A stretch of DNA of 64,000 nucleotides from Gallionellaceae bacterium (GTDB lineage: Bacteria; Pseudomonadota; Gammaproteobacteria; Burkholderiales; Gallionellaceae): positions 44,781-108,780 of the forward strand of contig DAIDMQ010000042.1 in the NCBI GenBank assembly GCA_027448945.1, given 5' to 3'. Both the position numbers and the translations under genes were made by a program. A model generated the notes under the pieces. The model saw only the letters and a program-made list of their open reading frames with translations, was not told the DNA's origin and did no database searches. Shown here piece after piece: positions 1 through 64,000 of the stretch; position 1 is the first letter of the stretch; the number at the start of each line of letters is the position of its first letter.

Positions 1-902
1 AGGAGCGACAGCAGTTCAATCACAGGCAGGGTGAGTAGCACCGTGGCGAGTGATGCCCCCAGTGCGATGTTGACCGTAGTCTGCATCCTGTTCTGTTGCG
101 CGGCTTTGAGTGCCGTCAATATTTCGGGGCTGGCGGAGATGAGTGCGACCAAAACCGCAGGGATGGATTTGGGCAAGCTACTACCGGCAAGGCCAGCATC
201 CAACAAAACAGACAACACTTCGGAGAGTAAGCCGACCAATACGATCGCGCCGAGCATGATGCCGACATGCAGGCTGTTCGGGCTGTGTGCCTCGTCATGG
301 GCTTCTTCATCCACACCGGCGGAGTATTCGAAAAAGGTGCGGTGTTCCACTGTCTGCAAACGCAGGAAGGCCGCGTACATCACCGCCATGATGCAGATAG
401 AGAAGACGGAATAGATATGCCATTGTGAATCTGGCACGAAGTCGGGGATGAACATGCCAACGCCGATGGCGACCAGCAACATGGCGACAAAAGAATTGCC
501 CGAATCCACGTTGTACTTGGAACTGCCATGTTTCAAGCCGCCGACGATAGCCGCCAAACCCAAGATACCGTTGATATCGAACATCACCGCCGCGAACACG
601 GTGTCGCGCGCCAGTGTCGGGTTGGGTTCGCCCATCAGCAATACCACCAAAATCACTACCTCGACCGAGACCGCCGCGAGCGTCAGAATCAGCGTGCCAT
701 AGGGTTCGCCAAATCGCACCGCCAGCACTTCTGCGTGGTGCGCGATGCGGAACGCGACCCCGATGATGGCGGCGAGGATGACCAGTAGCAGTCCCCAAAG
801 TATGGCACCACCGTGCTCAACGGCAGCATGTTCGAGGGCAAATCCCAAGCCTAGAACGACAAGGGAAATGGCAATGGGAAGTTCGGCTTTAATATTTTTC
901 AT
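1..902 (-). CDS. Calcium/proton (cation) antiporter, ChaA/CaxA type, partial (3' end lies beyond window start)
   Basis: Hand translation of the reverse strand from ATG at 902 stays open to base 1: MKNIKAELPIAISLVVLGLGFALEHAAVEHGGAILWG...RFGEPYGTLILTLAAVSVEVVILVVLLMGE...ASPEILTALKAAQQNRMQTTVNIALGASLATVLLTLPVIELLSLL. GEPYGTLILTLAA-EV and SPEILTAL are the two Cax-type alpha-repeat motifs. Not in the ORF track because it has no stop within the window. Confidence 0.9.
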   Translation of the reverse strand, partial: MKNIKAELPIAISLVVLGLGFALEHAAVEHGGAILWGLLLVILAAIIGVAFRIAHHAEVLAVRFGEPYGTLILTLAAVSVEVVILVVLLMGEPNPTLARDTVFAAVMFDINGILGLAAIVGGLKHGSSKYNVDSGNSFVAMLLVAIGVGMFIPDFVPDSQWHIYSVFSICIMAVMYAAFLRLQTVEHRTFFEYSAGVDEEAHDEAHSPNSLHVGIMLGAIVLVGLLSEVLSVLLDAGLAGSSLPKSIPAVLVALISASPEILTALKAAQQNRMQTTVNIALGASLATVLLTLPVIELLSL

Positions 903-905
903 GAT

Positions 906-1394
906 TTACTGACGTTGGTAAGTAACGAAATGGTATTCCAAAGGCTGCGGTTCAGCTTGTGTGTGGCGCTCACGCGAGAGGGTATGCCACTCGGTCTTGT
1001 CGAAATCGGGAAAGTGAGCATCACCTTCCACCTCTTGATGTATCTCGGTGATGTACATCGTATCGACTAGGTCCAGCGCCTGACGATAAATATCTGCGCC
1101 GCCTACGATGAAGACTTCGTCATCTGCGACACAAGCGGCAATCGCCTCTTGCAACGAGTGCGCGATGACGCATCCTTCGATCCTCAACGACGTGTCGCGC
1201 GTGACCACCACCGTCGTGCGTCCCGGCAAAGCTTTTCCGATGGATTCGAACGTCTTGCGCCCCATGATCATGTGATGCCCCATGGTCAGTGCCTTGAAAT
1301 GCTTCAAGTCATTAGGGCAGCGCCAAGGTAGGGTGTTGTTCACGCCGATGGTGTGGTTCTGCGCCATGGCAACGATGAGGGAAAGCTTGCTCAT
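906..1394 (-). CDS. folA: Dihydrofolate reductase
   Basis: [53 protein letters not shown] is a classic DHFR N-terminus. Confidence 0.97.
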
Positions 1395-2185
1395 ACAGCT
1401 ACGGGGGCTTTTATTGCTGGGTGAGGGTCATACCCCTCTAAAGTGAAATCTTCGAACTTGAAAGAAAGAATATCCTTAACCGATGGATTGATCTTCATGG
1501 TCGGCAGTGCTCGCGGCTCGCGTGAGAGTTGTAGCGCAGTCTGCTCCATATGGTTGGAATACAGATGCGCATCGCCGAAGGTGTGCACGAAATCGCCGTA
1601 CTGCAAGCCGCACACTTGCGCCATCATCATGGTGAGCAGTGCATAGCTGGCGATGTTGAACGGCACACCGAGGAAGATGTCGGCGCTGCGTTGATACAAC
1701 TGGCAGGACAACTTTCCATCGGCCACATAGAACTGGAAGAAAGCGTGGCAGGGTGCCAAAGCCATCTGATCTAACTCACCTACGTTCCAAGCGGAAACGA
1801 TGATGCGTCGTGAGTCTGGATTGTTTTTGAGTTGCTCGACTGCGATCTTGATTTGGTCGATAACGCGGCCATCTACCGTCGCCCAAGAGCGCCATTGTTT
1901 GCCATAGACAGGACCGAGGTTGCCGCTCTCATCCGCCCACTCATCCCAGATTCTCACGCCATGCTCTTTGAGATATGCGATGTTGGTGTCGCCCTGCAAG
2001 AACCACAGTAATTCATGGATGATAGATTTTAAATGACACTTTTTGGTGGTCACTAGAGGGAAACCCAGCGCGAGGTCGAAGCGCATCTGATGACCGAATA
2101 CGCTGGTCGTGCCAGTACCCGTGCGGTCAGATTTCTTGGTGCCGTTACTCAGTACGTACTGCATTAAGTCTAGATATTGGCGCAT
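1391..2185 (-). CDS. thyA: Thymidylate synthase
   Basis: [38 protein letters not shown]...[12 protein letters not shown]...[20 protein letters not shown]; 4-nt overlap with folA. Confidence 0.98.
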
Positions 2186-2468
2186 GGTGTAACCCTTTTA
2201 ATCGCGGCATTCCGAGATTTTTTGAGGGCGCAATGCTAGCACAATTCCACTATATTCAGTCTGATGCAGACCTTCCGAATAGTAGACAGATACGGGTGTT
2301 GATGCCCAATCTGCGAGCCTACCCAAGGCTCTGCGATAGCTCACATACTGTGAGCAGTTCTTAAGCGTTGTGTTCTAACGGTCTATAATTTGGCCAAATC
2401 GTTCGTATTCGCGTATGCCATCGAAGGTGACCTTATCGTTTGGAAGTCTAAATAGTTTGGAGGGCAAG

Positions 2469-2621
2469 ATGTCAGGATGTATACGCTGGTTGTTGAATCA
2501 CAAACCTAATTTTTTCCCTAAGTGGCTTTTCATGTCATTGTTGATATGTGGTGTGCTTGGCGTTTTATATGGCTTGGCCTTGGGAATGTGGTTTGTCTCA
2601 ACAGAGGTGGATTTTTTGTAA
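2469..2621 (+). CDS. Hypothetical small (50 aa) single-TM protein
   Basis: Start at M19 of the 2415 ORF is preceded by a strong GGAGGG Shine-Dalgarno (ttggagggcaagATG). One hydrophobic span, LFMSLLICGVLGVLYGLALGMWFV. A TATAAT lies at 2382-2387. Confidence 0.4.
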   Translation: MSGCIRWLLNHKPNFFPKWLFMSLLICGVLGVLYGLALGMWFVSTEVDFL

Positions 2622-2688
2622 TTACCCGACTATTCGTAAGTTTGGCGCAAGCAAAGTGCAAATAATTACAAGGTTTTTAAAAATTGTT

Positions 2689-2717
2689 TTGACTCATTTC
2701 AATTATCAGCGTAAAAC
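2689..2717 (+). promoter_or_regulatory. Putative cspA promoter TTGACT-N17-TAAAAC with a CAGCGTaaaACGCTG dyad over the -10
   Basis: Hexamers read directly; perfect 6-bp inverted repeat at 2707-2721. Confidence 0.45.
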
Positions 2718-2791
2718 GCTGGCAGTTATTTGATTCAAAGTGTTTGCAGTGCAGTAGTTTCCATGTGCGATCCTGGTTTCAAATAGTTTTT

Positions 2792-2811
2792 CGGGAAGTT
2801 TCCCGTTTTTT
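2792..2811 (+). promoter_or_regulatory. Terminator-like hairpin plus T-run in the cspA 5' UTR (possible attenuator)
   Basis: CGGGA-AGTT-TCCCG followed by TTTTTTATT, ending about 18 nt before the cspA ATG. Confidence 0.5.
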
Positions 2812-2828
2812 ATTAAGGAAGTAATAAC

Positions 2829-3032
2829 ATGGCAACAGGCATCGTAAAGTGGTTCAATGACGCAAAAGGTTTCGGTTTCGTAACTCCTGATGATGGTAGC
2901 GAAGATCTGTTCGCACACTTCTCAGCGATCAACATGAACGGTTTCAAATCATTGCAAGAAGGTCAAAAAGTTACTTTTGAAGTGACTCAAGGTCCTAAGG
3001 GCAAGCAAGCATCTAACATCCAAGCTGCTTAA
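2829..3032 (+). CDS. cspA: Cold-shock protein
   Basis: [34 protein letters not shown] contains the RNP1/RNP2 motifs of the CSD family. Confidence 0.97.
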
Positions 3033-3049
3033 TAAGCACTAGGATAGTT

Positions 3050-3080
3050 AAAAGCCCGGCACGAAAGTGCCGGGCTTTTT
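3050..3080 (+). terminator. Rho-independent terminator of cspA
   Basis: AAAAGCCCGGCAC-GAAA-GTGCCGGGCTTTTT. Confidence 0.9.
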
Positions 3081-3090
3081 CGTTTGCGCG

Positions 3091-3486
3091 TCACACAAGC
3101 AACACGGCAATCACCCAGTAGCGGGCGAACTTACCGAGTGCCATGAATACAGCTGCTTGCCAGGGGTTGAGCCGCAACCAACCCGCAGCCAAACAAAGTG
3201 CGTCGCCCAGCAAGGGTGTCCATGCCAGCAACAACGCAGGCGTGCCGTAATGCCTCACCTTTTCCACATGTTTGAGTTTTTGCGTCAAGGGCAGCATACG
3301 CCCCATGCCATAAGAGATCACGCCGCCTATGGTGTTGCCTAGCGTGGCGACTAGTAAGGCGAGCCAGAGTGTGTCGGGATAGGTTTTGAGTACGGCGAAC
3401 AGCACGGCCTCCGAACCGCCGGGTAATAACGTTGCACCCAGCAGGCTGCTGATGAATAGGGATAGGAGGCTCGCTGACTCGGTCAT
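3091..3486 (-). CDS. YqaA family membrane protein (DedA/SNARE-associated-like)
   Basis: LFISSLLGATLLPGGSEAVLFAVL...VATLGNTIGGVISYGMGR...LLAWTPLLGDALCLAAGWLRL is the YqaA family pattern. Confidence 0.8.
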   Translation of the reverse strand: MTESASLLSLFISSLLGATLLPGGSEAVLFAVLKTYPDTLWLALLVATLGNTIGGVISYGMGRMLPLTQKLKHVEKVRHYGTPALLLAWTPLLGDALCLAAGWLRLNPWQAAVFMALGKFARYWVIAVLLV

Positions 3487-3582
3487 TAGGGCGCTTCTAG
3501 AAATTCCAACTGCGTTGAGATGCGGCGTTACTCACTTCGTATTTTGACTTTCTAAAAGCCCTTGCGAAATATGTGGGTTGTC

Positions 3583-4353
3583 TTAGAACTTGATGGCTGA
3601 AAAAACTTTCTTTACTAGGCTGTTCGTTGCTTCCAGAGGGTTCGCGCGGATGGCTTTTTCCTGCTCAGCCATCATCACGAACAGACCGTCGAGTGCTTTC
3701 TGGGTGATGTAACTTTCCAGATTGGCATTTTTGGCATCGACTAAGCCGAGTTGTACGCCTTTGCCGGCGAACTGGTCATACTTCTGCGCCAACTGAACCT
3801 TTTGCATCGCGTTCACGACGATGGGCTGAAACTTGCCGCTCAAAGCCGTCTCGGTGTTGGTGCGGAAATATTGCGTTGCGGCATTATCCGGCCCCATCAA
3901 GATGTTCTTAGCATCGGTCACACTCATATTTTTCACCGCACTCACCAGCAATGCCTTGGCTTCAGGCACTGCGGCTTCAGCTGCACGATTCATGGAGACG
4001 TTCAGTTCATCGGCATATTTACCCATGCCCAGTCTGCGCAGACCGTTATCCAGTTTTTGCAGGTTCTCGGGGAGGGGGATGCGCACTTTTGGATTGCCCA
4101 GATAACCATCGGTCTTAGCCAAGCTCGCGACTGCAGTCATCACGCCTTGATTTAGGGCCTGCTTCAAGCTGGAGATCTGATCCTTGTTGCTGATATTTGC
4201 TAAAGGATCGGCTGCAGGTGCCGCCGCTTGAGGTGCGGCTGCTTGTTTTTGAGGCAGTGCCTTGTTCAATTCCCCTTTGAGGTCGTTGAGACTGAATGCA
4301 CATGCGGACTGAGCGAAAACCAAAGTTAATAATACGGAGGATTTTTTCAGCAT
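3583..4353 (-). CDS. DUF4197 domain-containing protein (exported)
   Basis: Signal peptide plus DGYLGNPKVRIPLPENLQKLDNGLRRLGMGKYADELNVSMNRAAEAAVPEAK, characteristic of DUF4197. Confidence 0.85.
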   Translation of the reverse strand: MLKKSSVLLTLVFAQSACAFSLNDLKGELNKALPQKQAAAPQAAAPAADPLANISNKDQISSLKQALNQGVMTAVASLAKTDGYLGNPKVRIPLPENLQKLDNGLRRLGMGKYADELNVSMNRAAEAAVPEAKALLVSAVKNMSVTDAKNILMGPDNAATQYFRTNTETALSGKFQPIVVNAMQKVQLAQKYDQFAGKGVQLGLVDAKNANLESYITQKALDGLFVMMAEQEKAIRANPLEATNSLVKKVFSAIKF

Positions 4354-4434
4354 GATGTTTCCTTGGATTTCGACGTGGTCATTAGAGAGCAGTCGCCGTT
4401 ACTCACTATGTGGTAAAGGCGACCCGCGATTTTA

Positions 4435-6180
4435 TTAACGTTTCTTAGGTGGCATCAGGTCGGTGATCGTGCCTTCAGCCATCTCTGCTGCGAAGCAGAA
4501 AGTCTCCGACAGAGTCGGGTGTGGATGTATGGTAAGACCGATGTCTTCCATGTCTGCGCCCATCTCCAGTGCCAGTACCGCTTCGGCAATCAACTCACCC
4601 GCGTTCACACCCACGATACCCGCGCCCAAGATGCGGCGTGTCTTGGGGTCGAGTAGAACTTTAGTCATGCCTTCTTCGCGTGCAACCGACAGCGCACGAC
4701 CGGAAGCAGCCCAAGGGAAGGCACCCTTCTCGTAAGCGATGCCTTGTGTTTTGGCTTGGGTCTCGGTCAAGCCCATCCAAGCGATTTCCGGATCGGTGTA
4801 GGCGACGGAAGGAATGGTCATCGGCTCGAAATATGCCTTGTGTCCCGCGATGTTTTCCGCAGCGACTTTACCCTCATGCACCGCCTTATGTGCAAGCATG
4901 GGATCGCCCACGATGTCGCCGATAGCGTAGATGTTGGCAACGTTGGTGCGCTGTTGTTTGTCGACGGGAATGAAGCCCCGTTCGTTGACCACCAAACCTG
5001 CCGCTTCCGCACCAATCTCACGACCATTCGGGCGACGACCAACTGCCATCAATACACGGTCGAACAACTGCGGTTCAGCAGGCGCCTGTTCGCCTTCGAA
5101 AGTAACCAGCAAACCTTCTTTTTTAGCTTCTATCTTGGTGACTTTGGTCTTGAGCATGATGGCTTCGTAACGCTTGGCGATACGGGTATGCAGCGGCTTG
5201 ACCATGTCTTTGTCGGCACCCGGCATGAGTTGGTCCATCAGCTCGACAACAGAAATCTTGCTGCCTAGTGCATCATACACGGTGGCCATTTCCAGACCGA
5301 TGATGCCGCCGCCGATGACCAGCATGCGTTTAGGCACATCTTGCAATGCCAATGCACCAGTCGAGTCGATGATGCGAGGGTCGTCGTAAGGGAAACCGGG
5401 GATGCGCGCGACGCTAGAGCCTGCGGCGACGATAGCGTTATCAAAGGTGATGACTTTTTCACCGTCCGCGGTTTGTACCGCGATGCTATTAGGCGAAGTG
5501 AATTTCGCGAGGCCAGTGACAACTTGTACCTTGCGCTGTTTCGCTAGCGCGCCCAAGCCACCTGTCAGCTTGCCGATGACGCTTTCTTTCCACGTGCGTA
5601 TCGTATCGATATCGATTTTGGGTTTCGCAAATGTCACGCCGTGATGTGAGACTTCTTCGGCTTCACTGATGACCTTGGCAACGTGCAGCAGGGCTTTGGA
5701 GGGAATGCAACCTACGTTCAGACATACGCCGCCCAAAGATGCGTGCTTCTCTATTAATACGACTTTTTTGCCCAGATCGGCCGCGCGGAACGCAGCGGTG
5801 TAGCCGCCGGGGCCTGCGCCCAATACCACTACTTCGGCATGCAGATCGCCTTGCGCGACGGCGACATTGGCCTTGGGCGCAACAGCGGGTGCTGCTGGTG
5901 TTACCGCGGCAGTTGCTTGCGCAGGGGCGGCGCTTGCAGCGGCAGCCACTTCCATGATGATAATCAACGAACCTTCAGAGACTTTGTCGCCGACCTTGAC
6001 CTTCACTTCTTTGATGACACCGGCTTGGGGTGCAGGCACTTCCATCGCCGCCTTGTCGGTCTCCAAAGTCAACAAAGACTGTTCAGCGCTTACGGTATCG
6101 CCCGCTTTGACGAATAACTCGATGACTGCAACGTCTTTGAAATCGCCGATGGCGGGTACTTTGACTTCGATCATGCTCAT
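4435..6180 (-). CDS. lpdA: Dihydrolipoyl dehydrogenase with N-terminal lipoyl domain
   Basis: [28 protein letters not shown]...[12 protein letters not shown] (lipoyl) followed by [17 protein letters not shown] (redox disulfide). Start reset from 6411 to the ATG at 6180 because the upstream extension reads into non-coding/proA sequence. Confidence 0.95.
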
Positions 6181-6197
6181 GTTCTTCCCTCTGTGAT

Positions 6198-6246
6198 GTA
6201 GGTCGGGTTTTAACCCGACATATAGTCGGGCTGAAGCCCGACCTAC
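6198..6246. repeat. Nested intergenic palindrome, REP-like
   Basis: GTAGGTCGGGTTTTAACCCGACATATAGTCGGGCTGAAGCCCGACCTAC: two internal GTCGGG...CCCGAC hairpins enclosed by outer arms GTAGGTCGGG/CCCGACCTAC. Confidence 0.75.
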
Positions 6247-6256
6247 GATATATTGC

Positions 6257-7516
6257 TTAACTTCTGATTTGCCCATTACCCAGCACGATATATTTCTGCG
6301 AGGTAAGTCCTTCCAGTCCCACCGGGCCGCGCGCGTGAATCTTGTCGGTCGAGATGCCGATCTCAGCACCCAAGCCATATTCGAAGCCATCCGCGAAACG
6401 GGTGGAGGCATTCACCATCACGCTGCTGGAATCGACTTCGCGCAGGAAGCGCATCGCCTTGGTGTAGTTCTCTGTGACGATGCTCTCGGTGTGTTGCGAA
6501 CCGTAGCGAGCGATGTGATCCATCGCGCCGTCCAAGCCGGCTACCACGCGTATGCTTAAGATAGGCGCGAGATATTCGGTATACCAATCTTCCTCGGTCG
6601 CAGCGCTCATTTGTGCGACCAGTTTGCGAGCTGTATCGTCGCCACGCAACTCCACACCCTTGTCCAGATAGATCTTGCAAAGTTTAGGTAGCACCTGAGC
6701 CGCGACATCGCTATGTACCAGCAAGGTCTCCATCGCATTGCACACGCCGTAGCGATGGGTCTTGGCGTTGTCGGCGATGCGTATCGCCTTGTCTAGATCC
6801 GCCTCGCTATCTATATAGACATGGCAGACACCGTGCAGATGTTTGATGACAGGGATACGCGCCTCATTGCTGATGCGTTCTATCAGACCCTTGCCGCCGC
6901 GAGGAACGATCACGTCCACATAGTCTTTCATCGTGATGAGTTCGCCTACTGCGGCGCGGTCTGTGGTGCTTATTACCTGCACTGCATTCGCGGGTAGCCC
7001 CGCTGCTTGCAGACCCGCGTGGACGCAGGCTGCGATGGCTTGGTTTGAATGTATTGCTTCGGAACCGCCGCGCAAGATGGCCGCGTTACCCGACTTGAGG
7101 CACAGGCCTGCCGCATCTGCCGTCACATTGGGACGCGACTCGTAGATGATGCCGATCACGCCCAGTGGCACGCGCATCTTGCCGACTTGTATGCCAGAAG
7201 GTCGATAGCTCAGGTCGGTGATGCCGCCTATCGGATCTGGCAGCGTGGCAATTTGCTGCAGGCCTTCTGCCATGCCGCGCACTGATTTTTCGGTCAGTGT
7301 CAGTCTGTCTATGGAGGCGTCATCCAAACCGTGGCTACGCGCAGCAGCGACGTCCTTGGCATTCTCGGCAATGAGATGTGTGCTGGCGCTCAAGATCGCA
7401 TCGGCGATAGCCAGCAAAGCCTTGTTCTTGGTGGCTGTATCGGCTTGCGCCATCTGTCGTGCTGCGGCACGTGCTGCCACACCGACGCCCTGCATATAGG
7501 TTTTGATATCACTCAT
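6257..7516 (-). CDS. proA: Gamma-glutamyl phosphate reductase
   Basis: [50 protein letters not shown]. Confidence 0.97.
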
Positions 7517-7597
7517 GCTTGTGTGCGTGTTTTTGCAAAGGGCGCATTTTACCTCAAGTGCTAGAATGCGCGCCCCAAGTTATATCTAAGCGTAGCA

Positions 7598-8386
7598 ATG
7601 TCAGACATCCTAAATCAGATACTCGCGGTCAAAGCACAAGAAGTCGCGGCCGCTAAGAGTCGCAACTCACTTGCCTTGATGCGCATGGAAGCGCTGCAGG
7701 CGCCAACTAACCGCGATTTCGTCGGCGCGATACGCGCCAAGATCGCTGCAGGCCAGTCCGCCGTGATCGCCGAGATCAAGAAGGCCAGTCCCAGCAAAGG
7801 TGTGATACGCGCGGACTTTCATCCCGATCAGATTGCTGTCAGCTATGCGCAACATGGCGCGGCCTGTTTGTCCGTGCTGACAGATGAGCAGTTCTTCCAA
7901 GGCAGCGCCGACTATCTCAAGCAGGCACGTGCAGCCTGCGAACTACCCGTATTACGCAAGGATTTCATCGTTGATGAATATCAAATCTATCAGGCTAGGG
8001 CGATGGGTGCAGATGCCATTCTATTGATTGCCGCCGCCTTGCTAACCGCAGAGATGCGCCGTTTCGAAGCGCTGGCGCATCAGTTGGGCATGGCCGTTCT
8101 GGTCGAAGTGCACAATGAAGTCGAGCTGGATGCGGCTTTGCAATTGAATACACCCTTGATAGGGGTCAATAATCGCAATCTGCGTACTTTCGAGGTTAGC
8201 TTGCAAACAACTCTAGATTTGCTGGTGCGGATTCCTGCTAACCGTATCGTCGTCACCGAGAGCGGCATCGTCACCGCACACGATGTGCAGCGCATGCGTG
8301 ACAACGATGTACACACCTTTTTAGTTGGCGAAGCTTTCATGCGCGCAGACGACCCTGGCGCAGAGTTGTCACGCGTGTTCGATTGA
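7598..8386 (+). CDS. trpC: Indole-3-glycerol phosphate synthase
   Basis: [49 protein letters not shown]. Confidence 0.97.
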
Positions 8387-8629
8387 AGCTATACCCTTAT
8401 AAATAAAGGGACTAGCGGGGTAGTCGAGTGTCTGTTTAAGTGGTCTTTGTGATGCTTTGTGGTAAAAAAACAACAGTATTGTGAACTTTTTGTTAAAACC
8501 TATTGCAGAGTCTTGCGTGAAATATTTCATAGTAGATAATCCGCCCCGAAGTTTCCGTATCGGAACTTTCTTGTAATCGTTGGTGGTATCGGCCGCCGAC
8601 TTTAGAACATAACCACTTAGGAGTTTTAC

Positions 8630-9718
8630 ATGCAAAAGAAACTGATCGCACTGGCTGTTGCTGCTGCTCTGACTACACCAGCGTTAGCTATGGCTGACGT
8701 GACTGTTTACGGCAAAGCATTTTTGGACGTTGAGTCTGTAAACAACGACCAAGCAGGTACTTTACCTGCAGCACGACTTTTGAAATCTAACGCAACGCGC
8801 GTTGCAACAAACGCATCCCGTTTGGGCGTTAAGGGTAGCGAAGATCTGGGCGACAACCTGAAAGCTATTTTCCAATACGAAGTGCAAATGGATGCAAACG
8901 GCGTTGGCGGTAACGGCTTGGGTAACGGTACACGTAACAGTGGTATCGGTATGGAAGGCGACTTCGGTAAAGTAATCGTTGGTCGTTGGGATTCCCCATA
9001 CAAGGTTGTGCATAACAGCGTTGAATTGTTTGATAATGCAACTGTGTTTAGCGCGACTAACGTAGTTGGTCGTTCTGCAAACGGAAAAAACTACAACAAT
9101 CGTCAGTCCAGCATGATTCAATACTGGACACCTAAGATGGGTGGTTTCCAAGCGGCTTTGATGTACGCGCCAGACGCAGCACCTACAGTTATTGCAGCAG
9201 CAGCAGCAGCGGGTAAAACTATCCTCGCGTTGTCCGGTACATACGATCAAGACGGTATCTACGCAGGTTTGGGTTACGAGTCACGTACAGACCAATCATT
9301 TGTAAATACAACAGACAGCGCAATGCGTCTGACAGGTAAATACACTTTTGGCCCAGCTTGGATTGGTGCAACAGTTGAAAGCGTTAAGACCAACACTGCC
9401 CCTGCAGTTAGTTACACTCAAAACATCTATGAATTGGTTGGTCAGTACAACATTGATGCTAACTTCATCGGTTTGAGCTACGCCAAAGCGGGTAAGAGTA
9501 ACGTTGCGAACACAGGCGCAAGCCAAGTTTCTTTGAAGTTGGGTCACAACTTCTCAAAGAAAGTTGAAGGCTTTATCGCTTACACGCAATTGAAGAATGA
9601 TGCTGTTACTGTTGCGGGCACTGGTGGTACTTACGCTCTTAGCGCTGGTACGCCATATGGTATAGCTTTGGGCTCTACACAGTCTGCTTTCGGTGCTGGC
9701 ATGAGCATGTCCTTCTAA
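8630..9718 (+). CDS. Gram-negative trimeric porin
   Basis: Signal peptide MQKKLIALAVAAALTTPALAMADVTVYGKAFLDVE, SRLGVKGSEDLGDNLKAIFQYE, C-terminal aromatic SMSF. Confidence 0.93.
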   Translation: MQKKLIALAVAAALTTPALAMADVTVYGKAFLDVESVNNDQAGTLPAARLLKSNATRVATNASRLGVKGSEDLGDNLKAIFQYEVQMDANGVGGNGLGNGTRNSGIGMEGDFGKVIVGRWDSPYKVVHNSVELFDNATVFSATNVVGRSANGKNYNNRQSSMIQYWTPKMGGFQAALMYAPDAAPTVIAAAAAAGKTILALSGTYDQDGIYAGLGYESRTDQSFVNTTDSAMRLTGKYTFGPAWIGATVESVKTNTAPAVSYTQNIYELVGQYNIDANFIGLSYAKAGKSNVANTGASQVSLKLGHNFSKKVEGFIAYTQLKNDAVTVAGTGGTYALSAGTPYGIALGSTQSAFGAGMSMSF

Positions 9719-9768
9719 TAGCGCTTGAGGCGACTACGCTCGCATAAGCAACATTAGTTTGATATAGG

Positions 9769-9796
9769 AACGGGACACTTAGGTGTCCCGTTTTTT
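9769..9796 (+). terminator. Rho-independent terminator of the porin gene
   Basis: AACGGGACACTTAGGTGTCCCGTTTTTT. Confidence 0.85.
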
Positions 9797-9859
9797 ATTG
9801 ACGCTGGCAGTTGAATTCTCTACATTGCGCACTCTGAATTAATCGGCGGAGTACGAATC

Positions 9860-10483
9860 TTGAGTGTTGATCGTTTGATTGTGGAGTTTGATAAGGGCTT
9901 ACGTACCTTGTTCAGTGAGGCGCACAGCGTGCGCAGCTACCCAGATGCGGGTCTGGCTGATGCACCCCTTGATGAGGCTGAAAAGAAGCATGCAGCGGCG
10001 TTGATGCGCGTCAATCACACTGGCGAGATATGCGCCCAAGCGCTCTATCAGGGGCAGGCACTGACCGCACGCGACCTGCAGGTGCAACAGAGACTGCAGC
10101 AAGCGGCTCAGGAAGAGACTGAGCACTTGGCTTGGACCGCGCACCGTGTACACGAGCTGGGCGGCCACCTGAGTGTGCTCAATCCGCTCTGGTATAGCGG
10201 ATCCCTGGCGATGGGTGCATTGGCGGGTTTGTTGGGTGATAAATGGAACTTGGGCTTCTTGGCCGAGACCGAGCGTCAAGTCGGACATCATTTGCAAAGT
10301 CATTTAGAGAAGCTGCCGGTACAAGACGGAAAAAGTCGCGCCATTGTCACGCAAATGGCCGTCGATGAAGCCGCACACGCGAGTATGGCGGCCGAGCTAG
10401 GCGGTGCAGAGTTGCCGCAGCCTGTGAGGGTCGCGATGCAGCTCAACGGCAAACTGATGACGAATACGGTCTATTACGTTTGA
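9860..10483 (+). CDS. coq7: Ubiquinone biosynthesis hydroxylase, COQ7 family
   Basis: MRVNHTGEICAQALYQGQ...EETEHLAWTAHRVHELGG...DEAAHASMA diiron motifs. Confidence 0.95.
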   Translation: MSVDRLIVEFDKGLRTLFSEAHSVRSYPDAGLADAPLDEAEKKHAAALMRVNHTGEICAQALYQGQALTARDLQVQQRLQQAAQEETEHLAWTAHRVHELGGHLSVLNPLWYSGSLAMGALAGLLGDKWNLGFLAETERQVGHHLQSHLEKLPVQDGKSRAIVTQMAVDEAAHASMAAELGGAELPQPVRVAMQLNGKLMTNTVYYV

Positions 10484-10567
10484 TCTTTGATGTTAGGCAT
10501 AAGCGAGAAGTCGTAAGTTGGTGCGGTTCGCTCCGCGTGACTTTTCTTGCAACTCCCTGCTTGCGCC

Positions 10568-10990
10568 TTACGGCTGCTCTTGTACCACTTCAAAATCATG
10601 CGTCACTTTGGCGGTCGCGCCTAGCATGATGGAGGCTGAGCAGTATTTCTCGGCCGATAGCTTGATGGCTTTTTCGACTACTTCTGGTTTGATGCTGCGT
10701 CCTTTGACGACGAAGTGCATGTGTATGCTGGTGAATACTTTGGGGTCGGTCTCGGCGCGTTCTGCGCTCATTTCCACATAGCAGTCTGTCACGTCCTGGC
10801 GGCTTTTCTTAAGAATGGTGATGACGTCATAACTGGTGCAACCACCCGCACCGATTAGCAGCATTTCCATAGGGCGTGGTCCCAAGTTGCGGCCACCACC
10901 GGCAGGTGCGCCGTCCATCAAGACGCCATGACCGCTTTCGGTCTCACCCAGGAAGGCGACTTGTTCTACCCATTTGACGCGTGCTTTCAT
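10568..10990 (-). CDS. OsmC family protein (YhfA-like)
   Basis: GGGRNLGPRPMEMLLIGAGGCTSYDVITILKKSRQDV. Confidence 0.9.
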   Translation of the reverse strand: MKARVKWVEQVAFLGETESGHGVLMDGAPAGGGRNLGPRPMEMLLIGAGGCTSYDVITILKKSRQDVTDCYVEMSAERAETDPKVFTSIHMHFVVKGRSIKPEVVEKAIKLSAEKYCSASIMLGATAKVTHDFEVVQEQP

Positions 10991-11007
10991 TTGCTGGCCT
11001 TTAGTAT

Positions 11008-11238
11008 TTAGTTGGTCGCTGATTTTATGCGATACCGGAGAATTTCTGTCATCTCGTGGATGAAAAATTTGCTATCCCGCAAAGATTCCGTATCGGGAAT
11101 CAAGGCCAACACGCCTGAGTGATCACAATGTGTGTAAGCAGTTGCGGTGGCGATCACCTTGAAGCCAGACTGCGCTAAGCAGGTGACGGCGCGTGACATA
11201 ACTGTCAAGGGCATTTTCAAAGGTGTTGTTGGAAGCAT
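11008..11238 (-). CDS. Hypothetical protein (76 aa)
   Basis: Open frame filling the OsmC-rplM gap; no family recognised. Confidence 0.35.
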   Translation of the reverse strand: MLPTTPLKMPLTVMSRAVTCLAQSGFKVIATATAYTHCDHSGVLALIPDTESLRDSKFFIHEMTEILRYRIKSATN

Positions 11239-11351
11239 TTTTAATTCATTGCAAGGTCACACCGAAGTGATAATCCCGAATAGTAAAGGATTTGCAGGTC
11301 TGTATTAATGCGGGTATGTGGCGGTCCTGAAGAAGGAAAGCCAAAAAGAGT

Positions 11352-11381
11352 TTGACACATCCGACGTGGCTGGCCTAGAAT
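11352..11381 (+). promoter_or_regulatory. Sigma70 promoter of rplM-rpsI
   Basis: TTGACA-N18-TAGAAT read directly, about 47 bp upstream of the rplM ATG. Confidence 0.7.
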
Positions 11382-11427
11382 GCGCGCCCTTCGAGGTTTA
11401 CTTATAGAATTTTTAGGAATTGTGGCT

Positions 11428-11865
11428 ATGAAAACATTTTCCGCTAAAGCCCAAGATGTCCAGCACGACTGGCTTCTGGTTGACGCAGCAGACCAAGTGC
11501 TAGGCCGCTTGGCCGCACAAATCGCTTCCCGTTTGCGCGGTAAGCACAAAGCGATCTATACACCGCACGTGGACACTGGCGATTTCGTCGTTGTTGTCAA
11601 TGCGGACAAGCTGCGCGTGACTGGCAATAAGGCTGAAGCCAAGTTGTACCATCGCCACACGGGTTACCCAGGCGGCTTGTACACAACCAACTTCACAAAG
11701 ATGCAAGCGCGTCACCCTAGCCGTGTTCTGGAAAAGGCCGTTAAGGGTATGTTGCCTAAAGGTCCTTTGGGCTATGCGATGTTGCGTAAGATGAAGGTGT
11801 ATTCCGGCGCGGCGCATCCCCACGAAGCGCAGCAACCAAAACCAGTTAACTTGTTGAAGGCGTAA
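11428..11865 (+). CDS. rplM: 50S ribosomal protein L13
   Basis: [59 protein letters not shown]; start reset from 11380. Confidence 0.98.
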
Positions 11866-11867
11866 TC

Positions 11868-12260
11868 ATGAGTGTGACATATAACTACGGTACGGGTCGT
11901 CGCAAGAGCGCGGTTGCTCGTGTGTTCATTAAGGCAGGCAAAGGCGACATCACTGTCAATGACAAGCCAGTTGACGTTTTCTTCTCACGCGAAACAGGTC
12001 GTATGATTGTTCGTCAACCGTTGGAATTGACTGAGATGCTCGGCAAGTTCGATATCATGGTTAACGTAAGCGGCGGTGGCGAGTCTGGTCAAGCGGGTGC
12101 GGTTCGTCACGGTATCACTCGTGCGCTGATTGACTACAACGCTGATCTGAAGCCGGTATTGAAGAGCGCAGGTTTGGTAACTCGTGATGCACGTGAAGTC
12201 GAGCGTAAGAAGGTCGGTTTGCGTAAAGCGCGTCGCAGGAAGCAGTTCTCCAAGCGTTAA
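11868..12260 (+). CDS. rpsI: 30S ribosomal protein S9
   Basis: [18 protein letters not shown]...[14 protein letters not shown]. Confidence 0.99.
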
Positions 12261-12295
12261 TCTATACGAGCTTGCCGAATGGCGGTTTAGATGGA

Positions 12296-12325
12296 TGCAA
12301 AAGCCGCCTTCGGGCGGCTTTTGCA
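12296..12325 (+). terminator. Rho-independent terminator after rpsI
   Basis: GCAAAAGCCGCCTTCGGGCGGCTTTTGC stem-loop. Confidence 0.8.
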
Positions 12326-12414
12326 TTTTGGGTTTGCTGGCTCTGTGCGGTGTATTTGTAATGCTGTTCGGGTATGCTATGCGCTGCTTCCGAATGGAGG
12401 CGATTGAATAAGGA

Positions 12415-13449
12415 ATGACGATGATCAAAGTAGGTATCGTAGGTGGAACAGGCTATACCGGCGTTGAGTTGTTACGGCTGTTGGCGGTGCATCCCCAAGT
12501 CTCTTTGCAAGTGATCACCTCGCGCGCTGACGCGGGTACGCTGGTGAGCCAGATGTTCCCGAGCTTGCGCGGCTATGTGGATTTGCCTTTCACTCATCCC
12601 GATCAAGCCCATCTTGAGCAGTGTAATCTGGTGTTCTTCGCGACGCCTAATGGCATTGCCATGCAGCAAGTGCGCGAATTGCTGGACGCGGGTGTTAAGG
12701 TAATCGATTTGGCGGCGGACTTTCGTATCCAGGATATTGCCACGTGGGAGAAATGGTATGGCATGCAACACGCCTGTCCCGATCTGGTGGCTGAAGCGGT
12801 CTACGGACTGCCCGAGGTGAATCGTGCGCAGATCAAGTCCGCACGGCTGGTCGCCAATCCGGGTTGCTACCCGACTGCAGTGCAATTGGGTTTCATTCCC
12901 TTGCTGGAAGCAGGTGTGATAGATGCAAACTATCTGATCGCTGATGCAAAGTCTGGTGTATCGGGTGCGGGGCGCAAGGCAGAGATTGCCACTTTGTTTG
13001 CAGAGTCTTCTGATAGCTTTAAAGCTTACGGCGTTGCTGGCCATCGTCACTTACCCGAAATCAAGCAGGGCTTGGCGCGCGTGAAAAGCAGCCAAGTCGG
13101 TCTGACCTTTGTGCCGCACCTGACACCGTTGATACGCGGTATACATGCCACACTGTATGGCAAGTTGAATCGTGACGTGGATCTGCAGGCATTGTTTGAA
13201 CAGCGTTATAAGGATGAAGCTTTTGTCGATGTGATGCCTGCAGGCAGTCATCCTGAGACACGCTCGGTGCGCGGCTCCAACCGTTGCCGTATTGCGGTAC
13301 ATCGTCCACAAGGCGGTGACACTGTGGTGGTACTGTCAGTCATAGATAACCTGGTCAAAGGTGCTGCGGGGCAGGCGGTGCAGAATATGAACATCATGTT
13401 TAATCTGCCTGAAGCCACCGCACTGAATATCGTGCCATTGCTGCCATGA
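12415..13449 (+). CDS. argC: N-acetyl-gamma-glutamyl-phosphate reductase
   Basis: [21 protein letters not shown]...[12 protein letters not shown]; start may be 12421. Confidence 0.97.
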
Positions 13450-14189
13450 TGTATCGCAAGCTCAAACGCAAGTTCAGCATCGATGCCACCCAGCTTTCGG
13501 TGCGTCCGCATGTGGCTTGGTATGTACGCTGGTCAATTTACATTCCATTCGTGTTGGCAGCGATAGGCATGGCATGGTGGGCGTATGACAGCGGTTTGGA
13601 GTTTGCCGGTTTCCATAGAGGTCAAACCAGGCAAGAGTTAGAAGAGTTGCACACCAAGGTGGATGCACTGACTCAGGAAAATGCTCTGCTCAACAGCAAA
13701 GTCGCGCAGTATGAGCAGCAGATTGAGATTGATCACGCTAGTAATGCGGAGACCGCCAAGCAGTTGAAGGCTTTGAACGATGATAATGCCCATCTGGAAG
13801 AGGATTTGGCTTTTTTCCAAAATCTGACCGAGGCCAAGGGCAAAGTCGGAGAATTGGGCATACATCGTCTGCGTTTGGATCCCGACTCTATGGCGGGTGA
13901 GTACCGTGTACGTTTCCTGTTGGTGCAAGGCGGTCAGCGGGCAAAGGCATTCATAGGTACTTACCAATTAGTTGGGACCATCGTTGAAAATGGCCAGCGG
14001 ACTAATGTGGTCTTTCCAGAAAATCAAGCGGATAGTGCTCAATTTAAACTGGATTTCAAGTATTATCAGCGTATCGAGCAGAGTCTGCACATACCGGTAA
14101 GTGCTCAACTTGAAAGCGTGCAAGTTAGAGTATTTGACAATTCTGGCACACGTGAACCCAAGGTCAGACAGAGTGTCGCACCGACATAA
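13446..14189 (+). CDS. Conserved hypothetical coiled-coil membrane protein (DUF6776-like)
   Basis: N-terminal TM span then a coiled coil ([28 protein letters not shown]); 4-nt overlap with argC, next to bactofilin. Confidence 0.7.
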
Positions 14190-14210
14190 AACTATTTATA
14201 GGAGTACCTG

Positions 14211-14621
14211 ATGTTTTCTTCCAAACACAGCAAGCCACAAAACCGTATTGATTCTTTGATTGGTTCGGGAACCATCATTGAGGGTGATTTGAACTTTAGT
14301 GGCGGAATGCGTATCGATGGTCAGGTAAAAGGCAACGTTGTGGCGACACCTGGTAAACCTAGTACGTTGGTATTAAGTGAGCAGGCCCAGATCAATGGCA
14401 ATGTGAACGTGACGCATCTGGTCGCCAATGGTTTGATTAATGGCACGGTTACCGCGAGCGAGTACTTAGAGTTACAAAGTAAAGCCAAGGTTGTAGGTGA
14501 TGTGAATTACCATACAATAGAAATACAGTTGGGGGCGGTAGTAGATGGACGTTTGCTACATATCGCTAATGCCGAACAAGACAAAGTGATCGCTTTGAAG
14601 TCGAACAACAAGGCGGGATAA
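14211..14621 (+). CDS. Bactofilin (polymer-forming cytoskeletal protein)
   Basis: IDSLIGSGTIIEGDLNFSGGMRIDGQVKGNV beta-helical repeats. Confidence 0.93.
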   Translation: MFSSKHSKPQNRIDSLIGSGTIIEGDLNFSGGMRIDGQVKGNVVATPGKPSTLVLSEQAQINGNVNVTHLVANGLINGTVTASEYLELQSKAKVVGDVNYHTIEIQLGAVVDGRLLHIANAEQDKVIALKSNNKAG

Positions 14622-14638
14622 TTTTTAAGGAGTAGAAC

Positions 14639-14989
14639 ATGAATGCAATGACAGAAGTGCAAGACCCGTTGGTATTTACAGACAACGCGGCAAATAAGGT
14701 AAAAGAATTGATCTCCGAAGAAGGCAATAGCGACCTGAAGCTGCGTGTATTTGTAAGCGGTGGCGGTTGCTCTGGTTTTCAATACGGGTTCACTTTCGAC
14801 GAAGTGACTAACGAAGATGACACAGTGCTGGACAAGAACGGCGTGCAGTTGCTGATTGATCCCATGAGCTTCCAATATTTGGTCGGCGCCGAGATTGATT
14901 ATCAGGAAGGTCTGGAAGGTTCACAGTTTGTCATCAAGAATCCGAATGCGACGACGACTTGTGGTTGCGGCTCATCCTTTTCGGTATAA
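14639..14989 (+). CDS. erpA: Iron-sulfur cluster insertion protein
   Basis: A-type carrier: [23 protein letters not shown]...[11 protein letters not shown]. Confidence 0.96.
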
Positions 14990-15016
14990 GCTTAGTCAGA
15001 ATCGGCAGTAAAGAAG

Positions 15017-15039
15017 AGGGGCGCTTGGCGCCCCTTTTT
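15017..15039 (+). terminator. Rho-independent terminator after erpA
   Basis: AGGGGCGC-TTG-GCGCCCCTTTTT. Confidence 0.85.
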
Positions 15040-16130
15040 CATGCCTGATGTATCGCGCCTAGAATGCAATTGTGCCTAGCGCCTGTGACATTAGGAAGAT
15101 TCCCGGGTAATCCGGAGATTGTTTGCTGAGCCAGCCATGCGAAGGCTATAGCTTCAAGATAGTCACCATCTACCCCGAGTTGTTCGGTGGTTGTAATTTG
15201 GGCCGTGGGTAATAGTTGTTGTAGTCTGTTCATCAAGGTTCGGTTATGTGCTCCACCGCCGCACAAATAGATTTCTTGCGCGCCTGAGCAATATTCCATC
15301 ACGCTTTGAGCAATGCTGACGCAACTCAGTTCTAGCAGTGTTGCTTGTACGTCTTCGGGCCGCTCGTTACCTTGTAGCAGCACGTTGAGCCAGCCCATGT
15401 TGAATAGATCGCGACCGCTACTCTTGGGTGGTGGCTCGGCAAAATAGGGTTCGCTCAACATCTTAATTAGAAGATTCGGCAGCACTAGGCCGCTCGCTGC
15501 CCAAGTCCCATTCGCATCGTAAGGCTTGCCTTGGTGCTGTAAGCACCAAGCGTCCATGAGTAGGTTGCCGGGGCCGCAATCAAAACCGGATGTTGGCGAG
15601 AGAGGTGAGAGATCGGTCACATTGCTGATGCCCCCGATATTGAGTATCACTCTATGGACCTCGGGGTGGCGCAATAATCGGTCATGAAAGGCAGGGACTA
15701 GGGGTGCACCTTGCCCGCCCGCCGCGATATCTCGGCTGCGAAAATCATTAACAACAGAGATGCCGGAAAGTTCTGCGAGCAGAGAGGCGTTCCCTATCTG
15801 TAGGGTGTACGCGCTCTCCGGTCTGTGTCGTATGGTCTGGCCATGGCAGCCTATTGCCCGTATCTGTTGAGATGTGATGCCGCTATGTGCCAACAGGGGC
15901 GGTATGCTGAATGCGTAAAGACGTGCCAGTTGGTTGCTTGCAAGCTGGCAGCGATGTAACTCGTTATCGGAGGGTAGGTGTAAGGCCAGCAGTTCAGCAC
16001 GTAATTCGTCCGCAAAGGGAAGGTAATGCTGGGCTAGCAGAAGTGGGGTATCTGAGCTTAAATCAACAAGGACGGCATCTACGCCGTCCAAGCTGGTTCC
16101 CGACATCAGTCCGATGTAATACTGCTGCAC
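15039..16130 (-). CDS. anmK: Anhydro-N-acetylmuramic acid kinase
   Basis: YYIGLMSGTSLDGVDAVLVD...CHGQTIRHRP...NIGGISNVT. Confidence 0.96.
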   Translation of the reverse strand: MQQYYIGLMSGTSLDGVDAVLVDLSSDTPLLLAQHYLPFADELRAELLALHLPSDNELHRCQLASNQLARLYAFSIPPLLAHSGITSQQIRAIGCHGQTIRHRPESAYTLQIGNASLLAELSGISVVNDFRSRDIAAGGQGAPLVPAFHDRLLRHPEVHRVILNIGGISNVTDLSPLSPTSGFDCGPGNLLMDAWCLQHQGKPYDANGTWAASGLVLPNLLIKMLSEPYFAEPPPKSSGRDLFNMGWLNVLLQGNERPEDVQATLLELSCVSIAQSVMEYCSGAQEIYLCGGGAHNRTLMNRLQQLLPTAQITTTEQLGVDGDYLEAIAFAWLAQQTISGLPGNLPNVTGARHNCILGAIHQA

Positions 16131-16137
16131 GGGAGGA

Positions 16138-17433
16138 TCAGTCTAGTTTTGCCAAGTTGGTGTTGCGTAAAAGTTCCAAGCGTGCGACGAAGTTATCGGC
16201 TACAGGTTTGAACGCTGCGTACTGTGCGTTGCTGATAGGCTTTGCATCTGGCAGGGCGACACGCAAGGGATCATGTTGTTGGCCATCGACCTTGAATTCA
16301 TAGTGCAGGTGAGGACCAGTTGCTAAGCCTGTCATACCAACGTAGCCGATAATTTCTCCTTGGGAAACATGCTGGCCTTTATGCAGACCTTTGGCATAGC
16401 GTGAAAGGTGGCCATAGACAGTGGTATAGCGCCCTTGGTGGTTCACCATGATCACATTGCCGTAGCCGTTTTGTTTGCCGACCAAGGCAATCACGCCGTC
16501 CGCCGTCGATTTCACGCCAGTACCTGTAGGTGCGGCAAAGTCCACGCCCTTGTGCGCGCGCCATTTATTCAGTACCGGATGGAAGCGCGAGGAAGTGAAA
16601 CCCGAGCTAATACGTGAGAATTCTATAGGGGAACGCAAGAAAGCTTTACGCACGCTCTTGCCCTCGGGGGTGTAGTAATCACCGTGGTTGGCGTCACTCT
16701 GGAAGTAAACGGCACGGTAAGTGTGACCTTGATTGATGAACTCGGCTGCTTGTATGCGTCCGGAACGCACTAATGCACCGTTCTTGTATTCCATTTCATA
16801 CACTGCGGTGAACTTGTCGCCGCGACGCAAATCGTGGTGGAAATCGATATCGCCGCTGAATAGTTCAGTCAATTGGCGCGCTGCAGCATCAGGCATGCCG
16901 GCGGCATCGGTTGCGGCATACAAGCTGGTCTTGATTTCGCCGGTGCGAACGAACAAGCGCTTTTCCAACTGTGCGGTTTCGGTCTTGATTTTGTAGCCTG
17001 TATCTTGTTTGCTGATGGTGACTTGGTCATTATTGTCATTCAAGTAGCGCAAACTGATTAGGCTGCCGTTGTCACTGCGTTCTGCTTGTACTTCTTTACC
17101 CACTGCAAGTTTGCGGAATGATTCCGCTTCACTTGCGGTACGCAGGTAATTGCTGGCGGCAACATCATCTATATTCATGCGACTCAATATTTCGGCGACA
17201 GTATCACCGCGTTGAACTCGCTCATTACGCCAGAAACTAGTGGCGGTGGTCGCATCAGGGGAGATATGCAGGGGAATCTCTTGTACGGTAACTTGGGTCG
17301 TATTCAGACCGAATTCACTTTGTGGCACCAAGCCAAAAGCAGTCACTACACCCAGCAAAGGCATGGTGGACAGGGTGACAAACCAGCGCAATTTCATTTT
17401 GCGTTCTTGGCTGAGTAGGTTTTGGGTTAACAT
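16138..17433 (-). CDS. M23 family metallopeptidase (murein endopeptidase, MepM-like)
   Basis: HPVLNKWRAHKGVDFAAPTGTGVKSTADGVI...GPHLHYEF. Confidence 0.95.
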   Translation of the reverse strand: MLTQNLLSQERKMKLRWFVTLSTMPLLGVVTAFGLVPQSEFGLNTTQVTVQEIPLHISPDATTATSFWRNERVQRGDTVAEILSRMNIDDVAASNYLRTASEAESFRKLAVGKEVQAERSDNGSLISLRYLNDNNDQVTISKQDTGYKIKTETAQLEKRLFVRTGEIKTSLYAATDAAGMPDAAARQLTELFSGDIDFHHDLRRGDKFTAVYEMEYKNGALVRSGRIQAAEFINQGHTYRAVYFQSDANHGDYYTPEGKSVRKAFLRSPIEFSRISSGFTSSRFHPVLNKWRAHKGVDFAAPTGTGVKSTADGVIALVGKQNGYGNVIMVNHQGRYTTVYGHLSRYAKGLHKGQHVSQGEIIGYVGMTGLATGPHLHYEFKVDGQQHDPLRVALPDAKPISNAQYAAFKPVADNFVARLELLRNTNLAKLD

Positions 17434-17623
17434 TCGCGCCTCCTGAAGTTGCCTATGTATGTATAGACAACATGCTACATTTTTCGACAGGTGCGCACTT
17501 TACCAGAAAGGCTGAGTGTGGCAAAACCCGACAGATATGCGGCAATCACCCGAACTGAGTGGCAATTGGGCTCTGATGAACGGTGTGAATTTCCATGTGA
17601 ACGGTCGTTTTATGCGACGCTGA

Positions 17624-18844
17624 ATGAAATCAAGAAATATGAATGAAATAGAACAACAGCAGGCGCTGTCCGTGATCAAGCGCGGAGCAGACGAATTACT
17701 TATAGAGGCGGAACTGATCAAGAAGTTGGCGCAGGCGCGGCCGCTACGTATCAAGGCGGGTTTCGATCCGACCGCACCCGATCTGCACTTGGGTCACACC
17801 GTACTGCTTAACAAGATGCGTCAGTTACAAGATATGGGCCACCATGCTTTGTTCTTGATCGGTGACTTCACCGGTATGATAGGTGACCCAACTGGTAAGA
17901 ATGCCACTCGTCCGCCTTTGACGCGTGAGCAAGTGCTGGCAAATGCGGAAAGTTACCGTGAACAGGTATTTAAGGTCTTGAATCCCGATAAGACCGAGGT
18001 GGTGTTTAATTCCACTTGGATGGATAAGTTCAGCGCGGTCGATCTGATCAAGCTGGCCGCGACGCATACCGTGGCACAGATGCTGGAGCGGGATGATTTT
18101 TCAAAGCGCTATAAAGGTAATCAACCCATCGCAATCCATGAGTTTATCTATCCCTTGGTGCAGGGCTACGATTCGGTCGCTTTGAAGGCTGACATAGAAT
18201 TGGGCGGTACGGATCAGAAGTTTAATCTGCTGATGGGCCGCGAATTGCAGAAGCACTTTGGTCAAGCGCCACAGTGTGTGCTGACCATGCCTTTGCTGGA
18301 AGGCTTGGATGGCGTCAATAAGATGTCCAAATCTTTGGGCAACTATGTGGGCATCACCGATACACCGCAAGAGATGTTTGGCAAATTGATGTCGATTTCA
18401 GATACCTTGATGTGGCGCTATCTGGAGTTGCTGTCATTCCGCAGCCTGTCCGAAATCACGGTATGGCGTGCAGAAGTCGAAGGTGGCCGTAATCCGCGTG
18501 ATATCAAGGTCGCATTGGCGCAAGAAATCGTGGCACGCTTCCATAGTCAGCAAGCTGCCGAGGCAGCATTGGCCGAATTCGAAGCACGCTTCCAGAAGGG
18601 CGTGTTACCCGATGATATGCCCGAGCTGAGCGTTAGCAGTATCGATGGTCAGATCGGCATCGCCCATTTGCTTAAGCAGGCCAATCTGGTTGCCAGTACT
18701 TCCGAGGCGATGCGCATGATTGATCAGGATGCAGTCAAGCTTGATGGTGATAAAGTCAGCAATAAGGCCTTGAAGCTTATGGCAGGGGCCATCGTTGTCG
18801 CGCAGGTTGGCAAGCGAAAATTTGCCCGTATCACGATTAATTGA
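17624..18844 (+). CDS. tyrS: Tyrosyl-tRNA synthetase
   Basis: [29 protein letters not shown]-terminal S4 domain. Start could be 17639. Confidence 0.97.
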
Positions 18845-18862
18845 ACCAAATTTAAATATCGG

Positions 18863-18891
18863 TTGTGGCGAGCTAATGCTTTTGCTAGAAT
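18863..18891 (+). promoter_or_regulatory. Extended -10 promoter of the rpsU operon
   Basis: TTGTGG-N17-TAGAAT with TGC extension immediately upstream of rpsU. Confidence 0.55.
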
Positions 18892-18927
18892 CGCGCCCTC
18901 AAATTTTTGGTAGAAGGTAGTTTGTTC

Positions 18928-19140
18928 ATGACAACAGTACGTGTAAAAGAGAATGAGCCGTTTGAAGTTGCAATGCGTCGTTTCAAGCGTTCCGTAGAAA
19001 AGACGGGTCTGTTGACAGACTTGCGCGCACGTGAGTTTTACGAAAAGCCAACAGCTGAGCGCAAGCGCAAGCTGGCTGCTGCTGTGAAGCGTCATTACAA
19101 ACGCATCATGAGCCAGACTCTGCCACCTAAGTTGTTCTAA
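18928..19140 (+). CDS. rpsU: 30S ribosomal protein S21
   Basis: [29 protein letters not shown]...[25 protein letters not shown]. Confidence 0.98.
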
Positions 19141-19176
19141 GTATTCCTTATCGACGCCGTGAGGCGCGATATCAAG

Positions 19177-19623
19177 ATGACACTTAAGCAGCAAATCACT
19201 GATGATATGAAAGCCGCCATGCGCGCCAAGGATGCTGGGCGTCTGGGGGCTATTCGTCTGTTGCTTGCGGCGATGAAGCAGCGTGAGGTGGATGAGCGTA
19301 TCGAATTGTCGGATGCGGACGTGGTCGCTATCATCGAAAAGATGAATAAGCAGCGCCGTGACTCTATCAGTCAGTACGAGGCGGCAAATCGTCACGACCT
19401 GGCAGACGTTGAGAAATTCGAGATGTCTGTGTTGGCTAACTATATGCCGCAACAACTGTCTGAGGCTGAAATCGTATCTGCTGTGGCGACTGCCATTTTG
19501 GAAACTGGTGCTGCTGGACCTCAAGATATGGGCAAGGTGATGGGCGTGCTCAAAGCCAAGCTGGCTGGTAAGGCTGATATGGGCAAGGTGTCTGCCCTGA
19601 TCAAGGCGCAACTCTCCAAGTAA
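19177..19623 (+). CDS. GatB/YqeY domain-containing protein
   Basis: MTLKQQITDDMKAAMRAKDAGRLGAIRLLLAAMKQREVDER...GPQDMGKVMGVLKAKLAGKADMGKVS; start reset from 19159. Confidence 0.93.
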   Translation: MTLKQQITDDMKAAMRAKDAGRLGAIRLLLAAMKQREVDERIELSDADVVAIIEKMNKQRRDSISQYEAANRHDLADVEKFEMSVLANYMPQQLSEAEIVSAVATAILETGAAGPQDMGKVMGVLKAKLAGKADMGKVSALIKAQLSK

Positions 19624-19790
19624 AATTCAAACTTCGTCGCGATGCGGTGTTGTTCAATAGAATCTATCACTTACATATTAAATATATGCTGCGAGCCAAA
19701 TTTTTTCGCGCCCTGCCTTGCTCGGGATCTTTAATTTTACAATTCTGATATAGGCGTACCACTCGGTAGTTTTGGAAAGGGCGGGCGACT

Positions 19791-21527
19791 GTGATTCCAA
19801 AGAATTTTATACAAGACTTACTCAATCGCGTTGACATCGTCGATGTGGTGGAGCGCCACGTCCAGTTGAAAAAAGCTGGGGCAAATTACTCCGCCTGTTG
19901 TCCCTTCCACAACGAAAAATCACCATCCTTCACCGTCAGCCAGAGCAAGCAGTTCTATCACTGCTTTGGCTGTGGTGCGCATGGCACTGCCATCAGTTTC
20001 ATCATGGAATTCGCCGGTTTGGGTTACGTAGATGCCATAGAAGAATTGGCGCGCGGCGTGGGCATGGAAGTGCCGCATGAACGCAATAACAATGCGGAGG
20101 CCCAGCACAAGGTCGCGCCTGATCTGTATGAAGTGATGCAAGTGGCAACGCGCTATTATCGTGAGCAATTGAAGGTGTCTACGCGTGCGATAGATTATTT
20201 AAAGGGGCGTGGACTGAGCGGAGAAATCGCTGCGCGTTTCGGTATCGGTTATGCGCCCGACGGGTGGCAAAATCTTGCGGCCGCGTTCCCCAGCTACAAC
20301 GAAACCACATTGACGCAGACCGGCTTGGTTATAAGTAGCGATGAGGGTAAGCGTTACGATAGGTTTCGTGATCGAGTCATGTTTCCCATCATCAATGTGC
20401 GTGGGCAATGCATAGGCTTTGGCGGGCGTGTGCTCGACAAGGGGGAGCCCAAATATCTGAACTCACCCGAGACACCGTTGTTTGAAAAAGGCCATGAGTT
20501 GTACGGTTTGTTTCAGGCGCAAAAATCGATACGTAATCTGCAGCGGGTGCTGGTCGTAGAGGGCTATATGGATGTGGTGGCGCTGGCGCAACATGGCGTG
20601 GACTATGCGGTAGCGACATTGGGTACCGCAACTACGCCATATCACGTGCAAAAATTATTGCGTCTCTCGGATCACATTATCTTTAGTTTCGATGGTGACA
20701 AGGCCGGACAAAAGGCCGCTTGGCGCGCCTTGGAGAATGCCTTGCCACATTTGCAGGATGGAAAGCGCATCAGTTATTTATTCTTGCCAGTGGAGCATGA
20801 TCCAGACAGTTATATACGAGAGTTTGGACACGATGATTTTGAGCGCTATGTGAAAGAAGCGATGCCCCTGTCCAGCTATCTGTTGCGTGAGATTTCAGCC
20901 GAACTAGACTTGCGTACTCAAGAAGGGCGCAATCAGTTACTGCAGAATGCCAAGCCCTTGCTGACTGTGATTACTGCACCGACCACAGCGTTGCTGTTGC
21001 GCAAGGAAGTGGCGATTTTGGCAGGTGTAAGTCAGGCCGAGTTAGAAGCCTTGTATCAAGTGAGCCCTGTCGCAAGAGCGCCGCGACCAGCGATGCAAAA
21101 AAGCAATCGTGCGCCAACCGCGAGTCTGCAGCAACGTATGTTGCAGTGCTTGTTGGCCAGGCCGGAATTGGCGCGCGACATTCCGCAAGCTTGGCATGAG
21201 TCAGTCGCAGAGGATGAGTTGTTGCAAGCATTGTTGCTGGTACTGCGAGAAAATGATTTCGTTGTGAGTAGCGCGGTGTTGACGCAGATGTTCCAGGGTA
21301 CGGAGCATGAGAGGGCGATTACTATTGCGCAGACCGAGATGATGAGTTGGGGTGATCAATTCGATGTGGAAGGCGAGTTCGCGGGGTTGATGAATAAATT
21401 CTCCGAAACCATGCGCCTCGAAAAATTTACCGAGTTGAAATCTAAATTTAGTCCCAGCGACATGAGCCAAGAAGAACGTGAGCGATATTTACAACTATTA
21501 ATGCGTGGCCAAAAAACGCCTCCGTAA
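19791..21527 (+). CDS. dnaG: DNA primase
   Basis: CPFHNEKSPSFTVSQSKQFYHCFGCGAHG zinc finger; VVEGYMDVVALAQHGVDYAVATLGTA TOPRIM. Confidence 0.98.
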   Translation: MIPKNFIQDLLNRVDIVDVVERHVQLKKAGANYSACCPFHNEKSPSFTVSQSKQFYHCFGCGAHGTAISFIMEFAGLGYVDAIEELARGVGMEVPHERNNNAEAQHKVAPDLYEVMQVATRYYREQLKVSTRAIDYLKGRGLSGEIAARFGIGYAPDGWQNLAAAFPSYNETTLTQTGLVISSDEGKRYDRFRDRVMFPIINVRGQCIGFGGRVLDKGEPKYLNSPETPLFEKGHELYGLFQAQKSIRNLQRVLVVEGYMDVVALAQHGVDYAVATLGTATTPYHVQKLLRLSDHIIFSFDGDKAGQKAAWRALENALPHLQDGKRISYLFLPVEHDPDSYIREFGHDDFERYVKEAMPLSSYLLREISAELDLRTQEGRNQLLQNAKPLLTVITAPTTALLLRKEVAILAGVSQAELEALYQVSPVARAPRPAMQKSNRAPTASLQQRMLQCLLARPELARDIPQAWHESVAEDELLQALLLVLRENDFVVSSAVLTQMFQGTEHERAITIAQTEMMSWGDQFDVEGEFAGLMNKFSETMRLEKFTELKSKFSPSDMSQEERERYLQLLMRGQKTPP

Positions 21528-21646
21528 GTAGATGCGGCCGCTAACCACCTAGTGTGAATAGAGAAAAGCAAGATAGCCTAGGAAAATTAGGCTCGTTTCG
21601 AGTATAATCCGCCGCTTTTCCGCGTTCACCTGTACAGGAAACAAAT

Positions 21647-23599
21647 ATGGCAACGCCTAAAGATAAGAAAAAACTAGATAAAAAACCTGCCGTCGCCATC
21701 GAAGCTGTAGTGGTCGATCCCCAGCTAGATCTGGAGGCACGACGTACCCGCTTGAAAGCCCTGATCGTTCTGGGTAAGGAGCGCGGCTACCTGACATACG
21801 CGGAGATCAACGATCATCTGCCGGATATGCTGGAGGTCGAACAGATCGAAGGCGTGGCGAGCATGATTAATGACATGGGTATCAAGGTGTGCGATGTCGC
21901 ACCAGATGCAGAAGCCATGATTATGACGGATGCGGCACCAGCGGTTGCGGATGAAGATGCTGCGGAAGAAGCTGAGGCGGCACTCTCTACGGTAGATTCC
22001 GAATTCGGTCGCACCACTGATCCTGTACGTATGTATATGCGTGAAATGGGTACGGTGGACTTGCTCACACGTGAAAAAGAGATCGAGATCGCCAAGCGTA
22101 TCGAAGAAGGTCTCAAACACATGATTCAGGCGATCTCGGCCTGTCCTGCCACTATCGCCGAAATCTTGGCGCTGGCAAACAAGATTGAAAAAGACGAACT
22201 TAAAGTTGACGATTTGATTGACGGTTTCGTTGATCAGGAAGCCGAAGCTGAAGCGGCCGCCGCCGCCGCTACCATCTCTGCTGCGCTGGAGCCCGAGTCC
22301 GGTCAAGAGAGTGATGGTGAAGACGATGAAGAGGAAGAGGAAGACGAGGCTGCTTCTGCTGCTGCCGTCGCCGCCAACCTCGCGCAACTTAAGGCAGATG
22401 CACTGGAGCGTTTTGCAATCATTGCAGATATGTTCAATAAAATGGGCAAGGCATACGAGAAGTATGGCTACCGCAGCAAGCAATACGACAAGTTGCAGTC
22501 TGGCATCTCCGAGATGCTGATGAATTTCCGCTTCTCTGCGAAGCAGGTGGATGCCTTGTGTGACACCATGCGCGGCCTAGTGGAAGAGGTACGTCGTTGC
22601 GAGCGCGCGATTCAAGATTTGTGCGTGAACAAGGCCAGAATGCCGCGTCCACACTTCATCAAGGTGTTCTTGGGCAATGAAGTTAATTTGGATTGGGTCA
22701 AGCAGGAGTTGCAAACCAAGAAGCCCTATACGGAGGCTTTGGGACGTCTGGATTATGCCATCATCGAACAGCAGCAATATCTGATTGATCTGCAACAGCG
22801 TGTAGGTATTCCGATCAAGGATCTGAAAGAGATCAACAAGCAGATGACCAATGGCGAAGCCAAGGCACGTCGCGCCAAGCGCGACATGATAGAGGCGAAT
22901 TTGCGCCTGGTGATCTCCATCGCCAAGAAGTACACCAACCGTGGCTTGCAATTCTTGGATCTAATCCAAGAAGGCAACATCGGTTTGATGAAGGCGGTGG
23001 ATAAATTCGAATACCGTCGCGGTTACAAGTTCTCGACCTATGCGACTTGGTGGATACGTCAGGCCATCACGCGTTCGATCGCGGATCAGGCGCGCACCAT
23101 CCGTATACCGGTGCACATGATAGAGACTATCAATAAGATGAATCGTATCTCGCGTCAGATCTTGCAAGAGACTGGTCTGGAGCCAGATGCGGCGACTTTG
23201 GCGATCAAGATGGAGATGTCGGAAGACAAGATTCACAAGATTTTGAAGATTGCCAAAGAGCCGATCTCCATGGAGACACCAGTGGGTGATGACGATGACT
23301 CTCATCTGGGTGACTTCATCGAAGACTCTAATACCACCGTGCCTATCGATGCGGCGGTGTATGAGAGTTTGCGTGGTGCGACATCCGATATCTTGGATAG
23401 CCTTACTCAGCGTGAAGCGAAAGTTTTGCGTATGCGTTTTGGTATCGAGATGAACACAGACCACACCCTGGAAGAAGTCGGCAAACAGTTCGATGTGACA
23501 CGCGAGCGTATCCGTCAAATCGAAGCCAAAGCGTTGCGTAAATTGCGTCATCCTTCTCGTTCCGAAAAGCTAAAGAGCTTCTTGGATGGTGAGAAATAA
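21647..23599 (+). CDS. rpoD: RNA polymerase sigma-70 factor
   Basis: [82 protein letters not shown]. Confidence 0.99.
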
Positions 23600-23622
23600 A
23601 GTTAAAATAGTTCGATAGTTTC

Positions 23623-23699
23623 GGGTCTGTAGCTCAGTTGGTTAGAGCAGAGGACTCATAATCCTTTGGTCGTCGGTTCAAGTCCGACCGGACCCACCA
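23623..23699 (+). tRNA. tRNA with CAU anticodon, probably tRNA-Ile2 (lysidine-modified) rather than Met
   Basis: Complete cloverleaf GGGTCTG TA GCTC AGTTGGTTA GAGC A GAGGA CTCATAA TCCTT TGGTC GTCGG TTCAAGT CCGAC CGGACCC A CCA, 77 nt. The ACTCATAATC...TTGGTCG body resembles bacterial Ile2(CAU). Confidence 0.95.
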
Positions 23700-23733
23700 A
23701 CAAAAAGGCTCGCATCACTGCGAGCCTTTTCCT
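23699..23733 (+). terminator. Rho-independent terminator following rpoD-tRNA
   Basis: AAAAAGGCTCGCA-TCAC-TGCGAGCCTTTTCC. Confidence 0.8.
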
Positions 23734-23746
23734 TTGTGAGGCCCAA

Positions 23747-26700
23747 GTGGAAGTTGTTTTGTCAGCGAGCGCGCAAAAGCGCAAAGCGAAACTGGAAAGT
23801 CTCTCTGCCATAGAGTTTCCCGCAGACCTGCCGGTAGTCGGCAAGCGCGAGGACTTGGCGCGCGCGATACAACAGCATCAGGTCGTCATCGTCTGTGGTG
23901 AGACCGGCTCGGGCAAGACCACGCAGCTACCCAAAATCTGCCTGACGTTGGGGCGCGGTGTGCTGGGTTGTATTGGCCATACCCAGCCGCGCCGAGTGGC
24001 GGCCCGCACGGTGGCAAACCGTATAGCAGCGGAATTGAAAACCGAGTTGGGCGGCGTGGTTGGCTACAAGGTGCGCTTTCACGATAAGGTCTCGGCGGAG
24101 ACCAGTATCAAGCTGATGACCGACGGTATCTTGCTGGCAGAGATACACAGCGACCCTATGCTCAGGAAATATGACACGCTCATCATAGACGAGGCGCACG
24201 AACGCTCTCTTAACATCGATTTTCTGCTCGGCTATCTCAAGCAATTATTGCCGCGTCGTCCCGACCTCAAACTTATCATTACTTCGGCGACCTTGGACGC
24301 AGACCGTTTTGCCAAACACTTCGGCGCAACGGTGGTGGAAGTGTCTGGACGGAGCTATCCGGTAGAGACCCGCTATCGACCTTTGCAAATCAGCGAAGAA
24401 GGTGAGGCACAGGATGTAACAAAGTTAGGCACTCCGCAGTCCAGCAAGCTGGACGCGGAGTTGACACTGCCGCAAGCGATTAGCAGTGCTCTCGATGAGC
24501 TGGCGGCAGGCGGTTTAAGAGGAGACGTGTTGGTGTTCCTGCCGGGCGAGCGCGAGATACGCGACACCGCTGAAGTGCTGCGTAAACATCACCCCAAGGG
24601 CATCGAGGTGTTGCCGCTGTATTCACGTTTATCAGTAGCAGAGCAGGATAAGGTGTTCAAGACCGGCGGACAGCGGCGTGTGGTTCTCGCCACCAACGTG
24701 GCCGAGACCTCTTTGACTGTGCCCAATATTGGTTATGTGATTGATTGTGGTTTGGCGCGGGTCAATCGCTACAGTATCCGCCAGAAGGTTGAGCAGCTAC
24801 ACATCGAGAAAATCTCGCGTGCCGCCGCCAATCAGCGCGCGGGCCGATGCGGTCGTGTGATGAGCGGTATCTGTGTGCGCTTGTATGAGGAGTCTGAATT
24901 CATACAACGCGACGAGTTCACCGATCCCGAGATATTCCGTGTCTCTCTAGCCACCGTCATTCTGCGCATGAGTGCTTTGAATCTGGGCGAAGTCGCCGAT
25001 TTCCCATTCATAGAACCGCCCACACCGCGCATGATCGCCGATGGCTATCAATTGCTGGGCGAGCTGGGCGCGATAGATGAAGCACGCGCGCTGACTAAGC
25101 TGGGGCATGAGTTAGCCAAATTGCCACTAGACCCCAAGATCTCGCGGCTGTTGCTGGCGGGTCGCCAGTATCACTGCCTTACAGAGATACTCATCATCGC
25201 AAGCGCCTTGTCGGTACAAGACCCCCGCGAGCGCCCGCAGGAAAGGCAAGAAGCTGCTGATGCCGCGCACAAGCGCTTTGCCGATGAGCATTCTGATTTC
25301 CTTGCCTATATCAAGATATGGGCTTGGTTCCAACAGGCTGTCGCGCACAAACAATCGAATCGTTTGCTAGCAGAGGAGTGCCGCAAAAATTTCCTTTCGC
25401 CGTTACGTTTGCGTGAATGGCGCGAGTTGCATCAGCAGTTGCATGGGCAAATCGCAGAGATGGGCATGCGTGCAAATGAGCAACCGGCCAGCTATGAGCA
25501 CATTCATAAAGCGCTGCTGTGCGGACTGTTGGGCAACATTGGCATGAAGACGGTGGAGAGTAATGACTATCTGGGCGCGCGCGGTATCAGGTTTGTCATC
25601 GCTTCCAACTCGGTGTTGGCCAAGAAAGGCGCTAAGTGGGTGATGGCGGGCGAACTGGTCGAGACCCATCGTTTGTTCGCACGCACCATGGCGCGCATAG
25701 AGCCAGAGTGGTTGGAAGAAGTCGGTGCACATCTGATCAAGCGCCATTATTTCGATCCACATTGGGAGAAAAAGACCGCGCAAGTTACCGCCTATGAGCG
25801 CAGTACCCTGCATGGCTTGCTGCTCAATGCCAAGAAGCGTGTGCACTACGGACCTATGAATGTGGCAGAGTCGCGCGAGGTGTTCATACGTCAGGCGCTG
25901 GTGGGGGGCGAGTTTGAAACTCGTGCACCGTTCTTTCTGCACAACCGCAAGCTCATCGCCGAGATCGAAGCACTCGAACACAAGGCACGCCGGCCTGATG
26001 TGCTGGTGGACGATGAATTGATCTTCGCCTTCTACGATCAACGTGTGCCCGCACAGCTGCATAATGGCGCGGCCTTTGAAGCTTGGCGCAAGGAGGCCGA
26101 GCGCACAGATGCGAAATTGTTGTATCTGAAAAAAGACGATTTGATGCGCCATGAGGCGGCTGGCATCACCACTGATCAATTCCCACCCCAACTCAAGATA
26201 GACAATGTCTGCTTCGCGCTGAGCTACAACTTCTCCCCCGGCAAGAGTGATGATGGCATCACACTCACCGTGCCGCTGGCCTTGATCAATCAGGTCTCGT
26301 CCGCGCGCTGTGAATGGCTGATACCGGGCATACTCGCCGAGAAAGTGCAGCAACTGATCAAGACCTTGCCGCAGAAGATACGCCGCAATCTGGTGCCTGT
26401 GCCGGAGTTTTCAGCCGCTTTCTGTCGTGATGTGCCGGCGGGCAACATGCCGCTATTACCTGCACTGGCACGCTATATTCGCGACAAGACTCAACTCGAT
26501 GTGCCCTTGGATGCCTTCCGTCTGGAGCAATTGCCACCGCACTTGTTGATGAACTTCCGGGTGTCGGACGAGCACGGCAGACAATTGGGTATGTCGCGCA
26601 ACTTCGCACAGCTGCATGGCGAACTCGCGCCACGTGCAGCCCCTGTCATTGTTGCCGCGACCGGGGAGAAGATCGCGCCGGTCGGCGAGCAGCGTTGCAC

Positions 26701-27529
26701 GTCTTGGAGTTTTGGCGAATTTTCCGAGACGCGTGTGGTGCAACGCGCGGGGCAGAATGTCACTTTGTTCAATGCGCTGGTCGACGACAACGACGCGGTA
26801 ATTTTGCGTGCATTTGATACGCGCGATGTTGCGCGGTCCGCGCATCGCGGCGGATTGCGCCGTTTGTTCATGCTGCTGCTTAAGGAGCAGGTGAAGTATA
26901 TGGAGAAGAATCTGCCCGATGCGCAAAAGCTGGGCATGTTGTATATGCCCTTGGGTACGCAGCAGGAGCTGCAGCAACAGATCTTGGCGATGACCTTCGA
27001 GCGTTGTTGTTTAAACGATCCTCTGCCGACCAATGAGGCGGAGTTTGTGGCGCGTGGCAAGGAAGCTAAGAACCGTTTGTTGCTCATTGCGCAGGAGATT
27101 GCACGCCTTACCTTCAACATCCTCGCGGAGTTTCATGCGCTGCACAAGAGTCTGCCCGCTATCAAATCCCACGCTCAAGCTGCGCAGGATATACGCGCAC
27201 AGTTGGAAGCCTTGATACATAAGCATTTCATTGATAGCACACCGTATGAACGATTGCAGCATCTGCCGCGTTATCTTAAGGCGGTGAACCTGCGCATCGA
27301 GAAGTTGCGCGCTAATCCTGCGCGCGACGCGCAATGCATGGCGCAGTTGCAACCCTTGTCGCAATCCCTGCAAAAGTTGCGTCAGACTTATAAAGCCGAC
27401 CCGCGTGTAGAGGAGTTCGCCTGGATGATGCAGGAATTGCGCGTGTCCTTGTTCGCGCAGGAATTGAAGACACCGGTCATCGTGTCGGTTAAAAGATTAG
27501 AAAAAATGTTGGCGGGAATATGTAACTAG
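23747..27529 (+). CDS. hrpA: ATP-dependent RNA helicase HrpA (DEAH box)
   Basis: CGETGSGKTTQLPKICL; IIDEAHERSLNIDFLL; SATLDADRFAKHF; DUF3418 C-terminus. The track start (23666) lies inside the tRNA, so an in-frame GTG at 23747 after the terminator is preferred. Confidence 0.95.
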   Translation: MEVVLSASAQKRKAKLESLSAIEFPADLPVVGKREDLARAIQQHQVVIVCGETGSGKTTQLPKICLTLGRGVLGCIGHTQPRRVAARTVANRIAAELKTELGGVVGYKVRFHDKVSAETSIKLMTDGILLAEIHSDPMLRKYDTLIIDEAHERSLNIDFLLGYLKQLLPRRPDLKLIITSATLDADRFAKHFGATVVEVSGRSYPVETRYRPLQISEEGEAQDVTKLGTPQSSKLDAELTLPQAISSALDELAAGGLRGDVLVFLPGEREIRDTAEVLRKHHPKGIEVLPLYSRLSVAEQDKVFKTGGQRRVVLATNVAETSLTVPNIGYVIDCGLARVNRYSIRQKVEQLHIEKISRAAANQRAGRCGRVMSGICVRLYEESEFIQRDEFTDPEIFRVSLATVILRMSALNLGEVADFPFIEPPTPRMIADGYQLLGELGAIDEARALTKLGHELAKLPLDPKISRLLLAGRQYHCLTEILIIASALSVQDPRERPQERQEAADAAHKRFADEHSDFLAYIKIWAWFQQAVAHKQSNRLLAEECRKNFLSPLRLREWRELHQQLHGQIAEMGMRANEQPASYEHIHKALLCGLLGNIGMKTVESNDYLGARGIRFVIASNSVLAKKGAKWVMAGELVETHRLFARTMARIEPEWLEEVGAHLIKRHYFDPHWEKKTAQVTAYERSTLHGLLLNAKKRVHYGPMNVAESREVFIRQALVGGEFETRAPFFLHNRKLIAEIEALEHKARRPDVLVDDELIFAFYDQRVPAQLHNGAAFEAWRKEAERTDAKLLYLKKDDLMRHEAAGITTDQFPPQLKIDNVCFALSYNFSPGKSDDGITLTVPLALINQVSSARCEWLIPGILAEKVQQLIKTLPQKIRRNLVPVPEFSAAFCRDVPAGNMPLLPALARYIRDKTQLDVPLDAFRLEQLPPHLLMNFRVSDEHGRQLGMSRNFAQLHGELAPRAAPVIVAATGEKIAPVGEQRCTSWSFGEFSETRVVQRAGQNVTLFNALVDDNDAVILRAFDTRDVARSAHRGGLRRLFMLLLKEQVKYMEKNLPDAQKLGMLYMPLGTQQELQQQILAMTFERCCLNDPLPTNEAEFVARGKEAKNRLLLIAQEIARLTFNILAEFHALHKSLPAIKSHAQAAQDIRAQLEALIHKHFIDSTPYERLQHLPRYLKAVNLRIEKLRANPARDAQCMAQLQPLSQSLQKLRQTYKADPRVEEFAWMMQELRVSLFAQELKTPVIVSVKRLEKMLAGICN

Positions 27530-27572
27530 GGCGGGTAAAATCGCGACCCCAAGAATCAGGAAGAACGGAACC

Positions 27573-29054
27573 ATGCGGAATATCAATAAAGTCGATGTGT
27601 TGTTGGTCGGTGCGGGCGTGATGAGCGCCACACTCGGTACGCTGTTGGCGCAACTCGATCCATCCCTGAAGATATTGATGGTCGAGCGGCTGAATAAGGT
27701 CGCCCACGAAAGTTCGCATGGTTTGAATAACGCGGGCACAGGTCACGCAGGCTATTGTGAATTGAACTACACCCCGCAGCAGGCCGATGGCAGCGTGGTC
27801 ATAGATAAGGCTTTGCAGATCAACGCTGCATTCGAGGAGTCGCTACAGTTCTGGTCCTATCTGGTCGAACAGCATCAGCTACCCACACCAGAATACTTCA
27901 TTAACCCTATCTTCCATCAGAGTTTGGTATGGGGCGACGATGTGGCATTCTTGCGCAGTCGTTACGAGCAACTCAGCAAGCATCATCTGTTCGAAGAGAT
28001 GGAATACAGCGAAGACCCGGCGGTGTTGCGTGTATGGATGCCGCTGGTGATGGATAATCGTGACGCCAAGCAAAAGGTTGCGGCGACGCAGGTCAAGCAT
28101 GGCTCGGACGTGGACTTCGGTCATTTAACGCGCAGTCTGGTGAAGTCTTTGCATGACAAGGGCAACTTCGAACTGCGTCTCAATCACGGCATCGTCGGTA
28201 TGAAGCAGATGCCCAATGGCCGCTGGCGTGTGCGTGTGAAGAACAATCACGATGACAAAGTACGCAGCGTCAATGCGGGTTTTGTGTTCTTGGGGGCGGG
28301 CGGTGGTGCTCTGCCGTTGTTGCAGCAATCCAAGATAGATGAGGCAAATGGCTACGGCGGTTTTCCGATCAGCGGCCAGTGGCTAATCTGTAATAATCCG
28401 GAGATCGTGAAGCGTCACAAGACCAAGGTCTATGGCAAAGCCCCCGTGGGTGCTCCGCCGATGTCGGTGCCGCATCTGGATGCGCGCATCATTGATGGGC
28501 AAGCTTGTTTATTGTTTGGACCTTTCGCCAGCATCACCGGCAAGTTCCTCAAAGAGGGCTCGATGTTCGACATCGTGGGTTCGCTCAAGAGCGGCAACCT
28601 CAAGCCTATGTTGGCGGTGGCCAAGGATAATCTGGACCTGATGCGCTATTTGATAGGCGAGGCGTTTGCGACACACAAGCAGCGCGTCACCGCATTGCGT
28701 AACTTTTATCCGGAAGCGCGTGAAGAGGATTGGGTGTTGGCCTCTGCCGGTCAACGCGTGCAGATTATCAAACAATGCGACAACAAAGGCGGCAAGTTGG
28801 AATTTGGCACTGAGATTGTGACTGCGCAAGATGGCACTATCGCCACTTTGCTGGGTGCATCGCCCGGTGCATCGACTTCGGTGCAGGCCATGATAGAAGT
28901 GCTGCAACGCTGCTACCCGGCGCGCATGGCAAGTGCCGAGTGGCATGCCAAGCTCAAACAGATGATCCCATCCTACGGCGTCTCGCTAGATGAAGATGTG
29001 GAACTGCTGCGTCAGGTGCGTAACAGGACTCTGAGTACGCTCAAGTTGGTTTAG
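27573..29054 (+). CDS. mqo: Malate:quinone oxidoreductase
   Basis: VDVLLVGAGVMSATLGTLLAQLDPSLKILMVERLNKVAHESSHGLNNAGTGHAGYCELNYTP. Confidence 0.98.
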   Translation: MRNINKVDVLLVGAGVMSATLGTLLAQLDPSLKILMVERLNKVAHESSHGLNNAGTGHAGYCELNYTPQQADGSVVIDKALQINAAFEESLQFWSYLVEQHQLPTPEYFINPIFHQSLVWGDDVAFLRSRYEQLSKHHLFEEMEYSEDPAVLRVWMPLVMDNRDAKQKVAATQVKHGSDVDFGHLTRSLVKSLHDKGNFELRLNHGIVGMKQMPNGRWRVRVKNNHDDKVRSVNAGFVFLGAGGGALPLLQQSKIDEANGYGGFPISGQWLICNNPEIVKRHKTKVYGKAPVGAPPMSVPHLDARIIDGQACLLFGPFASITGKFLKEGSMFDIVGSLKSGNLKPMLAVAKDNLDLMRYLIGEAFATHKQRVTALRNFYPEAREEDWVLASAGQRVQIIKQCDNKGGKLEFGTEIVTAQDGTIATLLGASPGASTSVQAMIEVLQRCYPARMASAEWHAKLKQMIPSYGVSLDEDVELLRQVRNRTLSTLKLV

Positions 29055-29080
29055 CCTTCCCAGTTTCAACGAACAACAGG

Positions 29081-29115
29081 CACGCAGCGCAATCTGGCTG
29101 CGTGTCTTAATTTTT
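29081..29115 (+). terminator. Rho-independent terminator after mqo
   Basis: CACGCAGC-gcaatctg-GCTGCGTG then TCTTAATTTTT. Confidence 0.7.
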
Positions 29116-29265
29116 GGAGCAACAATAAATCTATCTGCATATACCGAACGCAAGACCAATCTACTCGGTGGACTTGGTGTTGCGCTGGCCATCAGCAATC
29201 TCCTGCCGCGTCTGACCAAGGTTATTCCGCTATTTTGGTTGTTATCCTGCCGGCAATCGACAGGG

Positions 29266-30627
29266 CTAGTGTTCGCGTCCCAGATACCGCAGCCATAGAT
29301 AGCCGAGTAGGCCCGCAAATAAAGAGGCTGCCAGCACGCCGGTCTTGGCCATAAGTAGATAGTTATCTTGGTCGGCGAAACCCAGTTCGGCGATAAAGAT
29401 GGACATCGTAAAGCCTATGCCACCCAGTACCGAGACAGCCGCAATCTGCAAGAAGCTTGTGCCTGTAGGTAATTGGCCCAAGCCCAGGCGCAGTGACAGC
29501 CAGCATGCGCCTGTAATGCCGATGAACTTACCCAGCACCAGCCCCAGCATCACGCCCAGCATGACAGGATGTGACAGCGTTGCGCCCATGTCACCAAAGG
29601 TCAAAGGTATGCCTGCATTGAATAAGGCAAAGATGGGAATGACTAAAAAGGCCACCGGTAGATGCCAGCTATGCTCGAGTCTTTGTAAGGGCGTTTGCAC
29701 GCCGCGTACCCCGTTCTCCAAGGTTTGCACCACGCCATGCAAAGATTCATTGGTCATGATGTTGCTGCCGACTTCGATGCTGGCATCGTAACGCGCCAGC
29801 AGTTCCTTGATGCGCACACTGAACTGTGCCGGATCATAACGGCCGAGTGCAGGTACGGCGAAGGCGCACAAGATGCCGGCCAGGGTCGCATGCACGCCCG
29901 ATTGCAGCACCGCATACCAGAGCAGCAATCCCACGCCGAAGTAAGGCAAGATGCGGCGCACGCCCATTAAGTTGAGTAATACCAGAATGATGATGAGTCC
30001 ACCTGCAATTGCCAACCATTGCAGACTTAGTTGCTGGGTATAAAAGACGGCAATAACCAACACTGCACCCAAGTCGTCCACAATCGCGAGCGCCACCAGA
30101 AAGGTGATGAGGGACTTGGGTACACGTTTGGCGAGCAGGACTAATGCTCCTACCGCAAAAGCGATGTCGGTTGCCATAGGGATGCCCCAGCCGCGTGCGG
30201 CATCACCCGAGTGATTGAAGACCAGATAGATTAGTGCAGGCATCAACATCCCGCCTATCGCAGCGATGATGGGGAGCGCCGCTTGACGCAAATCGGCCAA
30301 CTCACCCACTAACATTTCGCGCTTCAGTTCCATGCCAACCACGAAGAAGAACAAGGTCATCAGACCGTCGTTCACCCAGTGATGCAGACTCATTTCTATG
30401 CCCCATGCGCCTATGTGTATGCCAGTCGGTGCATGCAGCATATGCAGATAGGCGGGTGCAAGGAAACTGTTGGCGAGTACCAGTGCGAGGATGGCGGTAG
30501 CCATTAGTAGCAAACCGCTGGTGGTTTGTCTGTTGATGAACTGTTCGAAAGGCGTGAGCACCTTGTTGAATGTGCGCTCCCATGGCGCATAGAGGACTCC
30601 TCGCTCGTCAAATTTTGGCTTGTGCAT
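29266..30627 (-). CDS. nhaA: Na+/H+ antiporter NhaA
   Basis: WVNDGLMTLFFFVVGMELKREMLVGELADLRQAALPIIAAIGGMLMPALIY; PMATDIAFAVGAL. Start reset from 30696 to MHKPKFDERG. Confidence 0.96.
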   Translation of the reverse strand: MHKPKFDERGVLYAPWERTFNKVLTPFEQFINRQTTSGLLLMATAILALVLANSFLAPAYLHMLHAPTGIHIGAWGIEMSLHHWVNDGLMTLFFFVVGMELKREMLVGELADLRQAALPIIAAIGGMLMPALIYLVFNHSGDAARGWGIPMATDIAFAVGALVLLAKRVPKSLITFLVALAIVDDLGAVLVIAVFYTQQLSLQWLAIAGGLIIILVLLNLMGVRRILPYFGVGLLLWYAVLQSGVHATLAGILCAFAVPALGRYDPAQFSVRIKELLARYDASIEVGSNIMTNESLHGVVQTLENGVRGVQTPLQRLEHSWHLPVAFLVIPIFALFNAGIPLTFGDMGATLSHPVMLGVMLGLVLGKFIGITGACWLSLRLGLGQLPTGTSFLQIAAVSVLGGIGFTMSIFIAELGFADQDNYLLMAKTGVLAASLFAGLLGYLWLRYLGREH

Positions 30628-30812
30628 TAGGTAGGCTCCTAAATTGATATATGTCGAGAGTAACATCCCAGATGGCCACCGCATAACACCAGGCATAAAG
30701 TTGTCGGTATGTGTGCTGAAAAATCACCATTGTGATGGCGAAGAATGTTAGTCGGGTACGTCATGTCACTGGGCTATAATCAGCGCATCCTCTTCGATAC
30801 CCTGAGACCCAT

Positions 30813-33083
30813 ATGGATAAGCAATTGCGCGATGCCGCACTTCAATATCATCGCTTGGCTCCCGCCGGTAAGATCTCCGTAAATGCAACCAAGCCCATGA
30901 TCACTCAGCGTGATCTGGCCTTGGCATATTCGCCGGGTGTTGCTGCTGCGTGTGAGGCTATCGTCGATGATCCGGGTGAAGCCCGCAATCTCACTGCACG
31001 CGGCAATCTGGTGGCGGTCATCAGTAACGGAACTGCGGTATTGGGTTTGGGCGCAATTGGTCCGCTGGCTTCCAAGCCGGTAATGGAAGGCAAGGGTGTG
31101 CTGTTTAAAAAATTCGCCGGCATAGATGTGTTCGATCTGGAGATAGATGAACGTGATCCGGACAAGCTGGTGGATATTATCGCCGCACTGGAACCCACCT
31201 TTGGCGGGATTAATCTTGAAGACATCAAAGCGCCTGAGTGTTTTTATATCGAGCGCAAATTACGCGAGCGCATGAAAATCCCGGTCTTTCATGATGACCA
31301 ACACGGCACCTCCATCATCGTGGGCGCGGCACTGCTCAATGGGCTCAAGGTCGTCGGCAAAGACATCGCGCAGATTAAACTGGTCGCATCAGGTGCGGGT
31401 GCCGCTGCATTGGCGTGTCTGGATATGTTGGTTGGTCTGGGTGTGAGCATGCACAACATCACCGTGACCGATATACATGGTGTGGTATATCAGGGCCGCA
31501 TCGCGGAAATGGACGAGAATAAGGTGCGTTATGCGATCAAGACTGATGCGCGCACTTTGGGCGATGTGATTGCAGGTGCGGATGTATTCCTGGGATTGTC
31601 TGCGGGCGGCGTGTTGAAACCCGAGATGGTCAAGCAAATGGCCGACCGGCCCTTGATTTTTGCACTGGCGAATCCCACGCCCGAGATACTGCCCGAATTG
31701 GCTAAGACGGCGCGACCAGATGCCATCTTGGCGACAGGGCGCTCCGACTATCCCAATCAAGTGAACAATGCGTTGTGCTTTCCTTATATCTTCCGTGGTG
31801 CACTGGATGTTGGTGCGCGCACCATCAATGAGGAGATGAAGCGCGCTGCGGTGTATGCCATCGCGGCCTTGGCTGAAGCAGAACAATCCGATGAGGTTGC
31901 GCTGGTCTATGGTGACGAAAATCTAATTTTTGGTGCTGAACACCTAATCCCCAAACCCTTCGATCCGCGTCTTATTATGCGTATCGCACCCGCAGTGGCT
32001 CAGGCGGCGATGGACAGTGGTGTCGCGGCGCGCCCCATCTCCGATATGGATGCTTACCGTCAGCAATTGTCCGGCTTCGTCTATCACTCCAACATGATCA
32101 TGAAACCGGTGTTCGATGCGGCCAAGAAAGATCCGCAACGCCTGGTCTACGCCGAGGGTGAGGATTGGCGCGTATTGCATGCGGTACAGACTGTGGTGGA
32201 TGAAGGTTTGGCAAGACCTATACTGGTGGGTAGACCCGCAGTGATCGAAAAACGTATCCAAAAACATGGGCTGCGCATACGTGCCGGAGTGGATTTCGAA
32301 GTAGTGAACCCCGAGAGCGATACGCGTTACCGTGAATACTGCGCGGCCTATCATCAATTGGTGGAACGTAAAGGTGTGACGCTGGATACCGCCAAGCGCG
32401 AGATGCGCAGACGCAGTACCCTAATCGCGTCGATGTTGGTTCATATGGGTGCGGCCGATGCAATGTTGTGCGGCACAATATTTCAACCTCTGATGCATCT
32501 TTTATATATAGACCAAGTGATCGGTCACCGACCAGGCAGCAGTGTGTATGCGGCGATGAATGTTTTGCTGTTGCCTCGGCACACGCTGTTCATTTGCGAT
32601 ACCCATGTCAACAACGACCCGACTGCCGAAGAGATCGCCGAGATAACCCTGTTGGCGGCCGATGAGATACGACGCTTCGGACTGACACCGAAGGTCGCAC
32701 TGCTGTCGCATTCCAACTTCGGTAGTCACGAGGATGAGTCGGCACGCAAGATGAGTAGGGCGCGCGAGTTATTAGAAGGACTGGCTCCCGAGCTGGAAGT
32801 GGAGGGCGAGATGCACGGTGATGCAGCGCTGTCTGAGGATATGCGCAATGAGATATTCCCTCGTTCGCGTTTGAAAGGGGCAGCAAATCTCCTTGTAATG
32901 CCTAATTTGGATGCTGCCAACATCGCCTACAATCTGCTCAAGATGACAGCGGGCAATGGTGTGGCTATAGGTTCTATATTGCTGGGGGCGAACCGTTCGG
33001 CACATATATTGACGTCGAGTGCAACGGTAAGACGAATTGTGAATATGAGTGCACTGGCTGTCGCTGGTGTTAAGACGCATTAA
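30813..33083 (+). CDS. maeB: NADP-dependent malic enzyme with C-terminal phosphotransacetylase-like domain
   Basis: [44 protein letters not shown]-like C-terminal half. Confidence 0.96.
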
Positions 33084-33179
33084 AAATTCAAACGCCATCA
33101 TGATGCAGTGTGAATCAATCACATGCAGCAAGCTGCAGCTAGGGGTTGGAATTTTTTTACAAACTATTAGGAAAAACAA

Positions 33180-33407
33180 ATGAACAAAGATGAAATCGAG
33201 TTGTTGGGTGAGCAGGTGGAGATGTTGATGGCGGAGCGGACGAATCTGCTCAAAGTGGTGGGCGCTGCAGCAATCTTCATCGCACATAGTGACCCTGAAA
33301 AAATGTCAGATGAGGCCGTGATTGCGGCTGACGAATTGTCCGAGGGGCTGAATGCTCTTTCTGAAGAGACTTTGCAGGATGCCCTGGCTTCGGTGCGCGG
33401 GGTATAA
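33180..33407 (+). CDS. Hypothetical protein (75 aa)
   Basis: MNKDEIELLGEQVEMLMAERTNLLKVVGAAAIFIAHSDPEKMSDEAVIAADELSEGL...; 10 bp ahead of the patatin gene. Confidence 0.65.
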   Translation: MNKDEIELLGEQVEMLMAERTNLLKVVGAAAIFIAHSDPEKMSDEAVIAADELSEGLNALSEETLQDALASVRGV

Positions 33408-33417
33408 GGAATAATAT

Positions 33418-34584
33418 ATGAAGCATCGCTTAGGCTTGATCCTGACTGGTGGCGGCGCGCGAGCGGCGTATCAAGTGGGCGTGCTCAAAGCGATCGCCGA
33501 GTCTATGCCGCGCCGTGCGCATAATCCTTTTCCCATCATCTGTGGTACTTCTGCGGGGGCATTGAATGCGACTGCCTTGGCGGTGAATGCGGTTAGTTTT
33601 CGCAAGGGAGTGCATTATCTGGACTCTATCTGGCGTAACTTTCATGCGAATCAAGTCTATCGTACCGATGTGATTGGCGTGTTCAATAACAGTGTCTTGT
33701 GGCTCTCGGCGCTGGTCATGGGAAGCTTGGGATTTCGCATGCCTAAGCAAGTGTCGCTCTTGGATAACTCGCCCCTAGTCGAATTATTGGATCAAGTCCT
33801 GCCTTGTGAAAAGATTCAAGACAGTATCGACGCGGGTCTGTTGTATGCCTTGAGTGTCACCGCTTCGGGCTATGGTTCGGGGCAGTCTGTGACCTTCTAT
33901 CAGGGGGTGAAAGATATCATGCCTTGGAAGCGTACCCGTCGCGTGGGTGTGCCGACCAAGATAAAGCTAGAACATCTGTTGGCCTCGTCTGCCATCCCCT
34001 TCATCTTCCCCGCAACTAAAATCAATCGCGAGTATTTTGGTGATGGCTCTATGCGTCAGATTGCACCTGTCAGTTCGGCTTTACATATGGGTGCAACACG
34101 GGTGTTGGTGGTGGGGGTGAGTCACGATGACGACTACGATACTGCCAAGCGTGAAAACATCGGTGGCTATCCTTCCTTAGCGCACGTTGGCGGACATGCT
34201 TTGAATAGCATCTTTTTAGACAGCATGGAGGTTGATTTGGAGCGGGTAAACCAGATCAATGAACTGGTGAATGCGATGTCGGAAGAAGAGCGTGAGCGCT
34301 CGAATTTTAGGGCAATCGATGTGTTGGCTATCTCACCCAGTGAATCTCTTGAGAGGTTGGCAGAGCGTCATGCGGGTGATTTGCCTTGGACCATCAGAGT
34401 GTTGCTAAGACTGGTTGGTGTGCGCCAGCACAGCGGTACGTCTTTACTCAGCTATCTACTCTCAGAGAAGAAATATTGCTCTGCTGTAATCGATCTGGGT
34501 TACCGAGATGCTTTGGCTAGGCGCGATGAAATATTGGAATTTATCGGCTTGCCGACTTGTAAGGAGCAGGAGTTGTCGAAGTGA
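33418..34584 (+). CDS. Patatin-like phospholipase family protein
   Basis: GLILTGGGARAAYQVGVL; GTSAGALNA; DGS. Confidence 0.94.
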   Translation: MKHRLGLILTGGGARAAYQVGVLKAIAESMPRRAHNPFPIICGTSAGALNATALAVNAVSFRKGVHYLDSIWRNFHANQVYRTDVIGVFNNSVLWLSALVMGSLGFRMPKQVSLLDNSPLVELLDQVLPCEKIQDSIDAGLLYALSVTASGYGSGQSVTFYQGVKDIMPWKRTRRVGVPTKIKLEHLLASSAIPFIFPATKINREYFGDGSMRQIAPVSSALHMGATRVLVVGVSHDDDYDTAKRENIGGYPSLAHVGGHALNSIFLDSMEVDLERVNQINELVNAMSEEERERSNFRAIDVLAISPSESLERLAERHAGDLPWTIRVLLRLVGVRQHSGTSLLSYLLSEKKYCSAVIDLGYRDALARRDEILEFIGLPTCKEQELSK

Positions 34585-35558
34585 GCGCAGAGTTAGATGC
34601 GCGCGATTGGCGCTTGTTGTCCTTATTGTCGGACGGTGACTTTCATTCAGGAGAATGGTTGGCGCAGCAACTGCAAGTCTCGCGCGCCACGGTGTTCAAT
34701 CTGCTCACCGCCATCGAAACCTCTGGTATCAACTTGCAGCGCGTACAGGGTAGGGGATACCGTCTGAGTCAGTCTTGGCATGCCTTGCAGGCCGAACAGA
34801 TTGCGCGCCACTTAGGCGGGTTGGCATCACGATTTCAGATTGAAGTGATGGCACAAGCGAACTCTTCTAATGCGGTGTTGTTGCAGCGCGCTTCGCAAGG
34901 AAGTTCCAGCGGCACGTTATTGGCTGTCGAATTGCAGACTGCAGGACGGGGTCGCCTCGGGCGAACTTGGCATACAGGTTTGGGTAATGCGCTGACCTTC
35001 TCATTGCTTTGGCGTTTCGATTGTGGTTTGAATGCATTATCGGGTTTGAGTTTGGCGGTTGGGCTGGCTATCGTGCGCACCTTGCAGCCTATCGCGGCGC
35101 AACAAGTGAGTTTGAAATGGCCTAATGATGTGCTGACCACGCATGGAAAATTGGGCGGCGTACTTATCGAGGCGCAAGGCGATATGTTGGGGCCGTGCGC
35201 GGTGGTGATCGGCATAGGCATCAACTGCTCTCTCCCTTTGCATTTAGAGCAGCGCATAGACCAGCCTGCCAGCGCACTGGATCAAGTGTGCGAATGCAAA
35301 CTGGATCGCAACGAATTGCTTGCCAGTTTATTAAAAGAGCTGGCGCGGGTCTTGGATGACTTCGCGGTGCATGGATTCGCTTCTATGCGTGCCGAATGGG
35401 AAAGCCATCATGCTCGACAAGGCCAAGTACTGCGTTTACATATGCCAGATGGTAGCGTGATCGAAGGTGTCGCCAGAGGCGTGACAGATATCGGCGAATT
35501 ACGAGTGGAAATGCAACAAGGAATAAGAAATTTCAATTCCGGAGAGGTGGGCGTGTGA
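34581..35558 (+). CDS. birA: Biotin--[acetyl-CoA-carboxylase] ligase / repressor
   Basis: N-terminal HTH; TAGRGRLGRTWHTGLGNALTFSLLW; SLKWPNDVL. Confidence 0.96.
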   Translation: MSAELDARDWRLLSLLSDGDFHSGEWLAQQLQVSRATVFNLLTAIETSGINLQRVQGRGYRLSQSWHALQAEQIARHLGGLASRFQIEVMAQANSSNAVLLQRASQGSSSGTLLAVELQTAGRGRLGRTWHTGLGNALTFSLLWRFDCGLNALSGLSLAVGLAIVRTLQPIAAQQVSLKWPNDVLTTHGKLGGVLIEAQGDMLGPCAVVIGIGINCSLPLHLEQRIDQPASALDQVCECKLDRNELLASLLKELARVLDDFAVHGFASMRAEWESHHARQGQVLRLHMPDGSVIEGVARGVTDIGELRVEMQQGIRNFNSGEVGV

Positions 35559-36283
35559 AAAGACTGCTGATCGATGCCGGCAATACGCGTATCAAGTGGG
35601 GGCTGCAGCAAGGCGGAACCTGGACTGCATTGCCTCATGTGCATAGCGAGCAGGCAGACACTTTGGCAGCATTGGTGAGCGCACTGCCCGATGTGGACAG
35701 CGTTTGGGTCAGCAATGTCGCGGGTGAGGAAGTGGCAGCACATATTCATGCCGCATGTGAGCGCAGGGCTTGGCCTGTCCATTTCCTCAGAGCACAGGCG
35801 CAACAATGCGGGGTAAGTAATGGCTATCAGTCGCCAGGAAAATTGGGGAGTGACCGCTGGGCGGCGCTGATTGCCGCACGCCAGCTTTCAATTACCGCCT
35901 CGTTAGTGGTTACTTGCGGTACTGCAACCACCATAGATGCCTTGTCTGCAAAGGGCGTGTTCATGGGGGGGCTGATCTTGCCAGGCATCACGCTGATGCA
36001 AGACAGTCTATATCGCAATACCGCACAATTGCGTTCGCCCGCAGGGCATTATGCGGACTTCCCCACCGCTACCCCCGATGCGATTTTTAGTGGCGCACTG
36101 CAAGCGACAGCGGGGGCGATAGAGCGGCAATATGCATTATTGGCCGACCCCGGTGCGACGGTGTTGTTGGGCGGGGGGGCGGCTGATTTGTTACAAGGAT
36201 ATTTAACGTTGCCGGTGAGACAGGAAAAAGATCTGGTATTACTCGGGATTAAGTTGATTGCAGTGGAGGCAGGTGAGAGATGA
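35555..36283 (+). CDS. coaX: Type III pantothenate kinase
   Basis: LLIDAGNTRIKWGL; LGSDRWAALIAA; VVTCGTATTIDAL. Confidence 0.96.
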   Translation: MKRLLIDAGNTRIKWGLQQGGTWTALPHVHSEQADTLAALVSALPDVDSVWVSNVAGEEVAAHIHAACERRAWPVHFLRAQAQQCGVSNGYQSPGKLGSDRWAALIAARQLSITASLVVTCGTATTIDALSAKGVFMGGLILPGITLMQDSLYRNTAQLRSPAGHYADFPTATPDAIFSGALQATAGAIERQYALLADPGATVLLGGGAADLLQGYLTLPVRQEKDLVLLGIKLIAVEAGER

Positions 36284-36951
36284 AGAAGGTATTTTGGTTA
36301 TTTCTGGTGGCGAATATAGTCCTGCTTGTGGTGATGCAGGCTGATCTGTTAAAAAATGGTAAAGCAGTCGTGGCGCAGCCAGAGTTGAAGGCAGACAAAG
36401 TGCTTATTTTGTCACAGGTCATCCCGGCAGATTCTGTGGAAAAACCGCTACCTCCAGCTATAGCCGTCGAAACAGCGGATATATCCGCACCCGTCTGTAT
36501 GGAGTGGAGCGATTTTTCCGGCACTGATTTGAAACGAGCAAATGAAGCATTGGCGACGATGGCGTTGGGTAACAAACTGTCACAACGCCCTGTCGAGTAC
36601 AACATCGGCTACTGGGTCTATATCCCGCCCATGAAAGATAAAGCCGCGATCAACAACAAAATCGCTCAACTGAAGGCGCGCGGCATAGAGGAATACTTTG
36701 TCGTGCAGGAGGCGGGTGAATGGCAACACGCGATTTCACTGGGAGTGTTTAAGTCCGAAGATGCAGCGCAGAAATTTTTAGAGAGTCTGGCCAGTAAAGA
36801 TGTACGCAGCGCCAAAATCGGTGAGCGTGCTAGCAAACTCAGGGCGACCATCTTTGTCTTCAACGGCATAGATGCGCAGACGGCAAGCAAACTAGGTGTG
36901 CTGCAAACAGACTTTCCAGGCAGCGAGTTAAAAAAACTGCCTTGCCATTAA
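36280..36951 (+). CDS. SPOR domain-containing membrane protein
   Basis: N-terminal TM; YWVYIPPMKDKAAINNKIAQLKARGIEEYFVV...ISLGVFKSEDAAQKFLE. Confidence 0.85.
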   Translation: MKKVFWLFLVANIVLLVVMQADLLKNGKAVVAQPELKADKVLILSQVIPADSVEKPLPPAIAVETADISAPVCMEWSDFSGTDLKRANEALATMALGNKLSQRPVEYNIGYWVYIPPMKDKAAINNKIAQLKARGIEEYFVVQEAGEWQHAISLGVFKSEDAAQKFLESLASKDVRSAKIGERASKLRATIFVFNGIDAQTASKLGVLQTDFPGSELKKLPCH

Positions 36952-37000
36952 CCATCCCTCCGGATGCTGCTGTCTGAAAAATATGTGTGATCGGTATGGA

Positions 37001-37034
37001 CGATAAAAAACCCGCCTGAGCGGGTTTTTTATCG
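37001..37034. terminator. Bidirectional rho-independent terminator
   Basis: CGATAAAAAACCCGC-CTGA-GCGGGTTTTTTATCG, perfect 15-bp arms between convergent genes. Confidence 0.93.
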
Positions 37035-37048
37035 GGAAAACAAGCGTA

Positions 37049-37204
37049 TTACTTCAGCTTGGTTTCTTTGTACATAACGTGCTTGCGAGCCTTGGGATCG
37101 AACTTCATCATTTCGATTTTTTCCGGCGTAGTACGCTTGTTTTTAGTTGTTGTGTAGAAGTGGCCTGTACCTGCACTTGATTCCAATTTGATTTTTTCGC
37201 GCAT
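37049..37204 (-). CDS. rpmG: 50S ribosomal protein L33
   Basis: Hand translation [51 protein letters not shown] (51 aa); absent from ORF track (below length cutoff). Confidence 0.98.
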
Positions 37205-37215
37205 TTCTTATCTCC

Positions 37216-37452
37216 TTAGATGCTCTCGCCACGGGCGCGCATTTCGGTCAAAACAGCTTCGATACCATTCTTGTCGATGGTACGCAGAGCGGCATTCGTC
37301 AAACGCAGGCTCACCCAGCGATTTTCGCTCTCAACCCAGAAGCGACGACGTTGCAGATTAGGCAAGAAACGACGCTTGGTTTTATTGTTTGCATGGGAAA
37401 TATTGTTCCCGCTCATCGGGCCTTTACCCGTAACTTGACATACACGTGCCAT
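37216..37452 (-). CDS. rpmB: 50S ribosomal protein L28
   Basis: [63 protein letters not shown]; start reset from 37515. Confidence 0.98.
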
Positions 37453-37542
37453 GGTTCTGCTCCAACCGTTTTTCAAAAGAGCGCGGATTCTACCGAATAC
37501 CCGCGCAATGTTCAACTTGAATTTGTGTTTTTATGAATTCCC

Positions 37543-38790
37543 TTATGGAATAGGCTGCTCGCCACTGATTAGGTGTTGGAAAGTCTCGCGTGCGCGGGCC
37601 AAATGAATCTTATTTCCATCTACCATCACCTCGGCAGCGCGTGGGCGGGTGTTGTAATTGGAGCTCATGCTCATGCCATAAGCGCCAGCCGAGAACACCG
37701 CCAACAATGATTGCGGGGCAATAGCGAGTTGGCGATCACGTCCGATGAAGTCGCCAGTCTCGCAGATTGGACCCACCACTTCATAACGCTGTGCGGCATG
37801 GTCTTCTTGCTTAACGGGCTGGATGTTGTGATAGGCATTGTAAAGCGCGGGACGCATCAGATCGTTCATGGCCGCATCGACGATGGCGAAATTTTTTTCC
37901 TCTCCATGTTTGAGAAATTCCACTTTAGTGAGCAATACGCCCGCATTCCCGACCAGTACGCGCCCCGGCTCCAGGATCAATTTTTGGGTGCGGCCTTGCA
38001 GTGCGCCCAACATAGCTGAGATGTATTCAGAGATTGCTGGAGGGGTCTCGTCGTCATAGCAGATGCCCAAGCCGCCGCCCAAGTCCAGATGCTCCAGTGT
38101 GATGCCCTCAGCTGCGAGTGCATCGACTAGCACCAAGACCTTTTCTATCGCCGCGATGAAAGGGCTGGTCTCGGTCAGTTGTGAGCCTATGTGGCAGTCC
38201 ATGCCTGTGATGCGAAGGTTGGTATAAGTGCTGGCCTTGCGATATAGCGCAATCGCTTCGCTGTAGGCGACGCCGAATTTGTTCTGTTTAAGGCCGGTGG
38301 AAATATAGGGATGGGTTTTTGCATCCACATCGGGGTTGACACGCAGGCTGATGGCCGCGACTTTGCCCATTTCTGCAGCGACCGCGTTGAGTTTATCCAG
38401 TTCAGGCGCGGACTCGACGTTGAAGCACAGGATGTTGGCAGTCAAAGCCATACGCATCTCTTCGGCAGTCTTGCCTACGCCTGAAAACACCACTTTGCGC
38501 GCATCGCCGCCCGCGGCCAGCACACGTTGCAGTTCGCCACCCGAGACGATGTCGAAGCCTGCGCCCAGCCTCGCGAATACGCTGAGGACGGCTAGATTGG
38601 AGTTGGCTTTTACCGCATAGCAGATCAGGTGTTCACGACCCTGTAAGGCTGCGCTGAATTGGCGATAGCCGTCGCTTAGGGCGGCGCGTGAGTAAACATA
38701 ACAAGGTGTGCCGAACTGTGCTGCGATGTCGGACATGGCAACGTCTTCAGCATAGAGCTGTTTATTCTGGAACTGGAAATATGCGGACAT
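37543..38790 (-). CDS. lysA: Diaminopimelate decarboxylase
   Basis: YAVKANSNLAVLSVFARLGAGFDIVSGGEL; HIGSQLTE; GAYGMSMSSNYN. Confidence 0.97.
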   Translation of the reverse strand: MSAYFQFQNKQLYAEDVAMSDIAAQFGTPCYVYSRAALSDGYRQFSAALQGREHLICYAVKANSNLAVLSVFARLGAGFDIVSGGELQRVLAAGGDARKVVFSGVGKTAEEMRMALTANILCFNVESAPELDKLNAVAAEMGKVAAISLRVNPDVDAKTHPYISTGLKQNKFGVAYSEAIALYRKASTYTNLRITGMDCHIGSQLTETSPFIAAIEKVLVLVDALAAEGITLEHLDLGGGLGICYDDETPPAISEYISAMLGALQGRTQKLILEPGRVLVGNAGVLLTKVEFLKHGEEKNFAIVDAAMNDLMRPALYNAYHNIQPVKQEDHAAQRYEVVGPICETGDFIGRDRQLAIAPQSLLAVFSAGAYGMSMSSNYNTRPRAAEVMVDGNKIHLARARETFQHLISGEQPIP

Positions 38791-38792
38791 GA

Positions 38793-38942
38793 TCAGGGCT
38801 GTGTTTGGGTAGATGGGACGGAGGAAATTGCGGGCGCACTCTGTGCTGGCTGCGCAGTCGGAATCAGTATCAGCGACCCTTTTCTGCCGCAGCCTTGCGA
38901 GAGCAAAGCCAAAACCACGATAATGCTCAGACGTAGCAACAT
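38793..38942 (-). CDS. lptM: LptM (YifL-type) small lipoprotein
   Basis: Hand translation MLLRLSIIVVLALLSQGCGRKGSLILIPTAQPAQSAPAISSVPSTQTQP (49 aa): lipobox cysteine then CGxKGxL...P, between lysA and divergent cyaY; below the track length cutoff. Confidence 0.9.
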   Translation of the reverse strand: MLLRLSIIVVLALLSQGCGRKGSLILIPTAQPAQSAPAISSVPSTQTQP

Positions 38943-38979
38943 GATGTACCCGATTAAATTCTAAAGAGGCGGATTATAA

Positions 38980-39291
38980 ATGACTGAGAGCGAATTCAAC
39001 CAACTTGCCGATGATGCACTAGCCTTGATCGAAACGTCTATAGACGAATGCGGGGGGGATGTGGAATGCAACCGTAGCGGTAATGTACTGGAGGTCGAGT
39101 TCGATAACGGTCAGAAGATTATCATTAATCGGCACGATGTAAACCAAGAGATCTGGGTGGCGGCGAAATCGGGTGGCTTCCACTATGTATGGCAGGACGG
39201 CATTTGGCATAGCCGACGCGACAATGGTGAGTTGTACAGCAAGTTAGTCGAGTTGTTCGCCGAGCAGGGCGAGAGACTATCGTTGGATTAA
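38980..39291 (+). CDS. cyaY: Iron donor protein CyaY (frataxin)
   Basis: MTESEFNQLADDALALIETSIDECGGDVECNRSGNVLEVEFDNGQKIIINRH...IWVAAKSGGFHY. Confidence 0.96.
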   Translation: MTESEFNQLADDALALIETSIDECGGDVECNRSGNVLEVEFDNGQKIIINRHDVNQEIWVAAKSGGFHYVWQDGIWHSRRDNGELYSKLVELFAEQGERLSLD

Positions 39292-41168
39292 TTGGCGCCG
39301 AACCACTTGCCGCGCAAAGTTTTTAGGCTCTCCATGATGCGCGCACCTACCGTGCCATGCGTGATTGTGGGCGGGTCGACGCGCAACATCTTGGTCAAAG
39401 CGGGGGTTTGTTTATAGGTCAGGTAACGTTGCAGGGCTGCATGAAGTTGTCCCTTCAGCAAGCCTACACTGAGTGGTTTGCTGAGGATGCGGAACACCTG
39501 GGCCTGATTTATGAGATCGATGACCAGCTCGGAGTCGGCAGCTTTTGTCACAACAATGGTGAGTATTTGCGGGTTCTCTTGTTTCAGCAGCTTCAGCAGT
39601 GAGGTGAGCTTGGCATGACCGGACTCCACATCCGCGAGTATCACGGCGATTTCGTGTTTGGTGAGTAGTTCTAAAGCTGTGTCACTGTCTGCTGCATAAA
39701 TCACAGGACACTTGCCGCCTATAAGTTCACGTGCCACCCTGTAGATCTCTTCATCTTGATCTATCACCATCACTCCTGCTTCCATCTTGTCAGGCAAGCC
39801 GATGGGGTTACTGGTTGTATCTGCAAGTTCCAAGGCAATGGTCACGCCTTCGGCTACCAGGGTTTGCAGCGCAATATCATCCCAGGGCTTGTTGATGAAG
39901 CGGTAGACCTCGCCGTCATTGATAGAGCCTACGATAGAGGCCAGATCAGAATAGCCCGTCAGCAAGATACGGACGCTGCGTGGGGATATCTCGCGGGATT
40001 GGCGCAACAGGTCGACGCCCAGCATGATGGGCATACGCTGATCGCTGATGATCACGTGCATCTGGTATTTGCGCAGGAACTCCAGCGCCTTGTTGCCATC
40101 GGTGGTCGTGAAGACGTGATAGCGTTGGCGGAATAGTGACTTGAGTGCCGTCAGGATGCGTTCGTCATCGTCGACGATCAATAGACGCGCTTTCTTGATA
40201 CTTGAATCTAAAGTGATAGGGCTGTTGCCGTATTGTGAGCTGTCCTGAGTCCCGGGATTGGTCAGGCTGCTGTCTGCATTCAGCATGCGCGAAAAATTCA
40301 TCATCGTGTTGCTATTAGGCACACCAACAGGGGCCTCAACATGCAAGGAGGCCCGTATAGCCTCGCGGAATGCGTCCGAGAACGCCCTGGCATTCTGATA
40401 TCGATCCTCTTTTTTCTTCGCCAACGCCTGATGCATCACGGCATCCATCATCGGGGAGAGTTGTACGTTTAGTTCGCTGGGTTTGGATGGCTCCACATTC
40501 ATTACCTGTTGCATGACTGTGGCGGCATTGCCAGTGAAGGGGCGTTTGCCTGTCAGCAATTCATAAGCAATCACGCCAATCGCGAATAAATCGGTTAGGC
40601 CATCTATGTTGACGCCCAAAAATTGTTCCGGGGACATATAGTGCGGCGTGCCCAAAATGTCACCCACTTGGGTGAGTGTGGAAGACTCGACATGTGCGAT
40701 GCCGAAGTCATTGATCTTGATGCGGCCATCATTGTTGATCATGATGTTAGATGGCTTGATGTCTCTATGCACCACACCTTGCGCATGGGCATAGCCTATA
40801 CCATCGAGCAACTGGGTGATGATCTGGCCGACCTCATTGATATCGTAACGATCACCTTCAGCCAGATGGTGTGCAAGCGTTTTGCCGTTCACCAGTTCCA
40901 TGACGATGTATGCGCCATGGTTGTCTTCCAGATAGTCGTAAATCTGTACGATGCTCGGATGCACCAAACGTCCTACTGCCTGCGCTTCTTGGCGAAAGCG
41001 ATTCATCAAACCATCCAAATCGTCTTTCTGGTGCAGCGTTTTGTTGATGGATTTGATCGCGACACCTCGGGCAATAGCCGGATCCCAGCCTTTCAATACT
41101 ACGCCCATGCCACCGGTACCCAGTGGACCCAGAACTTCGTATTTGCCTATCTTCTCTGGCGTGTTCAT
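39288..41168 (-). CDS. Serine/threonine protein kinase with two C-terminal receiver (REC) domains
   Basis: Kinase: GPLGTGGMGVVLKGWDPAIARGVAIKSI, VHRDIKPSNIMINNDGRIKINDFGIA, GTPHYMSPEQ. REC1: LLIVDDDERILTALKS...IISDQRMP...LLTGYSD...INKPWD. REC2 (divergent): VMVIDQDEEIYRV...ILADVE...ILSKPLS. Confidence 0.93.
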   Translation of the reverse strand: MNTPEKIGKYEVLGPLGTGGMGVVLKGWDPAIARGVAIKSINKTLHQKDDLDGLMNRFRQEAQAVGRLVHPSIVQIYDYLEDNHGAYIVMELVNGKTLAHHLAEGDRYDINEVGQIITQLLDGIGYAHAQGVVHRDIKPSNIMINNDGRIKINDFGIAHVESSTLTQVGDILGTPHYMSPEQFLGVNIDGLTDLFAIGVIAYELLTGKRPFTGNAATVMQQVMNVEPSKPSELNVQLSPMMDAVMHQALAKKKEDRYQNARAFSDAFREAIRASLHVEAPVGVPNSNTMMNFSRMLNADSSLTNPGTQDSSQYGNSPITLDSSIKKARLLIVDDDERILTALKSLFRQRYHVFTTTDGNKALEFLRKYQMHVIISDQRMPIMLGVDLLRQSREISPRSVRILLTGYSDLASIVGSINDGEVYRFINKPWDDIALQTLVAEGVTIALELADTTSNPIGLPDKMEAGVMVIDQDEEIYRVARELIGGKCPVIYAADSDTALELLTKHEIAVILADVESGHAKLTSLLKLLKQENPQILTIVVTKAADSELVIDLINQAQVFRILSKPLSVGLLKGQLHAALQRYLTYKQTPALTKMLRVDPPTITHGTVGARIMESLKTLRGKWFGAN

Positions 41169-41174
41169 ATGCCT

Positions 41175-42917
41175 CTATCCTTCGAGATCTGCTTCTGCGG
41201 GCGGCTTGAGCGGCAGCCAAACGATGAACTTCGTCCCTGCGTCTTGTTTTGATTCGACCTTGATGTTCCCTCCGTGTTGCTGGATGATCTTATACGAGAT
41301 GGAGAGTCCCAGTCCGGTACCTTTGCCGATCTCCTTGGTGGTAAAGAAAGGATCGAATATCTTGGGAAGCACGTCGGGTGGAATGCCATTGCCGTTGTCT
41401 ATCACTTCTACTACTACCCCGTTGCCTTCCCTGCGAGAATTTAATGTGATCGTACCGCGCTCGTTTGGCAAGGCTTGTGCCGCATTGGTGATCAAGTTCA
41501 AGAACACCTGGTTAAGTTGCGAGGGCGAACAGGTGATCTCCGGGAGTTCACCGAAATTTTTGTGCACCTCTATCGTCTTGAGCAAGTGTTTGGCAAGTAG
41601 CAGCGTGCTGTTGAGGCCGTCATTGAGGTTGAATTGGGCGACTTTGCTACGGTCCAGACGACTGAAGTTCTTGAGGTTGCCGACAATCTCGGCTACTTGC
41701 CCTGTACCGAACAGGCCATCTTTGACCAAGTTTTCTAATTCTTCTAGGACATTTTGTTGTTTGAGCGCTGCAATCTGTGAATAGGTGTGCTTGAATTCAC
41801 GCGCCATACCTTCCTGATCGTTACCCGTTTTGAGTAGCTCCAACAGTTTTTCGCTGTGATCTATGGTGATCCGCAAACTGGGTAGTTGTTCGGCTACCCG
41901 CCCTAAACTATTTTTGACATAAGCCAAGGGAGTATTGATCTCGTGTGCGACACCCGCGACCATCTGACCCAGCGAGGACATTTTCTCTGATTGTATTAAT
42001 TGTAATTCAGATTCCTTCAGATGTTTCATCGCTTCCGAGAGTTCCTCGGTACGTTTCTCAACTCTGACCTCCAAACTTTGATTCGTGGCTTTGAGTTGGA
42101 AACCCATATAGCCAAGCAGAATCAATAGCGCGCCGGAGTAATAAATTAGGTAGATGCGATAGCGTTCTTTCTCTTGAAAGATGCTGTCGAGTTCGCCGTT
42201 GAATGACAGGGTCATATTGACCAGGCGGGGTCCAGATGTCAGTGCTTCCAGTTGATCGAATAAAGCGATTTCGACTGGAATATGTTTGGTCAGTGTGTGT
42301 ACTGCCGTGACGATGTTATCCGCACTCTCGCGAAACTCTGCGGGGACTGCAGTGAGGTGTGTGGCTGCGCTCTGTAGGCTGACACGCTGTGTATCTTCGG
42401 CCTGCAGATAGTATTGGGATGCATGTTCGTTAAGATCGTTGACTGCTTGAACCAGCGAAGTCGGTAGGACTTGTTGCGGATTACTCTGGACGGTCAGGCT
42501 GGACGCCGTACTTAATATCGTTTGCAGCGCCTCTTTGTTCAGATGGTTCTCAGCCTTGAAGCGTTCGAACAATTCAGCTTTGACTTCTATGGTCTTGCGT
42601 AATTCGGTCAGGCCGGAACGTAAAGAGGCACTGGATGTTGCTTGGGCAACGCGGGTGATGTCGCGCAACGCTTTGTCGCCCGCTTCCGGCCGGCTGAAAT
42701 GAACCATCCCGTTCTTGCTTAGATCTATGCGTGCTCGCTGGGCTTCGAAATCCCAGCGCTTGTCGATGTCTTTGAGCTCATTCAGTAGACTCATGACTTC
42801 GTTCTGTTCGCGTAGATCCACTGCTTGGGTTTTTTGGTAAAAAAACGCCAATACGCCCAACATGATCAAAATTACCAGTACGATCAGCGTGTTGTGCAGT
42901 TTGTCTGACTTTTGCAT
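41175..42917 (-). CDS. Membrane sensor histidine kinase with helical extracytoplasmic (DAHL-like) sensor region
   Basis: MSSLGQMVAGVAHEINTPLAYVKNSL H-box; QVFLNLITNAAQAL N-box; GTGLGLSISYKIIQQHGG; two TM spans bracketing a helical region with ELFERFKAENHLNKEALQ. Confidence 0.92.
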   Translation of the reverse strand: MQKSDKLHNTLIVLVILIMLGVLAFFYQKTQAVDLREQNEVMSLLNELKDIDKRWDFEAQRARIDLSKNGMVHFSRPEAGDKALRDITRVAQATSSASLRSGLTELRKTIEVKAELFERFKAENHLNKEALQTILSTASSLTVQSNPQQVLPTSLVQAVNDLNEHASQYYLQAEDTQRVSLQSAATHLTAVPAEFRESADNIVTAVHTLTKHIPVEIALFDQLEALTSGPRLVNMTLSFNGELDSIFQEKERYRIYLIYYSGALLILLGYMGFQLKATNQSLEVRVEKRTEELSEAMKHLKESELQLIQSEKMSSLGQMVAGVAHEINTPLAYVKNSLGRVAEQLPSLRITIDHSEKLLELLKTGNDQEGMAREFKHTYSQIAALKQQNVLEELENLVKDGLFGTGQVAEIVGNLKNFSRLDRSKVAQFNLNDGLNSTLLLAKHLLKTIEVHKNFGELPEITCSPSQLNQVFLNLITNAAQALPNERGTITLNSRREGNGVVVEVIDNGNGIPPDVLPKIFDPFFTTKEIGKGTGLGLSISYKIIQQHGGNIKVESKQDAGTKFIVWLPLKPPAEADLEG

Positions 42918-43035
42918 ATGACCCCATCATTTTCGCAAATTGGGCGAACAGCCCATAAGATACCTTAATGAGGGTTAATTGAGGTGAGGAAAAATATCTA
43001 TATATTCAGCGCGACCTTGCAAACGACGGCAGAGG

Positions 43036-43764
43036 TCAGAGCGCCACAGACTTAAGTTCGGCACGTAATTGTAAATAATCGGGACAGGCCGCATGCACCA
43101 CGGCCCAGAATCTTGACGAGTGATTCATCTCCTGAAGATGCGCTAATTCATGCACCACCACGTAGTCGATCAGTCTTGTAGGGAGCTTGATCAGTTGTAG
43201 ATTGAGTCGTATAGAACCGCGAGCAGTGCAACATCCCCACTGTGTCTTGGCGGTCGATAATCTAATCTCCGGCGGGAGCAGATTCATGACGACAGCGTAA
43301 TGACTCACGCGTTGCTTGAAGAGGCGGAGTGCTTGGTCTTTGTACCACTGTGTGACATCGCGCTCGAGTTGTTTGTCAGTACCAATGAGGGGGAGGAATA
43401 CGCAGAGCTCATTACCGCGTCTCTGTGCGGGTGCTACGAAGCGACCGTATGTTATGCGCAAGGTCAGCAGCTCGCCAAGATAATCGAGTTGCGCGCCTTC
43501 ATGCAATAGCACGGGTTGCGGTCTGCGATCCTCCCAGCCTTGTAGCTTATTCACCACCCAGGCCGCTTTGTCTTGTAAGACCTTATCCAGCCACTGTTCG
43601 GATGCGCGCAGTGGCATGCTCACGGTCAGCCCCTTGTCGTCTATGCGTAATCCTATGCTGCGTCGCTTGCTACTGCGTTTAAGGGTGTAGGTGATGCGTT
43701 GCCCCGCAAGATCAGTGTCACGCTGCTCGGCGGCCGGAGGCGTGGTGCGCAACGCTTTGGGCAT
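43036..43764 (-). CDS. M48/YgjP-like zinc metallopeptidase (SprT family)
   Basis: YVVVHELAHLQEMNHSSRFWAVV; WGCCTARGSIRLNLQLIKLP; start moved from 43800. Confidence 0.9.
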   Translation of the reverse strand: MPKALRTTPPAAEQRDTDLAGQRITYTLKRSSKRRSIGLRIDDKGLTVSMPLRASEQWLDKVLQDKAAWVVNKLQGWEDRRPQPVLLHEGAQLDYLGELLTLRITYGRFVAPAQRRGNELCVFLPLIGTDKQLERDVTQWYKDQALRLFKQRVSHYAVVMNLLPPEIRLSTAKTQWGCCTARGSIRLNLQLIKLPTRLIDYVVVHELAHLQEMNHSSRFWAVVHAACPDYLQLRAELKSVAL

Positions 43765-44471
43765 CAGTGTGCCAGTTGCTGGATTTCGTTCTCTATCCAT
43801 GCTTCTACGCGAGCATTGATCTCATCCGCCTTGAGACCCTGAGTCTGGATAGGCTCACCTATGCTCATGGTGATCACGCCCGGATGTTTGCTGAACGCAT
43901 TGCGCCCCCACAAGCGCCCTGCATTGTGCGCGACGGGGATCACGGGGACTCCGGAACTGGCTGCCAGCATTGCGCCACCTATTTTGTATTTACCGCGCTG
44001 ACCGTAAGGGACACGCGTGCCTTCTGGAAAAACCACCACACAAAAACCTTGTGCTAAGCGTTCTTTGCCCTGCTTGAGCAATTGCTTCATTGCAGATTTG
44101 CCATCGCTGCGTTTGATGCCGATGGGGCTGGTCAGTGCCAAGGCCCAGCCGAAGAAAGGTATCCAAAATAGCTCGCGCTTTAATACCCAGACTTGCGGTG
44201 GGAAAATCTTTTGTAGAGCCAGTGTTTCCCATGCGGATTGGTGTTTGCACATGATAATGCACGGTTCCTTGGGGAGATTTTCTATGCCCTTAACTTCATG
44301 GCGTATGCCGCACACCACGCGCAAGATCGGCAGCATCATCTTCGCCCATTGTGAAATGATGAGGTAACGTGTCATGCGACTGAAGGGAAAACTCAGCAAG
44401 GCCAAAGTGGCAAAAATCGGAGTGATGATGAGTTGCAACAACAAGAACAGCAGCGAGCGTATCAGCAGCAT
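43764..44471 (-). CDS. plsC: 1-acyl-sn-glycerol-3-phosphate acyltransferase
   Basis: MCKHQSAWETLAL (HX4D-variant block), VVFPEGTRVPYGQRGKYKIGG. Confidence 0.9.
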   Translation of the reverse strand: MLLIRSLLFLLLQLIITPIFATLALLSFPFSRMTRYLIISQWAKMMLPILRVVCGIRHEVKGIENLPKEPCIIMCKHQSAWETLALQKIFPPQVWVLKRELFWIPFFGWALALTSPIGIKRSDGKSAMKQLLKQGKERLAQGFCVVVFPEGTRVPYGQRGKYKIGGAMLAASSGVPVIPVAHNAGRLWGRNAFSKHPGVITMSIGEPIQTQGLKADEINARVEAWIENEIQQLAH

Positions 44472-44475
44472 GTAT

Positions 44476-45018
44476 TCAACCTTGACCTTTCAATAACTCG
44501 GTGACAACCGCACTCAGATTGGCGAATACCTGTGTACCTTCGGGTAAATTGCCCGCTGCCTGTGTTTTGCCGCCCTTGCCAGTCAGAACCAGGTACGGTT
44601 GTGTTCCTAACGCAACGCCGGCTTGCAGATCGCGCAGCGAGTCACCTACCGCCGGCACGTCATTCAAGGGGATGTTGTAGCGTGCAGATATCTCTTCGAA
44701 CATGCCGGACTTGGGTTTGCGGCAATGGCAATGGCTCTCGGCAGTGTGCGGACAGAAGAACACCGCGTCGATGCGTGCACCAACAAGTGCGGCAGCCTTG
44801 TGCATCTTGTCATGTATGTCGTTTAGGGTGGTCATATCAAATAGTCCACGACCGACTCCGGACTGATTGGTCGCCACTACGACACGATAGCCCGATTGAT
44901 TTAGGCGGGCGATCGCTTCCAGGCTGCCCTCTATGGGCAGCCATTCGGCGGGGCTCTTGATGAATTGGTCGGAGTCTTGATTAATGACGCCGTCGCGGTC
45001 CAAGATGATGAGTTTCAT
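44476..45018 (-). CDS. gmhB: D-glycero-beta-D-manno-heptose 1,7-bisphosphate 7-phosphatase
   Basis: MKLIILDRDGVINQDSDQFIKSPAEWLPIEGSLEAIARL...CHCRKPKSGMFEEI. Confidence 0.94.
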   Translation of the reverse strand: MKLIILDRDGVINQDSDQFIKSPAEWLPIEGSLEAIARLNQSGYRVVVATNQSGVGRGLFDMTTLNDIHDKMHKAAALVGARIDAVFFCPHTAESHCHCRKPKSGMFEEISARYNIPLNDVPAVGDSLRDLQAGVALGTQPYLVLTGKGGKTQAAGNLPEGTQVFANLSAVVTELLKGQG

Positions 45019-45058
45019 AGGATAGTCATTGGTTGGTTGTCGCCAGGTGACGTCGCAG

Positions 45059-47176
45059 TTAAGCCGCTAATTTTGAGATATCCGCGACCTGATTCATTAA
45101 ACCACCCAGTTGCTGTAACAAGGCGGCGCGATTCAGGCGTAGGTCAGGTTCTTTGCACATCACCATGACTTTCTCGAAGAAGTCGTCAATAAAGGGCTTG
45201 AGGGTAACCAGTATCTTGAGGTTTTGGCCATAGTCGCCACGCTCCAGATAATCCGCCGCCAATGGCGAGATGTCCTGCATCGCCTGATACAGATCGCGCT
45301 CGGCAGCTTCATGCAACAGCGCAATCTTCAGGTCACTACCTTGTAACTGGTTCCCCAATTCTTCGTGATTCTTGCGGATGATGTTCTGTACGCGCTTGTT
45401 GGCGGCGGCAAGGTCCTTGGCGGTGGTCAATGCTGCGAAGGCTTTCACACCTTTCAAGCGGGGTAACACCTGATGGGTGCGGCCATAAAGAACTGCGAGT
45501 ACAGCTTCAATGTGTGAAAGTTCGTAGCCCTGCTCGCGTAAATAACCGCGCATACGATCTGCAACGAAATGTTCAATATCCGCCACCACAGTAGGGCTCA
45601 GCATGCCGGCGGGGAAGTTTGCCGCGCCGAGTTTGATGAGTGCGGATAATGACAGATCCAAGGGTGTCTCGATCAGGATGCGCAAGATACCCAGTGCGTT
45701 GCGACGCAGGCCGTAAGGGTCTTTGTCACCGGTAGGCACTTGGCCTATACCGTATATGCCAATCAAGGTCTCCAATTTGTCCGCCAGTGCGACAGCGCAG
45801 GACACAGGCCCGTGTGGCAGTGCGTCGCCGGCGAATCGCGGACGGTAATGCGCTTCGATAGCATCAGCCACTTCTGCCGGTTCGCCATCGTTGAGCGCGT
45901 AATAGCGCCCCATGATGCCTTGCAATTCCGGGAACTCGCCGACCATGTCGGTAAGCAAATCGGATTTGGCCAAACGTGCTGCCTGTACAGCCTGATCTTT
46001 ATCGGCTTGTAGCAGACGCGCGATGGTGCCGGCTAATTTTGACACACGTTCCACGCGTTGCAATTGGGTGCCGAGTTGGTTGTGGTACACCACTTTACTC
46101 AGCCCGTCGACGCGTGATGCCAGTGTCTTTTTCTTGTCTTGCTCGAAGAAGAATTTGGCATCCGCCAGACGTGGACGGACCACGCGCTCATTGCCACCGA
46201 TGACCAGACTCTCATCTGCCGGACTGATGTTGGAGACGATGAGGAAATGATTGGTCAACTTGTTGTTGGCATCCAGTAGCGGGAAATACTTCTGGTTCGC
46301 CTTCATGGTCAAGATCAGACACTCTTGAGGGACAGAGAGGAATTCGTTTTCGAACTTGCCCAACATTACATTGGGACGTTCGACCAGCGCGGTGACTTCA
46401 TCGAGCAAGGCTTCATCTTCGATAGGCTTGAGTTTCTCGCGACCCGCTGCATCTTCCAATTGACGCACGATATCTGCACGACGTGTCGTAAAACTGGCGA
46501 TGACAGCGCCTTCCTGCTCCAGTTGTAGTGCATAGCCATTGGCATCTTTGATAATCAACTTATCGACCTTGGCTTCGAAGCGATGACCTTGGGTGATGCG
46601 GTCTGCGCTCAGTCCCAGAGCGGACACAGGCACGACATCAGTGCCGTGCAGGGCAATCAGGCTATGTGCAGGGCGTACAAAATTTACCGAGCTCCAACCA
46701 TCGGCGAGCTGATAGCCCATTACTTTCGCGATAGGAAGCTTGGCGATGGTTTCATCTAAAGATTTTTGCAGACCTTCGGCAAGTGTCGCACCCTTGATGA
46801 CGTTATCGTAGAACAAGGCCTCGGCCTTGCCATCTTGTGCGCGTTTGAGTTTGGGGATAGCACTTGCATCCGCGCCCAGACTACTGAGTTTCTTTAACAG
46901 CGCATTAGTGGGTGCGCCATTCGCGTCCAGCCCGACCGCAACCGGCATGAGCTTTTGTGAGACTGATTTGTCTGCTGCTTGTTTGGCGACAGCGGTGATA
47001 TGCACAGCAAGGCGGCGTGGTGTGGCGTATGAAGTGACTACCGCATCTTCTGTTGCCAAGCCTTGTGCCTTGAGGCTGCTGGCCATGACTTCGGCAAAAC
47101 TCTCGCCCAGTTTTTTTAGGGATTTGGGTGGTAGCTCTTCTACGAACAACTCGACCAATAGATTCTTGTTGCTCAT
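45059..47176 (-). CDS. glyS: Glycyl-tRNA synthetase beta subunit
   Basis: [27 protein letters not shown]; overlaps glyQ by 4 nt. Confidence 0.98.
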
Positions 47177-48102
47177 CCTGCCACCTTCTTAGCTTTAAGT
47201 TCGATCTGTTCCATCACTTCGCTGGCCCAAGCTTTGGGTGCCATCGGGAAACCCAACTTCGCACGGCTATCCAAATAGGCTGCCGCGACACTGCGCGCCA
47301 GATTGCGTATACGCCCCATATAGGCTGCACGTTCGGTCACTGAAATCGCACCGCGCGCATCCAGCAAGTTGAAACTATGAGCCGCTTTCAGTACTTGCTC
47401 ATAGGCGGGCAGGGCGAGTTGCTGTTCCATCAGGTATTTCGACTGCTTCTCGTGACTGCCAAAAGCGCTCAACAAAAATTCCACGTCACTGTGTTCGAAG
47501 TTGTAGGTGGATTGTTCCACTTCGTTCTGGTGATAGACGTCTCCATATGACACGCCCTCGGTCCATGTGAGGTCGTACACACTTTCCACGCCTTGCAAAT
47601 ACATCGCCAAGCGTTCTAAACCGTAAGTGATTTCGCCGGTGATAGGTTTGCAATCTATGCCACCAACTTGTTGGAAGTAGGTGAACTGGGTGACTTCCAT
47701 GCCGTTCAGCCACACTTCCCAACCCAAGCCCCAGGCGCCCAAGGTTGGATTTTCCCAGTCATCTTCCACAAAGCGTATATCATTTTTCTTGAGATCGAAT
47801 CCGAGTGCTTCTAGTGAACCCAGATACAGTTCCAGGATGTTCGCCGGGGCCGGCTTCAACACCACTTGGAATTGGTAATAATGCTGTAAGCGATTTGGAT
47901 TCTCGCCATAGCGGCCATCTTTGGGGCGGCGTGAAGGCTGTACATATGCGGCCTTCCAAGGCTCGGGGCCCAAGGCGCGCAAGAAGGTCGCGGTATGCGA
48001 AGTGCCAGCGCCGACTTCCATATCGTAAGGTTGCAACAAGGCACAACCTTGTTTATCCCAGTATTTCTGCAGGGTCAGTATGATTTGTTGAAAGGTCAGC
48101 AT
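47173..48102 (-). CDS. glyQ: Glycyl-tRNA synthetase alpha subunit
   Basis: [77 protein letters not shown]. Confidence 0.99.
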
Positions 48103-48321
48103 GAGCTTTATTCGATTTGCAAAGGCGCGTATTTTACTGGTTTTCCCTTGTGCACGTCAGTACTCAATGCCTGCTTCAGTAATCCGGGGGAATTATTTTT
48201 AAATTTTGTTATGGCGTTAGATTCCCAACACTCGTATATTCCGTTTCCAGACAACTCGGCAATATGCAATCTTCGGAGTTGTTGTGAACAAGTCAGCAAA
48301 CCTATTTCAGCGTGTCTCTAA

Positions 48322-49380
<1,059 letters not shown>

Positions 49381-49395
49381 TTCCAGTAGATCAAC

Positions 49396-49420
49396 GACCC
49401 CGGCCTGCCCGGGGTCTTTT
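49396..49420 (+). terminator. Stem-loop between dctP and dctQ (partial termination/processing)
   Basis: GACCCCGG-cctgc-CCGGGGTCTTTT. Confidence 0.75.
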
Positions 49421-49433
49421 CTAGGGATAAGTC

Positions 49434-49961
49434 ATGAAGTTCCTCAAGCGTATCGATGAATATCTCATCGCTTTTTTACTCGCAGCGATGACTTTGCTAA
49501 CTTTCGTCCAAGTCGTCATGCGTTATGTTTTCAATTCCGGATTCACCTGGGCGGTCGAACTGACCACCATCTTATTTGCGGGGATGGTCTTTATAGGCAT
49601 CTCTTACGGGGTAAGGGTGGGCGCGCATATCGGGGTGGATGCTGTCGTTAAGCTGCTACCGCCCAAGCCGCGCCGCTACACTTCAATATTGGCGGTATTG
49701 TTCTGTCTGGTTTATGCCGGCATGGTGATTTATGGTTCTATGATCTATGTGCTGAAGATGCGTTCGGCAGGCATAGAACTGGAAGACCTGCCGATACAGA
49801 TGTGGATAGTGCGTGCCATCTTGCCGGTTGGATTTTTTTTGCTGGCGTTGCGCTTCTTGCCGGTGTTATGGAATCTGATCAGTGGCAAATCTGATCGATT
49901 GCATCTTGCGGATGAAGTAGAAGAAGCACTCAAACTCAAGGCGATGGAGGAGCGGAAATGA
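49434..49961 (+). CDS. dctQ: TRAP transporter small permease
   Basis: Four-TM DctQ pattern, FVQVVMRYVFNSGFTWAVELTTILFAGMVFIG. Confidence 0.94.
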   Translation: MKFLKRIDEYLIAFLLAAMTLLTFVQVVMRYVFNSGFTWAVELTTILFAGMVFIGISYGVRVGAHIGVDAVVKLLPPKPRRYTSILAVLFCLVYAGMVIYGSMIYVLKMRSAGIELEDLPIQMWIVRAILPVGFFLLALRFLPVLWNLISGKSDRLHLADEVEEALKLKAMEERK

Positions 49962-51238
49962 ACACTTTCTTCCTGTTTGCCACGCTGTTCTTCTTCATGC
50001 TGATAGGTATGCCCATCGCTATCAGTTTGGGACTGTCGAGTTTGTTAACCATCGCTTTTTTTGCGCAGGATTCACTGGCATCTTTATCTATCAAGTTGTA
50101 CGAGACCAGCGAGCATTACACGCTGTTAGCGATTCCTTTTTTCATCCTTGCAGGTGCGCTGATGTCTACCGGTGGTGTGGCCAAGCGCATGGTCGATTTC
50201 GCGATTGCGGCAGTCGGACATTTGCGGGGCGGCCTCGCGATCGCATCGATCCTGGCCTGCATGTTGTTTGCGGCGGTATCCGGTTCCAGTCCGGCCACCG
50301 TCGTGGCAGTTGGCACTATCGTCATCGCGGGTATGGTACGTAACGGCTATCCACAGGAGTTTGCTGCAGGTGTGATTTGCAACGCCGGAACCCTGGGCAT
50401 CCTGATACCACCCTCCATCGTGATGGTGGTATATGCTGCCGTAACGGATGTGTCGGTGGGGCGTATGTTTATGGCGGGTGTGATTCCGGGCATCTTGCTG
50501 GGCTTGATGTTGATGTTTGCCGTGCACTGGCGGGTCAAAAAGCTGGATATACAACCTAATCCACGCCAGAGTTTGGGTACTGTGTTGGTAAAATTCAGGC
50601 AGTCCATGTGGGGACTGGCCTTGTTGGTTATCATCATGGGCGGTATCTATGGCGGTGTGTTCACCCCAACAGAAGCAGCAGCAGTTTCGGCAGTTTATGC
50701 CTTGTTCGTCGCGGTGTTCATCTACAAAGACCTGAAGATCAGTCACTTGCCTCAAGTGTTTGTGGATGCCAGCCGTACCACAGTGATGCTGATGTTCATT
50801 GTCGCCAATGCGATGCTGTTTGCACATGTGCTGACCACGGAGCGTATTCCACAGACGATTGCAGAACACATTGTCGCTTTCGGTATGGCGCCATGGATGT
50901 TCCTGTTGGTGGTCAATATCATCTTGCTGGTGGCGGGTAACTTCATGGAGCCCACCGGCATCATTTTGATACTCGCGCCCATCTTCTTTCCCATCGCCAC
51001 ACACTTGGGTATAGATCCTATTCATCTGGGTATCATCATGGTGGTGAATATGGAGATAGGGATGGTCACGCCGCCAGTCGGGCTGAACCTGTTCGTGACC
51101 AGCGGTATCACCAACATGAGTATCATGGAGGTGACTCGTGCTGCTTTGCCATGGTTAATGGTGTTGTTGGTGTTCCTCATGATTATCACTTACATACCGC
51201 AGATCACATTATTCCTGCCGGACCTGTTGTTTAATTAG
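49958..51238 (+). CDS. dctM: TRAP transporter large permease
   Basis: GMPIAISLGLSSLLTI; SGSSPATVVAVGTI; GTLGILIPPSI; GMVTPPVGLNLFV. Confidence 0.97.
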   Translation: MNTFFLFATLFFFMLIGMPIAISLGLSSLLTIAFFAQDSLASLSIKLYETSEHYTLLAIPFFILAGALMSTGGVAKRMVDFAIAAVGHLRGGLAIASILACMLFAAVSGSSPATVVAVGTIVIAGMVRNGYPQEFAAGVICNAGTLGILIPPSIVMVVYAAVTDVSVGRMFMAGVIPGILLGLMLMFAVHWRVKKLDIQPNPRQSLGTVLVKFRQSMWGLALLVIIMGGIYGGVFTPTEAAAVSAVYALFVAVFIYKDLKISHLPQVFVDASRTTVMLMFIVANAMLFAHVLTTERIPQTIAEHIVAFGMAPWMFLLVVNIILLVAGNFMEPTGIILILAPIFFPIATHLGIDPIHLGIIMVVNMEIGMVTPPVGLNLFVTSGITNMSIMEVTRAALPWLMVLLVFLMIITYIPQITLFLPDLLFN

Positions 51239-51268
51239 AGCGCGTCCATCCGGGTGTGACGAGGACTT

Positions 51269-51895
51269 ATGTTGGACTTTACCGAATACAGCAAGATATT
51301 CATCAGCCTGTTCGCCATTGTTGATCCGGTGGGTATCATCCCTATCATCATCGCTTTTACTGCGGGATTGTCGGCGCAGAAGCGCGAACGCGTGGGGCGT
51401 ATCGCTTCATTCTCTGTGCTGGTCATCCTCTTGGTCGCACTGGTATCGGGTGAGCTAATACTGGAATTCTTTGGTATTAGCATCCACTCTTTCCGCACCG
51501 CCGGTGGCATCCTGATTTTGTTGATGGCGATCAATATGCTGATGGTGGATAAATCTAAGTTGGCAAACGAAGACTTGGCGGACAACGATGCGACTTCCTC
51601 GGTGGCCATCGTCCCCCTGTCCACCCCTTTATTGGCGGGGCCGGGGGCGATCAGTACTGTCATCGTCGATGCGCACAAAGCAAGCAGCGCAGGGCATTAC
51701 GCGGTGATGGCCTTGATCTTGGTACTTCTGAGCCTGACGGTTTGGCTGACATTTTTGGCCGCACCCTGGGTCTCGCAACGCTTGGGCAAGATCGGCAGTA
51801 ACGTCGTTTCACGCCTGATGGGGCTGCTGCTCGCAGCCATCGCAGTCGAATTTATCGCTGGGGGGTTGCGCGGGCTGTTTCCAGTGCTGGGATGA
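51269..51895 (+). CDS. MarC family membrane protein
   Basis: FISLFAIVDPVGIIPIIIAFT; PLSTPLLAGPGAISTVIV; GLLLAAIAVEFIAGGLR. Confidence 0.93.
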   Translation: MLDFTEYSKIFISLFAIVDPVGIIPIIIAFTAGLSAQKRERVGRIASFSVLVILLVALVSGELILEFFGISIHSFRTAGGILILLMAINMLMVDKSKLANEDLADNDATSSVAIVPLSTPLLAGPGAISTVIVDAHKASSAGHYAVMALILVLLSLTVWLTFLAAPWVSQRLGKIGSNVVSRLMGLLLAAIAVEFIAGGLRGLFPVLG

Positions 51896-51947
51896 GACAA
51901 CTGCGTGATGATGGGCGTAAGTTACAGATCTGATATTGTGAGCAGTA

Positions 51948-52205
51948 CTAAACAGGTGGGCGGCGCTGTGCAATCAGTGTGATTTTCGCCGCTCTCGATA
52001 AGCGTTTAATCTCTGCTTCCCGTTTGGATGCACTGGAACGATTATTGCAACCCTCAATATAGACCAGTTCCACAGGCGTGCGTATGCGCGTGTATTTTGC
52101 CGCTGTGCCTGCATTGTGTGCGGCGAGTCTTTTCTCAATATTGTTACTAATGCCGCAATACAAGGTATCGTCCGCGCAACGCAACAGATAGCAACACCAA
52201 CTCAA
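51948..52205 (-). CDS. GIY-YIG nuclease family protein (UPF0213-like)
   Basis: CCYLLRCADDTLYCGISNNIEKRLAAHNAGTAAKYTRIRTPVELVY. Confidence 0.93.
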   Translation of the reverse strand: MSWCCYLLRCADDTLYCGISNNIEKRLAAHNAGTAAKYTRIRTPVELVYIEGCNNRSSASKREAEIKRLSRAAKITLIAQRRPPV

Positions 52206-53719
52206 CTTTTATCACCAGCACTTTGCGTGTTACGCAAGCGCCAAGCCAAACCCAGCATCAGCGCAATCAGCAAAAACACCGCAGTATTACCCCAGCACAC
52301 ATAGGGTGTGCTACCGCTGTATCCCCGGGCCATGCCTATCAGTACGCCTTCTTCATGTTGTGGCAATTGCTGCAACACCTTCCCTTGGGTGCTGATGATG
52401 GAGGTGACGCCGGTATTGGTGGCGCGCAACATCATGCGGCCGCTTTCCAAGGCACGCAATTGCGAAATCTGGTTGTGCTGCACGGCTGCCCAAGAATGCC
52501 CATACCATGCGTCGTTAGTCACATTCACCAGCACGGTGGCTTGGGGCAGTGCGTTGATGATCTCTTCGCCGAACACATCCTCATAGCAGATGTTCACTGA
52601 TACCTGTTGTCCCGCGATCGCCAATGGCGGTTGATGTGTGCCACCACTTTTGAGATCCCCCATGGGGATGTCGAGCACGCCGTTTATGAACCATCCCAGC
52701 AACGGGCGCAGCGGGATGAATTCACCAAAGGGCACGAGGTGCTGTTTGCGGTAATGCAAATCAGCCGTAAAAGCGTTTTCCGAACTACCGACTACGAATA
52801 CACTGTTGTAGTAGTTGCGGTTATCGCGCTCGAATGAGCCTATCAAAATATCGCCCGCATTGGACTTGGCATGTTCGCGCAAACTGGTGATCAGGTAGGG
52901 TGGGACTTCTTGGCGCAACAATGGGAAAGCAGACTCGGGCAATACGGTCAGACGTGCATTGCTTTCGAGGATCTGGCGTCGATAAGTTTCCAGCGTGCCG
53001 ACCAGAGCGTCTTCATTGAATTTCAGATTTTGAGCGATATTGCCTTGCAGCAAAGCCACACTGAAGGGCGCGCCCTGTGGCTGGGTCCAGGCCACGCCGC
53101 GCAACAGTCCTCCCGATAACAACACAATGATCAAGAGGGCGGCGATAATTTTGCCTTGGGTGTTGCAACGAAATTGCCAGAGTAGTGCCAGCATGCCCGC
53201 GCACATCGCGGCGATCAAGGAGACACCATACACGCCGAGTAGCGGAGCATAACCGGCCAGGGGACTGTCGCTGTGTGCATAGCCGAACGTCAGCCAAGGG
53301 AAACCGGTGAACAAGTAGCCGCGCAGACATTCCACTGCGACCCAGATGGCGGGCATGACCAACAACAAACGCACGCGATCAGAGGCTCGCCAGCGTGCTT
53401 GCAGATAACCCGCTAGTGCCGGGAGCAGGGCCAAAAATGCCGCAAACAACAGGGTCGCAGGCAGTGCCAACCACATCGGCATATCACCATAGTCGTGCAA
53501 GGCGACATAGATCCAACTGATACCCGATGAGAACAAGCCCAGTCCGAACCAGAAGCCGATTTTCGATGCGGCCGCGGGTGTCCCCGCGCGTTGCCACAGA
53601 ATGAATAAGGTGGAGAGCGCCAGTATGGGCAGCGGGTAAAGGCTGTAAGGGGCGAATCCGAATACACAGATGGCGCCTGCTAGCAGCGCGATACCGTGAG
53701 TTTTGATGGGTGTATCCAT
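52202..53719 (-). CDS. lnt: Apolipoprotein N-acyltransferase
   Basis: GFPWLTFGYAHSDSPLAGYAPLLGVYGVSL; VLPESAFPL; CYEDVFGEE; NVTNDAWYGHS; start moved from 53776. Confidence 0.95.
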   Translation of the reverse strand: MDTPIKTHGIALLAGAICVFGFAPYSLYPLPILALSTLFILWQRAGTPAAASKIGFWFGLGLFSSGISWIYVALHDYGDMPMWLALPATLLFAAFLALLPALAGYLQARWRASDRVRLLLVMPAIWVAVECLRGYLFTGFPWLTFGYAHSDSPLAGYAPLLGVYGVSLIAAMCAGMLALLWQFRCNTQGKIIAALLIIVLLSGGLLRGVAWTQPQGAPFSVALLQGNIAQNLKFNEDALVGTLETYRRQILESNARLTVLPESAFPLLRQEVPPYLITSLREHAKSNAGDILIGSFERDNRNYYNSVFVVGSSENAFTADLHYRKQHLVPFGEFIPLRPLLGWFINGVLDIPMGDLKSGGTHQPPLAIAGQQVSVNICYEDVFGEEIINALPQATVLVNVTNDAWYGHSWAAVQHNQISQLRALESGRMMLRATNTGVTSIISTQGKVLQQLPQHEEGVLIGMARGYSGSTPYVCWGNTAVFLLIALMLGLAWRLRNTQSAGDKS

Positions 53720-53863
53720 ATGGCTGTTTGATGTATGCAAAACCCGCTCAGCATAACCGATAGCCGTGTACATCACTAAGCGGGACGAGTCTGCGACAAA
53801 ATGCCGCAGGGCGGAATGCGTGATCCTGATTACAATCCGCGCTTGTGATACAGGGGGCGAAAA

Positions 53864-54850
53864 ATGAGACGTGAGCTGCTTTTTGTGACACTTTTTAGTG
53901 TCGCCACTACCGCTTATGCGGGATGCGGTTCTTCATTCTGTGCGGTGAATACGCATTGGGACACTCAGGGTTTGGGGCATGACGAGGGTTTGCGCATCGA
54001 TATGCGCTATAGCTACGCCAAAGCCGATGCGCCTCGCGTAGGGGCTGGCAAGGTCGCCAAGCCTTTGGCGAGCGACCCGAATCTGGCTGGTGCGGAAGTG
54101 GAGAATCAGCGCACTATCAATCAGACCCTGAATATGGATCTGGACTATGCCTTAAACGCACAATGGGGCGTGGCCTTGGATCTGCCTTTGGTGATGCGCG
54201 ATCACTCACATCAGATCGGCGATGCCAACCCCGCTTTGGTGACGACAGCACAAAAGAGTTTCAGCGAGTTGGGTGATGTGCGTGTCGTCGGGCACTACAA
54301 AATGGCGGATAGCGATTCACATGCTGGTAGTGGAATTCGTGCGGGCTTGAAGTTGCCCACGGGCAAAACCAATCTTGATATGGTTCCCGGTACCTTGATG
54401 GAAGCGGGCTTGCAACCCGGTAGTGGAAGCACTGATGCGGTGCTGGGTGCCTATCACTATCAGGAGGTCGGTGGCATTGGTGGCTGGTTCGTCAGTACGC
54501 AAGTGCAGACGGCGATAGCTTTGAAAAATGATTATCGCCCTGGTGATGAGTTGGCTATCGATGTCGGCGCACATTACGGCTTGTCGCAACAAGTGACAGG
54601 TTTGCTACAACTGAATGCCATGTACAAAAAAGCCGATAGTGGCACTGCGTTGAATATGAATCCGCATACGGGTGGGCGCAGTTTGAATCTAAGTCCGGGT
54701 GTCTCCGTCGCGCTTGCAAAGAGGACCAATATTTACAGTTTTGTGCAGTTTTCGCTGTACCAGTATGCCAATCCCGACCCCAATGGCTCGCCATACGGCC
54801 AGTTGACTGCGCCTTGGTCACTATCACTGGGCATGAGCCATAGCTATTGA
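53864..54850 (+). CDS. Putative outer-membrane beta-barrel protein of unknown function
   Basis: Signal peptide ending AYA, N-terminal GCGSSFCAVNTHWDTQG, alternating beta-strand pattern, C-terminal aromatic residue (SHSY). Confidence 0.65.
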   Translation: MRRELLFVTLFSVATTAYAGCGSSFCAVNTHWDTQGLGHDEGLRIDMRYSYAKADAPRVGAGKVAKPLASDPNLAGAEVENQRTINQTLNMDLDYALNAQWGVALDLPLVMRDHSHQIGDANPALVTTAQKSFSELGDVRVVGHYKMADSDSHAGSGIRAGLKLPTGKTNLDMVPGTLMEAGLQPGSGSTDAVLGAYHYQEVGGIGGWFVSTQVQTAIALKNDYRPGDELAIDVGAHYGLSQQVTGLLQLNAMYKKADSGTALNMNPHTGGRSLNLSPGVSVALAKRTNIYSFVQFSLYQYANPDPNGSPYGQLTAPWSLSLGMSHSY

Positions 54851-54875
54851 TGTTTGCGCGGGGATGGGTAGCTGA

Positions 54876-54902
54876 AAAACGCGGCCCAAAGCCGTGTTTT
54901 TT
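54876..54902 (+). terminator. Rho-independent terminator
   Basis: AAACGCGGC-CCAAA-GCCGTGTTTTTT (one wobble pair). Confidence 0.6.
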
Positions 54903-54973
54903 AGTCTCGATTCCGGCAATAGCGTAGAATCCGCGCCTTATTATTTAGATTCACGCTCTGCGTCATTACTTCC

Positions 54974-55705
54974 ATGGAAAAAGTCCGTCTCTCCAAACGC
55001 ATGTCCGAACTCGGTCTGTGCTCACGTCGCGAAGCCGATGTCTATATCGAAAAAGGTTGGGTCGAAGTCGATGGTGTGGCGGTAAGCGAATTAGGTATCA
55101 AGGTTTTTCCACATCAAAAGATCAACCTGCGCACCGCTGCACAGAATTCTCAGCAAGAGCGCGTCACCATCTTGATGAATAAACCCATCTCCTATGTGTC
55201 CGGTCAGGCCGAACATGGGTATAAGCCGGCCAGCGTGTTGTTTGATGAGAATACTCACTGGGCGAACGATCCGTCACCTATTCGCTTCCATCGCAGTCAG
55301 CATCTGGGTCTCGCGCCAGCCGGGCGTTTGGATATCGATTCGCAGGGATTGTTGGTGTTGACCCAAGACGGGCGTGTCGCTAAGCAGCTCATAGGTGAGG
55401 ACTCCAAGGTTGATAAGGAGTACTTGGTGCGCGTGCAAGGTCAGTTGGAAGACAGCGGCTTGGCCTTGCTTTGTCAGGGCTTAAAGTTGGATGGTGAGTA
55501 TCTGAAGCCAGCCAAGGTCACCTGGCAAAATGAGGACCAGTTACGCTTCGTGTTGCGTGAAGGCAAAAAGCGCCAGATACGCCGCATGTGTGAGTTGGTG
55601 GGACTCAAGGTCACCGGACTGAAACGTATCCGTATCGGCAAGGTGAAGCTGGGCGACCTGCCCTTGGGACAGTGGCGTTATCTGGGTGAGAACGAACAGT
55701 TCTAA
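54974..55705 (+). CDS. rRNA pseudouridine synthase (RluF/RsuA-like)
   Basis: S4 domain RLSKRMSELGLCSRREADVYIEKGWVEVDG; GRLDIDSQGLLVLTQDG; EGKKRQIRRMCELVGLKV. Confidence 0.93.
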   Translation: MEKVRLSKRMSELGLCSRREADVYIEKGWVEVDGVAVSELGIKVFPHQKINLRTAAQNSQQERVTILMNKPISYVSGQAEHGYKPASVLFDENTHWANDPSPIRFHRSQHLGLAPAGRLDIDSQGLLVLTQDGRVAKQLIGEDSKVDKEYLVRVQGQLEDSGLALLCQGLKLDGEYLKPAKVTWQNEDQLRFVLREGKKRQIRRMCELVGLKVTGLKRIRIGKVKLGDLPLGQWRYLGENEQF

Positions 55706-55733
55706 GACATTGGCGGGGTAAGCCGCTCAGGCT

Positions 55734-56579
55734 TCATTCTGCTATCGCTGCGACTTCTGGCTTGTGTTCCACTAATAGTGAATACAGTCTGCGACTATCG
55801 GCACGCAATACCGTAAAATCGTAGTCCGCGATGCGGAAATGATCGTCGCGTTTGGGCAGTTGCCCTGCCGCTTTGAGTATCAATCCGCCTACAGTGTCGT
55901 ATTCATCGTCTGAAAACATACTGCCTAGCACCTCATTAAGGGCGGCAATTTCGGTGTCAGCCTTGACGCGCCAGCGTGTCTCGTCTTGGCGAATAATATT
56001 GTCTTCATCCTCGTCGAAATCATATTCGTCGGCTATGTCACCCACGATTTGTTCCAACACGTCCTCTATGGTCACCATGCCGGAGACACCACCGTACTCA
56101 TCCACTACCAGTGCGATGTGGTTGCGGTTGCTGCGAAAATCGCTCAGAAGCACATTGAGGCGTTTGGCTTCCGGCACGAATACGGCTGGACGAAGCATGT
56201 CGCGTACATTGAACTCTTCGCCTGCGTAATAACGCAGTAAGTCCTTGGCCAGCAAGATACCGATGATATTGTCTTTGTCGCCATCGGTGACAGGAAAGCG
56301 GGAATGCGCTTTTTCGATGACATAAGGGATGAATTTTTCTGGTGTAACAGATATGTCTATCACATCCATTTGCGCACGCGGAATCATGATCTCGCGCACT
56401 TGACGCTCCGAAACTTGCAGTACGCCCTCCATCATGGAGAGTGCGTCAGCATCCAATAAACTCTTTTCGTATGCGCCGTGAAGTAATCGTACGAGTTGTT
56501 CGCGGTCTTCAGGCGCGCGTAGCAGCAGTGTGGATAGACGCTCTAGCAGGCTGGGTTTGTAACTCTCGGGTAAGTCCAT
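55734..56579 (-). CDS. corC: CorC/HlyC (YbeX) family CBS-domain transporter-associated protein
   Basis: VREIMIPRAQMDVIDI; VVDEYGGVSGMVTIEDVLEQIVGDIADEYD; C-terminal CorC_HlyC domain. Confidence 0.95.
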   Translation of the reverse strand: MDLPESYKPSLLERLSTLLLRAPEDREQLVRLLHGAYEKSLLDADALSMMEGVLQVSERQVREIMIPRAQMDVIDISVTPEKFIPYVIEKAHSRFPVTDGDKDNIIGILLAKDLLRYYAGEEFNVRDMLRPAVFVPEAKRLNVLLSDFRSNRNHIALVVDEYGGVSGMVTIEDVLEQIVGDIADEYDFDEDEDNIIRQDETRWRVKADTEIAALNEVLGSMFSDDEYDTVGGLILKAAGQLPKRDDHFRIADYDFTVLRADSRRLYSLLVEHKPEVAAIAE

Positions 56580-56590
56580 TGCGGGATGAT

Positions 56591-57037
56591 TTAACTCTGA
56601 TAAGGATTTACGAACCGCAATTTTAGCATTATTGAAGTTTCCAAGGCCTCCATCTCTTCCGCCTGTTGATCTATTTCATGATCAAATCCTTGCAGATGCA
56701 GGGCCGCATGAACACTCATGTGGGCAAAATGTGCAGTAAGGGACTTGGATTGATCGGTTGCCTCTTTAGTAACCACAGGCGCACAGATCACGACGTCGCC
56801 TGATACCGGATCATTGTCATATACGAAGGTCAGTACATTGGTCGCGTAATCTTTACCACGATAATCCTTGTTCAGTTGACGACCTTCTTCCGCATCAACG
56901 ATGCGTAGCGTAAGCGTGACATCGTTCAGCAGCGCTGCTTGGAACCAGCGGCGGAACTGGGCACGAGTGGGCAGTCCTTTCAGATCGCTTGCATACTGCA
57001 CAGACAGCGACAATTTAAGTTTGGACTTGCTGGTCAT
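56591..57037 (-). CDS. ybeY: Endoribonuclease YbeY
   Basis: LNKDYRGKDYATNVLTFVYD; HMSVHAALHLQGFDHEIDQQAEEME; start moved from 57055. Confidence 0.94.
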   Translation of the reverse strand: MTSKSKLKLSLSVQYASDLKGLPTRAQFRRWFQAALLNDVTLTLRIVDAEEGRQLNKDYRGKDYATNVLTFVYDNDPVSGDVVICAPVVTKEATDQSKSLTAHFAHMSVHAALHLQGFDHEIDQQAEEMEALETSIMLKLRFVNPYQS

Positions 57038-57038
57038 A

Positions 57039-58430
57039 TCAAACTTTCTCTCCACGCAGCGTGTGGCGTACGACTTGGGTAATACGAACGTCTATGAACT
57101 GGCCGATGAGGTCGGATGTGCCGACAAAATTCACCACCCGATTGTTGTCGGTACGCGCCGCCATTTCATTCGGGTCTTTTTTGGAAATGCTTTCGACCAG
57201 GGCGCGCTGCACCGTACCAAGCATGCCTTCCGCCACAGCTGCCTCTTGTTCCATGATGCGATCTTGTAGCGCTTTCAGACGTGCGGCTTTTACTTCATGC
57301 GGAGTATCGTCACGCAACTCCGCTGCTGGTGTGCCGGGGCGTGGGCTATATAAAAAACTGAAACTGTTATCGAAGCCGATGTCATCTATCAGCTTCATGG
57401 TGGCTGCAAAATCTTGTTCAGTCTCGCCGGGGAAGCCGACAATAAAATCCGAAGTGACGCAGATATCAGGGCGCAGGGCACGTACGCGACGGATGATGGA
57501 TTTATATTCCAAAACAGTGTGACCACGTTTCATCGCAGCCAATATCCGATCTGACCCAGACTGAACTGGCAGGTGTAGATGGCTGACCAATTTGGGTGTG
57601 TTGGCATATAAATCAATTAATCGCTGACTCATCTCTTTTGGATGTGAGGTGCTGTAGCGTATGCGGCCTATACCGTCGATGGCAGCCACGGCCTGTATCA
57701 AATAGGCAAAATCTACCGTATCGCCGTCCTCCGTTAAGCCTAGGTAGGCATTCACGTTTTGTCCCAGCAGCGTGACTTCCTTGACGCCTATGGTCACCAA
57801 GTCGTTAATCTCTTTTAATACATCTGCCAGCGGGCGCGATACTTCTTCACCGCGCGTATAGGGTACGACGCAGAAAGTGCAATATTTGCTGCATCCTTCC
57901 ATGATGGAGACGAAGGCACTGCCGGCGGTGGTTGTTGAGGCGGGAAGATGGTCGAATTTTTCTATTTCCGGGAAGCTGATGTCGATTTGAGTGCGCCCAG
58001 TATCTTTTCGAGCTTGTATTAATTGCGGCAAACGGTGCAAGGTCTGCGGACCGAACACGACATCCACATAAGGTGCGCGCTGTGCGATGGTCGCGCCCTC
58101 TTGGCTGGCCACGCAGCCGCCCACCCCTATGATGAGGTTGGGGTTGGCTAATTTATAGGGGCGCACGCGTCCGAGATCCGAGAAGACTTTGTCTTCAGCT
58201 TTTTCACGAATAGAGCAGGTGTTGAACAAAATCACGTCAGCCTCTTCGGGATTGTCGGTCTGTTCCATATCCTCATAAGCTTTCATGACATCTGCCATCT
58301 TGTCTGAGTCGTACTCATTCATTTGGCAGCCGTAGGTTTTGATATAGAGTTTTTTTAGCAAAATGCGTCTGTGCCTGATAGATGATTGGTTCGCGGGTGC
58401 GGATTGTAAGGCACGAGAAATAAATTTCAT
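57039..58430 (-). CDS. miaB: tRNA-2-methylthio-N6-dimethylallyladenosine synthase
   Basis: [44 protein letters not shown] radical SAM; TRAM domain. True start may be internal, close to KKLYIKTYG. Confidence 0.96.
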
Positions 58431-58474
58431 TAGCCCTAATTAACTTATGTGTATTCCCGATAAAAACACTTATA

Positions 58475-58520
58475 TAATACGAAAAGTTTCAGTCGAGTAA
58501 TACGAAAAGATTTAGTCGAC
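58475..58520. repeat. Two-copy head-to-tail 23-bp direct repeat upstream of a microprotein gene
   Basis: TAATACGAAAAGTTTCAGTCGAG | TAATACGAAAAGATTTAGTCGAC, 20/23 identical; a TATAAT at 58473-58478 abuts the first copy. Confidence 0.85.
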
Positions 58521-58564
58521 TATTTTAATGGCAACAACAAAATATAACTAATAGGGAGAATTAC

Positions 58565-58657
58565 ATGGCTTTCATCGCTACTTTCGCTTCTTTGTTCACC
58601 GCAACACTGGCTATCGTTTTTTCTGCTTGGATGATTATCCAAGTTACCAAGAAGTAA
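58565..58657 (+). CDS. 30-aa single-TM microprotein A (undescribed)
   Basis: MAFIATFASLFTATLAIVFSAWMIIQVTKK; SD AGGGAGAA 6 nt before ATG; paralogous to the ORF at 58856; followed by its own terminator. Confidence 0.75.
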   Translation: MAFIATFASLFTATLAIVFSAWMIIQVTKK

Positions 58658-58668
58658 ATGTCCTATCG

Positions 58669-58707
58669 AACAAAGGTGTAGCAGCTTGCGCGCTAGCCTT
58701 TGTTTTT
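58669..58707 (+). terminator. Rho-independent terminator after microprotein A
   Basis: ACAAAGG tg TAGC...GCTA g CCTTTGT TTTT. Confidence 0.65.
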
Positions 58708-58768
58708 AAATAAATAGTATCCTCCGTTTCTTGTGGCTTCTGTGTCACGGGATAATTTTCTATGCGCA

Positions 58769-58792
58769 AATTATTTTTTTTAAAAAATAATT
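58769..58792. promoter_or_regulatory. AT-rich perfect dyad just upstream of an extended -10 for microprotein B
   Basis: AATTATTTTTT-TT-AAAAAATAATT; TGCTAGGAT (extended -10) at 58794-58802. Confidence 0.5.
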
Positions 58793-58855
58793 GTGCTAGG
58801 ATGCGTGCCAGTTGTCTGGTGTGGTTATTCATAACGTTCTCGGGAGGAGAAAAAA

Positions 58856-58951
58856 ATGTCGTTTATCGCTACTATTTGCGCTGTTGGAACTATGGCTATG
58901 GCTATCGCTTTTTCGTTGTGGATGGTTAAAGAACTGTTTGCAGCCAAATAA
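58856..58951 (+). CDS. 31-aa single-TM microprotein B (paralogue of A)
   Basis: MSFIATICAVGTMAMAIAFSLWMVKELFAAK; strong SD GGGAGGAG before ATG; shares M-x-F-I-A-T...A-I-x-F-S-x-W-M with microprotein A. Confidence 0.78.
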   Translation: MSFIATICAVGTMAMAIAFSLWMVKELFAAK

Positions 58952-58965
58952 GCTGTTTCCAAGTA

Positions 58966-59005
58966 GGGCAATAAAAAACCAGCTTAGGCTGGTTTTTTAT
59001 TGCCC
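58966..59005. terminator. Perfect bidirectional terminator after microprotein B
   Basis: GGGCAATAAAAAACCAGC-TTAG-GCTGGTTTTTTATTGCCC, 18-bp perfect arms. Confidence 0.93.
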
Positions 59006-59076
59006 TAAGCTCTAACGCACTAATGGGTAGGGATATTATTGACTTAATATGGAGGCATACCATTACTCCGATTGCC

Positions 59077-60828
59077 ATGAAAAATCCCTTTTCTATCTTT
59101 ATACAAGCCTTGGGTAAAGGGCAGCGCGGTTCCCGCGATCTCACTTTGGTGGAAGCAGAACAGGCTATGTCCTTGATCTTGTCGGGGCAGGTAGAACCCG
59201 AGCAATTAGGCGCGTTCCTCATGTTGATGCGTGTAGAAGAAGAAACGCCAGAAGAATTGGCGGGCTTTGTGAAGGCGTCACGCACCAGCCTTAATGTACC
59301 TGACAGTTTCCCGTTGGTGTCACTGGACTGGGCGGCTTATGCAGGCAAGCGTAGGCAGTTGCCGTGGTTCGTACTATCGGCCTTGCTGCTGTCACAACAG
59401 GGCATCAAAACATTGATGCACGGAGCTAATGTCGAAGGGCGTTTGTGTGCCGAAGATGCTCTTGCAAGTTTGGGGATCATGGCTTGCACATCAGTATTGC
59501 AAGCCAATCAGCAATTGAATACGCAGGATTTTGCCTACCTTCCTTTAGAGGTGCTCAGTCCGCGATTAAAAAACCTACTGGAATTGAAAAGCTTGCTGGG
59601 CCTGCGTTCACCTATGCACAGTGTGGTGCGCATGCTCAATCCGGCTGCTGCCGCCACTACTATGATAGGGATATTCCATCCGGGTTATGACGTGTGCCAT
59701 CAGGCTGCAGCCCTTATCCTTGGTGATGAGAATCTTGCCGTGTTCAAAGGTGAGGGTGGTGATGCCGAGCGAAACCCCGACAGCCTTTGCACTGTACATA
59801 TGTTGTCGGGCGGCAAAACCTTTGAGGAATCATGGCCTGCGCTATTCGCCCAACGACATGTCAAAGATGAAAAGATGGATGTCTCGAGATTGGCGCAGTT
59901 ATGGCGCGGAGAGATTTCGGATGACTATGCCCGGCAGACCGTCATTGCGACAGCGGCTATTGCCTTGCGTGCCATGGGACGTGCCAAGGATATTGAGCAG
60001 GCGATGGTGATTGCGAGTGCATATTGGCAACAGCGTAATCCGGAAACACTGGGGGTCACCGTAGTACCTGCAAAAAATCGAATCGGTTCCGTGGCCTTGG
60101 TGGGAGCAGGGCCTGGAGATCCCGATCTGCTGACGATACGCGCTTTAAGACTGATCAAATCTGCAGAAGTATTGGTGTATGACAACCTGGTTGCACCGGC
60201 TATAGTCAACATGAGTCGTGCAGAGAAGATATTCGTCGGCAAGCAACGCGATAAGCACACTTTGCCTCAGGACGCGATCAACAACTTGTTGGTGCGACTC
60301 GCACAAGAAGGGAAACGCGTCGTTAGGTTGAAGGGGGGTGACCCTTTCATTTTTGGTCGGGGTGGCGAGGAAATCGAGACTTTAGCGGGACATTCGATAC
60401 CCTTCGAGGTTGTGCCAGGTATCACCGCAGCCTCCGGGGTCGCAGCCTACGCAGGCATACCGCTGACGCATAGAGACCATGCACAATCTTGTGTGTTCGT
60501 TACCGGCCACCTTAAGGATGGCAGCATGGATTTGGATTGGGATGCACTATCCAGACCGCATCAAACCGTGGTGGTTTACATGGGCTTGTTGGGTGTGGAG
60601 ACGCTTTGTGTGCAACTGATAGCACATGGCATGAGTTCAAATACGCCCGCAGCATTGGTGCAACAGGGTACGACTATCAATCAGCGCGTACTAGTGGGGA
60701 CACTCAAGACCCTTCCGGCAATCGTCTTGCGTGAACAGCCTCGTGCACCAACACTCATCATCGTTGGAGGGGTGGTCAGTCTGCGTGAGAAGTTGGATTG
60801 GTATCAGCCTCGGAGCACCAATCATTAA
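59077..60828 (+). CDS. Fusion: TrpD2/YbiB-like (glycosyl transferase family) domain + uroporphyrinogen-III C-methyltransferase (SUMT)
   Basis: N-half: [63 protein letters not shown]-half: [77 protein letters not shown]. Start moved from 59023 to MKNPFSIF. Confidence 0.93.
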
Positions 60829-60909
60829 TTCCCTAATGTTTGATGGACTTTAGAGGTTCGGAATTCGATTAGAATTGCCGACTATTTTGAAATCTAACTG
60901 GAGTAAGTC

Positions 60910-62004
60910 ATGAGTTTCAACGAAGCCGATGTGCAGAATGCATTAAAAAATCTGATCGATGCCAACACACAAAAAGATTTTGTCAGCGGCAAGTCGGTGA
61001 AGAACATCAAGGTCAACGGTAGCGAAATCAGCTTGGACATCATGTTGGGCTACCCTGCGCAGAGCGTGTGGGAAGAGATCAGAGTGCAAGTTGAATCCCA
61101 CCTCAAGCAGGCTATTCCGAGTGCAGGCAAATTGAACGTGACTGTATCGAGCAAGGTTGTGCCGCATGCCGTGCAACGCGGCGTGGCCTTGGTTGAAGGG
61201 GTCAAGAACATCATTGCAGTGGCATCAGGCAAGGGTGGTGTGGGTAAATCTACCACGGCTGTGAACTTGGCTTTGGCACTTGCTGCCGAGGGCGCAAGAG
61301 TGGGCATTCTGGATGCGGATATCTATGGCCCTTCGCAGCCGACCATGTTGGGCATCAGCGGTCAGCCGGTATCCAAAGACGGCAAGTCTATGGAGCCTAT
61401 GATCAATCACGGCCTGCAATCGATGTCCATCGGATACATGATCGCGGGTGATGATGCGCCTATGATCTGGCGTGGTCCGATGGCGACGCAGGCGCTGGAT
61501 CAACTGCTGCGTCAGACGCGTTGGGACAATTTGGATTATCTGGTGGTGGACTTGCCGCCGGGTACGGGCGATGTGCAACTCACACTGGCGCAAAAAGTGC
61601 CGGTGACCGGCTCTATCATAGTCACGACGCCGCAAGACATTGCCCTTATGGACGCGCGCAAAGGTCTCAAAATGTTCGAGAAGGTCGGCATCAAGATCAT
61701 CGGCATCGTGGAGAATATGAGCACGCATATCTGTTCGAAATGTGGTCAAGAAGAGCACATCTTTGGCGCGGGTGGCGGCGCAAAGATGTGTGCCGACTAC
61801 AACGTGGAATTTTTGGGCAGCCTGCCGTTGGATATACGCATCCGCGAACAAGCAGACTCGGGCAAACCTACCGTGGTCGCAGATCGTGATGGCGACATCA
61901 GCAAGGTCTACAAGACCATCGCACGTCGTATCGCGGTGAAGGTCGCCGAGATGGCACAGGATCACAGTGCGGCATTTCCCAAGATCGTAGTTCAGAATAC
62001 GTAA
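60910..62004 (+). CDS. apbC: Iron-sulfur cluster carrier protein ApbC (Mrp)
   Basis: IIAVASGKGGVGKSTTAVNLALALAAEGARVGILDADIYGPSQPTMLG; C-terminal CSKCG. Confidence 0.97.
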   Translation: MSFNEADVQNALKNLIDANTQKDFVSGKSVKNIKVNGSEISLDIMLGYPAQSVWEEIRVQVESHLKQAIPSAGKLNVTVSSKVVPHAVQRGVALVEGVKNIIAVASGKGGVGKSTTAVNLALALAAEGARVGILDADIYGPSQPTMLGISGQPVSKDGKSMEPMINHGLQSMSIGYMIAGDDAPMIWRGPMATQALDQLLRQTRWDNLDYLVVDLPPGTGDVQLTLAQKVPVTGSIIVTTPQDIALMDARKGLKMFEKVGIKIIGIVENMSTHICSKCGQEEHIFGAGGGAKMCADYNVEFLGSLPLDIRIREQADSGKPTVVADRDGDISKVYKTIARRIAVKVAEMAQDHSAAFPKIVVQNT

Positions 62005-62085
62005 AAGCTGTCGTCAATAACTTTCGCCTCTGATGCCCTGCTTACTTTGAGTGAGTAGGGCACATTGCTTCTGATTTACGCTGTT

Positions 62086-63912
62086 TCACCCATTGAACAC
62101 CTTTAAGAATGCATCACCGTATCGGGCCAGCTTGGCTTGTCCGATACCGCTGACGCGTGACATTTCATCCAATGTACGTGGATGGATGCTCATCATCTCG
62201 ACCAGCGTACTGTCATGGAAGATCACATAGGGCGGGACCCCCTGTTCCTTTGCAAGCTCCATACGCTTGGCCTTAAGTACAGACCACAGACTGTCATCAG
62301 CTCCGTTATTGGCAAGGGCATGTGGTTTGGTATGCGGGGATCTGCGTTTCGCTGTCTGCGTATCTCGTCTAAGCGAGATGTTGCGTTCGCCCTTAAGTAC
62401 CGGACGTGCGGCATCTGTGAGTTGCAAGCCGCCATAAGCTTTGGTATCTACGGTGATGAACCCATGGGCGATGAGTTGGCGAAAAACGCTGCTCCATTGC
62501 GTCGCGTTCAGATTTTTGCCAATTGCAAAAGTGGATTGCAGTTGATGGTGGTGTCGTTCTACTTGCGGTGTCAGTTTGCCGATCAGCACATCGCATAGAT
62601 GACCTGCACCGAAGCGTTGACCCGTGCGGTAGACGCAGGACAATGCCATGCGTGCAGCTTCGGTCGCATCCCAAGTTTCTGGTGGCTGTAAACAGTTGTC
62701 GCATGCGCCACAAGCACCCGGATGCTCTTCGCCGAAATAGCGCAACAAGGACTGATGTCTACAGTCGGTGGATTCGCAATAGCCCAGCAAGGCATCTAAT
62801 TTTAGTCGCTCTACGCGCTTGCGTTCTTCGCTAGCCTCGCCCGCATCCAGCATGCTGCGCAAGCTCACCACATCGCCCAAGCCATAGGCCAACCAAGCAT
62901 TTGCGGGCAAGCCGTCACGACCCGCACGTCCGGTCTCTTGGTAATAGGCTTCCATGCTTTTGGGGAGATCAAGATGAGCGACGAATCTCACGTTGGGTTT
63001 ATCTATGCCCATGCCGAAGGCGACGGTGGCGACCATCACTACGCCTTCCTCGCGCAGGAAGCGGCTTTGATTGTTAGCACGCGTCGCGGCATCCAATCCG
63101 GCGTGATAAGGCAACGCGTCCCAGCCTTGTTCCTGCAACCACAGTGCGGTTTCATCGACTTTTTTGCGCGACAGGCAATACACCACACCCGCATCGTTGG
63201 CATGTTCGCCGTCCAAGAAAGCGGCAAGCTGGGCACGCGCGTTGTTCTTTTGCACGACGCGATATTTGATGTTGGGTCTGTCGAAACTGGAAACGAACTG
63301 TCGCGCGGACTCAAGCGCAAGCCGCTCCACGATTTCGGCGCGCGTCGGCGCATCCGCAGTCGCTGTCAGCGCGATGCGCGGGACGTTTGGAAAGCGTTCA
63401 TGAAGTATCGATAAGGCGCGATAGTCGGGACGAAAATCATGTCCCCATTGCGACACGCAATGCGCCTCGTCGATGGCAAACAAAGCCACGCCCCGATTGA
63501 TTTCAAGGCGAGTCAGCAAGCCGAGAAAATTTTCATTGAGCAGACGTTCGGGGGCAACGTACAGCATATCCAACTCGCCTTTAAGCAACTGCTGTTGCAC
63601 TGCACGCGCCGTGTCACCGTCCAAACTGGAGTTCAAAAATGCAGCGCGCACGCCCAGTTGCAGCAAGGCTTCCACCTGGTCTTGCATCAGCGCGATGAGC
63701 GGCGAGATGACGATGCCCACCCCGGGACGCAACAACGCCGGTATTTGGTAACACAAAGACTTACCGCCACCCGTGGGCATCAATACAAGCGCGTCCCCGC
63801 CGCTTGCGAGATGTTCCACGATGGATTGTTGTGCACCCCGGAATTGGCTATATCCGAATACCTCACGCAAAATTTGCGCAGGTGTGTGATGAATATTTTG
63901 GGCGTTTTTCAT
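62086..63912 (-). CDS. recQ: ATP-dependent DNA helicase RecQ
   Basis: [39 protein letters not shown]; zinc-binding CGACDNC; C-terminal HRDC. Confidence 0.98.
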
Positions 63913-64000
63913 TGCAGCGAAAAATAAATATAGGCGCGTATTATCGCTTTTTATGCGCGATAAAAGTTAACATTGCCGCCGGCTAAAAGGTGTGGTGACT

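Follow-up and report, generated by a model that had tools for sequence, protein, structure and literature searches.

TW-A and TW-B, a pair of tandem microproteins found in the Gallionellaceae, are probably small inner-membrane proteins that serve the cbb3 oxidase (CcoNOQP) of this family, with TW-B most likely acting as a core accessory subunit. The evidence counted toward this reading consists of two conserved reading frames that look translated, separate expression signals, a strict dependence on ccoN in well-assembled genomes, three kinds of adjacency to cco genes, and a leader resembling that of ccoN. From these data, we infer that the TW proteins associate physically with the cbb3 oxidase.

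Two short genes with separate expression signals

The window analyzed here is a 64,000-nucleotide stretch of DNA from a Gallionellaceae bacterium. TW-A (58565..58657, plus strand) encodes the upstream paralogue, a single-TM microprotein of 30 aa, and TW-B (58856..58951, plus strand) encodes the core paralogue, a single-TM microprotein of 31 aa with K at position 25. A sequence-only reading of this DNA had placed both ORFs at exactly these coordinates and had aligned the products without gaps over residues 1 to 23 with 12 identities, and both observations were reproduced. Each ORF was also said to have a Shine-Dalgarno sequence, and these are present as GGGAG for TW-A (58554..58558, plus strand) and GGGAGGAG for TW-B (58842-58849, plus strand). 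The further claim that each ORF has its own terminator needed correction in one detail: hairpins follow both frames, but the perfect arms of the TW-B rho-independent terminator (58964..59007, plus strand; conserved 3' of TW-B in other loci) are 20 bp rather than 18 bp long, and the terminator-like hairpin 3' of TW-A (58668..58705, plus strand), which precedes a T run, is imperfect.

The promoters of TW-A and TW-B differ, and each is separately conserved. An alignment of 48 loci defined a conserved TW-A promoter region at 58453..58478 (plus strand; ATTCCCGATAAAAACACTTATATAAT), in which the TATAAT −10 element (58473-58478) is accompanied by a conserved element upstream and a TTTAGTCAACTAT element downstream. 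The TW-B promoter has an extended −10 element at 58792..58802 (plus strand; TGTGCTAGGAT) that reads TGTGCTA(C/G)GAT across the family; the leader after it is conserved too and carries a strong GGGAGGAG ribosome-binding site. Nearly all of 70 aligned leaders keep TGTGCTACGAT/TGTGCTAGGAT. A search of nine genomes for a regulon under the TW-A promoter returned a single match in each of three, always at TW-A itself, and the idea was dropped. An FNR-type box was found upstream of only 1 of 126 TW copies. Two further elements were observed in the noncoding DNA. Many loci, a subset of the total, have a covarying dyad (GCCTGCG...CGCCGGGC; GCC-T-(stem)-CGGGC) located 59 to 65 nt before the TW-B −10 element, which may be a regulator site or an RNA hairpin; it lies in the A-B gaps of relatives, and its counterpart in the window (58720-58790) is degenerate. 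Downstream of the TW-A −10 element, the window contains a TAATACGAAAAG-TTTAGTCGA tandem repeat (58475-58525), and the opposite strand of the same stretch has TTGACT-like elements that may serve miaB.

The miaB gene (57039..58430, minus strand) is the divergent syntenic neighbor and lies outside the TW unit. Other neighbors in the window are a gene (59023-60828) encoding a TrpD2-like glycosyltransferase-family domain fused to uroporphyrinogen-III C-methyltransferase, a gene for an Mrp/NUBPL-type ATPase, and a gene that we take from its sequence to be recQ. The pair is divergent from miaB in most loci and the genes on the far side vary, indicating that the TW pair is not part of an operon.

A 48-row profile (A2; E ≤ 0.05) detected homologues in 111 of the 158 Gallionellaceae genomes, and a two-sequence profile at a loose threshold detected them in 120; the conservation in relatives that the sequence-only reading had proposed as a check is thus borne out. 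The copies collected comprise 45 of the A type, 45 of the B type, and ∼35 single copies. Paired copies are 165 to 209 nt apart across the family, often beside miaB and with a spacing of ∼190 nt, as in the window. Of 42 distinct B proteins, 37 have lysine at position 25, as do 28 of 32 single-copy proteins and none of 43 distinct A proteins; single copies are thus mostly of the B type, and B is the core form.

Co-occurrence with ccoN and proximity to the cco cluster

The distribution of TW was compared with that of ccoN, detected by TIGR00780, in genomes at least 90% complete. Both were present in 70 genomes and both absent from 23; five had ccoN without TW, and none had TW without ccoN (Fisher p 6.7e-18). 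For genus g1 (Gallionella; g14 denotes Sideroxydans) alone, the corresponding counts were 38, 8, 1, and 0 (p 2.9e-8). All genomes with TW and no ccoN are at most 87% complete. Among the 15 g1 genomes lacking TW, ccoN is also missing in 12; the other three are G040 and G087, which are incomplete and have no miaB match, and G082, whose contig breaks off at the start of miaB. As controls, we used the bc1 Rieske protein and a Cyc2-type heme motif; neither was linked to TW within g1 (p 0.57 to 1.0) or when genus g11 was left out. An initially apparent link to Cyc2 iron oxidation disappeared under both restrictions, as did a link to bc1. Several TW-lacking genomes retain other COX1-family proteins, so TW follows one oxidase and not oxygen respiration in general. 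Genus g11 (G094-G112), which we take to be Nitrotoga-like by its gene content (compare Candidatus Nitrotoga, PMC10734462), mostly has no MiaB match at E 1e-120; in the order as a whole, 137 of 140 good genomes have such a match.

On a MiaB tree, TW and ccoN are jointly lost in several separate places where sister genomes keep both (G036 versus G038, G031/G032 versus G000/G068/G072, and within the groups G044-G049 and G050/G051/G061/G081). An independent-pairs test on well-supported branches yielded four usable pairs, with a mean of 2.6 in agreement and none in disagreement, too few for significance. One close relative of the window genome, G031, has no ccoN and retains a decayed TW-B in which the promoter, leader, and start are intact and the rest of the frame is lost. 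Genomes with ccoN and no TW include G001, G004, and G089, whose CcoN is divergent (60 to 76% identity to the family type), and G082, with its assembly break at miaB. G157 is a clear exception: it is 100% complete, its CcoN is ordinary (85.5% identical), and TW is found neither at miaB nor at cco. Therefore, TW needs this cbb3 oxidase, and the oxidase can manage without TW. As a separate observation, the ccoN reading frame of one genome (G135:C24:14678-16060) is interrupted by a single in-frame TAG stop.

Twelve genomes have TW no more than about 5 kb from ccoN or the cco cluster, in three arrangements. In G007 and G010, TW immediately precedes ccoN and has the same direction; in G006, G014, G025, G027, G028, G041, G042, G048, and G057, it diverges from a DsbD_2 (TauE-like)-Sco-ccoN-ccoO cluster; and in G065, it occupies the 3' end of the cluster. 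In the genomes checked, the cco-adjacent copy is of the B type and is away from miaB. TW is not cco-adjacent in the window genome, and most genomes are likewise, with TW beside miaB and far from cco. The cco clusters themselves are ordinary (ccoN, ccoO, a divergent ccoQ, ccoP, ccoG, ccoH, and ccoI), and the CcoN of the window genome best matches the Pseudomonas stutzeri cbb3 structure (3mk7/5djq). Most cco loci also contain, between ccoP and ccoG, a one-TM microprotein of ∼39 aa (MNHDAVFWGVIIGVAGSAAVVAWLFYVLYRNAT...; L253:10682-10801 and equivalents, alignment A3), which is unannotated, has no Pfam match, and shows no similarity to TW; homology between the two was unsupported in a profile comparison.

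The leader of TW-B resembles that of ccoN. When 1.05 Mb of loci, chosen because they contain TW or ccoN, were scanned for CTCT-N0-2-GGGAGGAG-start, 21 matches were obtained, 13 before TW and 8 before ccoN; the element preceded none of the other ∼980 ORFs of at least 100 aa and was absent from shuffled sequence. A-type copies never carry it. The window TW-B leader and ribosome-binding site (58837..58849, plus strand) reads TTCTCGGGAGGAG, a near-variant of the element that relatives also have in their ccoN leaders.

In the accessory-subunit reading, TW-A and TW-B would each span the inner membrane with one TM helix and serve CcoNOQP. TW-B would be made from its own short transcript, with a leader and ribosome-binding site like those of ccoN, and would pack against CcoN/CcoP and stabilize the oxidase complex; the likeness of the leaders suggests that TW-B and CcoN may be produced in step. 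TW-A, a paralogue that lacks the conserved Lys25 and differs in its promoter and leader, would act as an isoform under another condition or at a second site. Features expected of a small accessory subunit were found in TW: a single TM helix in fewer than about 50 aa, occurrence only with the oxidase (70 of 70 genomes at ≥90% completeness), and linkage or a shared leader. Of the two functions that the sequence-only reading had offered, a membrane-complex subunit or regulator is strongly supported, with the cbb3 oxidase as the candidate complex, and a toxin-like peptide has no positive evidence. A more specific version, which we regard as possible but doubtful, is that the two proteins are interchangeable isoforms of a small cbb3 subunit, each under its own control, and adjust the oxidase of iron oxidizers to oxygen or electron donor, with TW-B:CcoN stoichiometry set through the shared leader by the same post-transcriptional regulator. 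In Sideroxydans lithotrophicus ES-1, the response to Fe(II) and thiosulfate differs between the two cbb3 clusters (PMC8788666), which makes condition-dependent isoforms plausible.

The main rival is that TW is a dedicated assembly or regulatory peptide, acting in cbb3 biogenesis (copper/heme insertion or the joining of CcoNO and CcoQP) or on activity and not as a subunit of the finished enzyme. The same ccoN co-occurrence and cco adjacency fit this role, and in nine genomes TW adjoins a DsbD_2-domain protein and Sco, both of which are biogenesis proteins. However, the ccoN-like leader suggests an output comparable to that of a structural subunit, and TW is a single short helix without metal-binding residues; we consider this role unlikely. 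Less likely still is that TW serves another membrane process and is simply retained alongside cbb3 in micro-oxic genomes. The position of most copies beside miaB and not cco would fit such a process, but two other respiratory markers do not covary with TW, and three cco adjacencies plus a ccoN-specific leader would have to be coincidence.

Database comparisons and selection on the reading frames

TW had no match at curated thresholds in Pfam, NCBIfam, PADLOC, or Rfam, and the A2 profile matched no PDB chain at E ≤ 10, including CcoM in the solved cbb3 structure. A search of the papers available, covering TW and small proteins or microproteins of Gallionellaceae, found none on them. These results agree with the earlier description of the pair as an undescribed family. 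In PHROGs, the only matches were weak ones to phage families that lack annotation (best E 0.002; 15 members). A similarity to the inovirus coat family PF05356 (best E 3.6e-4, 7 members) was read as shared TM composition and dropped, as all scores shown are below the cutoff and no relative was found in phages or viral contigs; a MotA/ExbB match (E 0.14) was treated as noise. Outside Gallionellaceae, 399 genomes of the same order contained no convincing member, the few matches near E 0.007 lying mostly inside long reading frames, and a class-level profile search of 185 genomes likewise found none. TW was not seen in the phages, plasmids, or viral contigs searched, and no diverged TW was found upstream of miaB at 26 loci from other families of the order. 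The TW family is thus confined to Gallionellaceae among the genomes searched.

These comparisons also bear on whether TW could be a tandem locus of type I toxins of the Ldr/Ibs kind, restrained by antisense RNA. The peptides are short, hydrophobic, and duplicated, each with its own terminator, and 12 of 44 loci have a possible antisense −10/−35 pair, partly forced by the coding sequence, that overlies the start of TW-B. The search for an antisense RNA suggested by the sequence-only reading, performed at the sequence level, nevertheless returned no Rfam match at the curated threshold, no known antitoxin RNA, and no strongly conserved antisense promoter. The nearest approach to a toxin family is a subthreshold similarity of one member to PepG1 (E 0.068). 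Absence from the plasmids and phages searched, one to two copies per genome, the strict tie to ccoN, and a B leader with a strong Shine-Dalgarno sequence that is exposed and not sequestered further disfavor a toxin, which we consider highly improbable.

TW proteins are 30 to 35 aa long and have a single hydrophobic helix; positions 7 to 24 are free of charged residues in all 117 distinct proteins, in keeping with the single TM helix proposed for each ORF. Of 125 distinct copies, 123 have a Shine-Dalgarno-like site upstream. The dN/dS ratio is 0.127 for B, 0.159 for A, and 0.142 for single copies (overall, about 0.14 to 0.17), so synonymous and nonsynonymous rates are unequal and both ORFs are constrained. 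The third codon position accounts for 315 of the 504 differences seen in 46 independent close pairs (p about 9e-41). TW-A and TW-B are selected protein-coding genes under strong purifying selection; the recurring pair, the Shine-Dalgarno sites, the uncharged core, and the dN/dS values bear out the earlier view that the frames are selected and not random. The flanks are structured and conserved, but this third-position bias, a dN/dS of about 0.15, and intact frames with Shine-Dalgarno sites in practically all copies leave an untranslated regulatory RNA with a negligible probability.

Relation to small oxidase subunits and significance

The closest known system is CcoM of the Pseudomonas (Stutzerimonas) stutzeri cbb3 oxidase, a 36-aa single-TM peptide found in one lineage. 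In Pseudomonas, CcoM is a small accessory subunit reported to stabilize the cbb3 complex (PMC8267372, PMC10433244). Like CcoM, TW is single-TM, tied to cbb3, and lineage restricted; unlike CcoM, with which it has no detectable sequence similarity, TW is often duplicated with separate promoters, is often beside miaB, and is only a putative cbb3-binding protein. CcoQ/FixQ is likewise a small single-TM partner of cbb3, but TW has no match to FixQ (PF05545), and TW-bearing genomes have their own CcoQ of 69 to 70 aa between ccoO and ccoP; this separate CcoQ rules out replacement, and TW is additional. CydX/YbgT of cytochrome bd, the analogy drawn in the sequence-only reading, is an oxidase subunit of about 30 aa with a single TM helix, but TW matches no Pfam or NCBIfam family and tracks ccoN; separate CydX-like ORFs exist (L274:198-284 and L285:12833-12919). 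CcoX (DUF4006), CcoY, and CcoZ of Campylobacter jejuni are also lineage-specific cbb3 accessory genes, and CcoX is needed for cbb3 activity in that organism (PMC8267372); TW differs in lacking a Pfam match and in lying outside the cco operon. TW shares with the Ldr/Ibs toxins a short, hydrophobic, tandem organization, but no antisense RNA family was found, and its distribution follows a respiratory enzyme and not mobile or repeat-rich loci. TW is a new family, probably one of the lineage-specific one-helix helpers of respiratory oxidases.

Gallionellaceae iron oxidizers subsist on narrow energy margins in low oxygen, with the cbb3 enzyme as terminal oxidase. If the accessory-subunit reading is correct, a conserved, apparently undescribed peptide pair invisible to standard annotation would alter the cbb3 subunit list, and the pair would show that the accessory peptides of oxidases evolve separately in individual lineages and can be encoded at a distance from the operon of the enzyme. 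The TW pair is a candidate for how these iron oxidizers tune their respiration.
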